Positions 1 through 54,487 of a stretch of 54,487 bases of DNA are shown here, in pieces. A program made the position numbers and the translations under genes. Position 1 is the first letter of the stretch, and the number at the start of each line of letters is the position of its first letter. A model generated the notes under the pieces. It was not told the DNA's origin, did no database searches, and worked only from the letters and a program-made list of their open reading frames with translations. This stretch comes from Clostridia bacterium. Its GTDB lineage: Bacteria > Bacillota > Clostridia > Oscillospirales > Acutalibacteraceae. The stretch covers positions 1 through 54,487 of the forward strand of contig JAFQBE010000038.1 in NCBI GenBank assembly GCA_017416765.1, written 5' to 3'.

Positions 1-254
1 GTACATTTTTCTCCTTGCCATACGGCAGTATGCCTGCGGAGAATAAATATCCGACTGCACATAAAATATTGTATTTTAGATGTGAAACAGTTTTGAAAGA
101 AAAATTTTTTGTCACAGCAAGGCGAAAAGTTGCAGAAATACAAGGCTATTTCAAGACTTTTCAACGCAGTTGTGGCGGAAAATTTTCTTTCAAAACCATA
201 TTAATTACTGTTTACAAAAGTATACATTTTGAAACAGTAATGGATACTTTTTAA

Positions 255-535
255 AATATCATAAATTCAAGAATATGCCGGCAGCTTGAACGAAGCAGGC
301 TGACGAACACCAAACCTTTACTCATTAATCCGAGCGAAGTTCCGTAGGCGGCAGATTCAGCTTTATAATTCAGATTAATTCTGAGAGCCGTTACGGCAGC
401 AGAACAAAACTCTTTTTGTTCTGTCTGCTTCGCGGATTTGCTTTCGTCAGCCGTAGCGAAGTGTGTCAAACCTAAAAGTTTTTTTGGTTACTTTTGTAAC
501 GCTTGACAAAAGTAACATAACGCATTCTTTTAGGG
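255..535. repeat. Structured intergenic repeat with nested inverted repeats
   Basis: This stretch has no credible gene. It holds nested inverted repeats: GGCTGACGAA near 298 pairs with TTCGTCAGCC near 445; AGCAGAACAAAA near 388 pairs with the TTTTTGTTCTG segment near 412; GTTACTTTTGT near 487 pairs with ACAAAAGTAAC near 507; and ACCTAAAAG near 470 pairs with CTTTTAGGGT near 525. Its first ~50 bases resemble 20459-20506, so it is a member of a dispersed family. It lies just past the end of the membrane-protein gene at 569 on the minus strand and may also act as its terminator (inference). Confidence 0.55.
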
Positions 536-568
536 TCGTCGCCTATGATAATTAAAACAATCGATGTT

Positions 569-1447
569 TCAAAATGTATAGCTCTTACATACGGCTGTTG
601 CGCTGCCGCTGTTATCAAAATTAAGCTCAACAACAGCGGTTGCTTTTGAGCCGTCAATATATTCTGCCGTAAAGGTTATTGTGTCATTAAAGGCTGAAAA
701 CGGCAGATTAATATTTTTTTCAATTGCCTTTTCTGCGTCTTCTGTAATGCTCCAGTAAAATCCTGATTTTTCACAGTCGAAATCCTCTCCTCGGATTGTT
801 ATGCTGTGTCCGTGGTCGGGACTTTTAAATATAGGCTTATGCACATCATAAACCATTTCACCGTATTCCGAAGTGTTGCTTACCGTTACTGATTTTATGT
901 TTTCGCGGTTTTCCAAATTCAGCCTGAATTCATTTACCGAACAGTAAGTAAGATAAAAATTATTCCCCTCACAGGTCATGCTTCTGCCCAAGGAAAAGCC
1001 GTTTTCCTTGCTGTACAGAAAAATTTCATCATTCAACTCTTTTAAGATTTCTGCTTTTTCTTCCTTTGAAAGCGAGCGGGTATCCGTAATTTTCAAATGA
1101 ACTCCGTATGAATACTTCCGGTTGAGTTCAAGTGCCTGAATTGCGGGCTGCGTTTCTGCGGTTTCGTTTTCTGCTGCAGCAATAACAACAAAAGCCTTCA
1201 TAAGTTCAGGCACAAATACCTGCGGCGAAGTTTGGGTGGCAGCATTGCTGTCTGTCTGCGGAGCGGCGAATAAACCTGCACCGAGAATAAGCGCAAAAGC
1301 AAGACAAAGCGCAACAACAATTTTCGGAATGTTTTTTGCTTTTTTTCTTTCGTTTCCTGCGGTAAAAATTTTTACTTTCAGCCGCGTTTTCATATGTATA
1401 TCGGGCTGAATATTATCTATGGCCTGTATAAAATCTTCCCTTTTCAA
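569..1447 (-). CDS. Putative membrane-bound anti-sigma / sigma-coexpressed protein
   Basis: A 292-residue protein with a short basic cytoplasmic N-terminus (about residues 1-40), one hydrophobic segment around residues 43-62 (VVALCLAFALILGAGLFAA), and a long outside region of about 230 residues with no domain I can name. It starts 4 bases inside the end of the ECF sigma factor gene (ATGA overlap), so the two are translated together. A single-pass membrane protein directly coupled to an ECF sigma factor is the standard arrangement for an anti-sigma factor, which would hold the sigma factor at the membrane until an envelope signal arrives. I see no zinc-binding HxxxCxxC anti-sigma motif, so the role rests on gene context and topology only. 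Confidence 0.6.
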   Translation of the reverse strand: MKREDFIQAIDNIQPDIHMKTRLKVKIFTAGNERKKAKNIPKIVVALCLAFALILGAGLFAAPQTDSNAATQTSPQVFVPELMKAFVVIAAAENETAETQPAIQALELNRKYSYGVHLKITDTRSLSKEEKAEILKELNDEIFLYSKENGFSLGRSMTCEGNNFYLTYCSVNEFRLNLENRENIKSVTVSNTSEYGEMVYDVHKPIFKSPDHGHSITIRGEDFDCEKSGFYWSITEDAEKAIEKNINLPFSAFNDTITFTAEYIDGSKATAVVELNFDNSGSATAVCKSYTF

Positions 1448-1929
1448 TTTTTGTAATCCTCCAATTCAAGCCTGAGCATTTCTCTGCCGCGCTGCAACCG
1501 CTTTTTTACGGCTGATTTGCTGATTTTAAGTATAGCTGAAATTTCTTCGGTAGTGCAGCTGCTGTAATAGTAAAGAATTATTACTGCTTTGTATTTCGGC
1601 GGCAACGCAAGGACACAGCGGACAACATCTTCCTGTGTTTCTTTTTCATTCGGTGCGGTAATACTTATTTCGTCTATATTTATGTTTTGCCTGTCGCGCT
1701 TTTTCATTATGTCAAGGCATTTGTTCTGCGTTACGCGTATGAACCAAGCCTTCTCATGCTCTGCATTGTTAAAGCTCTTTTGTGTGAAAAAATATTTTGC
1801 AAATACATCCTGTAAAGCATCTTCGGCGTCACATGCATTGCCAAGGTACAAAAACGCAATTTTATACAGCATACTGCCGTAGCGGTCATATTTTTCTTCA
1901 AATTTTTTTTCGGGTTCCCGTTTTTTCAT
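1444..1929 (-). CDS. RNA polymerase sigma factor, ECF (sigma-70) family
   Basis: A 161-residue protein of typical ECF length. Residues 1-75 form region 2 (YDRYGSMLYKIAFLYLGN, then DAEDALQDVFAKYF, the conserved DAEDxxQ segment that binds core polymerase, and the WFIRVTQNKCLD stretch for -10 recognition). Residues 100-158 form region 4 (LPPKYKAVIILYYYSSCTTEEI followed by the helix-turn-helix ISKSAVKKRLQRGREML). The start is supported by AGGAGGGCAAC directly upstream of the ATG. It overlaps the membrane-protein gene by 4 bases, consistent with sigma/anti-sigma co-expression. A candidate autoregulatory promoter is annotated upstream. Target genes cannot be told from the window. Confidence 0.93.
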   Translation of the reverse strand: MKKREPEKKFEEKYDRYGSMLYKIAFLYLGNACDAEDALQDVFAKYFFTQKSFNNAEHEKAWFIRVTQNKCLDIMKKRDRQNINIDEISITAPNEKETQEDVVRCVLALPPKYKAVIILYYYSSCTTEEISAILKISKSAVKKRLQRGREMLRLELEDYKN

Positions 1930-1951
1930 GTTGCCCTCCTTTCACTTTAAA

Positions 1952-1978
1952 AACGAATGAGATTTTCAGTCGGTGACA
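1952..1978 (-). promoter_or_regulatory. Candidate ECF-type autoregulatory promoter
   Basis: On the minus strand the sequence reads TGTCAC, a 17-base spacer, then CGTT, about 20 bases before the ribosome site of the sigma gene. ECF promoters of Firmicutes commonly pair an AAC/CAC-containing -35 with a CGT-containing -10 at 16-17 bases. Position and spacing fit, but the match is short and could be chance. Confidence 0.35.
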
Positions 1979-2057
1979 ACTTTTTTATTTTTCTTGAAAG
2001 TAATTTGTGTTTGTGATATGATTTTAACAGAAAAAAGTATTGCTTGGCAAATTGCAG

Positions 2058-2179
2058 TTTGTCTGTCTGTTGACAGACAAAAATTATGAATTAGGAATTT
2101 TGAATTAGGAATTGTTGGCGGGACACCCGCACCCGAATATAAATGGGTGTGGGCGAAGCCCACCCTTTAATTCCTAATT
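2058..2179. repeat. Palindromic intergenic repeat (MITE-like)
   Basis: A perfect 10-bp hairpin (TTTGTCTGTC at 2058-2067 with GACAGACAAA at 2072-2081) is followed by two direct copies of GAATTAGGAATT (2088-2099, 2102-2113) and by the inverted copy AATTCCTAATT at 2169-2179. Between them are GC-rich complementary stretches (GGGTGTGGGC and its partners). The flanks being inverted repeats around a structured core resembles small non-autonomous palindromic elements. No open reading frame is present inside. Confidence 0.5.
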
Positions 2180-2233
2180 GGTTCGACAAACTTTATTTTT
2201 CCGAACAAGTTTTATAACAATGGAGTTGAAAAA

Positions 2234-2899
2234 ATGAAATTCAACACGCTGAAAAGTACACTCATACGCGGCAATGTTACCGAAAAAACTCTGCGCGAAT
2301 TCAAAGAAGAGTGCGGAAAGCTTTCGCGTTTTCAATGCTGTCAGCAGCTTTATACCACCGCTGTGCAGATGAAGCCTTCGCACCATATTCAGGCACTTGA
2401 GCTGATTGATTATGCAATGTCTATGTGTGAAGACTGGGCGGAGCTGATGCGCTGCCACCACAATAAAGGTGTAATATACGAAGGTACGGGAAATTGGTTT
2501 GACGCAATGCGCGAATACAAAAAATCGTTCGAGGTTATCCCCGACGATATGAAGCCGAATTATATTTCCGGTCCGTCAATGCATCTGCTGCGTGCTGAAA
2601 TGCATTGCAATAATTTTGAATATACCGATGATTTGCAAAAATATTATGATGAGGCAATTGCAGACGGAACAAATCAGATTATTTTTACAAATCTTTTTTA
2701 TCTGCGCCTTGCCGAGCTGATTATAAGCACACACAACAGCGATGAGCCTGCCTCAGCAAAAGCGTATTCGGAAGTAAAGGCTATGCTGCACCCGCAGTAT
2801 GACGGAATTTACGCAAAAATAAAAGCCAAAGCGTTTTATGACGATGCTGTAGGCGCAACATACGCGGCAAAAAGGTATGTAGAAAACTGGGGAAAATAA
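2234..2899 (+). CDS. TPR-like helical protein of unknown function
   Basis: A 221-residue soluble protein with no signal peptide or membrane segment. Residues 50-110 look like tetratricopeptide helices (AMSMCEDWAELMRCHHNKGV, then IYEGTGNWFDAMREYKKSFE with the G-x-W/Y and A-x-x-x-Y pattern of a TPR), and the rest is also predicted helical and rich in Ala, Tyr and acidic residues. GGAG lies 9 bases before the ATG. It stands alone, with its own terminator hairpin after it. TPR proteins act as protein-binding scaffolds; no partner can be inferred here. The exact function is unknown to me. Confidence 0.7.
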   Translation: MKFNTLKSTLIRGNVTEKTLREFKEECGKLSRFQCCQQLYTTAVQMKPSHHIQALELIDYAMSMCEDWAELMRCHHNKGVIYEGTGNWFDAMREYKKSFEVIPDDMKPNYISGPSMHLLRAEMHCNNFEYTDDLQKYYDEAIADGTNQIIFTNLFYLRLAELIISTHNSDEPASAKAYSEVKAMLHPQYDGIYAKIKAKAFYDDAVGATYAAKRYVENWGK

Positions 2900-2903
2900 A
2901 TTT

Positions 2904-2932
2904 CAGCTTATCTGTCTGCGGCAGATAAGCTG
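2904..2932 (+). terminator. Hairpin terminator after the TPR-like gene
   Basis: Perfect 11-bp stem CAGCTTATCTG / CAGATAAGCTG with a 7-base loop, starting 4 bases after the stop codon. The following T-run is weak (ATTTTG). Confidence 0.7.
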
Positions 2933-2951
2933 ATTTTGTGTAATACAACTC

Positions 2952-2980
2952 TTGACATAAAGCATTATTTTTAATATAAT
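2952..2980 (+). promoter_or_regulatory. Sigma-A promoter of the tRNA-Pro locus
   Basis: Consensus TTGACA at 2952-2957, 17-base spacer, TATAAT at 2975-2980. The expected start is about 2987. The intact tRNA-Pro lies some 330 bases further on, so the transcript would include the palindrome-rich tRNA remnants between 3023 and 3300. Confidence 0.8.
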
Positions 2981-3022
2981 TAAGCGGTTGAAAACAACAA
3001 GAAAAATTCAACATAATAAATA

Positions 3023-3300
3023 TCCGGGTGTAGTGGCTATGACCTTGCCGCCGCCAGTGGCGGAAAAAGGCAAGGGCATCAGCAGGAAGAAATACAGAGC
3101 AATGCGAAGCGCTCCAAGCGAGCAGTGCGACAATATTTCTGACCGATAGCTGGTAGCGCGTCTGCTTTGGGCATTGAGACCGACCGCCGCCGGTGGCGGA
3201 TGCAGGTCGGGCGAAATGGCGTAGCGGTCAAAATTCTGCGAAGCGAAAAGCGAGCAAAGAATTTTGGGTACCGCAAGAGGGCGACCAAAGCGAAACAAAC
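3023..3300 (+). repeat. tRNA-Pro remnants interrupted by palindromic inserts
   Basis: CCGGGTGTAGTGGC (3024-3037) resembles the 5' end of the intact tRNA-Pro, and GGTAGCGCGTCTGCTTTGGG (3152-3171) matches its D-arm and anticodon region with a single change. Around these pieces are compact inverted repeats: TTGCC..CCGCCaGTGGCGG..GGCAA near 3043-3074; AGAAATA..TATTTCT enclosing 3088-3140; GACC..CGCCGCCGGTGGCG..GGTC near 3178-3210; CAAAATTCT..AGAATTTTG near 3230-3267. I read this as one or more degraded tRNA-Pro copies invaded by palindromes. Minus-strand reading frames across it are artefacts of antisense tRNA translation. Confidence 0.65.
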
Positions 3301-3314
3301 ATACAACAAAATAA

Positions 3315-3390
3315 CGGGGTGTAGCGCAGTTGGTAGCGCGCCTGCTTTGGGAGCAGGATGTCGGGGGTTCGAATCCCTCCACTCCGACCA
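3315..3390 (+). tRNA. tRNA-Pro (anticodon TGG)
   Basis: A 76-base tRNA. The acceptor stem is CGGGGTG paired with CACTCCG (one G-U), followed by discriminator A and an encoded CCA. The anticodon stem CCTGC/GCAGG holds the loop TTTGGGA, giving anticodon TGG, which reads proline CCN codons. The T-arm has GGGGGTTCGAATCCCTC. A terminator follows at once. Confidence 0.96.
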
Positions 3391-3393
3391 CCT

Positions 3394-3430
3394 AAGTACA
3401 ATGGTTTTAATACAACTGTTGTACTTTTTT
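3394..3430 (+). terminator. Terminator of tRNA-Pro
   Basis: AAGTACAA (3394-3401) pairs with TTGTACTT (3419-3426), followed by TTTTA; it sits 4 bases after the tRNA CCA end. Confidence 0.75.
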
Positions 3431-3529
3431 ATTGTCAAAAATTTAAACCCTACAGGTAAATTCGCGAAAAAAACAAGTTATATGCTGAAACTCTTATTTA
3501 CATATTCCGCGTTGTTTCGACAAATGGTA

Positions 3530-3558
3530 TTTACTTCTATTGCTAAGAAGTATATAAT
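3530..3558 (+). promoter_or_regulatory. Promoter of the DUF4230 operon
   Basis: TTTACT at 3530-3535, a 17-base spacer and a consensus TATAAT at 3553-3558, about 40 bases before the first gene of the AT-rich three-gene block. Confidence 0.6.
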
Positions 3559-3601
3559 ATAGTGGTGTATCGTAGAATGTGTAATTCTTTGTAAGAAAGG
3601 A

Positions 3602-4192
3602 ATGATTCTTATCAAAAAGAAATTGCTTGAGCTTTCTCCGTTAATCGTAGCGGTAGTTATTATCGCAACTATAATAGGACTTTTTTCAATTGGTGCTTTC
3701 AGTAAGCCAGAAGAAACTCTAATAACATCTTCCACCATAAAAGAAGTTATTCAAACAGCTAAACTTTCAACAGCAAAATATGTACAACATGGAATTGCAA
3801 AAGCACATATAGACGGAAAAAGTGACGGATATGTATTGTACTATGCAATCGTTAAGCCTCAAGTAGACATTGCTGAAATTACATATGATATTAACCATGA
3901 AAATCAAGAAGTGATTGTAATAATTCCTGATAAGTTCACTTTTGATGTTGAACTTTTAGAAGACGTAAATCATAAATTTTACTACTATCCAAAAGACCAG
4001 TCTGATTGGACAGGCAAAGATACATCTTACATTTGTAAAACAGATGCTAAACAAAAAGCCGAAGCAAATACAGAACTTACTGAAAAGGCACATGAAAGTT
4101 TAATCAATACAATTGAAACATTATTAGAACCGTTACTTAGTGAGTCTGGATATACACTTTCCTTTGAAAAAAGTGCTAATTTGGAGGTGTAA
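3602..4192 (+). CDS. DUF4230 domain membrane-anchored protein (first of two)
   Basis: A 196-residue protein with one N-terminal membrane anchor (about residues 12-33, LIVAVVIIATIIGLFSIGAF) and an outside domain that I recognise as DUF4230, a family of unknown function. The domain runs from the SSTIKEVIQTAKLSTAKY helix through the strand-rich centre (VIVIIPDKFTFDVEL) to the C-terminal helix with TLLEPLLSESGYTLSFE. The AAAGG ribosome site lies only one base before the ATG at 3602, so translation may begin at a nearby non-ATG codon; the start is uncertain by a few residues. It is the first gene of a tight three-gene, visibly AT-rich block next to tRNA-Pro, suggestive of acquired DNA (inference). 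Confidence 0.75.
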   Translation: MILIKKKLLELSPLIVAVVIIATIIGLFSIGAFSKPEETLITSSTIKEVIQTAKLSTAKYVQHGIAKAHIDGKSDGYVLYYAIVKPQVDIAEITYDINHENQEVIVIIPDKFTFDVELLEDVNHKFYYYPKDQSDWTGKDTSYICKTDAKQKAEANTELTEKAHESLINTIETLLEPLLSESGYTLSFEKSANLEV

Positions 4193-4195
4193 ACT

Positions 4196-4897
4196 TTGGA
4201 AGAAATTCAAAACAATGTTATTGAGCATAACGATACAGAAGTAAAAAACCAAAAGAAAAAACTCAATCCATTTGTTAGGAATTTGCTAATTTCTTGTGGA
4301 TTGTTGGCAATTACTGCTATTACACTGATTGCTTGGTTTAATTTTAGACCCGATAACAAAAAAGTAAATCATAACTTGTTTAATATTGAGATGATAAGTG
4401 AATTAACAACTATAGAGTGTCGTTATCACAATGTTGCTGTTTGTGATAATAAAGGCAATTTATTGAGCGTGGGAAAACAATATGTTTGGTTTGAATATGA
4501 TGTTATTGTCAGTGTCGGAATCGATGTGAATGAGGTTATAATCGAAGAACCAACATCTAATGGTGTAGTGAAAGTTTATTTACCACCAGCAAAAATTCTT
4601 GGCGCAAAAGAAGATGAATCAACCATTTCTAAACCAGTCTGTGAACTCGGTGCATTCACAGAACTCACAGCAGATGAAGAAAGACAAATTATCAACGATG
4701 GAATACAAAAACTCAAAAACGATGCCAAAACCCAAGAAATCATATACCAAGCATATGTTAGTGCGAAAGACATTATAGAGCAATATGTGGTCAATATGGG
4801 TAAATTAGTTGGTGAGGATTATACTGTTGAGTGGATAAAAGTCCCTGAGAAAACACCAACGATAACTACCGAGCCAACAAGTTCTATCACAGAATAA
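4196..4897 (+). CDS. DUF4230 domain membrane-anchored protein (second of two)
   Basis: A 233-residue single-pass membrane protein: a basic cytoplasmic head (residues 1-28), a membrane segment at about 30-50 (LLISCGLLAITAITLIAWF) and an outside DUF4230 domain (ELTTIECRYHNVAV early; GVVKVYLPPAKILG in the middle; the helical YVSAKDIIEQYVVNMGKLV near the end), then a short Thr/Ser/Pro-rich tail. It starts with TTG at 4196, supported by GGAGGT at 4183-4188, and lies 3 bases after the previous stop. It is related to, but not a close copy of, the preceding gene; the two may form a hetero-oligomer on the outer membrane face (inference). Function unknown. Confidence 0.78.
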   Translation: MEEIQNNVIEHNDTEVKNQKKKLNPFVRNLLISCGLLAITAITLIAWFNFRPDNKKVNHNLFNIEMISELTTIECRYHNVAVCDNKGNLLSVGKQYVWFEYDVIVSVGIDVNEVIIEEPTSNGVVKVYLPPAKILGAKEDESTISKPVCELGAFTELTADEERQIINDGIQKLKNDAKTQEIIYQAYVSAKDIIEQYVVNMGKLVGEDYTVEWIKVPEKTPTITTEPTSSITE

Positions 4898-4919
4898 GCT
4901 TGTTAGAAGGAGATAAAAA

Positions 4920-5120
4920 ATGAGAAGAATATGTTTGTTATTCCTTGTTTTAATATTTTTACTTAGTTTAGTTGCTTGTAAATCTGAAACTGTTACACTT
5001 CATTGTGACAGGGAAAATTGTGATAACACAGTTGAGGTTAAAGTTGAAAAAGACAATGTTCCAGACGAGAGTTGGATAATTTTCTGTCAAGACTGTGCAG
5101 ACAATGTTTTAGATGATTAA
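4920..5120 (+). CDS. Small lipoprotein with two cysteine pairs
   Basis: A 66-residue protein with a lipoprotein signal peptide and lipobox LVAC (Cys at about residue 20). The mature part of about 46 residues carries two Cys pairs, HCDRENCDN and FCQDCADN, arranged like a small zinc ribbon or a pair of disulfides. GAAGGAG precedes the ATG by 7 bases. It ends the DUF4230 block and is likely co-transcribed, so it may work with those proteins at the outer membrane face (inference). I do not recognise the family. Confidence 0.7.
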   Translation: MRRICLLFLVLIFLLSLVACKSETVTLHCDRENCDNTVEVKVEKDNVPDESWIIFCQDCADNVLDD

Positions 5121-5266
5121 ATTTTATTAGTCAATATAGTAATTGAGTTGCAATCTACTAAAACTATTTGCAACCTACCCTTATTTTGTATCAAAGGTAG
5201 AGTAGTTAGACACGGGAAAGGCTGATGAGAAATCGGTCTTTCTTTTTTGCTACAATCTGCTGCAAC

Positions 5267-5299
5267 AAAGACCATGACTTGTTTTAAGCCATGGTCTTT
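5267..5299. terminator. Bidirectional terminator
   Basis: AAAGACCATG (5267-5276) pairs perfectly with CATGGTCTTT (5290-5299). It separates the plus-strand DUF4230/lipoprotein block from the minus-strand rhamnosidase; both genes run towards it. Between 5121 and 5266 I see no gene. Confidence 0.7.
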
Positions 5300-5307
5300 T
5301 ATGTTGC

Positions 5308-7410
5308 TTATTTTGTAAATTCGTATGTACCTTTTTCAACAATAGTATCGGTATTGCCGAAAATTATTCTTGCGGTTTTCGGTACTGTTACGGTGAGCTT
5401 ATTTTCGTTTATTTCAACGCTTATTTCTTTGTGCGTTGCTTTTATCCAACTGAGTGCGGATACGGCTTTGGGAGCAATGGTTATGCCGTTTTCATCAATA
5501 CATATGCCTGCTATGTGGCGGTAGAACCAGTAATCTACCTCACTGAACATATGGTGGTTGAGCGAATTATCCATTTCCCAGTTTTCGCAAAGTGCGGTCA
5601 TACCCCAGTTAATCCAGTAAGCGTAGCTCGGCATGGTGGGGTTGGTTACCATTTTGTAAAGCACATCGTTGTAGCCGTTTTCCGCAAGGGCGGTAAAGAT
5701 GTATTTGGTGCCGAGTATGCCGCAGTCAATGTGGAAATCCTTGTCTTCAACAAGCTTTGCAAGCTTCTGTGCCATTCCGGGAATTTCGTCAGGGTTGTAC
5801 ATCTGCTGATAAATACCGCAGGCGATGAAGGTCTGGCTCTTTTCAAGCTCGGTATCGCCGAGGAATTTGCTGCGGTATGCCTGTTTTATGTTTTCAGCAA
5901 GCTGTTCGTAAGTCGTCGGGTCTTCGCCCATAAGCTTTGCACATTCTGCCATAGTTCGTGCAAACTGTGCGTAGTAGGCAGTGTCAGTTACCGTGTTCGG
6001 ACATTCTTTTATGACATCATCGGGCGGACACCAATCGCCAAGACCGTAGCCGACAATATAATCCTCCTGCATTGAGTTCATGTGACCCATATATTTTTTC
6101 ATGTTTTCCCACATATCGGCAATGATGCTGCTGTCGCCCGTGTTCTGATAAACCTGCCAGGGAATGAGAATCAGCGCCGCGTCCCATGCAGGTCCGTCGC
6201 CCCATCTGAAGCCCCAGCCGCCCGTGGGTACAATACAGGGAACTGTGCCGTCGGCGCGCTGAACATCCTTGAAATCGCGCAGCCATTTTCTGTATGCCTT
6301 TGTCATGTCAAAGTTCATCAGTGCCTGCTGTGCGGAAATCTGTGCGTCACCAGTCCAGCCGTTCTGTTCACGCGCAGGGCAGTCTGTAGGTATGCCCATG
6401 AAGTTGGAAAGTGTTGCCTGACGCGTTGCGGAATGAATTTTGTTGAGCATATCGCAGGAGCATTCAAATGTGCCGACGGTCTGCAAATCTGTGTGAACAA
6501 CGCAGCCCGTAAGCTCAAAACCTTCGGGTGCATTTTCTACACGCACATACTGAAAACCGTGGTAAACAAAGCGCGGCTGCCATTCTTCAACACCCTCACC
6601 CTTCATTATGTAGTAGTCGGTGTGGTGCTGCTCCCATGTGAAGGAGTTGATATTTGTGTTTTCAATATCAAGCCCGTATTTTTTGAGCTGTTCGGCGTAT
6701 GTTATGCAGATTTCAGTTCCGCGTTTGCCGCTTGCTTTTATTCTGACCCAGCCCGAAAAATTCTCGCCGAAATCGTATACACCGTTGCCAAGGTGCTTTG
6801 CAGGCAGGGTGCGTACTATTCTTATCGGTGTCCAGTCAACGGGTTCGAGTATACCGCCGGGTGTACGGCAGACTATGGCATTCTGCCAGCCGCTGTCGTC
6901 AAAGCCGTTTTTGTTCCAGCCGGGCTGCTCAAGTGTTGCATCATAGGTTTCACCTTCGCGGACATGGTTGTATGTTACAGGTCCGTGGTCAAGCTTCCAG
7001 CTGCTGTTTGTAACAAAGGTTTCCGTTGTGCCGTCGGTATATTCAACATCAAGCTGCATAATCAGCTTGGGATAATGCCGCCATGTTGCTTTTTCATAGT
7101 CCCATGTTTTGCCTATATCGTTATACCAGCCGTTGCCCACAAATGCACCGAGTGTATTTGTGCCGACTGCTAAAAGCGCAGTTACATCATAGGTCTGATA
7201 CAGTATGCGTGCGTCAAATCTTGTCAGAGGGGTGGTAAGCACATCGTCGGTAACATTTTCGCCGTTTACGGTGATTTCGCCCATACCGAGTGCCGATACG
7301 CACATTACAGCCCTTGCAATTTTATTTTTTAGCTCAATCTCTTTTCTGAAAAGCAGACTGCCGTTAAGTCTTTCCTTGTGAAGAGCTATCCATTTTGCAT
7401 TTTCAAACAT
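5308..7410 (-). CDS. Alpha-L-rhamnosidase, GH78 family
   Basis: About 700 residues. The N-terminal third has the jelly-roll rhamnosidase N domains (FRKEIELKNKIARAVM, then LTTPLTRFDARILYQTYDVT and GAFVGNGWYND). The (alpha/alpha)6 catalytic barrel begins near residue 320; TDCPAREQNGWTGDAQ corresponds to the GH78 signature that carries acidic catalytic residues, and the C-terminal barrel has SYAYWINWGMTALCENWE and LNHHMFSEVDYWFYRHIAGI. A short beta C-terminal domain follows. There is no signal peptide, so the enzyme is probably cytoplasmic and removes terminal L-rhamnose from imported glycosides or plant oligosaccharides. I prefer the ATG at 7410 over the GTG at 7419 because of its better-spaced ribosome site. 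It is a monocistronic unit with its own promoter. Confidence 0.9.
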   Translation of the reverse strand: MFENAKWIALHKERLNGSLLFRKEIELKNKIARAVMCVSALGMGEITVNGENVTDDVLTTPLTRFDARILYQTYDVTALLAVGTNTLGAFVGNGWYNDIGKTWDYEKATWRHYPKLIMQLDVEYTDGTTETFVTNSSWKLDHGPVTYNHVREGETYDATLEQPGWNKNGFDDSGWQNAIVCRTPGGILEPVDWTPIRIVRTLPAKHLGNGVYDFGENFSGWVRIKASGKRGTEICITYAEQLKKYGLDIENTNINSFTWEQHHTDYYIMKGEGVEEWQPRFVYHGFQYVRVENAPEGFELTGCVVHTDLQTVGTFECSCDMLNKIHSATRQATLSNFMGIPTDCPAREQNGWTGDAQISAQQALMNFDMTKAYRKWLRDFKDVQRADGTVPCIVPTGGWGFRWGDGPAWDAALILIPWQVYQNTGDSSIIADMWENMKKYMGHMNSMQEDYIVGYGLGDWCPPDDVIKECPNTVTDTAYYAQFARTMAECAKLMGEDPTTYEQLAENIKQAYRSKFLGDTELEKSQTFIACGIYQQMYNPDEIPGMAQKLAKLVEDKDFHIDCGILGTKYIFTALAENGYNDVLYKMVTNPTMPSYAYWINWGMTALCENWEMDNSLNHHMFSEVDYWFYRHIAGICIDENGITIAPKAVSALSWIKATHKEISVEINENKLTVTVPKTARIIFGNTDTIVEKGTYEFTK

Positions 7411-7448
7411 TGATGTCACTCACTTTCTATTGTATTAAGTATATATAA

Positions 7449-7477
7449 ATTAAAGCATAATAATAATTTTCCGTCAA
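7449..7477 (-). promoter_or_regulatory. Promoter of the rhamnosidase gene
   Basis: On the minus strand: TTGACG, 17-base spacer, TTTAAT, about 40 bases upstream of the ATG. Confidence 0.55.
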
Positions 7478-7525
7478 CAGTTTAGCGTTGAGTTTCCGCA
7501 AATAAAGGTACTATTATAAGATTGA

Positions 7526-7553
7526 TTTAACAAAACTTAAACAATTCTCTAAT
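7526..7553 (+). promoter_or_regulatory. Direct-repeat operator/promoter matching that of the two-component system
   Basis: TTAAC at 7527 and TAAAC at 7538 are half-sites 11 bases apart, followed by a -10 TCTAAT exactly 21 bases after the first half-site. The same architecture with the same distances appears at 8392-8418 before the response-regulator gene. OmpR/PhoB-type regulators bind direct repeats with this spacing overlapping a poor -35, so both sites are probably bound by the adjacent regulator (inference). Confidence 0.6.
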
Positions 7554-7635
7554 TTTTCAAAAACAACCGTGCGGTAAACTAAAGCCACAACGAAAGAAAA
7601 CAACATAAAACAGCAATGAAAGAGGTAAATGAAAA

Positions 7636-7998
7636 ATGAATAAAAACGACACAGAATTTCTCGTACAGAAAATCCGCACACAGTACACCGAAAAGGAAAA
7701 CACAAAGCTTGATGAGCTTAAAGCGCTTGACCTGAAGGTTAAAAAGCCCGCGACTGTTTTCAGCATAGTTTTCGGCATAATCGGCGCACTTGTTATGGGC
7801 GCAGGCATGAGTTTGGTTATGACCGATATCGGCGAAATGCTCGGCATGGCAAGCACAATGGTTCCCGGAATCATCATCGGTATAGTCGGTATGATTATTG
7901 CGCTTATCAACTATCCTGTCTACAAAAAAATGCTGGATTCACGCCGCAAAAAGTATGCAAAGCAAGTCATCGCTTTAAGTGACAGTATACTAAAGTAA
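7636..7998 (+). CDS. Small two-helix membrane protein, paralogue of the gene at 11081
   Basis: A 120-residue protein: a charged N-terminal helix (residues 1-38, with TEFLVQKIRTQYTEKE), two membrane segments (about 43-65 and 78-97, the latter PGIIIGIVGMIIALINYPVY) and a basic C-terminal helix (SRRKKYAKQVIALSDSIL). Close relatives in Clostridia are, from memory, sometimes labelled 'dihydropteridine reductase', a label that nothing in this sequence supports. GAAAGAGGTAAATGAAAA provides the ribosome site. A promoter matching the two-component-system promoter lies upstream, so it is probably a regulon member. Function unknown; it probably acts in the membrane as an oligomer. Confidence 0.8.
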   Translation: MNKNDTEFLVQKIRTQYTEKENTKLDELKALDLKVKKPATVFSIVFGIIGALVMGAGMSLVMTDIGEMLGMASTMVPGIIIGIVGMIIALINYPVYKKMLDSRRKKYAKQVIALSDSILK

Positions 7999-8013
7999 GG
8001 AGTATTAGGTATA

Positions 8014-8255
8014 GTGAGCGATTTTTTAAAGAAAGCATTTAACGATATGAAGGAAAGCGCAAAGGCACAGCATGAGGTTGACAAAGCTAACTTTGCCGCA
8101 GCAAAGGCTGAGTCGAAGGTACATTGGGAAAAAGCAAGGCAACGGGTAACCCTGAAAAGCGCAAAGCTGTAATGCAGGCTGAGCGTGATGAACATATTGC
8201 AGCCGCAAATGAAAGAATTGTCGCCGCACAAAAGCTCCTTGATGAGCTTAAATAA
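8014..8255 (+). pseudogene. Small charged helical protein, broken by a one-base deletion
   Basis: A GTG start at 8014 with AGGAG upstream opens a frame (VSDFLKKAFNDMKESAKAQ...) that stops at 8170-8172 after 52 residues. The -1 frame then continues seamlessly (GNPEKRKAVMQAERDEHIAA ... LLDELK) to a stop at 8253-8255. Adding one A within GCAAGG near 8130 restores a single ~80-residue Ala/Lys/Glu-rich coiled protein, a type I recall beside such membrane proteins in Clostridia. I see no good slippery heptamer (GGGAAAAAGC is a poor fit), so a real mutation or a sequencing error is more likely than programmed frameshifting. It follows the gene at 7636 by 15 bases and is likely in its operon. Confidence 0.65.
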
Positions 8256-8350
8256 GCCAATCCCATTTCTCCGGTCAGAGGGATAGTGCATTTTGTATAC
8301 CGAAAACAAAAATATTCTTTCCGCTATCCCTTTGATTATACTATGACAGG

Positions 8351-8386
8351 GCAGGATGCAGACTGTAACAATAGTCCGCATCCTGC
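8351..8386 (+). terminator. Terminator before the two-component system
   Basis: GCAGGATGC (8351-8359) pairs with GCATCCTGC (8378-8386), with an inner GACT/AGTC extension, followed by TTTGCTT. A second, looser hairpin, AGGGATAG (8279-8286) with CTATCCCT (8324-8331), lies just upstream. Confidence 0.65.
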
Positions 8387-8391
8387 TTTGC

Positions 8392-8418
8392 TTAACGAAA
8401 CTTTAACATTTGTATGAT
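8392..8418 (+). promoter_or_regulatory. Autoregulatory promoter of the two-component operon
   Basis: Half-sites TTAAC at 8392-8396 and TTAAC at 8403-8407 form a direct repeat with an 11-base period, followed by -10 TATGAT at 8413-8418. The stretch from the first half-site through the -10 aligns base for base with 7527-7553, apart from about seven substitutions and no gaps. This points to binding by the response regulator encoded immediately downstream. Confidence 0.6.
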
Positions 8419-8454
8419 ATAGTAGCATTGGAATAATGAGGAGGAGTATGCTTC

Positions 8455-9126
8455 ATGTTTAAAATTCTTATTGTTGAGGATGATGCTGCGCTCAACCGTT
8501 CGTTTTGTACTTTCTTAAACCAGAGCGGTTATGAGGCTACAGGCTGCCTTAATGCTGATTCGGCATACGATGCAATGTATGAAACGGTTTTTGACCTTAT
8601 AGTTTCGGATATAATGATGCCGGACACAGACGGCTTTGAATTTGTTAAAACTGTGCGCTCAATAAATGAAAGCATACCTGTGCTTTTTGTAACGGCGCGC
8701 GAGGATTTTGCCGCCAAGCAGAGGGGCTTCAAGGTTGGCGTGGATGATTATATGGTTAAGCCGGTTGACCTTGATGAAATGTTTCTACGCATAGGTGCTT
8801 TGTTGCGCAGGGCAAAAATTGCATCGAGCCATGAAATAACAATTGATAATTTTACAATTAATGCAGATGAACATACTGCTTTGCTTAACGGCGAAGAAAT
8901 ACGATTTACGACAAGAGAATTTAATATTTTATATAAAATGCTGTCTTACCCGAAAAAGACCTTTACCCGCACACAACTTATGGATGAATTCTGGGATGCG
9001 GATACGGAGTCAGGACCGAGAACAGTTGATGTTTATATGGCAAAGCTACGCAGCAAAATAAGCAATTGCGACAGCTTTGAAATCAAAACTGTACACGGAC
9101 TCGGCTATAAGGCGGTGATCAAGTGA
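8455..9126 (+). CDS. Response regulator, OmpR/PhoB family
   Basis: A 223-residue regulator with an N-terminal receiver domain (acidic pair in EDDA, phospho-acceptor Asp52 in VSDIMMPD, conserved Thr/Lys in VTARED and MVKPVD) and a C-terminal winged-helix DNA-binding domain (residues 125-223, with TTREFNILYKML, the RTVDVYMAKLRSK recognition helix and VHGLGYKAV). The start is backed by GAGGAGGAG upstream. The gene overlaps the kinase gene by 4 bases (GTGA). It most likely binds the TTAAC direct repeats in its own promoter and upstream of 7636 (inference). Confidence 0.96.
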   Translation: MFKILIVEDDAALNRSFCTFLNQSGYEATGCLNADSAYDAMYETVFDLIVSDIMMPDTDGFEFVKTVRSINESIPVLFVTAREDFAAKQRGFKVGVDDYMVKPVDLDEMFLRIGALLRRAKIASSHEITIDNFTINADEHTALLNGEEIRFTTREFNILYKMLSYPKKTFTRTQLMDEFWDADTESGPRTVDVYMAKLRSKISNCDSFEIKTVHGLGYKAVIK

Positions 9127-10196
9127 AAGAAAAAAGTAAACTACGCACGGTGCTGATTTCACTCAACCGTTACCTTATATTATTCCTTTCTATGTCCTTT
9201 GTTTTAACCTGCTGCATGATGCTTTTTTTGAATGTATTAAGCAGTCAACTGAATTTGACCTTTACCCGTGAAAATATTGAGTTTGCGGCAGAATTCACTT
9301 TCGGAAATGTAATTTTTTTAAGTGTTCTGTTTACTGCAATTGATTTTATACGCAGAAAAATTACTTTCGACCGCCCCGTAAAACGCATTACACAAGCTGC
9401 ACAGCAGATGATGCTGGGTGATTTCAGTGTAAGAATAAAGCCGATTGTTCCGCTTGACGGTGATGACAGGTTCAATGAAATTATACATTGCTTTAACAAG
9501 GTTGCGCAGGAGCTTTCTGCTAACCAGACCCTGCACAGCGATTTTATTGCAAACGTTTCGCATGAGCTGAAAACGCCGCTTAGCGTAATGCAAAATTACG
9601 CAACAATACTTCAGCAGCCGGATTTATCTCAAGCAGAGCGCATTCAATATGCCAAGGAAATAACTTCAGCTTCAAGGCGGCTAAGCAGCCTTGTAACAAA
9701 TATATTAAAACTCAATAAGCTTGAAAATCAGCAGATTTTTCCTGTGAAAGAGGAATTCAACCTCAGTGAACAGCTGTGTGAATGCTTGCTTGCCTTTGAG
9801 GATACCTGGGAAAAGAACAGCATAGATATTCAGACGGATATAGACGATGAAATTTTAATTACTGCCGATAAAGAGCTGCTCAGCATAATTTGGAACAATT
9901 TGCTTTCAAATGCGTTCAAGTTTACAGGAAGCGGCGGTACGGTTTATGTTAGCCTTAAGAAAGAAAACGGAAAGGTTACCGTTTGCGTTGCCGATACAGG
10001 CTGCGGTATACCTAAGGAAACGGGCAAGCGGATTTTTGAAAAGTTTTATCAAGGCGATACCTCCCGCGCAACTCAGGGCAACGGACTCGGGCTTGCGCTT
10101 GTAAAACGAATCATTGATATTACAGGCAGCAGCATTTCGGTAGAAAGTGAACTCGGAAAGGGCAGCAAATTCACCGTAACAATGCGAGGCATCTGA
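9123..10196 (+). CDS. Sensor histidine kinase
   Basis: A 357-residue membrane kinase. Two membrane segments (about 15-40 and 58-78) flank a very short outside loop of about 20 residues, so it senses within the membrane or through partners and not by a large extracellular domain. A HAMP linker follows (RPVKRITQAAQQMMLGD), then the dimerisation helix with phospho-acceptor His147 in VSHELKTPLS, and the ATP-binding domain with N-box (IIWNNLLSNAFKF), G1 (DTGCGIP) and G2 (GNGLGLALVKR). It begins with GTG overlapping the regulator's stop. Small-loop kinases of this kind often detect envelope stress or antimicrobial peptides; the signal here is unknown. Confidence 0.96.
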   Translation: MKEKSKLRTVLISLNRYLILFLSMSFVLTCCMMLFLNVLSSQLNLTFTRENIEFAAEFTFGNVIFLSVLFTAIDFIRRKITFDRPVKRITQAAQQMMLGDFSVRIKPIVPLDGDDRFNEIIHCFNKVAQELSANQTLHSDFIANVSHELKTPLSVMQNYATILQQPDLSQAERIQYAKEITSASRRLSSLVTNILKLNKLENQQIFPVKEEFNLSEQLCECLLAFEDTWEKNSIDIQTDIDDEILITADKELLSIIWNNLLSNAFKFTGSGGTVYVSLKKENGKVTVCVADTGCGIPKETGKRIFEKFYQGDTSRATQGNGLGLALVKRIIDITGSSISVESELGKGSKFTVTMRGI

Positions 10197-10197
10197 T

Positions 10198-11079
10198 ATG
10201 GAAATAATTAAAAAAGTGCTTTTAAAGCTGCTGTTTCCGCATGTGGCTGTTGTGGCTGCGCTGGTGCCTGTGGCGGCTGCGCTGCTGATTTATGCATTTG
10301 CTGCGCCAAATGCAAATGAGGTGCTGGTTTATGCTTCATATGTTGTTTCGGCATACGCGCTTACTGTTGTTTGTACAAAAGCGCCTGCAATTTTTAAATT
10401 CTTAAAAAATTTAAAAAGCGAAAATAAATTTATCAGCCGCTATTATTCGGATGGTCAGCTGAGAATAAAGCTATCGCTTTATATGTCGGTTGCAATTAAT
10501 TTGCTTTATGCGCTGCTTCAGCTTGGCATGGGCATATATTACCGCTCGGTTTGGTTTTATGCGCTTTTCGGTTATTATGCTCTGCTGGGATTGATGCGCT
10601 TTTTCCTGCTCAAGGAAACTGTTCAAAAAGAGCTTGGTAAAAATATTTTCAGGGAGCTTCTTCATTACCGCTTTTGCGGAATTCTGCTTTTACTGATGAA
10701 TATTACTCTTGGCGTTATTGTAAGCTACATTGTTTTTCAGAACAGAGGTTTTGAGCATCACTATATAATTACAATCGCTATGGCGGCATATACGTTTATA
10801 TCTGTTGCAATTGCCATACGCAATGTGGTAAAATACCGTTGCTTTAACAGCCCCGTGATGTCTGCGGCAAAGGCGATAAGTCTTGCGGCTGCTCTGGTTT
10901 CGGTGCTTTCGCTTGAAACGGCGATGCTTTCTGCCTTCGGCACGGATACCGATGAAAAATTCCGCCGGATAATAACAGCAGCTACCGGCTTAGCGGTATG
11001 TGCTGCGGTGCTTTCAATGGCAGTTTATATGATAATTTTTTCAACCAAAAAGTTAAACTTAATTAAAAAAGGGAATTAA
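10198..11079 (+). CDS. Polytopic membrane protein of the two-component operon
   Basis: A 293-residue protein with about eight hydrophobic segments spread over its whole length (for example residues 14-35, 41-60, 98-120, 158-180, 192-210, 233-250 and 262-285) and short charged loops (NLKSENKFISRYYSDGQLR). It starts 1 base after the kinase stop, so it is translated with the two-component system. It has no transporter signature that I recognise. The likely role is a partner or target of the sensor kinase, whose own sensing loop is very short (inference). Confidence 0.75.
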   Translation: MEIIKKVLLKLLFPHVAVVAALVPVAAALLIYAFAAPNANEVLVYASYVVSAYALTVVCTKAPAIFKFLKNLKSENKFISRYYSDGQLRIKLSLYMSVAINLLYALLQLGMGIYYRSVWFYALFGYYALLGLMRFFLLKETVQKELGKNIFRELLHYRFCGILLLLMNITLGVIVSYIVFQNRGFEHHYIITIAMAAYTFISVAIAIRNVVKYRCFNSPVMSAAKAISLAAALVSVLSLETAMLSAFGTDTDEKFRRIITAATGLAVCAAVLSMAVYMIIFSTKKLNLIKKGN

Positions 11080-11080
11080 C

Positions 11081-11452
11081 ATGGATAATAATGAATTTTT
11101 TCAGTTTTCTTACTCTGCGTCACAGCAGGAGGAAATAAAAAAAATAAGAAATAAATATTTGCCGGCTGAAGAGGACAAGATGAAGCAGCTGCGCAAGCTC
11201 GATGAGGGCGTAACCCGAAAATCATCTGCGGTTGCTCTTGCTGTAGGCATAATCGGCACATTGTTGTTGGGGCTTGGAATGGCTTGCTGCCTTGAATGGG
11301 CAGAAAAGCTTTTCATACCCGGCATAATTATAGGTATAATAGGTATCGCAGCTGTCGCCGCAGCTATGCCGATATATAATTTTGTTACAGCAAGGGAGCG
11401 CAAAAAGATTGCGCCGGAAATTATCCGCCTGACAGATGAGCTGTTGAAATAA
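11081..11452 (+). CDS. Small two-helix membrane protein, paralogue of the gene at 7636
   Basis: A 123-residue protein with the same plan as the gene at 7636: N-terminal charged helix (IKKIRNKYLPAEEDKMKQLR, cf. IRTQYTEKENTKLDELK), first membrane segment (VALAVGIIGTLLLGLGMACC), second segment with the shared PGIIIGIIGI motif, and a basic C-terminal helix (RERKKIAPEIIRLTDELLK). It starts 1 base after the upstream gene's stop. One copy is thus inside the two-component operon and the other is in front of it under a matching promoter. The function is unknown; an oligomeric membrane-stress role is possible but unproven. Confidence 0.8.
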   Translation: MDNNEFFQFSYSASQQEEIKKIRNKYLPAEEDKMKQLRKLDEGVTRKSSAVALAVGIIGTLLLGLGMACCLEWAEKLFIPGIIIGIIGIAAVAAAMPIYNFVTARERKKIAPEIIRLTDELLK

Positions 11453-11475
11453 AAATATGCAATAATGTTGAATTT

Positions 11476-11500
11476 AAAGGGCAGTTTCAAACTGCTCTTT
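11476..11500 (+). terminator. Terminator of the two-component operon
   Basis: AAAGGGCAG/CTGCTCTTT stem (one G-U) with an A/T-rich loop, followed by TTGTTTTG. Confidence 0.7.
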
Positions 11501-11569
11501 TTGTTTTGTAGTATATCATTATGCTTAATCATATATTTATAAGTAAAGACGGGTTAAGGAGTTAAGGAT

Positions 11570-14098
11570 ATGGAATACCATGTATTAAGTATAAACGATG
11601 CGGTGCGCCGGCTTGAAACCGATGAGGTAAAAGGGCTTACCGAAGCGGCTGCAAAAAAACGGCTTGAAAAATACGGCGAAAACAGACTGAGAGAAAAACG
11701 GAAAACAAGTGTAGTATTGAAATTCTTTTTGCAGTTTAAGGACCCTATGGTTATCACGCTGATAATTGCCGCAGGAATTTCATTCTTTACTGCCTATGCC
11801 GAAAATGAGAGCTTTATTGACCCGATAATTATTCTGGGTATTGTTATTCTTAATGCTGTTGTTGGTGTAATTCAGGAAGCAAAGGCAGAGCAGGCGATAG
11901 AAAAACTAAAGCAGCTTTCAACTCCGAAGGCAACCGTTATGCGTGGCGGAAAAGAGGTCAGTATACCTGCCGCAGAAATTGTACCGGGCGATGTGCTTGT
12001 TTTGAACACCGGTGACAGAGTTGCTGCAGATGCGCGGTTGACGCAAAGCGTTGAGCTTACAACAGACGAAAGCTCGCTGACGGGTGAAGCACACCCCTGC
12101 GAAAAAAACGCGGCTGAAATTCTTGCGGAAAATATACCGCTTGCCGAGCAGAAAAACACTGTTTTTTCTTCGTCAACAGTGCTTACCGGACACGGCAGGG
12201 CAGTTGTTACCGCTACGGGCATGAACACACAGCTTGGCAGAATTGCCGATATGCTCGGTACGGAGCATTCGCCGCAGACTCCGTTGCAGCAGCGGCTTGA
12301 TAAAATCAGCAAGGTGCTGGGCATAAGCGCTGTTGCAATATGTATGGTGATTTTTTTAATGGGTATGCTGCGGCATGATGGTTTACTGCCGAGCTTTATG
12401 CTTGCAATAAGCCTTGCCGTTGCCGCAATTCCAGAAGGCTTGCCTGCGGTTGTTACAATTGTGTTAAGCACAGGTCTTGGCAGAATGGCAAAGGCTAAAG
12501 CCATTGTGCGCAAGCTGACCGCCGTTGAAGCACTGGGAAGTGCAACCTATATCTGCTCGGATAAAACGGGTACTTTAACGCAGAACAAAATGACTGTCTG
12601 CAGGCTTTTTACCCCTGAAAATGAAACGGATTTTTCAAGGGAGCAGGCAAAGGAAATTTTAGGCTATGCAGCATTATGCTGTAATGCAACCGCTGAATCG
12701 GGCGAGCCTACCGAAAAGGCAATTGTTGCCGCCGCAAAAAAAGAAAGCGCGGAATTTTCCGCACACAGGCTCAGCGAAATTCCGTTCAACTCAACGGATA
12801 AAATGATGAGCGTTACCGTAAAAATGGGGAATACTCTTTTTGCTGTTACAAAGGGCGCGCCCGAAAAAATTTTTCCTCTGTGTACAAATTGCGGCAATGC
12901 AAAGTATTTTAACGATGCTGCTGCCGCAGAAGGCTTGCGTGTGCTTGCAGTTGCGGTAAGGGAAATGGATGAAGGCAATGAAAACATAAGAGAAAATCTT
13001 CGGCTGCTCGGTCTTATCTGTATTGAAGACCCTGAACGCAAGGAAGCAAAGCAGGCAGTAAAAATCTGCAAACAGGCAGGTATAACCCCTGTTATGATAA
13101 CGGGTGACAACCCGAAGACAGCCTTTGCAATTGCAAAACGGCTTGGTATCGCCGAAGAAAAAACTCCGGTTATAACAGGCACACAGCTTGACAGATTAAG
13201 TGAAAAAGAATTACAGGAAAAGGTTAAGTCTGTCCGGGTTTTTGCGCGTGTAAGCCCTGAACACAAGGTGCGTATTGTAAAAGCGCTTCAGGCAAACGGC
13301 GAAGTTACCGCAATGACGGGCGATGGCGTTAACGATGCGCCCGCACTCAAGGCGGCGGATATAGGCTGCGCCATGGGCAGAAGCGGTACGGAGGTTGCAA
13401 AGGGTGCGGCAGATATAGTGCTTGCCGACGATAATTTTGCAACAATTGTGCGTGCCGTTGAGGAAGGCCGCGGAATTTATGACAACATTAAAAAAGTGGT
13501 ACGCTTTCTTATAAGCAGTAATATCGGCGAAATTATGCTCATTTTTATTGCGGGGCTTATGCGCCTTGAAGCACCGATGCTGCCTATTCAGCTGCTATGG
13601 ACAAATCTTGTTACGGATTCTCTGCCCGGTATGGCATTGGGAGTTGAAAAAAGAGAAAAGGATATTATGAAGCGCAAGCCCGTTAAGCCTGATGCAGGGC
13701 TGTTTACAAAGGGCGGCTGGTTTGATATTGTGCTTGAAGGTGTTTTAATCGGTGCGCCTGCGTTGTTGGGCTTTATCCTCGGCAACGGTTTCTGGGGAAT
13801 TGATGTGGCGCGGAGTATTTGTTTTTGCATAATTAGCATTGCGGAGCTTCTCCATGCGCTCAATTCCCGCAGCGAAAATTCGCTGTTTAAAATCGGCTTG
13901 TTTTCAAATATAAAAATGGTCGGTGCGTTTTTAATCTGCCTTGGTCTGCAGGTGGCTGTGGTTACTGTTCCTGCGCTTTGCACCGTGTTCAAAACGGTTC
14001 CTTTAAACGGTGTGCAATGGCTTACGGTTGCTGCGCTGAGCCTTTTTGTTACCGCTTCGGTTGAGCTTTCAAAGCTGTTGACAAGCAGACGCAAATAA
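11570..14098 (+). CDS. Cation-transporting P-type ATPase, Ca2+ (SERCA-like, type II)
   Basis: An 842-residue pump that uses ATP to move a cation, most likely Ca2+, out of the cell. The order is typical: N-terminal cation-ATPase domain, TM1-2, actuator domain with TGEA (residue 176 region; usually TGES), TM4 with PEGLP, phosphorylation site Asp331 in SDKTGTLTQNK, nucleotide domain (KGAPEK), hinge TGDGVNDAPALK, then TM5-10. The ion-binding residues expected of SERCA-type pumps are present: E in PEGLP (TM4), N and E in SSNIGEI (TM5), and N-x-x-T-D in NLVTDSLPGMALG (TM6). The start has GGAG at a suitable distance. The TVP38-like gene follows 40 bases later. Confidence 0.93.
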   Translation: MEYHVLSINDAVRRLETDEVKGLTEAAAKKRLEKYGENRLREKRKTSVVLKFFLQFKDPMVITLIIAAGISFFTAYAENESFIDPIIILGIVILNAVVGVIQEAKAEQAIEKLKQLSTPKATVMRGGKEVSIPAAEIVPGDVLVLNTGDRVAADARLTQSVELTTDESSLTGEAHPCEKNAAEILAENIPLAEQKNTVFSSSTVLTGHGRAVVTATGMNTQLGRIADMLGTEHSPQTPLQQRLDKISKVLGISAVAICMVIFLMGMLRHDGLLPSFMLAISLAVAAIPEGLPAVVTIVLSTGLGRMAKAKAIVRKLTAVEALGSATYICSDKTGTLTQNKMTVCRLFTPENETDFSREQAKEILGYAALCCNATAESGEPTEKAIVAAAKKESAEFSAHRLSEIPFNSTDKMMSVTVKMGNTLFAVTKGAPEKIFPLCTNCGNAKYFNDAAAAEGLRVLAVAVREMDEGNENIRENLRLLGLICIEDPERKEAKQAVKICKQAGITPVMITGDNPKTAFAIAKRLGIAEEKTPVITGTQLDRLSEKELQEKVKSVRVFARVSPEHKVRIVKALQANGEVTAMTGDGVNDAPALKAADIGCAMGRSGTEVAKGAADIVLADDNFATIVRAVEEGRGIYDNIKKVVRFLISSNIGEIMLIFIAGLMRLEAPMLPIQLLWTNLVTDSLPGMALGVEKREKDIMKRKPVKPDAGLFTKGGWFDIVLEGVLIGAPALLGFILGNGFWGIDVARSICFCIISIAELLHALNSRSENSLFKIGLFSNIKMVGAFLICLGLQVAVVTVPALCTVFKTVPLNGVQWLTVAALSLFVTASVELSKLLTSRRK

Positions 14099-14138
14099 CC
14101 TATAATCAATCCCGAATGAAAAATAAGGATTGATTATT

Positions 14139-14831
14139 TTGAATAAAGAATTCGTAAAAAAAGAACTGCTGCCGCTTTTGCTGCGGCTGGCTGTGCTGGC
14201 GGTGCTGTTTACCGCAGTTGCGTTAAATTACGACAGGCTTGTAAATATTGATGTGCGTGCGTTGGTTGACCTTGCGCCGGGTGAAATTGCGGCAATACTT
14301 GTTGGAATGGCAATATTTTTCCTCAAGGGTCTGACCTTTGTCATTCCCGCAATGCTGATTTATGTGAGCGTGGGTATGGCATTTGATTTGGGTACGGCTC
14401 TTTTTATAAGCCTTTGCGGAATTGCGGTTGAGGTTGCGGTAACATATTGGCTTGGAAGAATGCTCGGCGGCGAGTATGTAAACAGACTTTTGAAAAAGGC
14501 AAAGGGTGGCGAAAAGCTGCTTAATATGCAGGATAAATCGAAGTTTTCCTCTCTTTTTGTTATACGCTTGTTACCTGTATTCCCCATTGATTTTGCAAGC
14601 CTTTTTCTCGGCTCAATCAAATTGCCGTTCATAAAGTATATGTTTGTATCGGTACTTGGCATTGCGCCGCGTGTTATTGCGTTCACTCTTGTGGGCGACA
14701 GAATTTACGAAATATTCCCCATGGATTTACTGCTTAAAGCTGTGTTGGTGCTTGTACCTGTTATAGCGGTTGTGTTTATTGTAATGTGGGTAATAAAACA
14801 GAAGAAAAAGAAAAAAGAAGTACAGCCGTAA
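14139..14831 (+). CDS. TVP38/TMEM64 (VTT domain, DedA-like) membrane protein
   Basis: About 230 residues with five to six membrane segments. The central VTT domain includes YVSVGMAFDLGTALFISLCG, the amphipathic GRMLGGEYVNRLLKK helix and the conserved FVIRLLPVFPIDFASLFLGS / LGIAPRVIAFTLVG stretches. Relatives are membrane proteins implicated in lipid flipping and membrane homeostasis. I choose the TTG at 14139, 9 bases after AAGGA at 14125-14129, over the TTG at 14130, which would overlap that site. It ends in a lysine-rich tail. It is likely co-transcribed with the P-type ATPase. Confidence 0.85.
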   Translation: MNKEFVKKELLPLLLRLAVLAVLFTAVALNYDRLVNIDVRALVDLAPGEIAAILVGMAIFFLKGLTFVIPAMLIYVSVGMAFDLGTALFISLCGIAVEVAVTYWLGRMLGGEYVNRLLKKAKGGEKLLNMQDKSKFSSLFVIRLLPVFPIDFASLFLGSIKLPFIKYMFVSVLGIAPRVIAFTLVGDRIYEIFPMDLLLKAVLVLVPVIAVVFIVMWVIKQKKKKKEVQP

Positions 14832-14847
14832 CAGGTTGTACTTCTTT
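14814..14847. terminator. Bidirectional terminator, 14-bp stem
   Basis: AAAGAAGTACAGCC (14814-14827) pairs along its whole length with GGTTGTACTTCTTT (14834-14847; one G-U). It overlaps the last codons of the TVP38-like gene and serves the converging cyclophilin gene as well. Confidence 0.8.
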
Positions 14848-14851
14848 GAAT

Positions 14852-15448
14852 TTATGCCTGCGTAATTTCAATTGTGTTGATTACAACATCTACTACGGGC
14901 TTGTCGCCTCTTGCGGTTTCTACGTTGGCAATAGCGTCAACAACATCCATGCCTTCAAAAACCTGACCGAAAACTGTGTGCTTGTAGTCAAGCCACGGTG
15001 TGCCGCCGACAGCGCGGTAGTTTTCTATTGTTTCTTCGGGGAAGCCTCTGTCTTTAAGGCTTTCCATCTGTTCAAGTAAATCGCGGCTTACTTCGTCTGC
15101 CTGAACAATGAAGAACTGGCTGCCGTTTGTACCGGGACCTGCATTAGCCATTGAAAGTGCGCCGCGAAGGTTGTGAAGGTCTACGCAGAATTCATCTTCA
15201 AACGGTCTGCCCCAGATGCTTTCGCCGCCGCAGCCTGTGCCCTCAGGATCGCCTCCCTGAATCATAAAATCGTTGATTACGCGGTGGAAAATGAGTCCGT
15301 CATAGTAGCCGTTCTTTGCGTGAGTGGTGAAGTTTTCAACGGTTTTGGGTGCTTCCGAGGGGAAAAGGCGGATTTTTATATCGCCCATGGAAGTTTTCAT
15401 TGTTGCAATAAGTTCGCCTGCAACAGGCTTTTCAAGCTGTGAAATCAT
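14852..15448 (-). CDS. Peptidyl-prolyl cis-trans isomerase, cyclophilin type
   Basis: A 198-residue cytoplasmic cyclophilin that accelerates proline isomerisation in protein folding. Diagnostic stretches are [18 protein letters not shown] (active-site Arg in FHRV), [19 protein letters not shown] (the cyclophilin core, SQFFI) and the late [20 protein letters not shown]. It has no signal peptide. AAGGAG precedes the ATG. The next gene on the same strand (lipoprotein at 15468-15992) ends 19 bases upstream, so the two may be co-transcribed. Confidence 0.95.
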
Positions 15449-15467
15449 AATTAATATATCTCCTTAA

Positions 15468-15992
15468 TTAATCAACTGTTTCAAATACATTGTAGGTGTA
15501 GAAGGTAAGCCTTACATTGTAGCTTTTTTCAAGGCCGTTTGCTTCGTAATATTCATCGCCGTACCAGAATGCGGCAAGATAAAGTCCGCGTCTGTTGCCG
15601 GACCATACAGCATTGTGTTTTCCTTCTGCAAGGCTTTCGGGCAGAACATCGGCTGTTGTAATTGTATCAAGCAGGGACTTTTTGTAAATGCCGAAGCCTG
15701 CTTTTTCAAGCTCTGCAATATAAGCCTTGAATTCGTCGTAGCTTACGCCGTTTGCGGCAAATTCATAGGTGTAGCCCTTATCGGTCTTGTTTTCGTTGTA
15801 GTATTCAAAGCTGTCCTTGATTCCGGGTACATCGCCGAAAAGAGCATTGTCCGGCCATGGGAAGCGCTTATCCTGCGGCAATACAACCGTAGTGGGCTGT
15901 GTAGTGGTTTCGTCGGGTTTGTCGTTTCCGCCGCATGCTGCAAGAGAAAACAGAACAGCAGCCGTAAGCAATAAACATAAAATCTTTTTCAT
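15468..15992 (-). CDS. Lipoprotein of unknown function
   Basis: A 174-residue lipoprotein: signal peptide residues 1-19 and lipobox LAAC-G, a Thr-rich linker (DETTTQPTT), then a compact domain beginning RFPWPDNALFGDVPG and including YDEFKAYIAELEKAGFG, a pattern shared by small extracellular lipoproteins of Clostridia whose role is not known to me. It lies directly upstream of the cyclophilin gene on the same strand. Confidence 0.75.
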   Translation of the reverse strand: MKKILCLLLTAAVLFSLAACGGNDKPDETTTQPTTVVLPQDKRFPWPDNALFGDVPGIKDSFEYYNENKTDKGYTYEFAANGVSYDEFKAYIAELEKAGFGIYKKSLLDTITTADVLPESLAEGKHNAVWSGNRRGLYLAAFWYGDEYYEANGLEKSYNVRLTFYTYNVFETVD

Positions 15993-16127
15993 TATTATAA
16001 CCTTCCTTTATTTATTTTTAGGTTCACCTTATTATAAATGCAAAGCCGCCAAAATGCAAGTGCCGCAAAGCTTTTTTAAATAACAATTAATTTTTATAAT
16101 AATTTTTTGCCATATTTCAAAAAACAC

Positions 16128-16156
16128 TTGCAAAACACATAAACTTTGTTTATAAT
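16128..16156 (+). promoter_or_regulatory. Promoter of tRNA-Thr
   Basis: TTGCAA (16128-16133), 17-base spacer, TATAAT (16151-16156), 27 bases before the tRNA. Confidence 0.8.
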
Positions 16157-16182
16157 AATCCGGTAATGAAAATAAAATATTT

Positions 16183-16257
16183 GCTGGTGTGGCTCAATGG
16201 CAGAGCAGCTCATTCGTAATGAGCAGGTTGCAGGTTCGATTCCCGTCACCAGCTCCA
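16183..16257 (+). tRNA. tRNA-Thr (anticodon CGT)
   Basis: A 75-base tRNA with acceptor GCTGGTG/CACCAGC, discriminator T and encoded CCA. The anticodon stem GCTCA/TGAGC holds the loop TTCGTAA, giving anticodon CGT, which reads threonine ACG. The T-arm is GCAGGTTCGATTCCCGT-like. Its own promoter and terminator are visible. Confidence 0.96.
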
Positions 16258-16259
16258 GA

Positions 16260-16293
16260 AAAAGGCACATTGTCGCTGTACAATGTGCCTTTT
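16260..16293. terminator. Bidirectional terminator (tRNA-Thr / glycosyltransferase)
   Basis: AAAAGGCACATTGT (from 16260) pairs with ACAATGTGCCTTTT; it ends tRNA-Thr on the plus strand and the GT2 gene on the minus strand. Confidence 0.8.
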
Positions 16294-16295
16294 GG

Positions 16296-17234
16296 TTATT
16301 TTGAAAATGTGAAGAAAAATCGCACAGTATGAATCAGTCTGATTTTCAGGCTGATATTTTTTTCTTTAAGGAAAGCTTTAAGGTGCTTTTTTCCGATTTG
16401 TTTGCAGGTTGCTTCGGCAAGGCTTTCAAAAGCTGTGCCTTTGTAAAGACGGCGTTTGTGGTTGATTTGATAAAAAACACTGCGCAGACAATATGCGCGG
16501 ACATTTGCATTGGCAGAATTTTTTGTATAGTCACACATACGGTCATATGCGTTTACAATAGTCAGCTTATTTTCATTGAGTTCGGATTTTGTTGCCGAAC
16601 CTTCTCTTCGGTAGTAATAATAGAGGGGAAGTTCGGCTATATAAACGCTGATATTTTCATTGAGAAGCTTTAGTATATAGCAACCGTCTTCACCCATTGC
16701 GATTCCTTCAAAAAATCTAAAACGCTTTGCAAGGCCGCTTTTTATAAGTTTTGCAACGGCACATTTTCCAAGCTTGTTTCCATGAAAATAAAGCTCATAA
16801 AAATCGGCGGAATGAAAGGCAAAATCATTAAAGAAATCATAAGATTCAGCTAATGTTTGTGTAATTTTGTAAACGGCACAAATCATATCGGCCTTTGTTT
16901 TTTCTGCGCAGTCAAGCAGCGTTTCTATCGTCTGCGGGTGAATATAATCATCACCGTCAAGAAAGAAAACATATTCGCCGGTTGCGTTTTCAAGCCCCTT
17001 GTTTCTTGCGCAGGAAACACCTGCATTGGGTTGATAAATATATTTTATACGGTTATCATTTTTGCAGTATTCTTTTATTTTCTGAGCGGAAAAATCTGTG
17101 CTTCCGTCATCTACGCAGATTATTTCAAGTGTTTCATAAGTTTGATTCCGTACGCTTGCAAGGCAGTTTTCTATATAATTTTCAATATTATATATAGGTA
17201 TAATTATGCTTACGGTTGGTTGCAAATTTTTCAC
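16296..17234 (-). CDS. Glycosyltransferase family 2
   Basis: A 312-residue enzyme with the GT-A fold: N-terminal VSIIIPIYNIENYIENCL, nucleotide-binding CVDDGSTD, the YIYQPNAGVSCARNKGL stretch, and the metal-binding DGDD (residue 95 region). It transfers a sugar from a nucleotide-sugar donor, probably onto a cell-surface polysaccharide or glycolipid. The C-terminal third is helical and basic, without clear membrane segments. It stands alone, with no other polysaccharide genes nearby, so the acceptor cannot be inferred. Confidence 0.93.
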   Translation of the reverse strand: MKNLQPTVSIIIPIYNIENYIENCLASVRNQTYETLEIICVDDGSTDFSAQKIKEYCKNDNRIKYIYQPNAGVSCARNKGLENATGEYVFFLDGDDYIHPQTIETLLDCAEKTKADMICAVYKITQTLAESYDFFNDFAFHSADFYELYFHGNKLGKCAVAKLIKSGLAKRFRFFEGIAMGEDGCYILKLLNENISVYIAELPLYYYYRREGSATKSELNENKLTIVNAYDRMCDYTKNSANANVRAYCLRSVFYQINHKRRLYKGTAFESLAEATCKQIGKKHLKAFLKEKNISLKIRLIHTVRFFFTFSK

Positions 17235-17274
17235 ACTCCTTTAGGCTTTCCTATTTTAACATATTTAATGCTGA

Positions 17275-17308
17275 AAAAGCAAGGTAACCGAACGATTACC
17301 TTGCTTTT
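17275..17308 (-). terminator. Terminator of the M23 hydrolase gene
   Basis: AAAAGCAAGGTAA (17275-17287) pairs with TTACCTTGCTTTT (17296-17308); 4 bases beyond the stop codon of the M23 gene. Confidence 0.75.
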
Positions 17309-17311
17309 AAA

Positions 17312-19249
17312 CTATGAGATATAGGGGTAGGGGTTTACTCGGTTGCCGTTGATGATAACTTCGAAGTGCAGGTGAGGACCTGTGCTGCGGCCTGTGTTAC
17401 CGACGCGGCCTATAGCCTGTCCGCGGGTTACACGCTGACCGACGGATACGGAAATTGAGCCGGCAAGCATATGGGCATAGCGCGTTTTTACACCGCCGCC
17501 GTGGTTGATAAGCACCTGATAGCCATAGCCGTTTGAGGTGTACTGTGCAAGCTCAACAACACCATCATCGGCGGCGAGAACAAGCTTACCCGAAGCACTC
17601 GGACCGGAAATATCAATGCCCTTGTGGTTACCCATGCTGCGTATACCGAAGTGCGATGTAACAGTATAAAGTCCAGATACAGGCCAGACAAACCGACCCT
17701 TGGAAATAATTTCGTAGTTAGTACCGTATGCGTGGGTTTTCTTTGTACCTACCTTAACCTTTTCGCTTGTAGGTTCGGTAATAACAATTCTGTCGATTTC
17801 CTCGGCACTTACTTGCACACCGTCAATAAAGGTGGTGAGGTAAGTTACTTTGTCTGTTCCCTTTACACCCTTGCGGATAACGCGTTTGTCACCGCGGAAA
17901 AGGCTGTCGGACTGAATGGTTTCGGTTTTGTAGGGTGTCTGTTCGGTTTTTTCGATAATTCTGATTATCTTAACGCGGACAAAATCAACCTCTGCGGAAA
18001 TTTTAAGCTCTGTACCCGTTTTGAATATGCTGAAATCAGCGTGCGGGTTGAGCGACATAAGCTCGGAAGTGGAAATATCAAAGCGCTGAGCAATGCCGGA
18101 GGGTGTATCGCCGTCCTTAACGGTGTAGTAAACTGCCTCGCTCTTTTTCTGCGTTGTGAGAACTTCATAAAGCTTTGATGCTTCCCACATATGCTTTTTA
18201 TCTTCAGAATAAAGACCCTGTACGAATTCAACATCCTCTACAAAGTCTGCAAAAGAGTTTTCATCGTTCTGGTCAATTTTGTATTTTTCTGCCGTCTGGT
18301 CAAGCATACGGTTGAAAACGCTTCGCGCATCGGTTTCGTTCTTTATTGAGCAGATAAATTCTCCGTCAATATAAACGCCGCAGGCGCTGACAAGACCCGC
18401 ATCGGAATTTTCAATCAGCTTATCGCTTATCGCATCGGCATCGCTGAGCTCGTTCAGCTTTACACGCGTGATTTTGTAGGTGGGGTTTGCTATCATTGTT
18501 TCGCCGTCGCCCGCAGCACCTGAATCTATACGGTCCTTGACTATGCTTCGTGCCTGCAGGAAAACGGATTCGTCGCTGATATAGCCGAGCGAACACTCTT
18601 CGCCGTTGTTGTTTACAACAACCTCAAGCGCATAGGTCGAGCCTGTCCAGTGACCTACCGTAACAATAAGCAGCGCAAGCGCAGCAAGGGGTACGGCGGT
18701 GTTGAACGCGGTACGGACAAAGTTGGGATGACGCTTTATAAGATCGCGTCGGTTTTTTATGATATGCTGCATGCGCTCTTTGGGAGAAAGGTGAGCCTTT
18801 GCCTTGACTTCGTTACGGGAGACCTTAGATGCATGGCGGAATTTTTTGAAATCCTGCACCGTATCGTGGAACGAACGCATTAATACTTTATCGAAAATAA
18901 CAAAAATCAAGCTTGCAAAAACCGCAATCGCATGAATCGGGCGGTAGAAAAGGGATTTTACAATACTGCCGATTTTTCTTGTGCGGCGGATAATCTGTAA
19001 GCCGAAATAGTATATAAAATCGTATACTACACTTGTGCCGCGTTCTGTGAGTTCAATTACAGGCTTGGGTGCGGGCGCAGGCTTTTCTTCCTTTAAGGGT
19101 ACTTCATATACTGCCTTTTCAATGGCAAATATGGGTGAGTCCGCAAGGAAAGAAAATATTCCGTATTCTTCGGCGGCATTTGCCGCAGCTGTTTCGGGCA
19201 GGTCAGCGGAAGATATATAATCCTGCATTTCTGTATTCTTTTCTGTCAC
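17312..19249 (-). CDS. Membrane-anchored M23 metallopeptidase with LysM and G5 domains
   Basis: About 645 residues. A cytoplasmic N-terminal region with a basic stretch precedes a membrane segment (around 180-200, AVPLAALALLIVTVGHWTG). Outside it come an alpha/beta spacer, a LysM peptidoglycan-binding domain (YYTVKDGDTPSGIAQRFDIS), a G5 domain (KTEQTPYKTETIQSDSLFRG onward) and a C-terminal M23 endopeptidase with the zinc ligands H-x3-D (NHKGIDISG), HMLAG and HLHFE. It cuts peptidoglycan cross-bridges. I choose the GTG at 19249, which is preceded by AAAGGAGG, over the longer frame from 19279. An additional hydrophobic stretch near residue 80-110 may give a second membrane pass. Confidence 0.92.
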   Translation of the reverse strand: MTEKNTEMQDYISSADLPETAAANAAEEYGIFSFLADSPIFAIEKAVYEVPLKEEKPAPAPKPVIELTERGTSVVYDFIYYFGLQIIRRTRKIGSIVKSLFYRPIHAIAVFASLIFVIFDKVLMRSFHDTVQDFKKFRHASKVSRNEVKAKAHLSPKERMQHIIKNRRDLIKRHPNFVRTAFNTAVPLAALALLIVTVGHWTGSTYALEVVVNNNGEECSLGYISDESVFLQARSIVKDRIDSGAAGDGETMIANPTYKITRVKLNELSDADAISDKLIENSDAGLVSACGVYIDGEFICSIKNETDARSVFNRMLDQTAEKYKIDQNDENSFADFVEDVEFVQGLYSEDKKHMWEASKLYEVLTTQKKSEAVYYTVKDGDTPSGIAQRFDISTSELMSLNPHADFSIFKTGTELKISAEVDFVRVKIIRIIEKTEQTPYKTETIQSDSLFRGDKRVIRKGVKGTDKVTYLTTFIDGVQVSAEEIDRIVITEPTSEKVKVGTKKTHAYGTNYEIISKGRFVWPVSGLYTVTSHFGIRSMGNHKGIDISGPSASGKLVLAADDGVVELAQYTSNGYGYQVLINHGGGVKTRYAHMLAGSISVSVGQRVTRGQAIGRVGNTGRSTGPHLHFEVIINGNRVNPYPYIS

Positions 19250-19335
19250 GGCAAAGCCTCCTTTCAATAGGAATAACACATAATTATATACATTATAGCA
19301 TATAATTGCTGTAATATAATTCTTTAAAAGAAATA

Positions 19336-19803
19336 TTATTTTTCAGGGTATTTGAGCGTGTCAATACTGACTGATTTCATAACCTCAACCATGTGTTCAG
19401 CTTCCTTTTTTGCACCCTCAAGGTCATGCTCGCGGTAGTTGCCGCATTCTTCTGCACTTACTCCGGGAACCTCACCCTCAAAACCGGCAACAAAATCAAA
19501 GGCCTGCTTTGTAAGCTCAATTGCCTGCTCGTGCGAAATATCGCTGCTTCTTACAAGAAAATAGAAGCCTGTGCGGCAGCCCATGGGACCGAAATATATT
19601 ACACCGTCGCTGAGTGCGGAATTGCGGACAAAGGTCGCAAAAAGGTGTTCAACGGTGTGAATTGCGCCGTTTTCAATAACAGGTTCAACATTGGGCTTGC
19701 GGCAGCGGATATCGTAGGTTACAATGTCGCCGTCAACGCGGGAAATGTACATACCGCAGGGGAGTATGGTGTGGTCAATTGTGAAGCTTGCAATTTTTTT
19801 CAT
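19336..19803 (-). CDS. luxS: S-ribosylhomocysteine lyase LuxS
   Basis: A 155-residue enzyme that splits S-ribosylhomocysteine into homocysteine and the autoinducer-2 precursor, serving the activated methyl cycle. The metal ligands are visible: HTVEH (His and His of HxxEH, with the catalytic Glu) and the Cys in ECGNYREHDL; the catalytic Cys is in GPMGCRTGFY. Length and order match LuxS fully. It follows queT by 14 bases and is probably co-transcribed from the queT promoter. Confidence 0.97.
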   Translation of the reverse strand: MKKIASFTIDHTILPCGMYISRVDGDIVTYDIRCRKPNVEPVIENGAIHTVEHLFATFVRNSALSDGVIYFGPMGCRTGFYFLVRSSDISHEQAIELTKQAFDFVAGFEGEVPGVSAEECGNYREHDLEGAKKEAEHMVEVMKSVSIDTLKYPEK

Positions 19804-19817
19804 TATTTATACCTCTT

Positions 19818-20345
19818 TTATTGGTTGAATATTTTTTTTGCTGCTCCGCTTTTGCTGAGCAGTATGCGCAGCGGAATACCAAGCACACAGCAAACGGCAA
19901 GTTCGCCTATACCTACCTGAAAAGCGGATATTGCAAAGCCTGCCCAGGTCAGTCCCTCAGGCAGAAAAACGGCGATTTCAAGCCCGATTATAACTGCGTT
20001 GAAAAGTGTTGAAAAAAGCGGAGCAAAAATATAGTTGAGCTTTGTGCCGACCTTACGCACGGCATAGGTAAAATACGCAGCAAGGAAGGTTGCCAGCGTG
20101 CCGAGAATAATATCCATAATTCCGAAGGGACTGCCGAGATTGCCGATAAAGCAGCCGATTGTAAGCCCGGGAATTGCCGCAGGAGTAAAGCAGGCAAGCA
20201 CGGTAAGCGCCTCGGAAAAGCGGAACTGTATATTGCCGTAGGCTATACCGAAAACGGATGCGAAATAGGTAAGCCCCGCATAAAGGGAGGCAATAATCGC
20301 CGCCTGAGTTATATATAAAGTCAGCTTCTTGTTTTTAGATTTCAT
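19818..20345 (-). CDS. queT: QueT-family queuosine-precursor transporter (ECF S component)
   Basis: A 175-residue membrane protein with about five or six hydrophobic helices. The QueT signature NIQFRFSEALTVLACFTPAA is present, together with GLTIGCFIGNLGSPFGIMDI. QueT proteins are substrate-binding subunits of energy-coupling factor transporters that take up a deazaguanine precursor of queuosine; the shared ATPase/transmembrane module is encoded elsewhere. GGGAAC lies upstream of the ATG, and a consensus promoter is found at 20382-20411. I looked for a PreQ1 riboswitch in the short leader and found none. Confidence 0.88.
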   Translation of the reverse strand: MKSKNKKLTLYITQAAIIASLYAGLTYFASVFGIAYGNIQFRFSEALTVLACFTPAAIPGLTIGCFIGNLGSPFGIMDIILGTLATFLAAYFTYAVRKVGTKLNYIFAPLFSTLFNAVIIGLEIAVFLPEGLTWAGFAISAFQVGIGELAVCCVLGIPLRILLSKSGAAKKIFNQ

Positions 20346-20381
20346 TGCTTTTGTTCCCTTTTTTAAATAACACTAAATTTT

Positions 20382-20411
20382 ATTATATAAAAAATAATAT
20401 ATGTTTGTCAA
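20382..20411 (-). promoter_or_regulatory. Promoter of queT-luxS
   Basis: On the minus strand: TTGACA, 18-base spacer, TATAAT, about 37 bases before the queT ATG. Confidence 0.7.
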
Positions 20412-20458
20412 CTTTTGGGCATCATCTATACTTTTGTTAACAGTAATTAATGGGGTTT

Positions 20459-20506
20459 TAAATATCGTAAATCATGGATATGCTGTTAGTTTGAACGAAG
20501 CAGGCT
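20459..20506. repeat. Partial copy of the intergenic element at 255
   Basis: AAATATCGTAAATCATGGAT followed by GTTTGAACGAAGCAGGCTG closely matches the first part of the element at 255-300, including GAACGAAGCAGGCTG in full. The rest of the element is missing here. Confidence 0.5.
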
Positions 20507-20560
20507 GTATTATATGTTTATTATAATAAATTTATCTTCTGATGCGACACAGTATAAAGG

Positions 20561-20595
20561 AACAGAGAGCAAGTGGATAAAACCTGCTCTCTGTT
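20561..20595. terminator. Hairpin terminator
   Basis: AACAGAGAGCA (20561-20571) pairs perfectly with TGCTCTCTGTT (20585-20595), with TTTCTTATATTT after it on the plus strand. It sits 4 bases beyond the stop codon of the phosphohexomutase gene on the minus strand and probably ends that transcript. Confidence 0.65.
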
Positions 20596-20599
20596 TTTC

Positions 20600-22009
20600 T
20601 TATATTTTAAGCAACTCTTTGAATGCGGTGATGTAGCCTGCAGCTGTTGTTTTGTTATTGCTTTCGGCAAAGATGCGCAGCAGCGGCTCTGTGCCTGAAA
20701 AGCGGCAGATTACAAAATCGCCGTTTTTGAAGTAGACCTTACAGCCGTCCTCATAGTTGATTCTTTCAATTTCTGTACCGAAATCGGGAACCAGCTTTTC
20801 GGTGAAGACCATATCCATAATCTTCTGCTTGTATTCGGGTGCGAAATGAAGGTTATCTTCAACCATATCGTAGTGGCCGTATTCTTCTTCAAGCGCATTT
20901 ATAAGCTGTGCAGGAGTTTTGCCAGTAACGCTTATCATTTCGGAGAAGAGCGATGCGGCATAGACAGAATCCTTGCCGTAAATATGACCTCTTACGGTAA
21001 GACCGCCCGAGGATTCGCCGCCGAGAACGGCATCAACCTCATCAATTTTTGAAGAAATATATTTGAAGCCAACGGGAACTTCGTAGCATTTTTCGCCGAA
21101 GCTTTCCGCAATTTTGTCAAGCATGTGAGTAGTTGCAAGGTTGCGTACAACTGCACCCTTCCAGCCCTTGTGTTTAACAAGGTAGTAATAAAGCATGCAG
21201 AGTATTTCGTTTGCATTTATGTATCTGCCTGTTTTGTCAACAATGCCGAGTCGGTCGCCATCGCCGTCCATAGCGATGCCGAAATCGTAATCGCCCTTTA
21301 TAACCATATCTTTAAGTACGGCAAGGGTCTGCTCGGTCGGTGCAGGCATCATGCCGCCGAAATAAGCATCTTTATTGAGGTTTATTGTGTCGATGGTGCA
21401 GCGCGCTGTGTGAAAAATAACCTGCAGGGGGTATGAACCCGAACCGTGCATGGTATCGAAAAGCACGCGCAGTCCGCGGTCGCGCAGAGCCTGCATATCA
21501 AGCAGGTCAATAATATCGTCAAGGAAAGCGTTGAATGGGCTTTTGAGGTAAATTATTTTACCGGCTTCTACAGCGTCGGCAAAATTGCAGTATTCAACAT
21601 TGGCTGTAGCTTCAATTATTTCTTCAAGTCTGCCCGTTGTGTCCAGGTCGGCATCTCTGCCCTCACTTGTAAAAATTTTGATGCCGTTGTAGTTTGCAGG
21701 GTTGTGGCTTGCGGTAATTTCAATACCGTAGTTAAGTCCGTTTTTCTTTACGGTGTGCATAATGAGCGGTGTGGGTGCGGAACGGTTCATAAACCATACG
21801 GTTATGCCGTTTTCTGCAAGCACTTCCGCTACCCATTTTGCCGCATTTTCGGATAAAAAGCGGCGGTCATAGCCAATGGGTATGGGCTTGTCAGCTTTGT
21901 TTTCTTCCTTTGCAAGCTTTACAATTGCCTGCGCTACAAGGCGGATATTGTCGCATATAAAATCTTCACCTATTACGGCTCTCCAGCCACCAGTGCCGAA
22001 TTTAATCAT
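20600..22009 (-). CDS. Alpha-D-phosphohexomutase (phosphoglucomutase/phosphomannomutase)
   Basis: A 469-residue cytoplasmic enzyme that moves phosphate between C1 and C6 of hexoses. All four family motifs are visible: active-site serine in ITASHNPANYNG (residue about 101), metal-binding DGDGDRLG (about 247), sugar-binding GGESSGG (about 329), and the C-terminal phosphate-binding RFSGTEPLLR (about 438). The N-terminus FGTGGWRAVIGEDF is typical of the bacterial phosphoglucomutase/phosphomannomutase type and unlike GlmM. AAAGGAGG precedes the ATG. The exact sugar specificity cannot be told from sequence alone. Confidence 0.93.
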   Translation of the reverse strand: MIKFGTGGWRAVIGEDFICDNIRLVAQAIVKLAKEENKADKPIPIGYDRRFLSENAAKWVAEVLAENGITVWFMNRSAPTPLIMHTVKKNGLNYGIEITASHNPANYNGIKIFTSEGRDADLDTTGRLEEIIEATANVEYCNFADAVEAGKIIYLKSPFNAFLDDIIDLLDMQALRDRGLRVLFDTMHGSGSYPLQVIFHTARCTIDTINLNKDAYFGGMMPAPTEQTLAVLKDMVIKGDYDFGIAMDGDGDRLGIVDKTGRYINANEILCMLYYYLVKHKGWKGAVVRNLATTHMLDKIAESFGEKCYEVPVGFKYISSKIDEVDAVLGGESSGGLTVRGHIYGKDSVYAASLFSEMISVTGKTPAQLINALEEEYGHYDMVEDNLHFAPEYKQKIMDMVFTEKLVPDFGTEIERINYEDGCKVYFKNGDFVICRFSGTEPLLRIFAESNNKTTAAGYITAFKELLKI

Positions 22010-22032
22010 ATCTTTTACCTCCTTTAAACAAA

Positions 22033-22061
22033 AACAGCAGATGCATTCAGCACCTGCTGTT
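22033..22061 (-). terminator. Terminator of the rpmH-jag operon
   Basis: AACAGCAG (22033-22040) pairs with CTGCTGTT (22054-22061); on the minus strand it is followed by TTTTGTTT. It lies 6 bases beyond the jag stop codon. Confidence 0.75.
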
Positions 22062-22067
22062 AAATTT

Positions 22068-23027
22068 TTATTCTGCCGTTTCTTCTGTTACAACCTTTTT
22101 AGGCTCAATTTTGCCGTAGCGGGTTGCGTTTGAAAGGTCGGAGCGGGGGCTGCGCGCAGGAGCTGCAGGTGCTGAGGATGCTGCGCTTCTGCTGCCGTTG
22201 CCTCTGCCGCGGTTGTAGCCGCCTTTGCCGCCGCGGTTGTAGCGGCCGCCTCGTGAATCGGGGTGGGTGGGCTTGAAGCCTTCTGCAAGGGTAATAACAA
22301 CCTTGCGTTCGCTGTCTGAACCGACGGAGTGGGATTCAACACCCTCGATTTCCTGAATTGCTGTGTGGATAATTCTGCGCTCGTAGGGGTTCATCGGGTC
22401 AAGTACAACATTTCTGCCGTTGCGAAGAACCTTTGCTGCGTTGCGCTTTGCAAGCTCGCGGAGAGTTTCTGCTCTCTTTTCGCGGTAGTTGCCTATGTTG
22501 ATGGATACGCGCTTGTAGTTTTCCTTACCCTTGTTGAGGTAAAGGCGTACAAGGTACTGAATTGCGTCAAGTGTTTCGCCGCGTCTGCCGATTACTACGC
22601 CGTAGTTTTCGCCGCAGTCAAGCTCGATTGCAATGCCTTCCTCTTCTTCGCAGAAGGAGATGCTGCATTCGTCAATGCCCAGACCCTTGAGAATGGAACG
22701 GATGTATTTTTCTGTTCCTGCAAATGCTTCGGGGTTGGCTACGGGCTTTTTGGGAGCGGGAGCAGCTTCTGCCTTGGGAGCAGCAGCCTTTGCCGGCTTT
22801 GTGGGAGCCTGCTTTACGGGCTTGGGTGCTTCAACGGGGTCGGGAGCTTCATAATATGCTCTGACCTTTGCGGGAGTTTCCTTGCCGAAAATACCGAGTG
22901 TCTTTTTCTTGGGCATTTCCAGAACTTCAAATTTAACGTCAGCTTCAAAAGGGGCGTTGAGAGTTGCCTTTGCATTTTCAAGGGCTTCCTCGGGTGTTTT
23001 GCCGACGCCGATTGCTTCCTTAATCAA
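22068..23027 (-). CDS. jag: Jag / KhpB RNA-binding protein
   Basis: A 319-residue protein. Order: Jag N-terminal domain (residues 1-50, KEAIGVGKTPEEALENAKAT), a long Ala/Pro/Lys linker (about 65-105), a KH domain with the GxxG loop in VVIGRRGETLDAIQYLV, an R3H domain (NPYERRIIHTAIQEIEG), and an unusual tail of about 65 residues rich in Arg, Gly and Ser (RGGRYNRGGKGG) that looks like an RGG RNA-binding extension. It starts with TTG at 23027, supported by AAGGTGG. It binds RNA and in Firmicutes is linked to cell-envelope growth. It lies directly after yidC, the usual order. Confidence 0.93.
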   Translation of the reverse strand: MIKEAIGVGKTPEEALENAKATLNAPFEADVKFEVLEMPKKKTLGIFGKETPAKVRAYYEAPDPVEAPKPVKQAPTKPAKAAAPKAEAAPAPKKPVANPEAFAGTEKYIRSILKGLGIDECSISFCEEEEGIAIELDCGENYGVVIGRRGETLDAIQYLVRLYLNKGKENYKRVSINIGNYREKRAETLRELAKRNAAKVLRNGRNVVLDPMNPYERRIIHTAIQEIEGVESHSVGSDSERKVVITLAEGFKPTHPDSRGGRYNRGGKGGYNRGRGNGSRSAASSAPAAPARSPRSDLSNATRYGKIEPKKVVTEETAE

Positions 23028-23047
23028 ATTATTTTACCACCTTAATA

Positions 23048-24019
23048 TTATTCTTCGTTTTTCTTTGCCGCAATGAGCTTGGTGTTGGCTTCTTTTGAGC
23101 GGCGTGCAATGGTTTCTTCAACCATCTGTCTTGCAATAACTTTTTCGGGGCTGTAGAAGTGACCTACAATAAGGGTCTGAAGGAAAGAATATACGTTGTT
23201 GATAATCCAGTAAATACCGATGGCAGCCGGGAACATTGTAACGAAGTAAAGAGAGATGAGGGGCATACCAAAGGTCATACAGCCCATAGTGGGGTTGCTT
23301 GCCATAGCCGGATTGTTGCGCTTTGAGCGGATATGGCCGATGAATGATGTTGCAAGTGATGTGAGGCATGAAAGTATGGGGATAATTGTGAGCAGTGTAA
23401 GCGGCTTGAAAGAAGGATTCTGAGCAAGGGAGTAACCGAAGAAATTGAATTCGCCGGAAAATTCTTTGATTTGCTCAAGTATGCTTACGTCGATGCCTGC
23501 TTCAATTGCACTGTTCCAGATTTTGTCAATGTTATCGATTATAACAATTTCAATTGCTCTGCTGTTGTTTGTGGCTGTACCGCCGTCTGCAGTAACTACC
23601 TTGCTTACAAGCTCTGTAAGCGTTGCGATCGCTGTTGAGGAAATGCGCACAGCGTAGGTAAGGGGCTTGTAAACTGCGCCGTAAAGACCCATAATGATGG
23701 GGAACTGGATAAGAAGCGGAAGACAGCCCTGGTTCATCGGGTTGAAGCCTTCACGCTGGTAAAGAGCCTGCTGCTCTTCCTGAATTTTCTGCTGTGCGTT
23801 CTTGTCGCCCTTGTAGCGCTCCTGAATTCTGCGGAGCTTGGGCTGGAGTCTTGCCTGTCTGGCGGAACTCTTCTGCTGCTTGATTGCGCTGGGAAGAAGA
23901 ATGAGCTTGAAAAAAAGCGCAAAAAGAACAAGGGCAACAAAATAGTTGCCTACGAAATTATAGAACTGTCCGAGCAGCCAGCCGAAAGGCACGGCAATTG
24001 CATCATAAAGTGCGGTCAT
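23048..24019 (-). CDS. yidC: Membrane protein insertase YidC
   Basis: A 323-residue Oxa1/YidC-family insertase without the large periplasmic domain of Gram-negative forms. Membrane segments lie near residues 10-45, 100-120, 200-225 and 255-290. The conserved LLPSAIKQQKSSARQARLQP and the coiled C1 loop (RIQERYKGDKNAQQKIQEEQ) precede LYQREGFNPMNQGCLPLLIQ, a YidC hallmark. A 50-residue insert (residues about 135-180) between the second and third membrane segments seems longer than in Bacillus SpoIIIJ. It ends in a basic tail. Its ATG overlaps the stop of yidD (TAATG). Confidence 0.95.
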   Translation of the reverse strand: MTALYDAIAVPFGWLLGQFYNFVGNYFVALVLFALFFKLILLPSAIKQQKSSARQARLQPKLRRIQERYKGDKNAQQKIQEEQQALYQREGFNPMNQGCLPLLIQFPIIMGLYGAVYKPLTYAVRISSTAIATLTELVSKVVTADGGTATNNSRAIEIVIIDNIDKIWNSAIEAGIDVSILEQIKEFSGEFNFFGYSLAQNPSFKPLTLLTIIPILSCLTSLATSFIGHIRSKRNNPAMASNPTMGCMTFGMPLISLYFVTMFPAAIGIYWIINNVYSFLQTLIVGHFYSPEKVIARQMVEETIARRSKEANTKLIAAKKNEE

Positions 24020-24255
24020 TAATCGTCCTCCGATTGGTGTTTCTTAGGGGGTACCGGGTCGTACCCGCCGGGGAACAAAACATTGCACCTCAAAAGCCGG
24101 CGTATTGCCAGCAGACCGCCTAAAAACAAACCGTGCACCTCTATTGCCTCAATCGCGTATTGCGAACACGTGGGGTAGTAGCGGCACATCGGCGGCTTGT
24201 GCGGCGAAATTTTTTCACGGTAGAAGCGGATAATCCGCAGCACTGCTTTTTTCAT
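24019..24255 (-). CDS. yidD: Membrane protein insertion efficiency factor YidD
   Basis: A 78-residue amphipathic protein. The family signature [20 protein letters not shown] and [12 protein letters not shown] is complete, and [10 protein letters not shown] is the usual C-terminal end. It assists YidC. ATGA overlap with rnpA upstream and TAATG overlap with yidC downstream place it in the operon. Confidence 0.95.
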
Positions 24256-24593
24256 CGGGTTATAACACCTGCCTGCTTCAGGTGAGTGAGCATAATTGCT
24301 TCAAGCTGAGTGCTTTTGAGGTATTTTGTTTTGCTTCTTGCGACAAAAACGATGTCCCACCCGCCGTTGATTTCGCTTTCAACTGCGCGGAACGCCGCCC
24401 TTATCACTCTTCGCGAGCGGTTGCGCTCAACTGCGTTGCCGATTTTTTTACTCGTTGTTATTCCGATACGACAAATACCTGCACGGTTTTTTGTTACATA
24501 AGAAACCAGTGCAGGGTTTGTGTAGACCTTACCGCGCCGATATGCGCGATGAAAATCAGCATTACGATTTAATGTTGTGAAAGTTATAGCCAT
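24252..24593 (-). CDS. rnpA: Ribonuclease P protein component
   Basis: A 113-residue basic protein that helps RNase P RNA mature tRNA 5' ends. The N-terminal [18 protein letters not shown] and the RNR-type motif ([18 protein letters not shown]) are typical. It lies 26 bases downstream of rpmH, the standard order. Confidence 0.95.
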
Positions 24594-24619
24594 AACCGTT
24601 CGCCTTGTGTCAGCTTAAC

Positions 24620-24754
24620 TTAGTAGGAAAGCTGCTTTCTGCCCTTTGCTCTGCGGCGGGCAAGAACCTTGCGGCCGTTTCTGTCTGCCATTCTCTTGCG
24701 GAAGCCGTGTTCCATCTTGCGATGGCGCTTCTTAGGCTGGTACGTTCTCTTCAT
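24620..24754 (-). CDS. rpmH: 50S ribosomal protein L34
   Basis: A 44-residue, very basic protein: [19 protein letters not shown] opens it and [12 protein letters not shown] closes it, a full match to L34 in length and motif. GGAGGTTAA lies 8 bases before the ATG. It is the first gene of the rpmH-rnpA-yidD-yidC-jag operon; a consensus promoter is at 24847-24876. Confidence 0.96.
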
Positions 24755-24846
24755 TGCTGCTTAACCTCCATTCAAGGTATGATTTGCGACCTAAGCGGAA
24801 AAAAGCATATCGGGCTTATACCCCACTTTAGACCTTACATCGGGGT

Positions 24847-24876
24847 ATTATACAACAAAATTGCCCTTAATGTCAA
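24847..24876 (-). promoter_or_regulatory. Promoter of the rpmH operon
   Basis: On the minus strand: TTGACA, 18-base spacer, TATAAT. The leader to rpmH is about 85 bases. Confidence 0.75.
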
Positions 24877-24962
24877 CCTTTTTTTATATAAATAGCTTTT
24901 GCGCTACATCTTGCGTATGGAAGCAGAGCAAGCCACAATATTGTGTCAGAAAAATTTTTCTG

Positions 24963-24991
24963 TTGTAATTTTTTCGGTACTGTGTTATTAT
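24963..24991 (+). promoter_or_regulatory. Promoter of the repeat-bearing membrane protein
   Basis: TTGTAA (24963-24968), 17-base spacer, TATTAT (24986-24991), about 38 bases before the gene at 25030. Confidence 0.5.
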
Positions 24992-25029
24992 TATATATAA
25001 TATTCTTTTGAAAATTACGGGAGGCAGCA

Positions 25030-26055
25030 ATGTCAAAATCCTCTAAAAATAAAATAGTAGCTGTATTGGCGGTTCTTCTAATCGGCGTGGCAGTTGCGCT
25101 GTCCGCACTTTTGCTAATGGACGAAAGCGAGCCCGCTCTTCCGTCGGATAACGATATTCCTCCGATTGAAGATATGTCCGACCTGCCCTCGTTCAACCCT
25201 CAGAATTCAGGCGGTGCAGTGCAGGTGGATTCGAAATACCTGTGGGAATACGGCGGTCAGCATATTTCCAACGAGCGTCCCAACGAACTTAATACAAAAA
25301 AGGAAACCACTACCTATAAATCCGCTCTGGAGATTTACACAGTTGTACAGCAGGTTACGGATGCGAACGGAGAAAATGTCACAGATGAGCAGGGCAACGC
25401 TGTTACGGAAGTGGGTACACTTTCCAATATTAAGTATTACCCGGAATATGTCACCGATGCAAGCGGTGAAAAGGTTACGGACGAAAACGGTGTACCTGTT
25501 ACCGAAATGCGCTCCGAATACATTACAAAAGCTCCCGACCCGGTATATGTAACCGATGCAAACGGAGAAAAAATTACCGATGAAAACGGCGATTTTGTAA
25601 CCGAAATTCCCACAACAGCTCCCCCTGTTGAGCAGGGTCCGACCACTGCGGCGGTAGGCAGTAAGCCCGAAGGCGCAAACATATGGGCGCAGGGAATGAG
25701 TGACGGCGAAAAATACACAACAATGAAAATATATATTGACGGTGAATATGATGTAAAATCAAGCAGTGTAATGACTCTTACGCTGCGCGAAAAGAGCGGG
25801 CTTGTAAATATACCCGATACCCTTACCTATAACCTTTCAAAGGGCACCTGCAATGTATCGCCCACAAAAAAACACAGCGATATGGCCTATGTTACAAAGA
25901 GCGGCGGTCAGACAATAGTCACCCTGATTATTCCCGAGGAATCACGTCCCTCGGTGGCAAGCACCACAACATTCCGCGCCAAATCAACACTCAGCACATT
26001 CAATAACGGCGGCGAATATCTTGACGAATTTACGGTATCCGTAAATCTTTCCTGA
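25030..26055 (+). CDS. Membrane-anchored protein with V-T-D/G-E beta repeats
   Basis: A 341-residue protein with an N-terminal membrane anchor (about residues 9-31, IVAVLAVLLIGVAVALSALL) and an acidic, Pro-rich spacer. Residues about 110-200 hold three copies of a 21-24 residue unit, V-T-D-A-x-G-E-x-(V/I)-T-D-E-x-G-x-x-V-T-E, separated by YVT-type strands. A Thr/Pro spacer follows, then a beta-sandwich-like C-terminal domain of about 130 residues (MKIYIDGEYDVKSSSVMTLT; YVTKSGGQTIVTLIIPEE). GGGAGG lies ahead of the ATG. It is probably displayed on the cell surface. The next gene, radC-like, starts 4 bases after its stop. I do not recognise a family. Confidence 0.75.
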   Translation: MSKSSKNKIVAVLAVLLIGVAVALSALLLMDESEPALPSDNDIPPIEDMSDLPSFNPQNSGGAVQVDSKYLWEYGGQHISNERPNELNTKKETTTYKSALEIYTVVQQVTDANGENVTDEQGNAVTEVGTLSNIKYYPEYVTDASGEKVTDENGVPVTEMRSEYITKAPDPVYVTDANGEKITDENGDFVTEIPTTAPPVEQGPTTAAVGSKPEGANIWAQGMSDGEKYTTMKIYIDGEYDVKSSSVMTLTLREKSGLVNIPDTLTYNLSKGTCNVSPTKKHSDMAYVTKSGGQTIVTLIIPEESRPSVASTTTFRAKSTLSTFNNGGEYLDEFTVSVNLS

Positions 26056-26059
26056 TGCG

Positions 26060-26749
26060 GTGAACGGTATGCACGAAGGTCACAGAGAAAGAGTCAGGGA
26101 AAAATACAAGCTTCACGGTCTGCAGGGCTTTGCTGACCACGAGGTGCTGGAGCTGTTGCTGTTTTATGCCAACAAACGCGGCGATACAAACGAAACGGCA
26201 CACAGGCTGCTGAATACCTTCGGTTCGCTTTCGGCTGTATTGGAAGCACCGTATGAGGAGCTTATTAAGGTTAAAGATGTAGGTGATGTTGCCGCAACGC
26301 TTATTACCTGCGTCCCCCAGCTTTTCAGACGATATACGCAGGACAAGGCCGCCGATATTAAGGAAATAACCTGTGCGTCGGAAGCGACCGAATATCTTGC
26401 ACCGAAATTCTTCGGTTTACGCAACGAATGCGTCGGCGTAATAAGCCTTGATGTTCAGAGCAGAATAATCAACTTTTCTTTTGTTGCGGAAGGTACGGTG
26501 TCGCTTGCGCAGGTTGATGTGCGCAAAATAGTTGAAATTGCGCTGCGCAACAATGCACACAGTGTAATTCTTTCGCACAACCATCCCAGCGGTGTTGCTG
26601 CACCGTCGAAAGATGATGTTGTAACCACGCAGACAATAATAAACGCTTTCAGGGCTATCGGCATAGCTGTTTCCGACCATATAATTCTGTGCGATTCCGA
26701 GGCTTACGCAATGTCTTCCAAGGAACGCCTTGCAGATATGTTCGCATGA
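26060..26749 (+). CDS. radC: RadC / JAB-domain (MPN+) protein
   Basis: A 229-residue protein. The N-terminal part has the UPF0758 helix-hairpin-helix region (LLNTFGSLSAVLEAPYEELI, KVKDVGDVAA), and the C-terminal JAB/MPN domain has the metalloprotease-like motif E(upstream)-HxH-x10-D (SHNHPSGVAAPSKDD). The family is called RadC, but its role in DNA repair is not established. The start could be GTG at 26060 or ATG at 26069; neither has a strong ribosome site, and translational coupling to the gene at 25030 (4-base gap) is likely. Confidence 0.9.
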   Translation: MNGMHEGHRERVREKYKLHGLQGFADHEVLELLLFYANKRGDTNETAHRLLNTFGSLSAVLEAPYEELIKVKDVGDVAATLITCVPQLFRRYTQDKAADIKEITCASEATEYLAPKFFGLRNECVGVISLDVQSRIINFSFVAEGTVSLAQVDVRKIVEIALRNNAHSVILSHNHPSGVAAPSKDDVVTTQTIINAFRAIGIAVSDHIILCDSEAYAMSSKERLADMFA

Positions 26750-26764
26750 AATATAAAAAAGTAT

Positions 26765-26800
26765 AAGCAGAGAAAAATCGGCTGTGATTCTTCTCTGCTT
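26765..26800. terminator. Bidirectional terminator
   Basis: AAGCAGAGAA (26765-26774) pairs perfectly with TTCTCTGCTT (26791-26800), followed by ATTTTTAATT; shared by the convergent radC-like and ketopantoate reductase-like genes. Confidence 0.75.
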
Positions 26801-26818
26801 ATTTTTAATTGTGTCTTT

Positions 26819-27835
26819 TTATTTGAGCAAATCGTCAAACAGTCTGATATTTGCGGCTTCGAATTTAAGTTCGCCCGCTTGCTCTTTCTTTATTACTTCA
26901 ACAATTCTGTCATTAATCGGTGTGGGTATGCCACACTTTCTGCCCCATTCGCAAACAACGCCGTTGATAGCATCAACCTCGCAGGGCTTGCCGTTTTTAA
27001 GGTCCTGAAGCATGGAGGGTTCGATATCACGGTGTTTTTTCATTGCAATGGGAACAAGCAGCTGTGCAATTGTGCGCTTGATGGGGTTGGTGTAGTAGAA
27101 CAGCTTTGTGATGTCCTTGCCCTGAACAGGTGCAAACTGAGCGCCTGCGGCATGACCTACATCAATACACTCCTTCATGCAGCGGACGGCTACCTTCTGT
27201 GCATCTTTGTTTTCGGAAACATCACCGAATCTGCCGCCTACAACAGTGCCGAGTCCGGAGAAGGTTGCGTTGATAAGCAGCTTTGACCAGCGTGCGCCGA
27301 GCAGGTTTTCTTCGGTGTGGACGGGACACATTTTTTCAAGCAGCTCTTTAACAAGGTTGAACTGCGAATCTGTTATACCGTCCATTTTACCCATGTGGAA
27401 GGAAAGGCTGTCGGGCTCGGAGGTGAGCGTGCATACACCGGGGGCTGTAAGTGCAGCGCCCCATTCAACAGTACAGCCCATTGTATGACCTGCGCCGACT
27501 ATTTCGGCAATGCCCGGCTCGGGAATACCGTTCTGCAGGGTTACGATTACGCCGTCTTCGGTAAGGAAGGGCTTTAAGAAGGTGACAACTTCCTTGTTGA
27601 GAAGCTGCTTTGTCATAAGGAAAATTACATTGTATTCGCCACTCATTTCGTCGGGGGTAATGGCTTTTACGGGTACGGTCATTTCAACTGTGCCTGTAAT
27701 ATGTGCGCCCTTTTCATTGAGTGCTGCAACATGAGCCTTGTTGCGGTTGACAAGCTCAACGGGAACACCGTTTTTAGTCATATAAGCACCGAGTACCGTG
27801 CCGAGAGAACCTGCGCCGTAAATTGCACACTTCAT
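26819..27835 (-). CDS. 2-dehydropantoate 2-reductase family protein
   Basis: A 338-residue NAD(P)-dependent reductase. Residues 1-30 form the Rossmann dinucleotide site (AIYGAGSLGTVLGAYM), VIFLMTKQLLNKEV and TLQNGIPEPG complete the N-domain, and the C-terminal helical domain has ARWSKLLINATFSGLGTVVG, with the Lys of the family, and SMLQDLKNGKPCEVDAINGV. Ketopantoate reductases (PanE) feed pantothenate and coenzyme A synthesis, but this family also contains enzymes with other substrates and no pantothenate gene lies nearby. It follows glnN by 24 bases on the same strand. AAGGAGACG precedes the ATG. Confidence 0.88.
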   Translation of the reverse strand: MKCAIYGAGSLGTVLGAYMTKNGVPVELVNRNKAHVAALNEKGAHITGTVEMTVPVKAITPDEMSGEYNVIFLMTKQLLNKEVVTFLKPFLTEDGVIVTLQNGIPEPGIAEIVGAGHTMGCTVEWGAALTAPGVCTLTSEPDSLSFHMGKMDGITDSQFNLVKELLEKMCPVHTEENLLGARWSKLLINATFSGLGTVVGGRFGDVSENKDAQKVAVRCMKECIDVGHAAGAQFAPVQGKDITKLFYYTNPIKRTIAQLLVPIAMKKHRDIEPSMLQDLKNGKPCEVDAINGVVCEWGRKCGIPTPINDRIVEVIKKEQAGELKFEAANIRLFDDLLK

Positions 27836-27859
27836 GTCTTAATCGTCTCCTTTAAAGTT

Positions 27860-30013
27860 TTAAACATTAAATAGAAGCTCGCTGTATGTGGGGTAGGGCC
27901 AATGCTTGTCGGAAACAAGGGTTTCAAGTTCGTCTGCAACGCTACGCAGTGCGTTCATTGCGGGAACAAGTCTGTCGCGGCAGTAAGCGGAAGCTTCAAG
28001 GCTGTCTGCCGTGCGGTCCATGCCGTTGACTGTGCTGTCAAGCTCTGCAGTTTTGGCATAGAGCGTATCCGTAAGTACGGTGAGCTTTCTGCAAAGTGAA
28101 AGCGCGGCATCGTTTTCGGAGCAAACGCCGATTTCCTTGCGGAGCTTTACATTCTTTGCAACATCATTTGTGTAGCTGATAACGGCGGGCAGAATCTCCT
28201 TGCGTGCCATTTCAAGCATGGTAAGTGCTTCAATATGGAGCACCTTGCAGTAGTTTTCAAGCATGATTTCACAGCGCGATGTTATTTCACTCTTTGTGAA
28301 AATCTTATGCTTAGTGAACAGCTCAACATTCTTTTCGTTTACGAACAGCGGAACGGCATCGGCTGTTGTTTTAAGCTCATAAAGTCCTCTGCGGTGAGCT
28401 TCTTTTACCCATTCCTGAGTGTAGTTGTTGCCGTTATATATTATGCGCTTGTGTGCGGTAATTGTTTCACTCATCCACTTGTCAAGTTCTTTTTCAACAT
28501 CGCCGCAGGCTTCGAGCCTGTCTGCAAGGCGGTCGAAAGAATCGGCAACAGCGGTGTTGAGTACGGTATTTACATCGGCAATTGAAAAGCTTGAACCGAG
28601 CATACGGAACTCAAACTTGTTACCGGTGAATGCAAGGGGAGATGTACGGTTGCGGTCGGTAGTGTCCTTTTTGAAATCGGGCAGCACTTCAACACCTGTA
28701 ACAACGGTTTCCGCCTTCTTATTTTCGCCGTGTTCACCGCGTTCAATCGCGTCAAGTATTTCCGTAAGCTCATCGCCGAGGAACATTGAAATAATTGCGG
28801 GCGGAGCTTCCGCTGCACCGAGTCTGTGGTCGTTACCTGCGGAGGCAGAGGCAATGCGGAGCAAATCCTGGCTGCGGTCAACGGCTTCGATTACTGCGCA
28901 AAGGCAGACAAGGAAGGTTTTGTTGTCCTGCGGCTTTTTGCCGGGCTTGAAAAGGTTTTTGCCGTAGTTGGTGGAAAGCGACCAGTTGTTGTGCTTGCCG
29001 CTGCCGTTTACGCCGGCAAAGGGCTTTTCGTGCAGCAGGCAGGTAAGTCCGTGCTTGTCAGCAACCTTTTTCATAATTTCCATTGTAAGCTGGTTGTGGT
29101 CGGCAGCAATGTTTGCCGTTGCAAAAACGGGAGCAAGCTCGTGCTGTGCGGGGGCGGCTTCGTTATGCTCGGTTTTTGCGTAAACGCCGAGCTTCCACAG
29201 CTCAACGTTAAGCTCCTGCATAAATGCCATAACGCGGGGCTTGATAACGCCGAAATAGTGGTCGTCAAGCTCCTGACCCTTGGGCGGCTTTGCGCCGAAA
29301 AGGCTTCTGCCGGTAACTACAAGGTCGCGACGCTTTTTGTATGTTTCTTTATCTACAAGGAAATATTCCTGCTCAGGTCCTACGGTAGTGTTAACGCGGG
29401 TAACCTGCTCATCGCCCATTAATTTAAGCAGGCGCACAGCCTTCGCGTTTACAGCTTCCATTGAGCGCAGCAGCGGTGTTTTTTTGTCAAGCACTTCGCC
29501 GCCGAAGGAGCAGAAAATAGTCGGAATACAAAGGGAATCGTCTTTTATAAAAGCGTAAGATGTAGGGTCCCATGCCGTGTAACCGCGGGCTTCAAAGGTT
29601 TCGCGCAGACCGCCCGAAGGGAAAGAAGAAGCATCGGGCTCGCCTTTAATAAGCTCTTTGCCGGAAAATTCCATTATAACCCTTCCGTCTGACTGAGGGG
29701 AAAGGAAGCTGTCGTGCTTTTCGGCTGTTATGCCGGTGAGCGGCTGAAACCAGTGGGTATAGTGGGTTGCGCCCTTTTCAATTGCCCAGTCCTTCATGGC
29801 AGCGGCAACGGCGTTTGCAACCGTAATATCAAGCGATTTACCCTCTTCAATTGTTCTGTGGAGCGATTCGTAAATTTCTCTGGGCAGGCGTGCGCTCATA
29901 ACATCGTCGTTGAACACAAGGCTGCCGAATATTTCCGGAACATCTCTCATTATAAAATCCACCAAACCTTTAGTAACAGATTTAAAACCCAAAATACGCA
30001 TAGATTTTAACAT
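27860..30013 (-). CDS. glnN: Glutamine synthetase type III
   Basis: A 717-residue type III enzyme, the long form found in Bacteroidetes, cyanobacteria and some Clostridia, that makes glutamine from glutamate, ammonia and ATP. The family N-terminus is recognisable (RLPREIYESLHRTIEEGKSL; THWFQPLTGITAEKHDSFL). The catalytic core has TVGPEQEYFLVD (metal ligands), TEHNEAAPAQHELAPVF and HEKPFAGVNGSGKHNNWSLS. The C-terminal 200 residues are helical. No strong ribosome site is visible before the ATG at 30013, so the ATG four codons in is also possible. It may be co-transcribed with the reductase downstream. Confidence 0.95.
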   Translation of the reverse strand: MLKSMRILGFKSVTKGLVDFIMRDVPEIFGSLVFNDDVMSARLPREIYESLHRTIEEGKSLDITVANAVAAAMKDWAIEKGATHYTHWFQPLTGITAEKHDSFLSPQSDGRVIMEFSGKELIKGEPDASSFPSGGLRETFEARGYTAWDPTSYAFIKDDSLCIPTIFCSFGGEVLDKKTPLLRSMEAVNAKAVRLLKLMGDEQVTRVNTTVGPEQEYFLVDKETYKKRRDLVVTGRSLFGAKPPKGQELDDHYFGVIKPRVMAFMQELNVELWKLGVYAKTEHNEAAPAQHELAPVFATANIAADHNQLTMEIMKKVADKHGLTCLLHEKPFAGVNGSGKHNNWSLSTNYGKNLFKPGKKPQDNKTFLVCLCAVIEAVDRSQDLLRIASASAGNDHRLGAAEAPPAIISMFLGDELTEILDAIERGEHGENKKAETVVTGVEVLPDFKKDTTDRNRTSPLAFTGNKFEFRMLGSSFSIADVNTVLNTAVADSFDRLADRLEACGDVEKELDKWMSETITAHKRIIYNGNNYTQEWVKEAHRRGLYELKTTADAVPLFVNEKNVELFTKHKIFTKSEITSRCEIMLENYCKVLHIEALTMLEMARKEILPAVISYTNDVAKNVKLRKEIGVCSENDAALSLCRKLTVLTDTLYAKTAELDSTVNGMDRTADSLEASAYCRDRLVPAMNALRSVADELETLVSDKHWPYPTYSELLFNV

Positions 30014-30112
30014 AATTACCGCGGTATTTCAACAATAATTATATTTTCTGTCGGTTGCACAAGCAGCACCGCTACAAGTGGCAAAGTTTTGTGTTTTTTT
30101 ACATACAAATTG

Positions 30113-30306
30113 CGGTAGGGGCGGCCATTGGCCGTCCGTTAAATCAGAACAAACCTGACAATGGATATTTCGTAGGGGCGATTCACGAATCGCCCTTAAT
30201 TCACCATCGTATCTTTTTTACGGCGGACAATTCGTGAATTGTCCCTACAATATTTGAAAATCCCGACAAACTGCATCTTGAGCAGGTAATTCGGGAATTG
30301 CTCTAC
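30113..30306. repeat. Cluster of REP-like palindromes
   Basis: Four short palindromes share the flank GTAGGG or its complement: GGGCGGCCATTGGCCGTCCG (30119-30138), GGGCGATTCACGAATCGCCC (30176-30195), GGACAATTCGTGAATTGTCC (30224-30243) followed by CTAC, and a decayed GGTAATTCGGGAATTGCTCTAC (about 30285-30306). The second and third are inverted relative to each other. No gene is present; the whole region 30014-31156 is non-coding as far as I can see. Confidence 0.65.
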
Positions 30307-30433
30307 AGAAATTGTAAATTTTTTGTAAACTTTTTGGATTTTCGCTATTGGCAACCTGTTCAGATTTCGCGGATTTTACAAAAAACAGCCCGATTTTTTG
30401 GCATTAAAAATTCAAAAAAATACCGCGAAAATG

Positions 30434-30462
30434 TTGACACAGAGCCAAAAAACTGTTATAGT
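30434..30462 (+). promoter_or_regulatory. Strong promoter, 700 bases ahead of the giant gene
   Basis: TTGACA (30434-30439), 17-base spacer, TATAGT (30457-30462). It is the best promoter match between glnN and the giant gene. It implies either a leader of about 690 bases on the giant-gene transcript or a separate small RNA. Between 30463 and 30949 I recognise no gene or known RNA. Confidence 0.6.
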
Positions 30463-30949
30463 AAAACCGTATCATTATATATAATACTGTATATGGGCGT
30501 ATTGCACCCATTTTGCCACAAGATGTTGAATTTGTGGTCTTTTCGGGTACGAAAAAACCAAGGCAGTAGTGTTTGTAATGGTGCAGTTTTAACTCTTTTT
30601 TCAATTGTTTATTTGCCCCGGGTTGTGGAGCAATCTGTCTGCGTGCGGTATTGCACGGAAAAGCAGAACGGTGTTCGGAGCGAAGGATTCTAATGCGCAA
30701 AGAATTCTTTAACCGCCGGTTTGCAGGTCCTTGCAGAGCGCAGGTTGGCAGAGCGTCCGCCGGGCAGCAGGCGCGTGTGCAAATTTTCCCATTCGCACTT
30801 TAGCAGCGTGTTTGCGGCACAGGCGGAATCGGAGCGCATCCGGCGGGTTGAAATTCAATCCGTGAAAACAATTGTCCATGCAAGGCGAAAGCCCGTACCG
30901 AATTTGGTCAGAATGGTGCGGCGCGGCCACGCAGATGAGTATCAGCAGA

Positions 30950-31012
30950 TTGTCATTCTGAACGGAGTGAAGAATCTTAAAACCCAAAGATCCTTCGCTG
31001 CGCTCAGGATGA
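30950..31012. repeat. Dispersed inverted-repeat element (TCATTCTGA type)
   Basis: TGTCATTCTGAACGGAGTGA (30951-30970) followed by AGAATCTT is nearly complementary to AAGATCCTTCGCTGCGCTCA (30987-31006) followed by GGATGAT. This is a common bacterial intergenic inverted repeat; I see one copy here. Confidence 0.6.
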
Positions 31013-31156
31013 TGCACCGGAGCTTTTCCGGTTTCTGTTGGTCATTTTTTCCTGCAGCTGCATTGGCGGTTGGGTGTGTTCCGCACTGAACTGGCACAAA
31101 TAAAATTGATATAGATAGTTAGAAAAAATCTTGAAAAATTCCAGGAGGAATGAACC

Positions 31157-34100
31157 ATGATTAAAGATTTCAAACGAGTAATATCTTTGATACTCGTAGT
31201 GGCTATGCTTGCGTCATTCGCAGGTATACCCGGTATTGCGGACTATGTGCCGACAATCGAGGCACAGGCTGCGGCAACTACTCCTGCAAGGCCGACTACA
31301 CTCAGCCCTATCAAGTTAGAGTACGGTAACTCTGCCGAAAACGGCAGCAAGCCTTACGGTAGCTTTGCGGCAATAGCAGAGTACAGAGCAACGCTTGATG
31401 TGCCGCGTACGCTTTATACAAACGGTTCAAAAATTGTAAACAGCGTTACTTCAAAGTGGGAGTCAACTGGTGAAGAAAAGTCTATTACATTAGATACAAC
31501 GCTTACTGTTATTGTTCCCGGTGCGTGCTACGATGCAGCCAGAGATATGAACGGCGATGGTGTGTTCAACGATGCATATGTGCGCCTTAACATTATAGAC
31601 CAAAACGAAAATATACTTAAGGTATATAGCCTTGGTGGCGGTTTGGATCCGTATCCGAACGGTTTAAACGATTTAAACGGTAATGTTATTTACCCTGCTG
31701 TAGATTCACAGTCCGGTGCAGCAACAGCAAGCGGTTCTAACTGGGAAGTTACCTTTGATTTGGTTAATGAAACCAATATTGTAACAAGCAGTAGCCATAA
31801 AATGCTTTGCTATCGTATTGATTATATTGTCCCTCAAACCAAGTTTTTGACAAATACCGCAGTTGATGCGGATGGTATTGCCATGTCCGAACTTGGCAAA
31901 ACATCGGAAAATGTTATGTATAGCCAGTTTGCAGCAAGTGCTGTTATAAAGATACCTAACTTCCGCGCAGGTTATATGATTCCTGCTTTTGGCTATTCTG
32001 TTAAAGGCGGTAGCGAAGGCGGTTCGGTTGACCAGAAGAATATTCTGCATTATCAGCAGGGTGCTGACTTCTCGTCAATGCTTGTTGATGGCGTTAAAGG
32101 TATTAATATTCAAACAACTTATCGTTCATGCAATAACTCCACAGGTGTGTGGAACTGGATGCGTGAAGGTACCTATACTATAGAGGCACGACATGCCGGC
32201 GGTTACAATAATCCGGGTAATAAAAGCGGTTATACATCTTCTACAATCTATGGTGGTACCACTAATTTATCTGATAATCGTGGTAGTGGTGGTTTTGGTG
32301 AAATCAGTACCGGCAGTTTGGCACAAGACCATATGGGCAATGCCAGTAACTCAAATGATGGTGTTACCAACACTATGGGCGCTACCATATATTACGATAA
32401 ATATCATTATTCTTCAGGAAATACTCTTTCTTTCACTATTACAACAGACTTTCTGGGTGCAGTAGACGGTTATGCAACAAACTATGTTGACGAATACTAT
32501 GAAATGTTTGTTGACAGTCCTGATGGTCCGCAGTACGAATTTTTCGGTAACAATGGTGCTACAAAAACTGGCTGGCAGTCTACGGGTTCAAACAGCCGAG
32601 GCGGATTAAATTATCAGGATCTGGATGATAATAAAAGACTTGACAATTTCTATGCATCAGCGGGTAGTTCTCTTAAAGGTCAGCCGGCAAGCGACCAGAC
32701 CCGCACCTATACCGTTAAACTTACCGGTTCAAATGCTTCATATAACTTCTTAAATGCTCTTATGGCAGTTTACTTTGACGATAATGGTACAGCATATAAT
32801 GAATGTAGTAACGTTGGTGTTGGTCTTGCTTACCATGTTGATGTTGTCGCAGTTGACCGTACAACATCTTACAACCTTATTACTACAGCTGTTAATAACA
32901 ACTACATCAAGGCTGAAATGGATGCTGACTGGTGGAATAACTACCGTAATAATGTTATTTTCGCTTACTATAATACAGGTTATCTTTATAACACATCAGA
33001 TCCGTTCCCGATCGACGATGACTATATGTATGCCCCTGTATTCAACGGCGCAAACTATGACACAATGATGGCAGCGCTGTACAATACACCGGCTTACGAT
33101 GCAGGTACACTTGATACAGATGTTAAAGAAAACATCGCCCAGCACGGTGTCGCATGGAAGGCTCTCGGCTCAGACGAAAGCAAGCTCGGTGATTACTACT
33201 ATACTGCTGATTCGTGGGCAACCTTCAAGGCTGCAAGAGATCATGTCTATAAGCTTGCTTTTGCCAACTACCGCAGCAGCAATAACTACGGCCATGGCTA
33301 TATTCAGGATTTTGGTCTGCTTTATGATCCTCTTACAGACAGTTATATTGTAAAGAGTGAAACAAAATCACACTCTGCTCTTCACTGCTATCTGCAATAT
33401 GAAATTGAGCAGGCTACAAATAATCTTGCTAATGCTCAGGCTGCGCTAAAACTCAAAACCGCTAATTACAGCGGTATGCTTACAGCTATAAACAATGCTA
33501 CAGATAATGGTGCAAACGAATATATAACAAACCATAATAACGCAACATATAACAGCGAAAGCCTCAACTTCAAGGTATCAGGCAACGATTACACTGGTAC
33601 ATACTACGATTACGAAGGTAATGAAATTAATGTTTCCAGTGGCAGCGCTTTGTCGCAGAAGAACTTCTCAACAGACACAGCAGGTGCTTTGAGAACTGCT
33701 CTTCAGAAGCGTATGTTCGTTTACGACTGGACAGGTAAGGCAACAGCAAACGGAATAGGTGACGAACCGGTTGCTTTCAACTATGCCCATAATACAACGT
33801 TCAGTCCTGTTGCACCTAGCGATGGCTTTAATTCTGTTTTCACTACGGACTATGCAACCACTGAAAACGAAACAAAGCTTGCAGGCGGTGCAGCAACCTA
33901 CTATCTTTCACGTCCATACCAGAGTGCGATTGATGTTGCAATAAGCAATATTAATACTGCGGCAGCTGCTCTGCGCCTGCGTGTAAACCCGCAGGCTCTC
34001 GGTACAGAGATTGAAAATGCAAGATATATTGACCTTGACGGTGACGATGTAAGAGAATCCTACCTCTTCGATCTTCAGACTAATAATGATACATACGATG

Positions 34101-37100
34101 ATACTGACGTATATACCGATGAATCATTTGAAGCATATCTGCTTGCAATGAAGGTCAGCGCAACCGCTATTTACGGCGATGGCAATGCACATACCCTTGA
34201 AAAAGGCAAAACAACAATCGACTACTCATCTGACTTCTCGGCGAAGGATACTGACCTTGCCGGCGGCACTCCCGGTTATTACACATCAGACAGAACGATG
34301 AAAATAATTGATGCTTCCGGTAATGAGGTAACAGTAATTCCGGCAACCCGCCAGGAAGAATATAACTACGCACTTACCAATGCGCAGAATGCACAGCTTC
34401 TTCTTGTTAAGTACGCTGATTATTCAAAGGCTCTCGAAAGAATCAACGGCACAGCCTATATTCCCACTTATGACCAGAACGGCGCTCAGGCTGTTACAGG
34501 TTTCACAGGTGAAACATGGTATACAGACGAAACATGGACTCCATTTGTTAACGCACGTAATGCGCTTGCAAATATTCTTTATATCAATGGTGTGGCTAAC
34601 TCAAGCGGATATAGCTATAGCGATGGTGTTGCTAATAAATATACTCGCGGCAGACTTACTGAACCTCAGGAAGAGACCACAAATACAATTGCATCTGCGG
34701 TTGCCGCTTTTGATGACGCGTATTCAAAACTTGTCCTCAAGACAATGGCAGAATATGTTGACGGCAGTAATAACACATTTGATGCTATCAACGCTCAGGT
34801 ACAGACTAAGCTTGAAGAGCTCGGCGGCAGTTCACCTGTTTATACAATTGTTGACGGTGCGCTTGATAAAACAAGAACTACCGTTACAAACTACAGAAAT
34901 TATAGTGAACTTGTTGCAACGGCTGATATTGTCAATGCAATAAAAGCAACAGATTATCTTGTAAGTAAAAAAGATGCATATGAATCAGCTGTTACAGCGT
35001 TCAATAACAAGTATAATGAAGTAAAAGCCGGCTATAGCCCAATAGATGAATCCGGTTGGCTTGATATCTTCGAGCATCTTTCGGTTCTTGCAGACGGTAC
35101 AACTACAAGCGTTACCGCAGAAACCATACTTGATAAATTTAGCGAGCTTTATGTTGACAATGGCAAAGTTAAGCAAGCTATTTCAGACATTATTACAGAA
35201 TACGGTAATGCGAAGAAGGGTACACATCTGCCTGAAGGCAGCGAAGTAACAGCTCTTAATACACAGGGCAAAATCAACGAACAGGTTGAAGCTCTTTATG
35301 AATTGCTGAACAAAGAAGAAAATGCTCTTCCCTCAGCAAGAATTCAGAACACAATTTCTGAAATCAGAGGCATAATGAGCGACAGCTTTACAGTTTACAA
35401 CCCGTATGATTTTAGCAGATACGCAGGAAAGACAGACCTTGCAGAGGGTGATATTGATTACACCAATCCGCTCTACAGCTGGGGCGATGACAGCGCAACT
35501 GTTGAAGCAAACAAGCACAACGGTCTTTCTGCTATCAGCATTTATGATGATACAGAAAAAGGTGATGATTCAACCTACACAAAAATGGTAGGTTATCTCA
35601 ATACTGCCGAAACGAACAATAATAATGGTCACACTCTTTGGACAACTTCTGCAACTGAATTTGAAAAGGTTGCTAATACCCTTCGTGTTCAGGCGGGTCT
35701 TGAAGTAACAGGTACAAACTACGAAGCAGGTACAACCAAGGTTCTTGAAAAATCCAAGGTTAAGCTTGATGTTTTACTTGGTGCACTTAAAGCTGCTAAC
35801 CGCTCATACGGCTATGTCCAGAATGTTACTGCTGTTAACCCCGAAGAAAACGGCGAAAATTATGCATACAACAAATTTACTTCTGAATCTGTTGAAGAAA
35901 TCAGAGGTGTGGTTCAGTATGTAGAAGAGTACCTTGTTGATAACAACATTGCTACAATCACAACAGCTGCAGATGGCACAAAAACATATACAGCTGTTGC
36001 ATCAAGCGACAAACAGCTTGACGTTGATAAGCTTGTATTCTTTGTCCTCGATGAAATCGAAAATAAGGTTACAATGAATACCGTAACGGGTGAAACCGAA
36101 GAAAGATGGTTGCTTAGTGTTGAACCTACAGAAATGGTTGATGGTGTAAGTAAGGTTATTTATCACTTTACATGGACATACACCTATGACCAGAACGGCG
36201 TATGTACTGACGCAGTACCCACCCTTGATGAAACTAAATTTACAGGCAACTATTCATGGGAAAATCTTCTGCACAAGAAGATTGAAAAGGACGGCGGCGA
36301 TAACGGTCTTGCTCTCTCCAACGCTTACTACGGCTTCCTCGATCAGCAGATCAACACTCCGTACAGCGAAGAGCTTGTTGGAGTTGTTTGGGCAAGAGCA
36401 GAAGACGGCACACTTAGCCTTATCACAGAGAAAGATACAGCTGTTGGTGCAATAACCTTTACTGATGCAACATGGAGCAACTATATAACAGCCCGTAACA
36501 ACGCAAATGCATTTGCAAGAGATAAGAACTCAGCAGCTCAGGCTGATGTTGATGCTATTGCTCAGGCTCTTTATACAGCTCGTACCGGCTTGAAGCTGCG
36601 CAGCTTTGCTTCTAACACAACCGATTTTGCACAGGCACAGGAATGGTACTATAAGGACCTTCAGAAGTACGGCCTTACAACTCCGATTACACACTATGTT
36701 GTAAACGAAGACGGTTCAACATCGACTTATGATGAAAACGTATTTATCTATACCGGTGTTGACAATGTTCTTAATGAAGAAACCGGAGAATACGAGAAGG
36801 GTGCAGTCCTCAGCGCAATTGACGCTTACTGGGCACTTTATGCATCAAAAAATACAACAGCAGATTATGATTCAATTGATGCAGCTATAGCAAGCCGTAA
36901 CGCTATAAGCGGTACATATGAAAACGGTGTACTTACAAAGAACGGTTTGCTTCAGGATAATAATGTAACGCTCAAGAAGAAGAACGATGCTTCTTTCCGC
37001 GCAGGTGCTGATGAACTTATTGCTAACTTCATAGCAGGTACATGGACAGACGGCAAATACGATTCAGATCTTATTGCCAAGACCGATGCAGACTGGGATA

Positions 37101-40100
37101 CAGCTACATCTACATGGAAAGCAGGTTCACAGGGCTCGGAAATTCAGCGTATGCTGACCGCTATTGAAGCTATGTTTACTGCCGACGATGTTACTGTAGT
37201 ATTTACAGACGATGTAGCTAATGTTGAAAACTGTAAATTCTCAACAACATTCGGTAATGATGTAGCTGTCAAGACAAATGAGCTTTACTACTACACAACC
37301 GGTCAGAATGGCAGCGAAGGCGTTTATGCTACAAATCTTCAGTTTGCAATTAATATGCGCGATAACGAGCTGTATAAATTCCTTGGCACAAAGGTTGGTG
37401 TAGGTTTCCAATCAGACAACCAGGCTAAGCTTGTCAGTTACTATTATGGTAATGATACAATAACTATTAACAATAAGAATTATAGTGACCAATATTTTGT
37501 ATTTGACCAGGAATACATAGAAATCAATATTAAAAATCCGATTAATGATTATTTCAGCAAGCCGAGCAACTGGCCGCGTATCTATCAGGTAAACGGTTTG
37601 GTAGCAACTGCTGCTAAAACCAACGCAATTGCGACTGTTACAGGTTACACAGCTCCGTCAACAACGGACAAAACCGGTACATATGAATACACAGGAACAA
37701 CTGTACCGGAAGAAGTTTCCGACAAGATTGTTGCAATACTTAACTATGTTGGTCCTAAGTCGCCAAGTTATGCTAAGGCACTTGAAAATGATGCGTTCAA
37801 TACCTTCCGTACAGAGCATCTTCTTTGGCTGAGAGAGTCTGCATTCTACACAGACAGCAACGGCTATGAATATGTTCTTGCAGATGCTAATATTGCCGGC
37901 GGCGAAAAACCGGAAGCATATAGTATGGCTTGGTACAAAGAAGGCAAGGGTACCGGCTTTGACGGAAAACAGTATTATCTGTATAAGGGCGATCCTGAAA
38001 ATGCACCTATTACAGGTAGCAGTTACGGTGGTTGGTTTACTGACGATAAGGTGAAGAATGTTACTACCGTACAAAATGCAACATTAAGTGCAATTAAACA
38101 GTTTGGTATACAAGATGTAGCTGATATTAACGGTATAAAAATTAATCAGCATACACAAACGAAAAACCAAATAACAAATACTATTGCAAAAAATGGTTGG
38201 ATGCCGAATTATCAGACGAGCATTGAGAGTACAATAAATGGTGCCCAGAATGCAATTGATAAAAAAGCCGGAGCGGAATATGCAGCACTTCAAGGTTTAG
38301 AGCTTCTTCCCGCAACCGATGCATACAGAGAAGTTGTACAGCTGTATATGGAATCACAAAAGCAAAAGGTTGTTTATGGTGCTTCTTATCCGGGTATAAA
38401 TCCTGAAGCGAAAGATAATGATACTGCAGAACCATTTAATGAAATCAAGGATCTTGATAAAGCAATTTTCTATAATGCAGATGCTAACTTTGTAACACGC
38501 TTGCAGGATAGAGATGCCGGAATGACTTATGAAACAGATAGTATAACCGGCTATTATAAGGGTTATACTGCAAACTTGCCGGCAGACTATAACAATTCAG
38601 ATGCTGATGGCAATTATACAAAGTACCTGAATTTCTACACCAACTTGTTGAATGAATATGCCTCATTGACAACTCAGAAAACCATTGACTGCGCTGATGA
38701 AGTTAACGGACCATATACAAAAGAAAACCAGAGCCTCAAGGCACAGTTAATTGACCTTATAGCCAAGCTTGAACTTACGGCTCTAAACTATGAGAAACTG
38801 AACAGTTTGGTTAAAGCATTCTATAAGAACTACGAAACTGAAACAGAGAAATATGGTCTGAGCGCTAATGCAGCTGATTTCATTACTCTTCATGGCCTTT
38901 CCGGTTACACTTTCTACAAATATGAATGGTATACACCGGAATCACTTGAATTTGTCGTTGATACAATGCACGACAAAAATGTTATTACTGCAACTCTTCA
39001 CTCTCAGTCTGAAGCTGATGATTATGAGTTTAAACTTGATTTCGACACAGACACAAATGAAACAGGTCACAGAGGTACAATTTATACCAGCGCTACATCA
39101 AACGAACAGATTGAAGAAGCATATCAGGCTGTAAAAGAAGCTATTATGGCTCTTAAGCTTAAAGATGCTGAATTGGATGCACTTGATGCAGCGGTAAACA
39201 GGGGATTGGCACAAGATCCTGATGATTATGATGTTGTATCAGAAACGGGTAAAGCAGCATGGGATGCACTTCAGGCAGCAATTAAAGCAGCACAGGATGC
39301 TTACTATTTACCCGGTGAGGATGGCGAAACATTAGTACTGAAAACCGGTCTTGATATCAGATCTCAGAACGATATTGATGCTAAAACAAAGGCTATCAAT
39401 GATGCTATAGCTAACCTGAAATTCAAGGCTGATACTGCAGCACCCAAGATGACGGTTGACACAACACCTGAATCAATGAGGATGTACTACAATGTTGCTG
39501 CAATTGCTAATGCAGATGCTGCCGTTGCACAAGGTAGCTTACCTGAAACAGGTACATTTATAATGCCGGTTAAGTCGGGTTATTCGCTTGTAGTTTATAC
39601 TAACGAGCTTAACCCCAGAATAGCTATTGATCTTCAGGATCTTGGCATTACAGGCAGTCCGCTTACATCAAAGCCTGAAAAACTTAGTGCAACCGCACAG
39701 CGTACAGCCGACGCTACAGCAAACATTATTACAGGTACAAAGTTTGTTTCAGAGAATAATGAAACGACATTTAATGGTATTGATAGCAGCGTTGTAACCT
39801 CATCAACGCAGCACAGTGCGCAGACATATAAAGATGCTTCGGCTTCGTCATATGATGAAAACTCATCGTTGTTTGCAATTCTTGCACCCACATTCTCTGC
39901 AACCGGTGATCAGAAGCAGGCTGTTCTGTATCAGCTTACAGTTTCAGACTCAGGCGCAAGTCAGAGTGTAGTTCAAGGTGATACAACTCCGACAGATAAT
40001 AAGGTAAAAGAAATTACCTTTGCTAACGGTGAGGTTGTTAAGCTGACTAATGATGGCACAGCACCCAACACGGTTTCGGTTTATGTCTACTACAGAAACA

Positions 40101-42607
40101 CAATGCCGGCTGACGGTAACGATGAGGGTATCGACCATACAGGCACTGCTCTCACCGCAGCACATGGCGGTAACGCTTCCTTTGTTACAAACAACATCGA
40201 AGGTCAGAAGGGTACATGGCAGAATATATTCGGTCTTCAGAGATCGTTCCCGAACATCAAGGCTTGGGAACTTATCGATGAAAACAAGGATGGCTTTGTA
40301 AACTGGATTTATCCCAACCACATAATCGGTGAAAGCACGACTGACGATGACAGCCTTACTAAGGGTCCGATTTACTATGACCCGAACTTCGGTCAGATGA
40401 ACACCGGTAGCTTTGCTTATGTGCTTGATAGAGAAAAGGACAGTGAAGTTTACGAAGTTTATGAAGCAGGAAAATTAAATAATATTAAGGCTAAATATCC
40501 GGATTTAACCGAAGATCAGATCGTACTCAAGGATTGGTCAATGGATTATGCTGCAGCAACTCTTGCAAAGACAAAGCTGCTCACGACCATGACAGAAAAA
40601 CATTTTGCTGAAATTAAAGAATACAGCAGTTTTGCACGCTTCGGTTCATATCAGTACTGGTCTCAGGGTCTTAACGGTGATTTTGAGAATGGTGACCTCG
40701 TGTTTGTTCACGTTGTTGACCGTTGGGGTAATGTATGTAACAGAATCATGGAAGTTACCAGTTATGACGGCAAGGCTCCTGAAGTTAATTCAAACGGTGC
40801 AGGTACGGCAACGATTGTTGAACAGGGCGGTTCAGGTCTTGAAACAGTCGGTATCTGGCAGAACGGTGAGCAGACTGCTTCTGTACAGACTAACAGCGCA
40901 GCAATTACCCTTAACGCTACGGACGATGTAACTGTTGAAGAAGGCACAGACCTTGTATTCGCTCAGGGCATTACCGTTAAGGAAAACAGCGATGTAAACG
41001 TTTACGAAAACGCTGACGGTGTCATGGTTGCACAGGTAAGCGGCAACAAGTTCACAGTTGACGGACTTGTACCCGGTAAGGAATACCAGGTTGGTGCTTG
41101 CGATACCGCAGGTAATGTAACCGCTCCCTCGGTTCTTGCCGATGCAAACGGTAATGTTGAAATTACAGTTGTTGAAGACGAAGAAGCAACCTTCTCACTT
41201 AACAGCGATATAGTAGTTACAATCAACACAGGCATCAGCTCATCTGTTATAGATGCTGAAGTTGAGGGCAATGTAATTGCTAACAAGTATATCGACCATA
41301 TTATTGTCACAAAGGACAATGTTACTCAGATTAAGGTCGTTAACCTTGCAGACAATAAAGAAACCGTTTACAAACCCGCAAGTACAATTATGTACGATTA
41401 TGAAGACGGTACAATTGGTTGGGAAACATACTATAAGCTTACCGAAGGCCAGCACAGCTACAAGGTATATGCAATGGTAGATGGCGCATACGAAGAAATG
41501 GGCGTTACATACACATTCGATGCAACACTCAAAACAGTTCCGCTGTCACTTTCGGTTGTAGGTAACGGCAAGATTGTATTGGAATACAGTGGTGCTGCAC
41601 CTGCAAATGTTTCCAACTTCAAATTAGTTAATATCCCCTACGGTGCAAAGGTAACAATCAAGGCAACTTCACTTGATTCCAACTCCAAGTTCTACTACTG
41701 GCAGAATGATGTTACAAATAGAGTTCTTAATGTCAATGAAGAAATGAGCTTCACAGCAGTTGCTGCGGTTGATTACGACGCATACTTCACAAACAGCCTT
41801 TGCATGACATCTGAATACAAGTATGTAGTCTATGTCAACAACGCAGGTAACGTAATCAAGTCTGTTGAACTCAGAGATGGTAACAACGATTATATTGTAC
41901 CGCTCGGTCCCTCACTTCCTGACCACGAGTTCAAGGGTTGGGCAATGAGCAAGGCAGAAGTTATTGCAAGTGAAGAAGATATTGTTGTTGTAAGACCGAT
42001 TTACACACTCAACGCCGAATATACAGTTGAGCTTACCGAAGGTAACTACACTGTAAGCGGTGCAGGTACTTACACAGCAGTTGGCAACCAGAGACCGCTT
42101 GTAACAATTAACGCTTCTGCAATGAACGATGCAGGCGAAGATTTCCTTTACTGGATTGACGAAGAAACAAAGGATATCGTTTCTTACGACAGAGCATATG
42201 CATTCAACTGCATCAAGAATGTTGTTCTGACACCCGTTTACGGTGACGGTTCAAGCCTTGTTGTTGAGCCTGTAATCAGAATAGCTGATGTAAGATATGA
42301 TGCTTCATCAGGTAAGGTAAGCTTCTACTCGCAGCGTTCAATCGGCGATGATTATATTCTTTACGAAACAGGTATAATTGTTACAAGAACACAGTCTATC
42401 GCTGCAAACGAAGATTCGTTTGTACTTGGCGGCGTTTCCACTGCAAAGGGTACTTCAACAAGCACAGCACCTTACGGTACATACAGTGTTAACGTTTCTG
42501 TTTCCGCTCAGGAAACAGTATGGGCAAGGGCATACGCTGTTGTAGAAACAGCTGACGGTGAAATCATCGAGGTTTACGGCGATATCGTACCTTACACAAA
42601 CAAATAA
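31157..42607 (+). CDS. Giant secreted surface protein with FIVAR-like repeats (3816 residues)
   Basis: One uninterrupted frame with AGGAGGAATGAACC before the ATG. Residues 1-38 form a signal peptide (cleavage after EAQA). Residues 40-640 are Gly/Asn/Ser/Tyr-rich and beta-like, with a calcium-loop-like DMNGDG at 130. Residues about 640-2740 hold at least seven divergent FIVAR-like helical units: W/F-centred motifs such as YTADSWATFKAAR, YTDETWTPFVNARN and FTDATWSNYITARN, alternating with linker helices ending A-x-L-x-L-K (NAQAALKLKTANY, ALYTARTGLKLR, AVKEAIMALKLKDA). Residues about 2740-3816 are beta-rich, with Ig-like segments, a second loop DENKDGFVNW at 3041 and FKGW. LPETG occurs internally at 2795, but there is no C-terminal sorting tail, SLH or transmembrane segment. 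It is probably an adhesin or extracellular matrix protein (inference); attachment is unexplained. Confidence 0.9.
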   Translation: MIKDFKRVISLILVVAMLASFAGIPGIADYVPTIEAQAAATTPARPTTLSPIKLEYGNSAENGSKPYGSFAAIAEYRATLDVPRTLYTNGSKIVNSVTSKWESTGEEKSITLDTTLTVIVPGACYDAARDMNGDGVFNDAYVRLNIIDQNENILKVYSLGGGLDPYPNGLNDLNGNVIYPAVDSQSGAATASGSNWEVTFDLVNETNIVTSSSHKMLCYRIDYIVPQTKFLTNTAVDADGIAMSELGKTSENVMYSQFAASAVIKIPNFRAGYMIPAFGYSVKGGSEGGSVDQKNILHYQQGADFSSMLVDGVKGINIQTTYRSCNNSTGVWNWMREGTYTIEARHAGGYNNPGNKSGYTSSTIYGGTTNLSDNRGSGGFGEISTGSLAQDHMGNASNSNDGVTNTMGATIYYDKYHYSSGNTLSFTITTDFLGAVDGYATNYVDEYYEMFVDSPDGPQYEFFGNNGATKTGWQSTGSNSRGGLNYQDLDDNKRLDNFYASAGSSLKGQPASDQTRTYTVKLTGSNASYNFLNALMAVYFDDNGTAYNECSNVGVGLAYHVDVVAVDRTTSYNLITTAVNNNYIKAEMDADWWNNYRNNVIFAYYNTGYLYNTSDPFPIDDDYMYAPVFNGANYDTMMAALYNTPAYDAGTLDTDVKENIAQHGVAWKALGSDESKLGDYYYTADSWATFKAARDHVYKLAFANYRSSNNYGHGYIQDFGLLYDPLTDSYIVKSETKSHSALHCYLQYEIEQATNNLANAQAALKLKTANYSGMLTAINNATDNGANEYITNHNNATYNSESLNFKVSGNDYTGTYYDYEGNEINVSSGSALSQKNFSTDTAGALRTALQKRMFVYDWTGKATANGIGDEPVAFNYAHNTTFSPVAPSDGFNSVFTTDYATTENETKLAGGAATYYLSRPYQSAIDVAISNINTAAAALRLRVNPQALGTEIENARYIDLDGDDVRESYLFDLQTNNDTYDDTDVYTDESFEAYLLAMKVSATAIYGDGNAHTLEKGKTTIDYSSDFSAKDTDLAGGTPGYYTSDRTMKIIDASGNEVTVIPATRQEEYNYALTNAQNAQLLLVKYADYSKALERINGTAYIPTYDQNGAQAVTGFTGETWYTDETWTPFVNARNALANILYINGVANSSGYSYSDGVANKYTRGRLTEPQEETTNTIASAVAAFDDAYSKLVLKTMAEYVDGSNNTFDAINAQVQTKLEELGGSSPVYTIVDGALDKTRTTVTNYRNYSELVATADIVNAIKATDYLVSKKDAYESAVTAFNNKYNEVKAGYSPIDESGWLDIFEHLSVLADGTTTSVTAETILDKFSELYVDNGKVKQAISDIITEYGNAKKGTHLPEGSEVTALNTQGKINEQVEALYELLNKEENALPSARIQNTISEIRGIMSDSFTVYNPYDFSRYAGKTDLAEGDIDYTNPLYSWGDDSATVEANKHNGLSAISIYDDTEKGDDSTYTKMVGYLNTAETNNNNGHTLWTTSATEFEKVANTLRVQAGLEVTGTNYEAGTTKVLEKSKVKLDVLLGALKAANRSYGYVQNVTAVNPEENGENYAYNKFTSESVEEIRGVVQYVEEYLVDNNIATITTAADGTKTYTAVASSDKQLDVDKLVFFVLDEIENKVTMNTVTGETEERWLLSVEPTEMVDGVSKVIYHFTWTYTYDQNGVCTDAVPTLDETKFTGNYSWENLLHKKIEKDGGDNGLALSNAYYGFLDQQINTPYSEELVGVVWARAEDGTLSLITEKDTAVGAITFTDATWSNYITARNNANAFARDKNSAAQADVDAIAQALYTARTGLKLRSFASNTTDFAQAQEWYYKDLQKYGLTTPITHYVVNEDGSTSTYDENVFIYTGVDNVLNEETGEYEKGAVLSAIDAYWALYASKNTTADYDSIDAAIASRNAISGTYENGVLTKNGLLQDNNVTLKKKNDASFRAGADELIANFIAGTWTDGKYDSDLIAKTDADWDTATSTWKAGSQGSEIQRMLTAIEAMFTADDVTVVFTDDVANVENCKFSTTFGNDVAVKTNELYYYTTGQNGSEGVYATNLQFAINMRDNELYKFLGTKVGVGFQSDNQAKLVSYYYGNDTITINNKNYSDQYFVFDQEYIEINIKNPINDYFSKPSNWPRIYQVNGLVATAAKTNAIATVTGYTAPSTTDKTGTYEYTGTTVPEEVSDKIVAILNYVGPKSPSYAKALENDAFNTFRTEHLLWLRESAFYTDSNGYEYVLADANIAGGEKPEAYSMAWYKEGKGTGFDGKQYYLYKGDPENAPITGSSYGGWFTDDKVKNVTTVQNATLSAIKQFGIQDVADINGIKINQHTQTKNQITNTIAKNGWMPNYQTSIESTINGAQNAIDKKAGAEYAALQGLELLPATDAYREVVQLYMESQKQKVVYGASYPGINPEAKDNDTAEPFNEIKDLDKAIFYNADANFVTRLQDRDAGMTYETDSITGYYKGYTANLPADYNNSDADGNYTKYLNFYTNLLNEYASLTTQKTIDCADEVNGPYTKENQSLKAQLIDLIAKLELTALNYEKLNSLVKAFYKNYETETEKYGLSANAADFITLHGLSGYTFYKYEWYTPESLEFVVDTMHDKNVITATLHSQSEADDYEFKLDFDTDTNETGHRGTIYTSATSNEQIEEAYQAVKEAIMALKLKDAELDALDAAVNRGLAQDPDDYDVVSETGKAAWDALQAAIKAAQDAYYLPGEDGETLVLKTGLDIRSQNDIDAKTKAINDAIANLKFKADTAAPKMTVDTTPESMRMYYNVAAIANADAAVAQGSLPETGTFIMPVKSGYSLVVYTNELNPRIAIDLQDLGITGSPLTSKPEKLSATAQRTADATANIITGTKFVSENNETTFNGIDSSVVTSSTQHSAQTYKDASASSYDENSSLFAILAPTFSATGDQKQAVLYQLTVSDSGASQSVVQGDTTPTDNKVKEITFANGEVVKLTNDGTAPNTVSVYVYYRNTMPADGNDEGIDHTGTALTAAHGGNASFVTNNIEGQKGTWQNIFGLQRSFPNIKAWELIDENKDGFVNWIYPNHIIGESTTDDDSLTKGPIYYDPNFGQMNTGSFAYVLDREKDSEVYEVYEAGKLNNIKAKYPDLTEDQIVLKDWSMDYAAATLAKTKLLTTMTEKHFAEIKEYSSFARFGSYQYWSQGLNGDFENGDLVFVHVVDRWGNVCNRIMEVTSYDGKAPEVNSNGAGTATIVEQGGSGLETVGIWQNGEQTASVQTNSAAITLNATDDVTVEEGTDLVFAQGITVKENSDVNVYENADGVMVAQVSGNKFTVDGLVPGKEYQVGACDTAGNVTAPSVLADANGNVEITVVEDEEATFSLNSDIVVTINTGISSSVIDAEVEGNVIANKYIDHIIVTKDNVTQIKVVNLADNKETVYKPASTIMYDYEDGTIGWETYYKLTEGQHSYKVYAMVDGAYEEMGVTYTFDATLKTVPLSLSVVGNGKIVLEYSGAAPANVSNFKLVNIPYGAKVTIKATSLDSNSKFYYWQNDVTNRVLNVNEEMSFTAVAAVDYDAYFTNSLCMTSEYKYVVYVNNAGNVIKSVELRDGNNDYIVPLGPSLPDHEFKGWAMSKAEVIASEEDIVVVRPIYTLNAEYTVELTEGNYTVSGAGTYTAVGNQRPLVTINASAMNDAGEDFLYWIDEETKDIVSYDRAYAFNCIKNVVLTPVYGDGSSLVVEPVIRIADVRYDASSGKVSFYSQRSIGDDYILYETGIIVTRTQSIAANEDSFVLGGVSTAKGTSTSTAPYGTYSVNVSVSAQETVWARAYAVVETADGEIIEVYGDIVPYTNK

Positions 42608-42627
42608 TCTACCTTAAACAAAACATT

Positions 42628-42655
42628 ACAGCGTGTCGAATTTTCGGCACGCTGT
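42628..42655 (+). terminator. Hairpin after the giant gene
   Basis: ACAGCGTG (42628-42635) pairs with CACGCTGT (42648-42655), with an inner CGAA/TTCG extension. The T-run after it is poor, so read-through into the next gene is possible. Confidence 0.55.
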
Positions 42656-42697
42656 ATAGCTTTAGCTTTACTTCGTGAAAGTGAGGAATATAGAAAC

Positions 42698-44341
42698 ATG
42701 GAAGCAATTATTGCTTTTTTTACTTCAATTTATAACAAGATACTTGCAATAATTATCAGTATGTTGTTTTCTTTGCCTTTGCCGGCAAACATTTATAACG
42801 CACCCAAGGGCGAAACGCTTGATGTGAAAATTATGACCTACAATGTCTACATTGCAGGTGCGGGTGACAGCTCACCCGAAAACCGTACGGAAAGCGTTGT
42901 TAAAACAATTCGCAGCGAAATGCCCGATTCATTCGGTCTGCAGGAGGCGGATTACGCATGGGTTACAAGAATCAGCGAAGCCATGCCCGAATATGCCTAT
43001 GTAGGTGTCGGCAGGGATGACGGCGAAAACGGCGGCGAATTTTCTCCCGTTTTCTATCTGAAGGATAAGTTCAATCTTATCGACAGCGGCACATTCTGGC
43101 TTTCCAAAACACCGGAAAAGCCCTCACGCGGTTGGGATGCGATGCTCAAGCGCATCTGCTCATGGGCTGTGCTTGAAGATAAGGAAAGCGGCAAACGCTA
43201 CGCACACTTCAATGCGCATATGGACCATATCGGCAGCAACGCACGCAAAAACAGCGCAGAACTTATAGTTGAAAAGGCAAACGCAGTCGGCGATATTCCT
43301 GTAGTTGTTACGGGCGATTTCAACTGTGATGAAGGTACAAAGCCCTACAACGCTATGCGTGCAGGCGGCTTTAACGATACAAAGCGTATTGCAAAATCCA
43401 CTATGGATATCGGAACATACCACAACTTTGGCATGAACGATGTTTATAACGGTAGGTCACCTATTGATTATATCTTCGTTTCAGACGGTGATGCATATGT
43501 AAAATCCTATAAGGTGCTTAACGGCAAGGTAGACGGAAAATATTCCTCCGACCACTATCCTGTTGTAAGCGAAATGAGCCTTTGCTATGAACAGCTTGAA
43601 GAACAGCTTCGTGTAATGTCCTACAATCTCCGCTTTAAGGAGCCGATTAAGCGTATTAAGGAGCTGACTGCGGTTATTGCCGATGTAAGCCCCGATATTA
43701 TCGGCACACAGGAAGCTACACCCGAATGGATGCAGTACCTCAACATGGGCTTTGAAGGTGTGTATGATTACATCGGTGTCGGCAGAGATAACGGCAGTGA
43801 CGAAGGTGAATACGCTGCAATTTTCTATAAGCCGGATAAATTCAATGTATTAGACAGCGGCACATTCTGGCTGTCGCTTACTCCCGATGTTCCTTCGAGC
43901 AACTGGGATTCTGCGTGCTACCGTATATGCACATGGGCTGTTTTTGAAAGAAAGAGCGACGGGAAAACCTTTGCCTTCCTCAACACACACCTCGACCATG
44001 TAAGCGAAGAAGCTCAGATAAATCAGGCAAAAATCGTTGTAGAAAAGGCACAGAGCTTTGATATCCCTGTAATTATAACAGGTGATATGAATGTAACTCC
44101 CGATTCGTCTGTCTACAGCACATATACAGATGCAGGCTATGCGGATACAAGAGTTACGGCTCCTGTAACAGATAATTCCCCGACATATACCGATTTTGAA
44201 AAGGTTACACCGGATATGCCGATTCTTGACTATATTTTCACAGACGGCTTTACTGCCCATAAGTTTGATGCGTACGAAAGCTATGCATCCGACCATTTCG
44301 CAGTCTGGACAGAGTTGGAATTTAACGGTGCAGCTGAATGA
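42698..44341 (+). CDS. Secreted tandem endonuclease/exonuclease/phosphatase protein
   Basis: A 547-residue protein with an N-terminal hydrophobic export or anchor segment (about residues 4-30) and two complete EEP domains. Domain 1 (about 45-300) has MTYNVYIAG, LQEADYAW, NAHMDH, TGDFNCD and SSDHYPV; domain 2 (about 305-545) has MSYNLRF, GTQEATPEW, NTHLDH, TGDMNV and ASDHFAVW. Both keep the metal and catalytic Asn/Glu/Asp/His set, so both should be active phosphodiester or phosphomonoester hydrolases. The domains share VGVGRD-x-G and IDSGTFWLS / LDSGTFWLS, showing an internal duplication. Substrate (DNA, sugar phosphate, phospholipid) cannot be told. It overlaps maf by 4 bases and lies just after the giant protein gene. 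Confidence 0.88.
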   Translation: MEAIIAFFTSIYNKILAIIISMLFSLPLPANIYNAPKGETLDVKIMTYNVYIAGAGDSSPENRTESVVKTIRSEMPDSFGLQEADYAWVTRISEAMPEYAYVGVGRDDGENGGEFSPVFYLKDKFNLIDSGTFWLSKTPEKPSRGWDAMLKRICSWAVLEDKESGKRYAHFNAHMDHIGSNARKNSAELIVEKANAVGDIPVVVTGDFNCDEGTKPYNAMRAGGFNDTKRIAKSTMDIGTYHNFGMNDVYNGRSPIDYIFVSDGDAYVKSYKVLNGKVDGKYSSDHYPVVSEMSLCYEQLEEQLRVMSYNLRFKEPIKRIKELTAVIADVSPDIIGTQEATPEWMQYLNMGFEGVYDYIGVGRDNGSDEGEYAAIFYKPDKFNVLDSGTFWLSLTPDVPSSNWDSACYRICTWAVFERKSDGKTFAFLNTHLDHVSEEAQINQAKIVVEKAQSFDIPVIITGDMNVTPDSSVYSTYTDAGYADTRVTAPVTDNSPTYTDFEKVTPDMPILDYIFTDGFTAHKFDAYESYASDHFAVWTELEFNGAAE

Positions 44342-44895
44342 GCGATAGGTTGATTTTAGCTTCGGCTTCGCCGCGAAGGAAAGAGCTGCTTACTCTTGCA
44401 GGCTTTGAGTTTGATGTTGTGACTTCTTCTGTTGATGAGGTTATTGACCCTGAACTTAAACCGCATGAGCTGGTTATAAGCTTAGCCTCACAAAAGGCAA
44501 AAGCTGTTGCATTAAAGTATAACGGCAGAACAGTAGTCGGCGCGGATACCGTTGTTGTGCTTGACGGTAAAATTCTGGGCAAGCCCAAAAGTGAGCAGGA
44601 TGCAGCCGATATGCTCAAAGCTCTTTCGGGAAACACGCATGAAGTTTATACAGGTGTTTATCTTGTGAACGGCGAAAAGGAAAAAGGCTTTTTCGAGTGT
44701 ACAAAGGTGAATTTCTGTGAGCTTTCTGATGAACAGATTAATGCTTATGTTGCAACGCGTGAACCTATGGATAAGGCAGGCAGTTACGGCATTCAGGGCA
44801 AGGGCTGCGTTCTTGTTGAAGGAATTGAAGGCGACTACTTTAATGTTGTCGGTTTTCCGGTTTCGCGCTTTTGCCGTGAATTTGACAAATTCTGA
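44338..44895 (+). CDS. maf: Maf family nucleoside triphosphate pyrophosphatase
   Basis: A 185-residue cytoplasmic housekeeping enzyme that hydrolyses dTTP/UTP or modified nucleotides to monophosphates. Diagnostic stretches: LASASPRRKELLTLAGF, VVGADTVVVLDGKILGKP, GNTHEVYTGV and DKAGSYGIQGKG with VGFPVSRF at the end. The start overlaps the stop of the EEP gene (ATGA), an odd coupling of a cytoplasmic enzyme to an exported one. Confidence 0.95.
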   Translation: MSDRLILASASPRRKELLTLAGFEFDVVTSSVDEVIDPELKPHELVISLASQKAKAVALKYNGRTVVGADTVVVLDGKILGKPKSEQDAADMLKALSGNTHEVYTGVYLVNGEKEKGFFECTKVNFCELSDEQINAYVATREPMDKAGSYGIQGKGCVLVEGIEGDYFNVVGFPVSRFCREFDKF

Positions 44896-44923
44896 TTGAC
44901 AAAGCAGAATAAAGTGATATAAT
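44896..44923 (+). promoter_or_regulatory. Promoter of the zinc-uptake operon
   Basis: TTGACA (44896-44901) begins right after the maf stop codon; 16-base spacer; TATAAT (44918-44923). Confidence 0.8.
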
Positions 44924-44966
44924 AAACTACGATTTGAAATTGAGTTTCAGTTTCAAATCGTAGTTT
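44924..44966 (+). promoter_or_regulatory. Probable Fur/Zur operator within a long dyad
   Basis: A perfect 16-bp inverted repeat (44924-44939 with 44951-44966, arms AAACTACGATTTGAAA / TTTCAAATCGTAGTTT) directly follows the -10 box. Inside it TGAAATTGAGTTTCA (44935-44949) is a 7-1-7 inverted repeat with one mismatch, the form recognised by Fur-family repressors. Because it covers the transcription start of the operon that encodes the Fur-family regulator, it is the likely autoregulatory operator. The hairpin followed by TTTTGTTTGT could also terminate maf transcripts. Confidence 0.65.
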
Positions 44967-44988
44967 TGTTTGTAAAGGATTAATTTTA

Positions 44989-45387
44989 ATGACCGAATAT
45001 AACACAAGACAGCGTGAAGCGTTGCTCCGCTTTTTTGAAAACAACGGCGATAGACATTTTACCGCCGCACAGATTGAAAACGAGCTTGCCATGATGGGTG
45101 AAAAGCTTGGCAAAGCTACGGTTTACCGCCGCCTTGACCGCTTGGTTGAGGAGGGGATGGTGCGCCGCTTTGTAGCGGACGACGGTAAGGTTTGCTGTTA
45201 CCAATATGCCGGTGGAGAGAGCTGCAAAAACCACTTCCATTTAAAGTGTACCAAGTGCGGCGATTTGCTACATGTTGAGTGCGATTATCTTGATGAAATG
45301 CAGCACCATATTTTTGAACATCACGGCTTTACCGTTGAAACAGAAAAAATTACAATTTGCGGAGTGTGTGAAAAATGCAAAAGCTGA
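44989..45387 (+). CDS. zur: Fur-family metal-responsive regulator, probably Zur
   Basis: A 132-residue repressor: N-terminal winged helix (RQREALLRFFENNGDRHFTA; KATVYRRLDRLVEEGMV recognition helix) and C-terminal dimerisation domain with HFHLKCTKCGDLLHVEC, the H-x-H/C site, and two structural-zinc pairs, CTKC and CGVCEKC. It represses target genes when metal is plentiful. The co-encoded zinc-type substrate-binding protein and ATPase argue for zinc sensing (Zur); Fur specificity for iron cannot be excluded by sequence alone. AAAGGA precedes the ATG. Confidence 0.85.
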   Translation: MTEYNTRQREALLRFFENNGDRHFTAAQIENELAMMGEKLGKATVYRRLDRLVEEGMVRRFVADDGKVCCYQYAGGESCKNHFHLKCTKCGDLLHVECDYLDEMQHHIFEHHGFTVETEKITICGVCEKCKS

Positions 45388-46313
45388 TAAAAATTATAGC
45401 CGCTGTGCTTTGCGTATGCCTGTGCGTCGGTTTTAACGCGTGTAAGGTAGAAGAAAAGCCACAAAAAAATGGAAGCGGTTCGCTGAAAATTGTCTGCACA
45501 CTATTTCCGCAGTACGATTTTGCCCGCGAAATAGCAGGAGATAAGGCAGAAATCGCTCTGCTCTTAACCCCCGGTACGGACAGCCACAGCTACGACCCGA
45601 GCCCTGTTGATATGGTTAAAATAAATGAATGTGATTTGTTTATTTATACCGGAGAGCTGATGGAAAGCTGGGCAAACGATGTTATTTCATCGCTTGAAGA
45701 AAATGTTACCGTACTCAATGTTTCTGAAGGGCTGGAGCTTTCCGCAGTTGAAAACGGACATAACCATGGCGGTGAACACTCTGTTGACCCCCATGTATGG
45801 ACCGACCCTGTAAACGCAATGGCGATTACGCGTGAAATTTGCGCTGTTCTTTGCGAAATTGACCCTGAAAACGCATCTTTCTATGAAGCTAATGAAGAAA
45901 CATATCTTGCAAAACTCGACGAATTAAACAAAAATATAGACGAAATAGCGGCATCGGCACAGCGTAAAAGAATAATAATGTGTGACCGTTTTGCCATGCA
46001 TTATTTCTGCAAACGCTATGGCTTGGAGTATGTGGCGGCGTTCGATTCCTGCACGGCAGATACCGAGCCAAGCCCCGCAGTAATAGTAAAAATTACAAAC
46101 GAAGTCAAGGAGAATAATATTCCCGCAGTATTCTGCGCAGAGCTTTCAAACCGCAAGGTTGCCGAAGCTGTGGCACAGCAGACGGGGGTAGAGGTGCTGG
46201 AGCTTCACTCCTGCCACAATCTTTCTGCAGATGATTTTAACTCCGGAGAAACCTACCTTTCGCTCATGGAAAAAAATGCAGAAAATTTAAAAGTTGCTTT
46301 GGGTGTTAAATAA
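45375..46313 (+). CDS. znuA: Zinc ABC transporter substrate-binding lipoprotein (ZnuA/AdcA-like)
   Basis: A 312-residue cluster A-I metal-binding lipoprotein. Signal peptide and lipobox FNAC (Cys about residue 22) lead into the typical TLFPQYDFAREIAGDKAEI. Metal-binding His residues lie in PGTDSHSYDPSP and DPHVWTDP, and the His-rich loop NGHNHGGEHS (about residue 130) is characteristic of zinc and not manganese importers. The HSCHNL stretch lies near the C-terminus. Its ATG lies 13 bases inside the end of the regulator gene, so expression is coupled. Confidence 0.9.
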   Translation: MQKLIKIIAAVLCVCLCVGFNACKVEEKPQKNGSGSLKIVCTLFPQYDFAREIAGDKAEIALLLTPGTDSHSYDPSPVDMVKINECDLFIYTGELMESWANDVISSLEENVTVLNVSEGLELSAVENGHNHGGEHSVDPHVWTDPVNAMAITREICAVLCEIDPENASFYEANEETYLAKLDELNKNIDEIAASAQRKRIIMCDRFAMHYFCKRYGLEYVAAFDSCTADTEPSPAVIVKITNEVKENNIPAVFCAELSNRKVAEAVAQQTGVEVLELHSCHNLSADDFNSGETYLSLMEKNAENLKVALGVK

Positions 46314-47014
46314 TGGAAAAGCTGATAGAAGTAAAAAATTTAACAATGAGCTATGAACGCATGGAAGTGCTGAAAAATGTAAGCTTTTCGCTTGAGCAGG
46401 GCGAATGGCTGAGCATTGTCGGCGAAAACGGCTCGGGCAAAACAACTCTGCTCAAAGGTATAGCAGGTTTGCTTGGGCTGAAAGAGGGCAGTATAGATTT
46501 CGGCTGCGGTGTAACGCGCAAAACCGTCGGCTACCTGCCGCAGCAGACTGCTGTACAGCGCGATTTTCCTGCCTGTGTGCATGAGGTTGTGCTTTCGGGT
46601 TGTACAGGCGGCAGAAAGCTATTCGGTATGTATTCGCGCGCAGATAAGAAAAAGGCACACGATGCAATACATGAGCTTGGTATTCAGGAAATTCACCACA
46701 GACCGTATTGCGATTTATCGGGCGGTCAGCAGCAGCGTGTGCTGCTTGCGCGCGCACTTTGTGCAACGCAGAAGCTGTTGCTGCTTGATGAACCGGTAAC
46801 GGGTCTTGACCCGCTTGTTTCAAGCGAAATGTACGAATCAATACACGCGCTGAACAAAAACCGCGGTGTAGCAGTAATTATGGTATCGCACGATATTGCG
46901 GGTGCAGTAAAATATTCGGATAAAATTCTGCATATAGGCAGCTCGGTTGAATTTTTCGGTACAACCGAAGAATACCTTAAAAGCGAGCTTGGCAGAAGGT
47001 TTGCAGGTAAATAA
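46313..47014 (+). CDS. znuC: Metal ABC transporter ATP-binding protein (ZnuC-like)
   Basis: A 233-residue ATPase with Walker A (GENGSGKTT), Q-loop (GYLPQQTAV), signature (LSGGQQQR), Walker B (LLLLDEP) and H-loop His (SHD). It pairs with the metal-binding lipoprotein before it; start and stop codons overlap by one base (TAATG). The permease subunit normally found next in this operon is absent: the following gene is a MATE transporter. Confidence 0.92.
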   Translation: MEKLIEVKNLTMSYERMEVLKNVSFSLEQGEWLSIVGENGSGKTTLLKGIAGLLGLKEGSIDFGCGVTRKTVGYLPQQTAVQRDFPACVHEVVLSGCTGGRKLFGMYSRADKKKAHDAIHELGIQEIHHRPYCDLSGGQQQRVLLARALCATQKLLLLDEPVTGLDPLVSSEMYESIHALNKNRGVAVIMVSHDIAGAVKYSDKILHIGSSVEFFGTTEEYLKSELGRRFAGK

Positions 47015-47032
47015 AAGGGCGGTGAAGAATAA

Positions 47033-48391
47033 ATGGCAAAGGAAATAATAGCCGATTATACCAAGGGCAGAATAAGCACACAGCTTTTAAAGTTTTCTGT
47101 GCCGTTTATGCTCTCAAACGGCTTACAGGTGCTTTATGCACTTATAGATATGATAGTTGTCGGCAAATATGTCGGCAGCGAAGGCTTGTCCGCCGTTTCA
47201 ACCGCAAGCCAGATTTTTACCTTTATGACCATGCTTGCACTTGGTTTTTCAAACAGCGGTCAGGTGCTTATTGCGCAGTATATCGGTAAAAATGAGCGCG
47301 AAAAAATCGGCTCGGTTATATCAACACTTTTTGCAATAATTACGGGCTTTTCGGTTGTTATGTGCGTGGTTGGGCTTTTGCTTGGCAGAAATGTGCTTAA
47401 TTTGCTCAACACTCCCGCAGAAGCATTTGAATATGCGTGGGATTATACGCTTGTGTGCAGTTTAGGTATATTCTTTTCCTACGGCTACAATATGGTTTCT
47501 GCCGTATTCAGGGGAATGGGCGACAGCAGACACCCGTTTATATTTGTGCTTATTGCTTCGGCAATTAATGTAGTGCTGGATATTTATTTTATCCGCAATC
47601 TTGGCTGGGGCACTATGGGTGCCGCACTTGCAACAATAATCGGTCAGGCGTTTTCGTTTGTTGCGGCGGTAGTTTTTCTTGTTGTGCGGCGCAATAATCT
47701 GGGCTTTGAAGTAAACACAAAAACGCTTAAACCGAGCGTGGAAAGTGCAAGGCTGCTGATAAAGCTGGGTATTCCCTATGCTTCACAGTCCTGCGCGGTA
47801 AACCTTTCCATGATGTTTGTAAACAGCCTTGTAAACGATGTAAGCGTTGCGGCCTCGGCAGTATTCGGCGTAGGTATAAAGGTTGACGATATTGTAAATA
47901 AAATTACGCAGGGCATAGCCTTTGCGTCCTCAACAATGTGTGCGCAGAATATAGCCGCAGGCAACAAAAAGCGCACGATTAAAATTTCGCTTACAACGGG
48001 TGGCTATTGCGCGGTATTCTATGCGCTGTTTGCCCTGCTTCTGCTTACCTGCCACGAGCAGATTTACGCAATATTTACCGATGACCCCGCTGTAATTGCG
48101 CTTTCCTCGGTGTTTGTTTCGGCAATTGTGTGGAGCTTCCCCGCAATGACGCTTATGCGTACAGGCTTTGGCTTCTTGCGTGGACTAGGAAACGCAAAAA
48201 TAACCCTCGCCTTCGGTTTGACGGATGCACTTGTACTGCGTGTAGGCTTGAGCTACCTTTTCGGAATCGTAATGAATATGGGGCTTTACGGCTTCTTCCT
48301 CGGCTACGGTCTTGCTGCCTTCGGCACAGGCATACCGGCATGCATCTACCTGTTCTTCGGCAAATGGGAAAATTATAAATTGCTTAAATAA
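47033..48391 (+). CDS. MATE family efflux transporter
   Basis: A 452-residue membrane protein with about 12 hydrophobic helices in two MatE halves. The first half opens with LLKFSVPFMLSNGLQVLYAL and IDMIVVGKYVGSEGLSAVS, and the second half repeats the fold (LLIKLGIPYASQSCAVNLSM). MATE proteins export drugs or metabolites in exchange for Na+ or H+. GGGCGG lies ahead of the ATG and it starts 18 bases after znuC, so it is probably part of the zinc-regulated operon. Confidence 0.93.
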   Translation: MAKEIIADYTKGRISTQLLKFSVPFMLSNGLQVLYALIDMIVVGKYVGSEGLSAVSTASQIFTFMTMLALGFSNSGQVLIAQYIGKNEREKIGSVISTLFAIITGFSVVMCVVGLLLGRNVLNLLNTPAEAFEYAWDYTLVCSLGIFFSYGYNMVSAVFRGMGDSRHPFIFVLIASAINVVLDIYFIRNLGWGTMGAALATIIGQAFSFVAAVVFLVVRRNNLGFEVNTKTLKPSVESARLLIKLGIPYASQSCAVNLSMMFVNSLVNDVSVAASAVFGVGIKVDDIVNKITQGIAFASSTMCAQNIAAGNKKRTIKISLTTGGYCAVFYALFALLLLTCHEQIYAIFTDDPAVIALSSVFVSAIVWSFPAMTLMRTGFGFLRGLGNAKITLAFGLTDALVLRVGLSYLFGIVMNMGLYGFFLGYGLAAFGTGIPACIYLFFGKWENYKLLK

Positions 48392-48395
48392 ATCA

Positions 48396-48424
48396 AGCGG
48401 CACGCTTTTCAAAAGTGTGCCGCT
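48396..48424 (+). terminator. Terminator of the zinc operon
   Basis: AGCGGCAC (48396-48403) pairs with GTGCCGCT (48417-48424), with a further CTTTT/AAAAG pairing inside; moderate T content after it. Confidence 0.7.
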
Positions 48425-48444
48425 GAATATTTTCGATTTTGTTA

Positions 48445-49026
48445 TTATGCGTTACTTAATTCTGTATAAGCATCAATTATCCATTTGTGAGGCATTACCA
48501 ACAGGTTGTTCTCAAATTGATATTTTATATAAGAGTAGCAAGCTTTATCCAAGGAATCTATAGTTCCGCTTTTTAATAAATCATCAAATAAAGGTGAAAA
48601 ATTTGTATCCCAAGAAATTTTATCTGCAATGAATATTATCTTGTCATAAATACTTGAATTTTTCTTTAAAGTTGTGTGACATTCAACCGCGCCTAATATA
48701 TCTAAATCGGTAATACCATATTCTTCTTGCACAATTATTTTTGAAACTCTTTGATGCAAAAGGGAGTGATATTTTTCTTCTGCAGGATCTATTTCTAAAC
48801 CACGTGCTTTTGCAAATTTGTACATTTCTTGCGGAGTCATTATTGCACTAATATCGTGAAGAAGTGCAGCAAGTTTTATCTTTACAATATCCAGCTTGTA
48901 TACTTTTGCTAACTTGACTGCAATATCTGCAACGTTTTCTACATGATGCAGTACATCTTCTTTATTATTGTTTAAATATTTATTTTTGATTAAATCAAAT
49001 ATGTCTTGATTCTGCATTAATATCAC
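48445..49026 (-). CDS. HD-domain phosphohydrolase (YqeK-like)
   Basis: A 193-residue HD-domain protein. The metal-binding His/Asp residues are visible: H in VLHHVENVADIA, HD in LAALLHDISA, H in EKYHSLLHQ, H in GAVECHTTL and D in FIADKISWD. The order HHVENV - LLHDI - LLHQ - CHT - ADKI is that of the YqeK family, which hydrolyses diadenosine tetraphosphate symmetrically. It is normally co-located with nadD, which is not here, so the substrate assignment is tentative. The gene is AT-rich relative to the neighbouring operon. Confidence 0.8.
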   Translation of the reverse strand: MILMQNQDIFDLIKNKYLNNNKEDVLHHVENVADIAVKLAKVYKLDIVKIKLAALLHDISAIMTPQEMYKFAKARGLEIDPAEEKYHSLLHQRVSKIIVQEEYGITDLDILGAVECHTTLKKNSSIYDKIIFIADKISWDTNFSPLFDDLLKSGTIDSLDKACYSYIKYQFENNLLVMPHKWIIDAYTELSNA

Positions 49027-49279
49027 CTTAACGAATTTTTATTTTTAAAATAATTATATCATTAGGAAATAAAATTTGCAATAATGTCAGACTTCAAGGA
49101 TTTTTGCAACTTCTTAATTTGCTTTTCATTTTATGTGTTGACATTATTTTTGTTTCCTTGATTTAAAGCAGCATTGGAAGTTGTTCTTTTGATTTGCCTA
49201 TACAATACATCGTTTCCTGTGTGTTTTCAAACAAGTGACATCAACGAAGATTTACATAGAGCTTTGAGTGACTTTTGCA

Positions 49280-49308
49280 TTGATTTCTGTGTACTGTTGT
49301 GGTATAGT
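49280..49308 (+). promoter_or_regulatory. Promoter of the HTH-Fic pair
   Basis: TTGATT (49280-49285), 17-base spacer, TATAGT (49303-49308), preceded by TGG (extended -10). The region 49027-49279 is AT-rich with no supportable gene. Confidence 0.6.
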
Positions 49309-49361
49309 GTGGATATTAGACAAAGAAATTTTTATAAATTACTCTTTAGGATGTGATTTTA

Positions 49362-49565
49362 TTGCCGCTTGCGTACAAAACAGATATACTTGCTGCTTTA
49401 AAAGAAAAGGGATATAATACTACTCTGCTTAGAAAGAACAAACTCCTTGCAGAAGGTGTTATACAATCATTAAGAGAGAAAAAACCTATTTCATGGACAA
49501 ATATTTCTAAGGTTTGCGAATTGTTGGAGTGTCAACCGGGTGACATTCTTGAATTTTTACATTAA
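49362..49565 (+). CDS. Small Cro/CI-type HTH regulator
   Basis: A 67-residue, single-domain DNA-binding protein of the HTH_26/XRE type: MPLAYKTDILAALKEKGYN opens it, LLRKNKLLAEGVIQSLREKK carries the recognition helix, and ISKVCELLECQPGDILEF is the typical last part (LxxIcxxLxCxpgDIlE). I start at TTG 49362, 10 bases after AGGA, because the GTG at 49353 is too close to that ribosome site. It lies 38 bases upstream of the Fic gene and probably controls it. Confidence 0.82.
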   Translation: MPLAYKTDILAALKEKGYNTTLLRKNKLLAEGVIQSLREKKPISWTNISKVCELLECQPGDILEFLH

Positions 49566-49603
49566 AAAATAAGATAGAATAAAACCGATACGGAGGAATA
49601 AAC

Positions 49604-50266
49604 ATGGCTTTTACCGATAAATACCAATTAACACCGGAACAAAGCCTGTTTCTTGCAAAAAAGAAATGGGATGAAAATGTATATTGCGGAATGAAGATGG
49701 AAAACAGAGCCGTAACATTCCCGCAGACCAAAACCATATTAAACGGTGTAAATGTTCCGACTGTTCAGCTTGACGATATACAGGCAATTTTAAATATGCG
49801 TGATGCATGGAAGCATCTATTAAACACTATTAACGAACCTGTAACGCTCGAATATATGTGCAAACTCAATGAGTATATAGCACGAAATGAAGCGTTAGAA
49901 TGGGGCAAACTCCGCACGGGAACTGTCTGCATCTCCGGCACTGACTATATGCCGCCTATACCACAGCAGGAACAAACAAAAAAAGAGCTTGAAGAAATCC
50001 TTACCGCTGATACAACAGCAACAGAAAAGGCTTTGAATGCTTTTGTGTGGGGCGCAAGAGGTCAGTTCTTTTGGGACGGAAACAAGCGTACAAGTTTAAC
50101 GCTGGCTAACAAGATTCTGGTTGAAGCAGGAGCAGGCATATTAACCGTTACCGATAAATACATGGAGCAGTTTAATGTTCTACTGTTAGACTACTACAAC
50201 ACCGGCACAAGCGACACTATGAAGTTATTCTTGTACGAGAATGCAATACAAGGAATTAATATTTAG
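49604..50266 (+). CDS. Fic-family protein lacking the usual catalytic histidine
   Basis: A 220-residue single-domain Fic protein. Fic proteins usually transfer AMP from ATP to a target Tyr/Thr/Ser through the motif HxFx(D/E)GN(G/K)R. Here the loop reads Q154-FFWDGNKRTS: the anion-binding GNKR end is intact, but the His position is Gln. The flap precedes it (GTVCISGTDYMPPIPQQEQT). No inhibitory S/TxxxEG helix is obvious. CGGAGG precedes the ATG. With the small HTH gene in front it looks like a regulator-Fic module, possibly toxin-antitoxin-like (inference). Normal AMP transfer is doubtful. Confidence 0.85.
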   Translation: MAFTDKYQLTPEQSLFLAKKKWDENVYCGMKMENRAVTFPQTKTILNGVNVPTVQLDDIQAILNMRDAWKHLLNTINEPVTLEYMCKLNEYIARNEALEWGKLRTGTVCISGTDYMPPIPQQEQTKKELEEILTADTTATEKALNAFVWGARGQFFWDGNKRTSLTLANKILVEAGAGILTVTDKYMEQFNVLLLDYYNTGTSDTMKLFLYENAIQGINI

Positions 50267-50304
50267 TTTCTTTTAGCTTCGTCACCGTTCATCAAAGCAA
50301 AAGA

Positions 50305-50347
50305 AAAATGGACAAGCTGTTGTATTCCAACAGTTTGTCCATTTTTT
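50305..50347 (+). terminator. Terminator of the HTH-Fic pair
   Basis: ATGGACAA (from 50308) and CTGTTG pair with CAACAG and TTGTCCAT, followed by a run of seven T: a strong intrinsic terminator. Confidence 0.85.
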
Positions 50348-50356
50348 TATGTTAAT

Positions 50357-50533
50357 TGGCTGGAGAATAGGGGTTTTTATCGCCTCACTGCGTTCGTTGC
50401 GACTCGGCAAACTCTCCACAGGAGAGTTTGTTCGCCTTACGGCGAATACCCTTCGCTGTTCGAATCCCTATTCTGTTTAACCACTAAAGATTGATAAAAA
50501 AATAAAAGCACCAACCTTTTGGTTGATGCCTTT
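50357..50533 (-). repeat. 177-bp tRNA-Gln-derived unit, distal copy
   Basis: On the minus strand the unit ends in the tRNA-Gln acceptor/T-arm sequence and CCA (50357-50373), then the tRNA terminator would follow. Bases 50365-50473 form a 109-base palindromic element whose ends, GAATAGGGGTTT and GTTCGAATCCCTATTC, are inverted copies of the tRNA T-arm. Inside are perfect hairpins AAACTCTCC/GGAGAGTTT and TTCGCC/GGCGAA. It differs from the next unit by only a few substitutions. Confidence 0.75.
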
Positions 50534-50710
50534 TGGCTGGGGAATAGGGATTTTTATCGCCTCACTGCGTTCGTTGCGACTCGGCAAACTCTCCACCGGA
50601 GAGTTTGTTCGCCTTACAGCGAATACCCTTCGCTGTTCGAATCCCTATTCTGTTTAACCACTAAAGATTGATAAAAAAATAAAAGCACCAACCTTTTGGT
50701 TGATGCCTTT
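50534..50710 (-). repeat. 177-bp tRNA-Gln-derived unit, proximal copy
   Basis: Starts exactly 177 bases before the intact tRNA and 177 bases after the previous unit. It carries the same 109-base element (50542-50650), the same 3' tRNA-Gln end, and the copy of the tRNA terminator. In the element only the position equivalent to CTCCaCAGG/CTCCaCCGG, one in TTACGGCG/TTACAGCG and one in the T-arm differ from the distal copy. Confidence 0.75.
50681..50709 (-). terminator. Terminator of tRNA-Gln
   Basis: On the minus strand GCATCAACC pairs with GGTTGGTGC across an AAAA loop, followed by TTTTATTTTTTTAT, directly after the tRNA CCA end. A near-identical copy exists 177 bases further on (about 50504-50532). 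Confidence 0.8.
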
Positions 50711-50784
50711 TGGCTGGGGAATAGGGATTCGAACCCCAACAAACAGAGTCAGAGTCTGTCGTGCTACCGTTACACTATTCCCCA
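50711..50784 (-). tRNA. tRNA-Gln (anticodon CTG)
   Basis: A 74-base tRNA: acceptor TGGGGAA/TTCCCCA, discriminator G, encoded CCA. The anticodon stem ACAGA/TCTGT encloses the loop CTCTGAC, giving anticodon CTG, which reads glutamine CAG. The U1-A72 end pair is typical of tRNA-Gln. A consensus promoter and a terminator flank it. Confidence 0.95.
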
Positions 50785-50796
50785 ACAACGAAAATT

Positions 50797-50825
50797 ATTA
50801 TATCCATTATGAGCGGAAAAGTCAA
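50797..50825 (-). promoter_or_regulatory. Promoter of tRNA-Gln
   Basis: On the minus strand: TTGACT, 17-base spacer, TATAAT, 12 bases before the tRNA. Confidence 0.8.
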
Positions 50826-50977
50826 GTGTTTTTTTAAAATTTTTTAAAAAATTATGGCTGTGTTTTATAGAATGTTACACTGTAAAGGTTCGTATTAATT
50901 CAAACCGAAGCGACCCTTTATTTTTATCTTTCCGTTTTCAAATTATCACAACAAGCTATAATTTACAATTTCTTAAC

Positions 50978-51006
50978 TTGCCATTGTTTATGGTATCATA
51001 TATAAT
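50978..51006 (+). promoter_or_regulatory. Promoter of dcd
   Basis: TTGCCA (50978-50983), 17-base spacer, TATAAT (51001-51006), about 30 bases before the dcd ATG. Confidence 0.75.
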
Positions 51007-51037
51007 ATTAACAAATGCGAATGCGGAGGAATTTATA

Positions 51038-51574
51038 ATGATTTTATCGGATAAAACCATAATGAAAATGCTTGAAGAAAAGACGCTTGTTGTTTCTCCT
51101 GTTGAGCCGGAGCAGATTCAGCCCGCAAGTGTTGATGTGCGCCTTGGTAATACCTTCAGCATTGTTGAGGATTCTTCAACAGGCATTATAAATCTTGAAG
51201 AGAAGATTAATTACAAAACCATTCAGACAGATACATATATTCTTTTACCCGGTCAGTTTGTGCTTGCAACAACCATGGAATATTTTGAACTGCCCGATAA
51301 CCTCACCGCTTTTGTTGAAGGCAGAAGCTCGCTTGGCAGGATGGGGCTTTTTATCCAGAATGCAGGCTGGGTTGACCCCGGCTTCAAGGGCGAAATTACA
51401 CTTGAGCTTTTCAACGCAAACCGCTGTGCTATTGAGCTTAAAGCGGGTCGCAGAGTAGGTCAGCTCGTCTTTGCTGAAATGGATGACCATGCACTCAACC
51501 CTTACAACGGAAAATATCAGGGTCAGATGGGTGCAACAGGTTCAAGAGTATTTATGGATAGAGAAACAGAATAA
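51038..51574 (+). CDS. dcd: dCTP deaminase
   Basis: A 178-residue enzyme that converts dCTP to dUTP for dTMP synthesis. The family hallmarks are [12 protein letters not shown] near residue 30, the active-site block [20 protein letters not shown] (residues about 95-115, with the Arg, Ser and Glu of RSSxGR and the [14 protein letters not shown] strand) and the C-terminal [11 protein letters not shown] closing segment. I start at ATG 51038, preceded by GGAGGAATT; the longer frame from 50978 begins at the promoter -35 and is not credible. Monocistronic. Confidence 0.95.
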
Positions 51575-51578
51575 AACC

Positions 51579-51610
51579 AAACGCTCACGAATTTTTGTCG
51601 TGAGCGTTTT
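51579..51610. terminator. Bidirectional terminator dcd / comF
   Basis: AAACGCTCACGA (51579-51590) pairs with TCGTGAGCGTTT (51598-51609), T-rich on the plus strand; it serves the convergent dcd and comF genes. Confidence 0.8.
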
Positions 51611-52314
51611 TAATCGTTTATCAGCTTTTCGGGAACAACCGCTATGCATACGCAGCAAACATCTTTTGCGCCTGCTTTAATCAGCGCTTTACGGCATTCA
51701 TAAAGTGTTGCACCGGTAGTTTTTATATCGTCGCACAGCAATACGGTTTTGCCCTTAATTTCAACGCTTTTGTTTACTTCAAAAACATCTTTAAGATTTT
51801 TAAGCCTTTCCTTGGCCTTTAGTTCGTGCTGGTCAGTTGTGTCGCGAGATTTTATGAGTGCATTTTCAAAAACTGTTCCGAGCAGATTTGCGCAGTCCTT
51901 AGCCAGAAGCTCGGACTGATTGTAGCCGCGTTTATTCCGCTTTTTCTTTGTAAGCGGAACACAGGTTACAAAATCAAACTTCTTTTCGGGGTATTCTTTT
52001 GAAACGGCAGCACACATTTCTTTAGCAAAATATTCGCTTAAAATTAATTCATCGTTGAATTTAAAGCGTCTTATAGCCAAAGCAAGGTCATCCTTGTAAA
52101 CGAAAGGTGCAACAAGCTGCAGCTTAAAATCCGAACGCGAACACATACATTCGCTTTTTTCCCTGCCGCAACCCGGGCAGGGTTCTTCTATTCTTTCAAC
52201 GGTTTTTTCACAAGCTTCGCAAAGGCGGCTGCGCCGTTGGGTAACTTCATCGCATACAGGACAGCGCGCAGGGAAAAGCAGACCGAAAAAATGAAAGAGA
52301 AAGTTACTTTTCAA
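51610..52314 (-). CDS. comF: ComF family protein (phosphoribosyltransferase-like)
   Basis: A 234-residue protein: an N-terminal four-to-eight cysteine zinc finger (CPVCDEVTQRRSRLCEAC, CPGCGREKSECMC) and a C-terminal phosphoribosyltransferase fold with the PRPP-binding motif VLLCDDIKTTGATLYEC. ComF proteins act in DNA uptake during natural transformation. The start is a TTG that touches the argF stop codon (TAATTG), so it is translated from the asnA-argF message, an unusual company for a competence protein. Confidence 0.9.
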   Translation of the reverse strand: MKSNFLFHFFGLLFPARCPVCDEVTQRRSRLCEACEKTVERIEEPCPGCGREKSECMCSRSDFKLQLVAPFVYKDDLALAIRRFKFNDELILSEYFAKEMCAAVSKEYPEKKFDFVTCVPLTKKKRNKRGYNQSELLAKDCANLLGTVFENALIKSRDTTDQHELKAKERLKNLKDVFEVNKSVEIKGKTVLLCDDIKTTGATLYECRKALIKAGAKDVCCVCIAVVPEKLIND

Positions 52315-53229
52315 TTATTCAGCATCGCCGCCCATACACTTGACCATAACTGCCTTTTGTGCATGGAGTCTGTTTTCTGCTTCGTCAAAAATTTCGGCTG
52401 CATGCTCTTCAAATACCTTTGCGGTAATTTCTTCCTCACGGTGTGCGGGCAGGCAGTGGAGAACCATTGCTCCTTCGTGTGCCAGAGCCATAACAGCATC
52501 ATTAATCTGGTAGTTTTTGAATATCTTCTTTCTTTCCTCTGCTTCGCCCTCCTGACCCATGGAAGCCCATACATCGGTATAAAGAACATCAGAATCCTTA
52601 ACAGCCTTTTCAATATCGCTTGTGCAGCAGAATTCGCCGTTTTCGCTTGCCCACTTCATAAGCTCAGCGTCGGGCTGATATTCGTCCGGGCAGGCAATGC
52701 TTACCTTCATGCCCATTTTGATACAGCCTGCAATAAGGGAGTTAGCCATGTTGTTGCCGTCGCCGACATAACAAAGCTTCAGACCCTCAAGTGAGCCCTT
52801 GTGTTCGCGGATGGTCATAAGGTCTGCAAGCACCTGGCAGGGGTGGCAATAGTCTGTAAGACCGTTGATAATCGGAATTGAGCCGACCTTTGCAAGGGTT
52901 TCAACCTCTTCCTGGTCAAAGGTACGGATCATGATACCGTCAAGATAGCGGGAAAGAACGCGTGCAGTATCTTCAACAGGTTCGCCGCGGCCAATCTGTA
53001 AATCGCGTGAGCTTAAAAAGAGTGCGCTGCCGCCAAGGTCATACATACCTACCTCGAATGAAACGCGGGTTCTTGTAGAGGATTTCTGGAATATCATGCC
53101 GAGTGTTTTGCCGGCAAGGTATTTATGCTCAATGCCGTTTTTCTTGGCATATTTGAGCTGGTCAGCAAGGTCAAGAATTTCTGTGATTTCCTGCTTTGTA
53201 AGGTCGGAAAGTTTAAGTAAATGTTTCAT
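52315..53229 (-). CDS. argF: Ornithine carbamoyltransferase
   Basis: A 304-residue enzyme of arginine synthesis that joins ornithine and carbamoyl phosphate into citrulline. The carbamoyl-phosphate site STRTRVSFE (about residue 52), DGIMIRTFDQ, the HPCQVLADLMT region and the ornithine-side HCLPAHRE (about residue 258) are all intact. AAGGAG precedes the ATG at a suitable distance. It follows asnA by 24 bases on the same strand. Confidence 0.96.
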   Translation of the reverse strand: MKHLLKLSDLTKQEITEILDLADQLKYAKKNGIEHKYLAGKTLGMIFQKSSTRTRVSFEVGMYDLGGSALFLSSRDLQIGRGEPVEDTARVLSRYLDGIMIRTFDQEEVETLAKVGSIPIINGLTDYCHPCQVLADLMTIREHKGSLEGLKLCYVGDGNNMANSLIAGCIKMGMKVSIACPDEYQPDAELMKWASENGEFCCTSDIEKAVKDSDVLYTDVWASMGQEGEAEERKKIFKNYQINDAVMALAHEGAMVLHCLPAHREEEITAKVFEEHAAEIFDEAENRLHAQKAVMVKCMGGDAE

Positions 53230-53253
53230 GGATAGTTACTCCTTATATGTTGA

Positions 53254-54261
53254 TTAAAGCAATTCTACGCTGTTTTCTTTACAGAGTGCAAGTGTTGTTT
53301 CGTCCCAGACGGAAACCTGAACCTCACCGACATGGGCTTTACCGAGCATAAGCATGCAAAGGCGTGACTGACCGATGCCGCCGCCCATTGTAAGGGGAAG
53401 CGTACCGTCAAGCAGCAGAGAATGGAACATAAGCTCTGCACGCTCGGGACAGCCCGCTTTGTCAAGCTGTTCACGCAACGAATCGGCATCGACACGAATA
53501 CCCATTGATGAAATTTCTATAGCACAGCCGAGAACCTTATTGTAGAAAAGTATATCGCCGTTGAGCTTCCAATCGTCATAGTCGGGGGCTCTGCCGTCAT
53601 GCTTTTCGCCGCTTTTAAGCAAATCGCCAATCTGCATGATGAAAACCGTGCCATATTTTTCTGCGGCGGCATTTTCGCGCTGTTTTGAAGTGAAATCGGG
53701 ATACATTTCTTCAAGCTCGTAGGTTGTGATGAATTTTACTTCGCGGTTGAGTTCAACATCAATACCGGGGTACATATTCTTCACTTCGTCAAGCGTATCG
53801 CAGACCGCGCCTACAATTGCACAAACAGTTTCCTTGAGGTATTCAACATTGCGCTGTTCACGGGTGATAACCTTTTCCCAGTCCCACTGGTCAACATAAA
53901 TTGAATGAAGGTTATCCATTTCCTCATCGCGGCGGATAGCATTCATATCCGTAACAATGCCTTCGCCGGGCTCAAAGCCGTATTTATATAACGCATAGCG
54001 CTTCCACTTTGCAAGTGAATGAACAACCTGCGCAATAGAACCGGTTTCCTTGATATCAAAAGCAACTGCACGCTCAACACCGCTCAGGTCATCGTTAAAG
54101 CCTGTTGATGCTTCAACAAACAGCGGCGCTGAAACGCGGCTGAGGTTGAGCGCTTTGCAGAGCTTTTTATTGAATGCGTACTTGATAAAGCCTATGGCTA
54201 TCTGCGTATCGTGTACGGAAAGTGTTGATTTGTAGCCTGCAGGCAGGACTGATTTGCTCAT
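53254..54261 (-). CDS. asnA: Aspartate-ammonia ligase (asparagine synthetase A)
   Basis: A 335-residue class II aminoacyl-tRNA-synthetase-like enzyme that makes asparagine from aspartate, ammonia and ATP. Diagnostic stretches are APLFVEASTGFNDDLSGVER, DMNAIRRDEEMDNLHSIYVD, WDWEKVI, and the C-terminal GGGIGQSRLCMLMLGKAHVG class II motif 3. The length matches E. coli AsnA (330). AAGGAG lies before the ATG. It heads the asnA-argF-comF operon. Confidence 0.96.
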   Translation of the reverse strand: MSKSVLPAGYKSTLSVHDTQIAIGFIKYAFNKKLCKALNLSRVSAPLFVEASTGFNDDLSGVERAVAFDIKETGSIAQVVHSLAKWKRYALYKYGFEPGEGIVTDMNAIRRDEEMDNLHSIYVDQWDWEKVITREQRNVEYLKETVCAIVGAVCDTLDEVKNMYPGIDVELNREVKFITTYELEEMYPDFTSKQRENAAAEKYGTVFIMQIGDLLKSGEKHDGRAPDYDDWKLNGDILFYNKVLGCAIEISSMGIRVDADSLREQLDKAGCPERAELMFHSLLLDGTLPLTMGGGIGQSRLCMLMLGKAHVGEVQVSVWDETTLALCKENSVELL

Positions 54262-54307
54262 AAATTTTGCTCCTTAATAAACTGAAAAAAGTTTCGCAAT
54301 ATTGAAA

Positions 54308-54336
54308 ATTATAAAACTGAGAGTTTGTTTTGTCAA
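54308..54336 (-). promoter_or_regulatory. Promoter of the asnA-argF-comF operon
   Basis: On the minus strand: consensus TTGACA, 17-base spacer, TATAAT, about 46 bases before the asnA ATG. Confidence 0.85.
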
Positions 54337-54487
54337 TAATAGCAGATAATGTTTTTATTTGTATTAATGATCAAAACAATCAATATGGTCTAAAAAACTA
54401 GACGAATTTTTAAAAATCTCTTCCGAAAAATACGGATGAGTAAGCCAACGGTTTTTATATGCAAATATAAATTTATATAAATTTATA

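Follow-up and report, generated by a model that had tools for sequence, protein, structure and literature searches.

Two tandem units of 177 bp situated behind a tRNA-Gln gene in the window (the whole stretch of DNA that was analysed, 54,487 nucleotides from a gut bacterium of the Clostridia) are, judging by sequence, one case of a scattered family of small elements located behind many kinds of tRNA genes. The family is recognized by a recurrent architecture, numerous tRNA targets, an empty site in a relative, the transfer of bodies between tRNA genes, ends that tend to match the target, paired stems and the occasional presence of genes. The explanation that we prefer, and to which we assign roughly an even chance, is that the 177-bp units are copies of a non-autonomous insertion element specific for tRNA 3' ends that would occasionally carry cargo and would be moved in trans. 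No description of such elements was found in the titles and abstract beginnings of the open-licence literature; the family looks like an apparently undescribed kind of small mobile DNA and is filed here as a variant among small non-autonomous mobile elements.

Organization of the tRNA-Gln array

On the minus strand, a terminator-like hairpin comes right after the tRNA-Gln(CTG) gene. Next are the T-arm and part of the acceptor in inverted orientation, a hairpin body and a direct copy of the acceptor and of the 3' strand of the T-arm; a second unit repeats the same order, and a different terminator-like hairpin lies past the array (Table 1). The 3' end of the tRNA (50712-50729) is present in triplicate, with a spacing of 177 bp (TRF score 720). 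The initial annotation described exact 177-bp copies, of which the period and the three tRNA ends hold and the exactness does not: the units are alike at 173 of 177 positions and differ at 50364, 50373, 50420 and 50441, the first two changes falling in the distal tRNA-end copy, outside any tRNA. The inverted end, which reads GTTCGAATCCCTATTC on the plus strand of both units, is complementary to the tRNA T-arm at 16 of 16 positions; the inverted T-arm ends are thus real, as are the palindromes and the terminator copy ascribed to each unit. As the genome is a 47-contig draft, the tandem copies could be read as an assembly artefact; this is extremely improbable, given the four differing bases and the recurrence of the same arrangement across many separate assemblies.

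Table 1. Features of the tRNA-Gln array in the window, and genes lying between elements in four arrays
Feature	Position or locus	Strand	Basis
tRNA-Gln(CTG), intact; target gene	50711..50784	-	ARAGORN; Rfam tRNA 64.5 bits
Unit 1, tRNA-proximal: terminator copy, inverted T-arm, body, direct T-arm/acceptor copy	50533..50709	-	
Unit 2, distal; 4 bases different from unit 1	50356..50532	-	
Terminator-like hairpin right after the tRNA	50685..50706	-	sequence
Same terminator-like hairpin, copy 2	50508..50529	-	sequence
Inverted tRNA T-arm/acceptor copy of unit 1, 16/16	50635..50650	-	
Inverted tRNA T-arm/acceptor copy of unit 2, 16/16	50458..50473	-	
Core hairpin of unit 1, CTCC-GGT-GGAG (minus strand)	50585..50607	-	
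Core hairpin of unit 2, CTCC-TGT-GGAG (minus strand)	50408..50430	-	
Second hairpin of unit 1 body	50616..50636	-	
Second hairpin of unit 2 body	50439..50459	-	
Direct tRNA 3' end copy between units 1 and 2	50535..50552	-	
Distal tRNA 3' end copy, decayed, 2 changes	50358..50375	-	
Presumed native tRNA terminator; counterpart in the G010 empty site	50304..50346	-	
Array cargo: Fic	G001, L042		
Array cargo: secreted repeat protein and HTH-like ORF (named by eye)	G007, L044		
Array cargo: barstar family gene and small ORF	G322, L197		
Array cargo: ECF-type sigma factor and others	G336, L198		

Just past the distal terminator, a Fic family gene (49604-50266, plus strand) faces the tRNA; it was not called cargo because no element follows it. 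At 31157-42607 (plus strand), the window also contains a very long open frame, which encodes 3816 aa and has a signal-like start.

Comparison within the genome and the genus

A nucleotide search of the window's own genome gave good scores only for the two copies in the window. The pattern GATTCGAAN{6,36}TCCNGTGGA, which combines the inverted T-arm with the hairpin, gave 6 matches at 3 places, namely the window, contig C6 and contig C28, the last of which holds a tRNA-Ser(GGA) with two whole units and one cut-off unit at a spacing of 199-200 bp. Among 11 genomes of the genus compared at the tRNA-Gln gene (G003 and G008 were left out, and the contig of G001 ends soon after the tRNA), a single unit with a body like that of the window is present in G004 and G007, a different body occupies the site in G009, and the site is empty in G010, G006, G002 and G005. 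The terminator at the empty site of G010 resembles the distal one of the window (70% identity over the compared flank), and relative to G010 the window locus can therefore be read as carrying an insertion of ~354 bp for which the tRNA 3' end serves as direct repeat. Positions 2925-3009 of contig L041 (MT839947.1, "Bacteriophage sp.", human faeces) share 95% identity with the tRNA-Gln stretch of the window; this contig has a serine-recombinase-like frame and no element.

Distribution of the elements and transfer of bodies between tRNAs

In the family architecture, a tRNA 3' end and its terminator come first, followed by the T-arm in inverted orientation, a body containing the CC-NGT-GG hairpin and, last, a copy of the T-arm/acceptor. 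The strict pattern GGGATTCGAAN{4,34}CTCCGGTGGAG, run once against 84,980 species genomes, identified 60 loci, mainly from Clostridia by title and many from the ruminant gut, gut or rumen origin being predominant; the remainder included one Coriobacteriales, three proteobacterial bins and one Streptomyces locus (L082), judged a chance match, with an unpaired stem. A tRNA called by ARAGORN lies on the same strand at most 302 nt upstream in 47 of the 60 loci, at a distance from the match of 41-62 nt in 42 of the 47 and of 137-248 nt in the other 5, where the match is a later unit or sits behind other sequence. Of the 13 loci with no called tRNA, three (L071, L076 and L101) follow immediately on a tRNA 3' end and two (L086 and L088) on an earlier unit. 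The tRNA genes occupied are of at least 17 kinds (16 in the end-match set, plus Asn). The units are mostly 143-215 bp long, with gene-less bodies of ~75-110 nt, in a data set where some elements are entered twice, as genome and as named contig.

With a looser pattern, matches were obtained in 9 of 120 sampled genomes of the window's family, the match in G117 being judged a chance one that lacks the stem; the elements are patchy in this family. In a set of 45 genomes, the pattern combining the inverted T-arm with the hairpin yielded 97 matches, among them 9 in G336 and 7 in G310, vs none for the reversed control; 40 of these genomes were reached via element-bearing loci, so that 45 of 45 is not a prevalence, for which 9 of 120 should be used. 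Loci L110-L113, which lack tRNA context, were also rejected as chance matches and, together with L082, excluded from the analyses of pair types, left ends and left flanks.

Bodies are shared by different tRNA genes. An inner body of 74 nt is 100% identical at two different tRNAs within G336 and 97% identical in G009, where it is found at tRNA-Ser, and the body from the window's tRNA-Gln shows 80-90% identity to bodies behind Ser and Pro tRNAs, with the tRNA ends of these body-sharing pairs being different (63-74%). Conversely, one tRNA can hold different bodies in different cases. As far as sequence comparison goes, these cases establish that bodies transfer between tRNA genes. The initial annotation proposed a non-autonomous mobile element that duplicates a tRNA end, and the same body at different tRNAs, along with the empty tRNA-Gln genes of relatives, agrees with this proposal. 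It also raised the prospect that no other genome would contain a copy; many copies were found at tRNA 3' ends, with empty sites in relatives.

Ends of the elements tend to match the target tRNA

The acceptor copy at the right end matches its own tRNA at a mean of 11.8 of 15 nt vs 5.5 for other tRNAs, as calculated for those 58 of the 74 matches that have a tRNA within reach, some elements being entered twice (genome and named contig); the match is at least 12 nt in 38 of these 58 rows and below 8 nt in 13. The proposed duplication of the tRNA end is supported, as the units mostly repeat the 3' end of their own tRNA. For the inverted left end, 6.81 of 9 positions match the own tRNA vs 5.22 for others (58 elements), a value reached in none of 5000 permutations. 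At Tyr genes the left end is GGTGGATTCGAA, and at Asn genes, with the T-loop TTCGAGTCC, both ends switch together to GGACTCGAA...TCGAGTCC; the Asn-type ends were found in L232 and L239, which represent two genomes and two body types. Past GGGATTCGAA, the left flank is frequently unmatched to the tRNA, L204 included. The sequences of the elements' ends thus appear to follow, as a tendency, the target tRNA. Inspection by eye indicated that the bodies do not continue as tRNA, and an antisense-tRNA reading of GGATTCGAA was dropped; of the initial description as "tRNA-derived", the part concerning the ends fits, and no tRNA likeness is apparent in the bodies by the same inspection by eye.

In L240 (G355:C14, ~3058, minus strand), an element lies between a 3' fragment of tRNA-Arg and an acceptor copy of the tRNA-Ser type, which we take to indicate that copies of the element located at different tRNAs have recombined.

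Hairpin stems and terminators

The seven pairs around CC-N-GT-GG were counted plainly at positions 1-7 in 62 representatives of 84; a first count of 428/440 was set aside because its stop rule was biased towards Watson-Crick pairs. Among 434 pairs, 412 are Watson-Crick, 7 G.T, 2 A.C and 13 other, and several pair types occur at stem positions 2-7. The loop is GGT in 58 of the 62 representatives, an estimate that is biased and in part owed to the search, as the loci were fetched with patterns fixing CC, GT, GG and partly the next pair. The exact CTCCGGTGGAG is absent from 16 of the 62, 12 of which keep CCGGTGG. In the tandem units of L058, pairs are swapped beside the hairpin.

The hairpins before and after the element were compared in 39 loci, with a local score of at least 26 taken as likeness (control means 6-11), and were alike in 19 and unlike in 20. 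Since likeness was seen in 19 of 39 loci alone, the 3' end and terminator seem in some cases to stem from the same tRNA, by duplication or carriage, and in others to have been replaced. In G336:C20 (L204), a perfect 56-bp direct repeat, reaching from the T-loop to the terminator, surrounds a single element, and the upstream tRNA is a 3' fragment alone; the perfect repeat suggests that L204 is a young insertion. In L101 (positions 1-120), a single long and perfect palindrome, with the terminator loop at its centre, comprises the tRNA 3' end, its terminator and the inverted tRNA end, as if produced by snap-back copying, and L064 contains a near-perfect palindrome of the tRNA 3' end.

Cargo genes and neighbouring recombinases

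Genes are present between elements in four arrays (Table 1); most units are empty, and cargo is rare. A crude motif scan found no mobility gene within any unit. In 70 loci scanned for recombinase motifs, no tyrosine recombinase was detected, using a crude regular expression that missed the L095 fragment, and convincing serine recombinases were confined to L040 and L041, the latter with no element. A serine recombinase gene adjoins an element in L040, L140, G000:C6 and G004:C57. The L040 recombinase, which at first made this locus seem autonomous, was rejected as a carrier after its relatives were examined: of 31 found, the downstream stretch was inspected for 26, and 2 of these have the element.

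Several other integration-related sequences were observed. Large serine recombinase genes in L116, L123-L127 and L136 end in palindromic sites centred on a ..CCACCA-like sequence, as if the attachment site of these recombinases were a tRNA or tmRNA 3' end. At ~2580-2810 of L095, a tyrosine-integrase-like frame (by eye) extends into sequence that duplicates the 3' end of tRNA-Lys and may contain an attachment site within the integrase gene. Upstream of the element in both L060 and L107, an alike short frame (MTNYDF.ETALS.TIDFT..) is broken off at a copy of the tRNA-Ser 3' end and is perhaps the edge of another integrated element.

Alternative explanations

The initial annotation also considered a structured RNA made by read-through of the tRNA. 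Folding of the minus strand from 50784 to 50533, as envisaged there, gave z = -7.6 against shuffles, the tRNA being included, and this strong fold, the conservation of the hairpin loop and internal motifs, and a slight excess of G.T over A.C on the tRNA-sense strand (7 vs 2, or 11 vs 2 in a looser count) would suit an RNA gene or processing element co-transcribed with the tRNA. Such an RNA is nevertheless unlikely: G.T accounts for just 7 of the 434 pairs although the stem positions vary freely, terminator-like hairpins flank the unit on both sides, and no Rfam family covers the body, which remained without a match when the window region was searched at E up to 1, while a search of 16 of the 60 loci at the gathering threshold returned tRNAs and other known RNAs and nothing else. 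The scarcity of wobble pairs and the terminator-like hairpins on both sides therefore favour a DNA-level structure or palindrome correction over RNA. The latter process enters a purely mutational explanation, under which no mobility is required: template switching at the palindromes of the terminator and T-arm would give direct-inverted-direct copies, and palindrome correction would perfect the stems. The palindromes of L101 and L064 and the Watson-Crick purity of the stems point in this direction, and the direct-plus-inverted layout could also be obtained in this way; however, local duplication cannot yield bodies common to different tRNAs and genomes (74 nt, 100%), and we regard this explanation as quite improbable. 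Whichever explanation holds, the ends are probably shaped by palindrome-templated correction.

If, instead, the elements were inserted in a SINE-like manner, with the U-tail of the pre-tRNA priming the copying of a body RNA into DNA and the product being joined at the T-loop, the duplication would start in the T-loop and extend to where the terminator ends. Direct repeats from the T-loop to about the terminator end are indeed found (56 bp in L204; also L050, L051, L057 and L066), and one end is truncated in several distal units (L075, L060, L196 and L210); yet a left end right after the terminator gives the same repeat borders under any model, and 20 of the 39 loci are without alike terminators, which leaves retro-insertion an unlikely route. 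The recombinase genes beside four of the elements could mean that the units are attachment-site remnants or satellites of integrative elements which encode large serine recombinases and use tRNA 3' ends. This, too, is quite improbable: among the 26 inspected loci, of which L115, L119 and L120 end too soon to judge, only L114 (the L040 contig) and L140 have an element right behind the gene, and the recombinase junctions have the appearance of a palindromic site of their own, with a ..CCACCA-like tRNA or tmRNA end at its centre; behind this site come the terminator of the tRNA and then the element. We read the serine recombinase genes near copies as belonging to separate elements that use the same tRNA ends. 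Overall, the initial interpretation is partly supported, with the mobile element being retained and the read-through RNA not favoured.

Proposed mechanism

Under the preferred explanation, that of a non-autonomous insertion element, a unit would consist of a tRNA 3' end with its terminator, occasional cargo and a hairpin structure of ~100 nt that has inverted and direct copies of the T-loop region at its borders. Insertion would occur at the T-loop and would leave the tRNA whole, because the 3' end and the terminator would arrive with the unit or be duplicated; the old 3' end would be displaced downstream and decay there, and arrays would arise via repeated insertion or unequal exchange between direct repeats. 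A putative trans-acting enzyme would insert the element site-specifically, acting on a folded strand whose outer stem would be a copy of the target site. Such a model would explain the inverted T-arm and the matched ends as well as the direct repeat and the formation of arrays; it leaves the acquisition of the acceptor of a new tRNA unaccounted for. Weighing against the preferred explanation are the 13 of 58 right ends that match over less than 8 nt, the frequently unmatched left flanks, the rarity of cargo, the lack of mobility genes within units in the crude motif scan, the negative result for integron integrases (0 of 16 above the cut-off) and the terminators, whose likeness in only 19 of 39 loci makes it necessary to assume that 3' ends are either carried or duplicated. 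The attC sites of integrons and the attP of the CTX phage act as folded single strands, and by analogy we infer that the structure may work as a folded single DNA strand for a recombinase acting in trans, to which the Watson-Crick stems point only indirectly. The inverted end would be kept matched by selection or by palindrome-templated correction, and the mover might be a host recombinase of the Xer type.

If the elements are moved as a folded strand, they would show how base pairing can broaden the choice of targets, and integron-like gene capture would have a second route; if palindromes alone drive the process, the family would clearly document how template switching acts at tRNA terminators in nature.

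Comparison with known systems

The tRNA 3' ends are classic docking sites of bacterial mobile DNA, and the elements that use them usually employ one tRNA and bring their own integrase. Similar to prophages, integrative and conjugative elements (ICEs) and satellites at such sites, the tRNA is restored here by a copy of its 3' end, with direct repeats of at least 15 nt; in contrast to tRNA-integrated prophages and ICEs, the units described here, ~100-200 bp in size, have no room for an integrase, and a single body type serves several different tRNAs. MITEs are likewise short and gene-less, with inverted ends, several copies per genome and empty sites in relatives, whereas the inverted ends of the present elements are the T-loop region of the target and vary with it (GGATTCGAA, GGACTCGAA) rather than being fixed, and the flanking repeat is a tRNA 3' end, sometimes with the terminator (56 bp in L204), and not a short fixed duplication; no parent transposon was found. 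A conserved DNA hairpin core and non-autonomous copies are shared with REP and IS200-IS605 elements, which, to our knowledge, leave no target duplication. The Y1 transposase (PF01797) is encoded in 10 of 16 draft genomes; it was not found in 4 of the 12 element-bearing drafts (G009, G310, G322 and G329), nor in G006 and G010, which have no element at tRNA-Gln.

The arrays of small, mostly short units described here, with a distal palindromic site and occasional genes such as Fic or barstar, resemble integron cassettes and integrase-less attC arrays (CALINs), and the inverted core-like bounds and the conservation of stem pairing over sequence resemble attC. Unlike integrons, the elements dock at the T-arms of many kinds of tRNA and not at attI, and unlike cassettes, they carry a tRNA 3' end and terminator; we know of no attC site with the conserved CC-NGT-GG apex found here. 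The integron integrase profile TIGR02249 had no match above the cut-off in 16 draft genomes, all 16 of which gave weaker tyrosine-recombinase matches; neither this search nor the one for Y1 transposases revealed a link to the elements. For integron cassettes, MITEs and tRNA-integrated phages alike, at least one of the defining features examined is missing from the family. A tentative, and rather doubtful, extension of the comparison is that gut Clostridia possess a tRNA-anchored cassette system analogous to integrons, with T-arms as docking sites, a folded-DNA site and one recombinase for many tRNAs; its mobile units would carry a spare tRNA 3' end and terminator, and optionally a Fic, barstar, sigma factor or secreted protein gene, and a stem copying the target tRNA would let one recombinase serve many tRNA genes.
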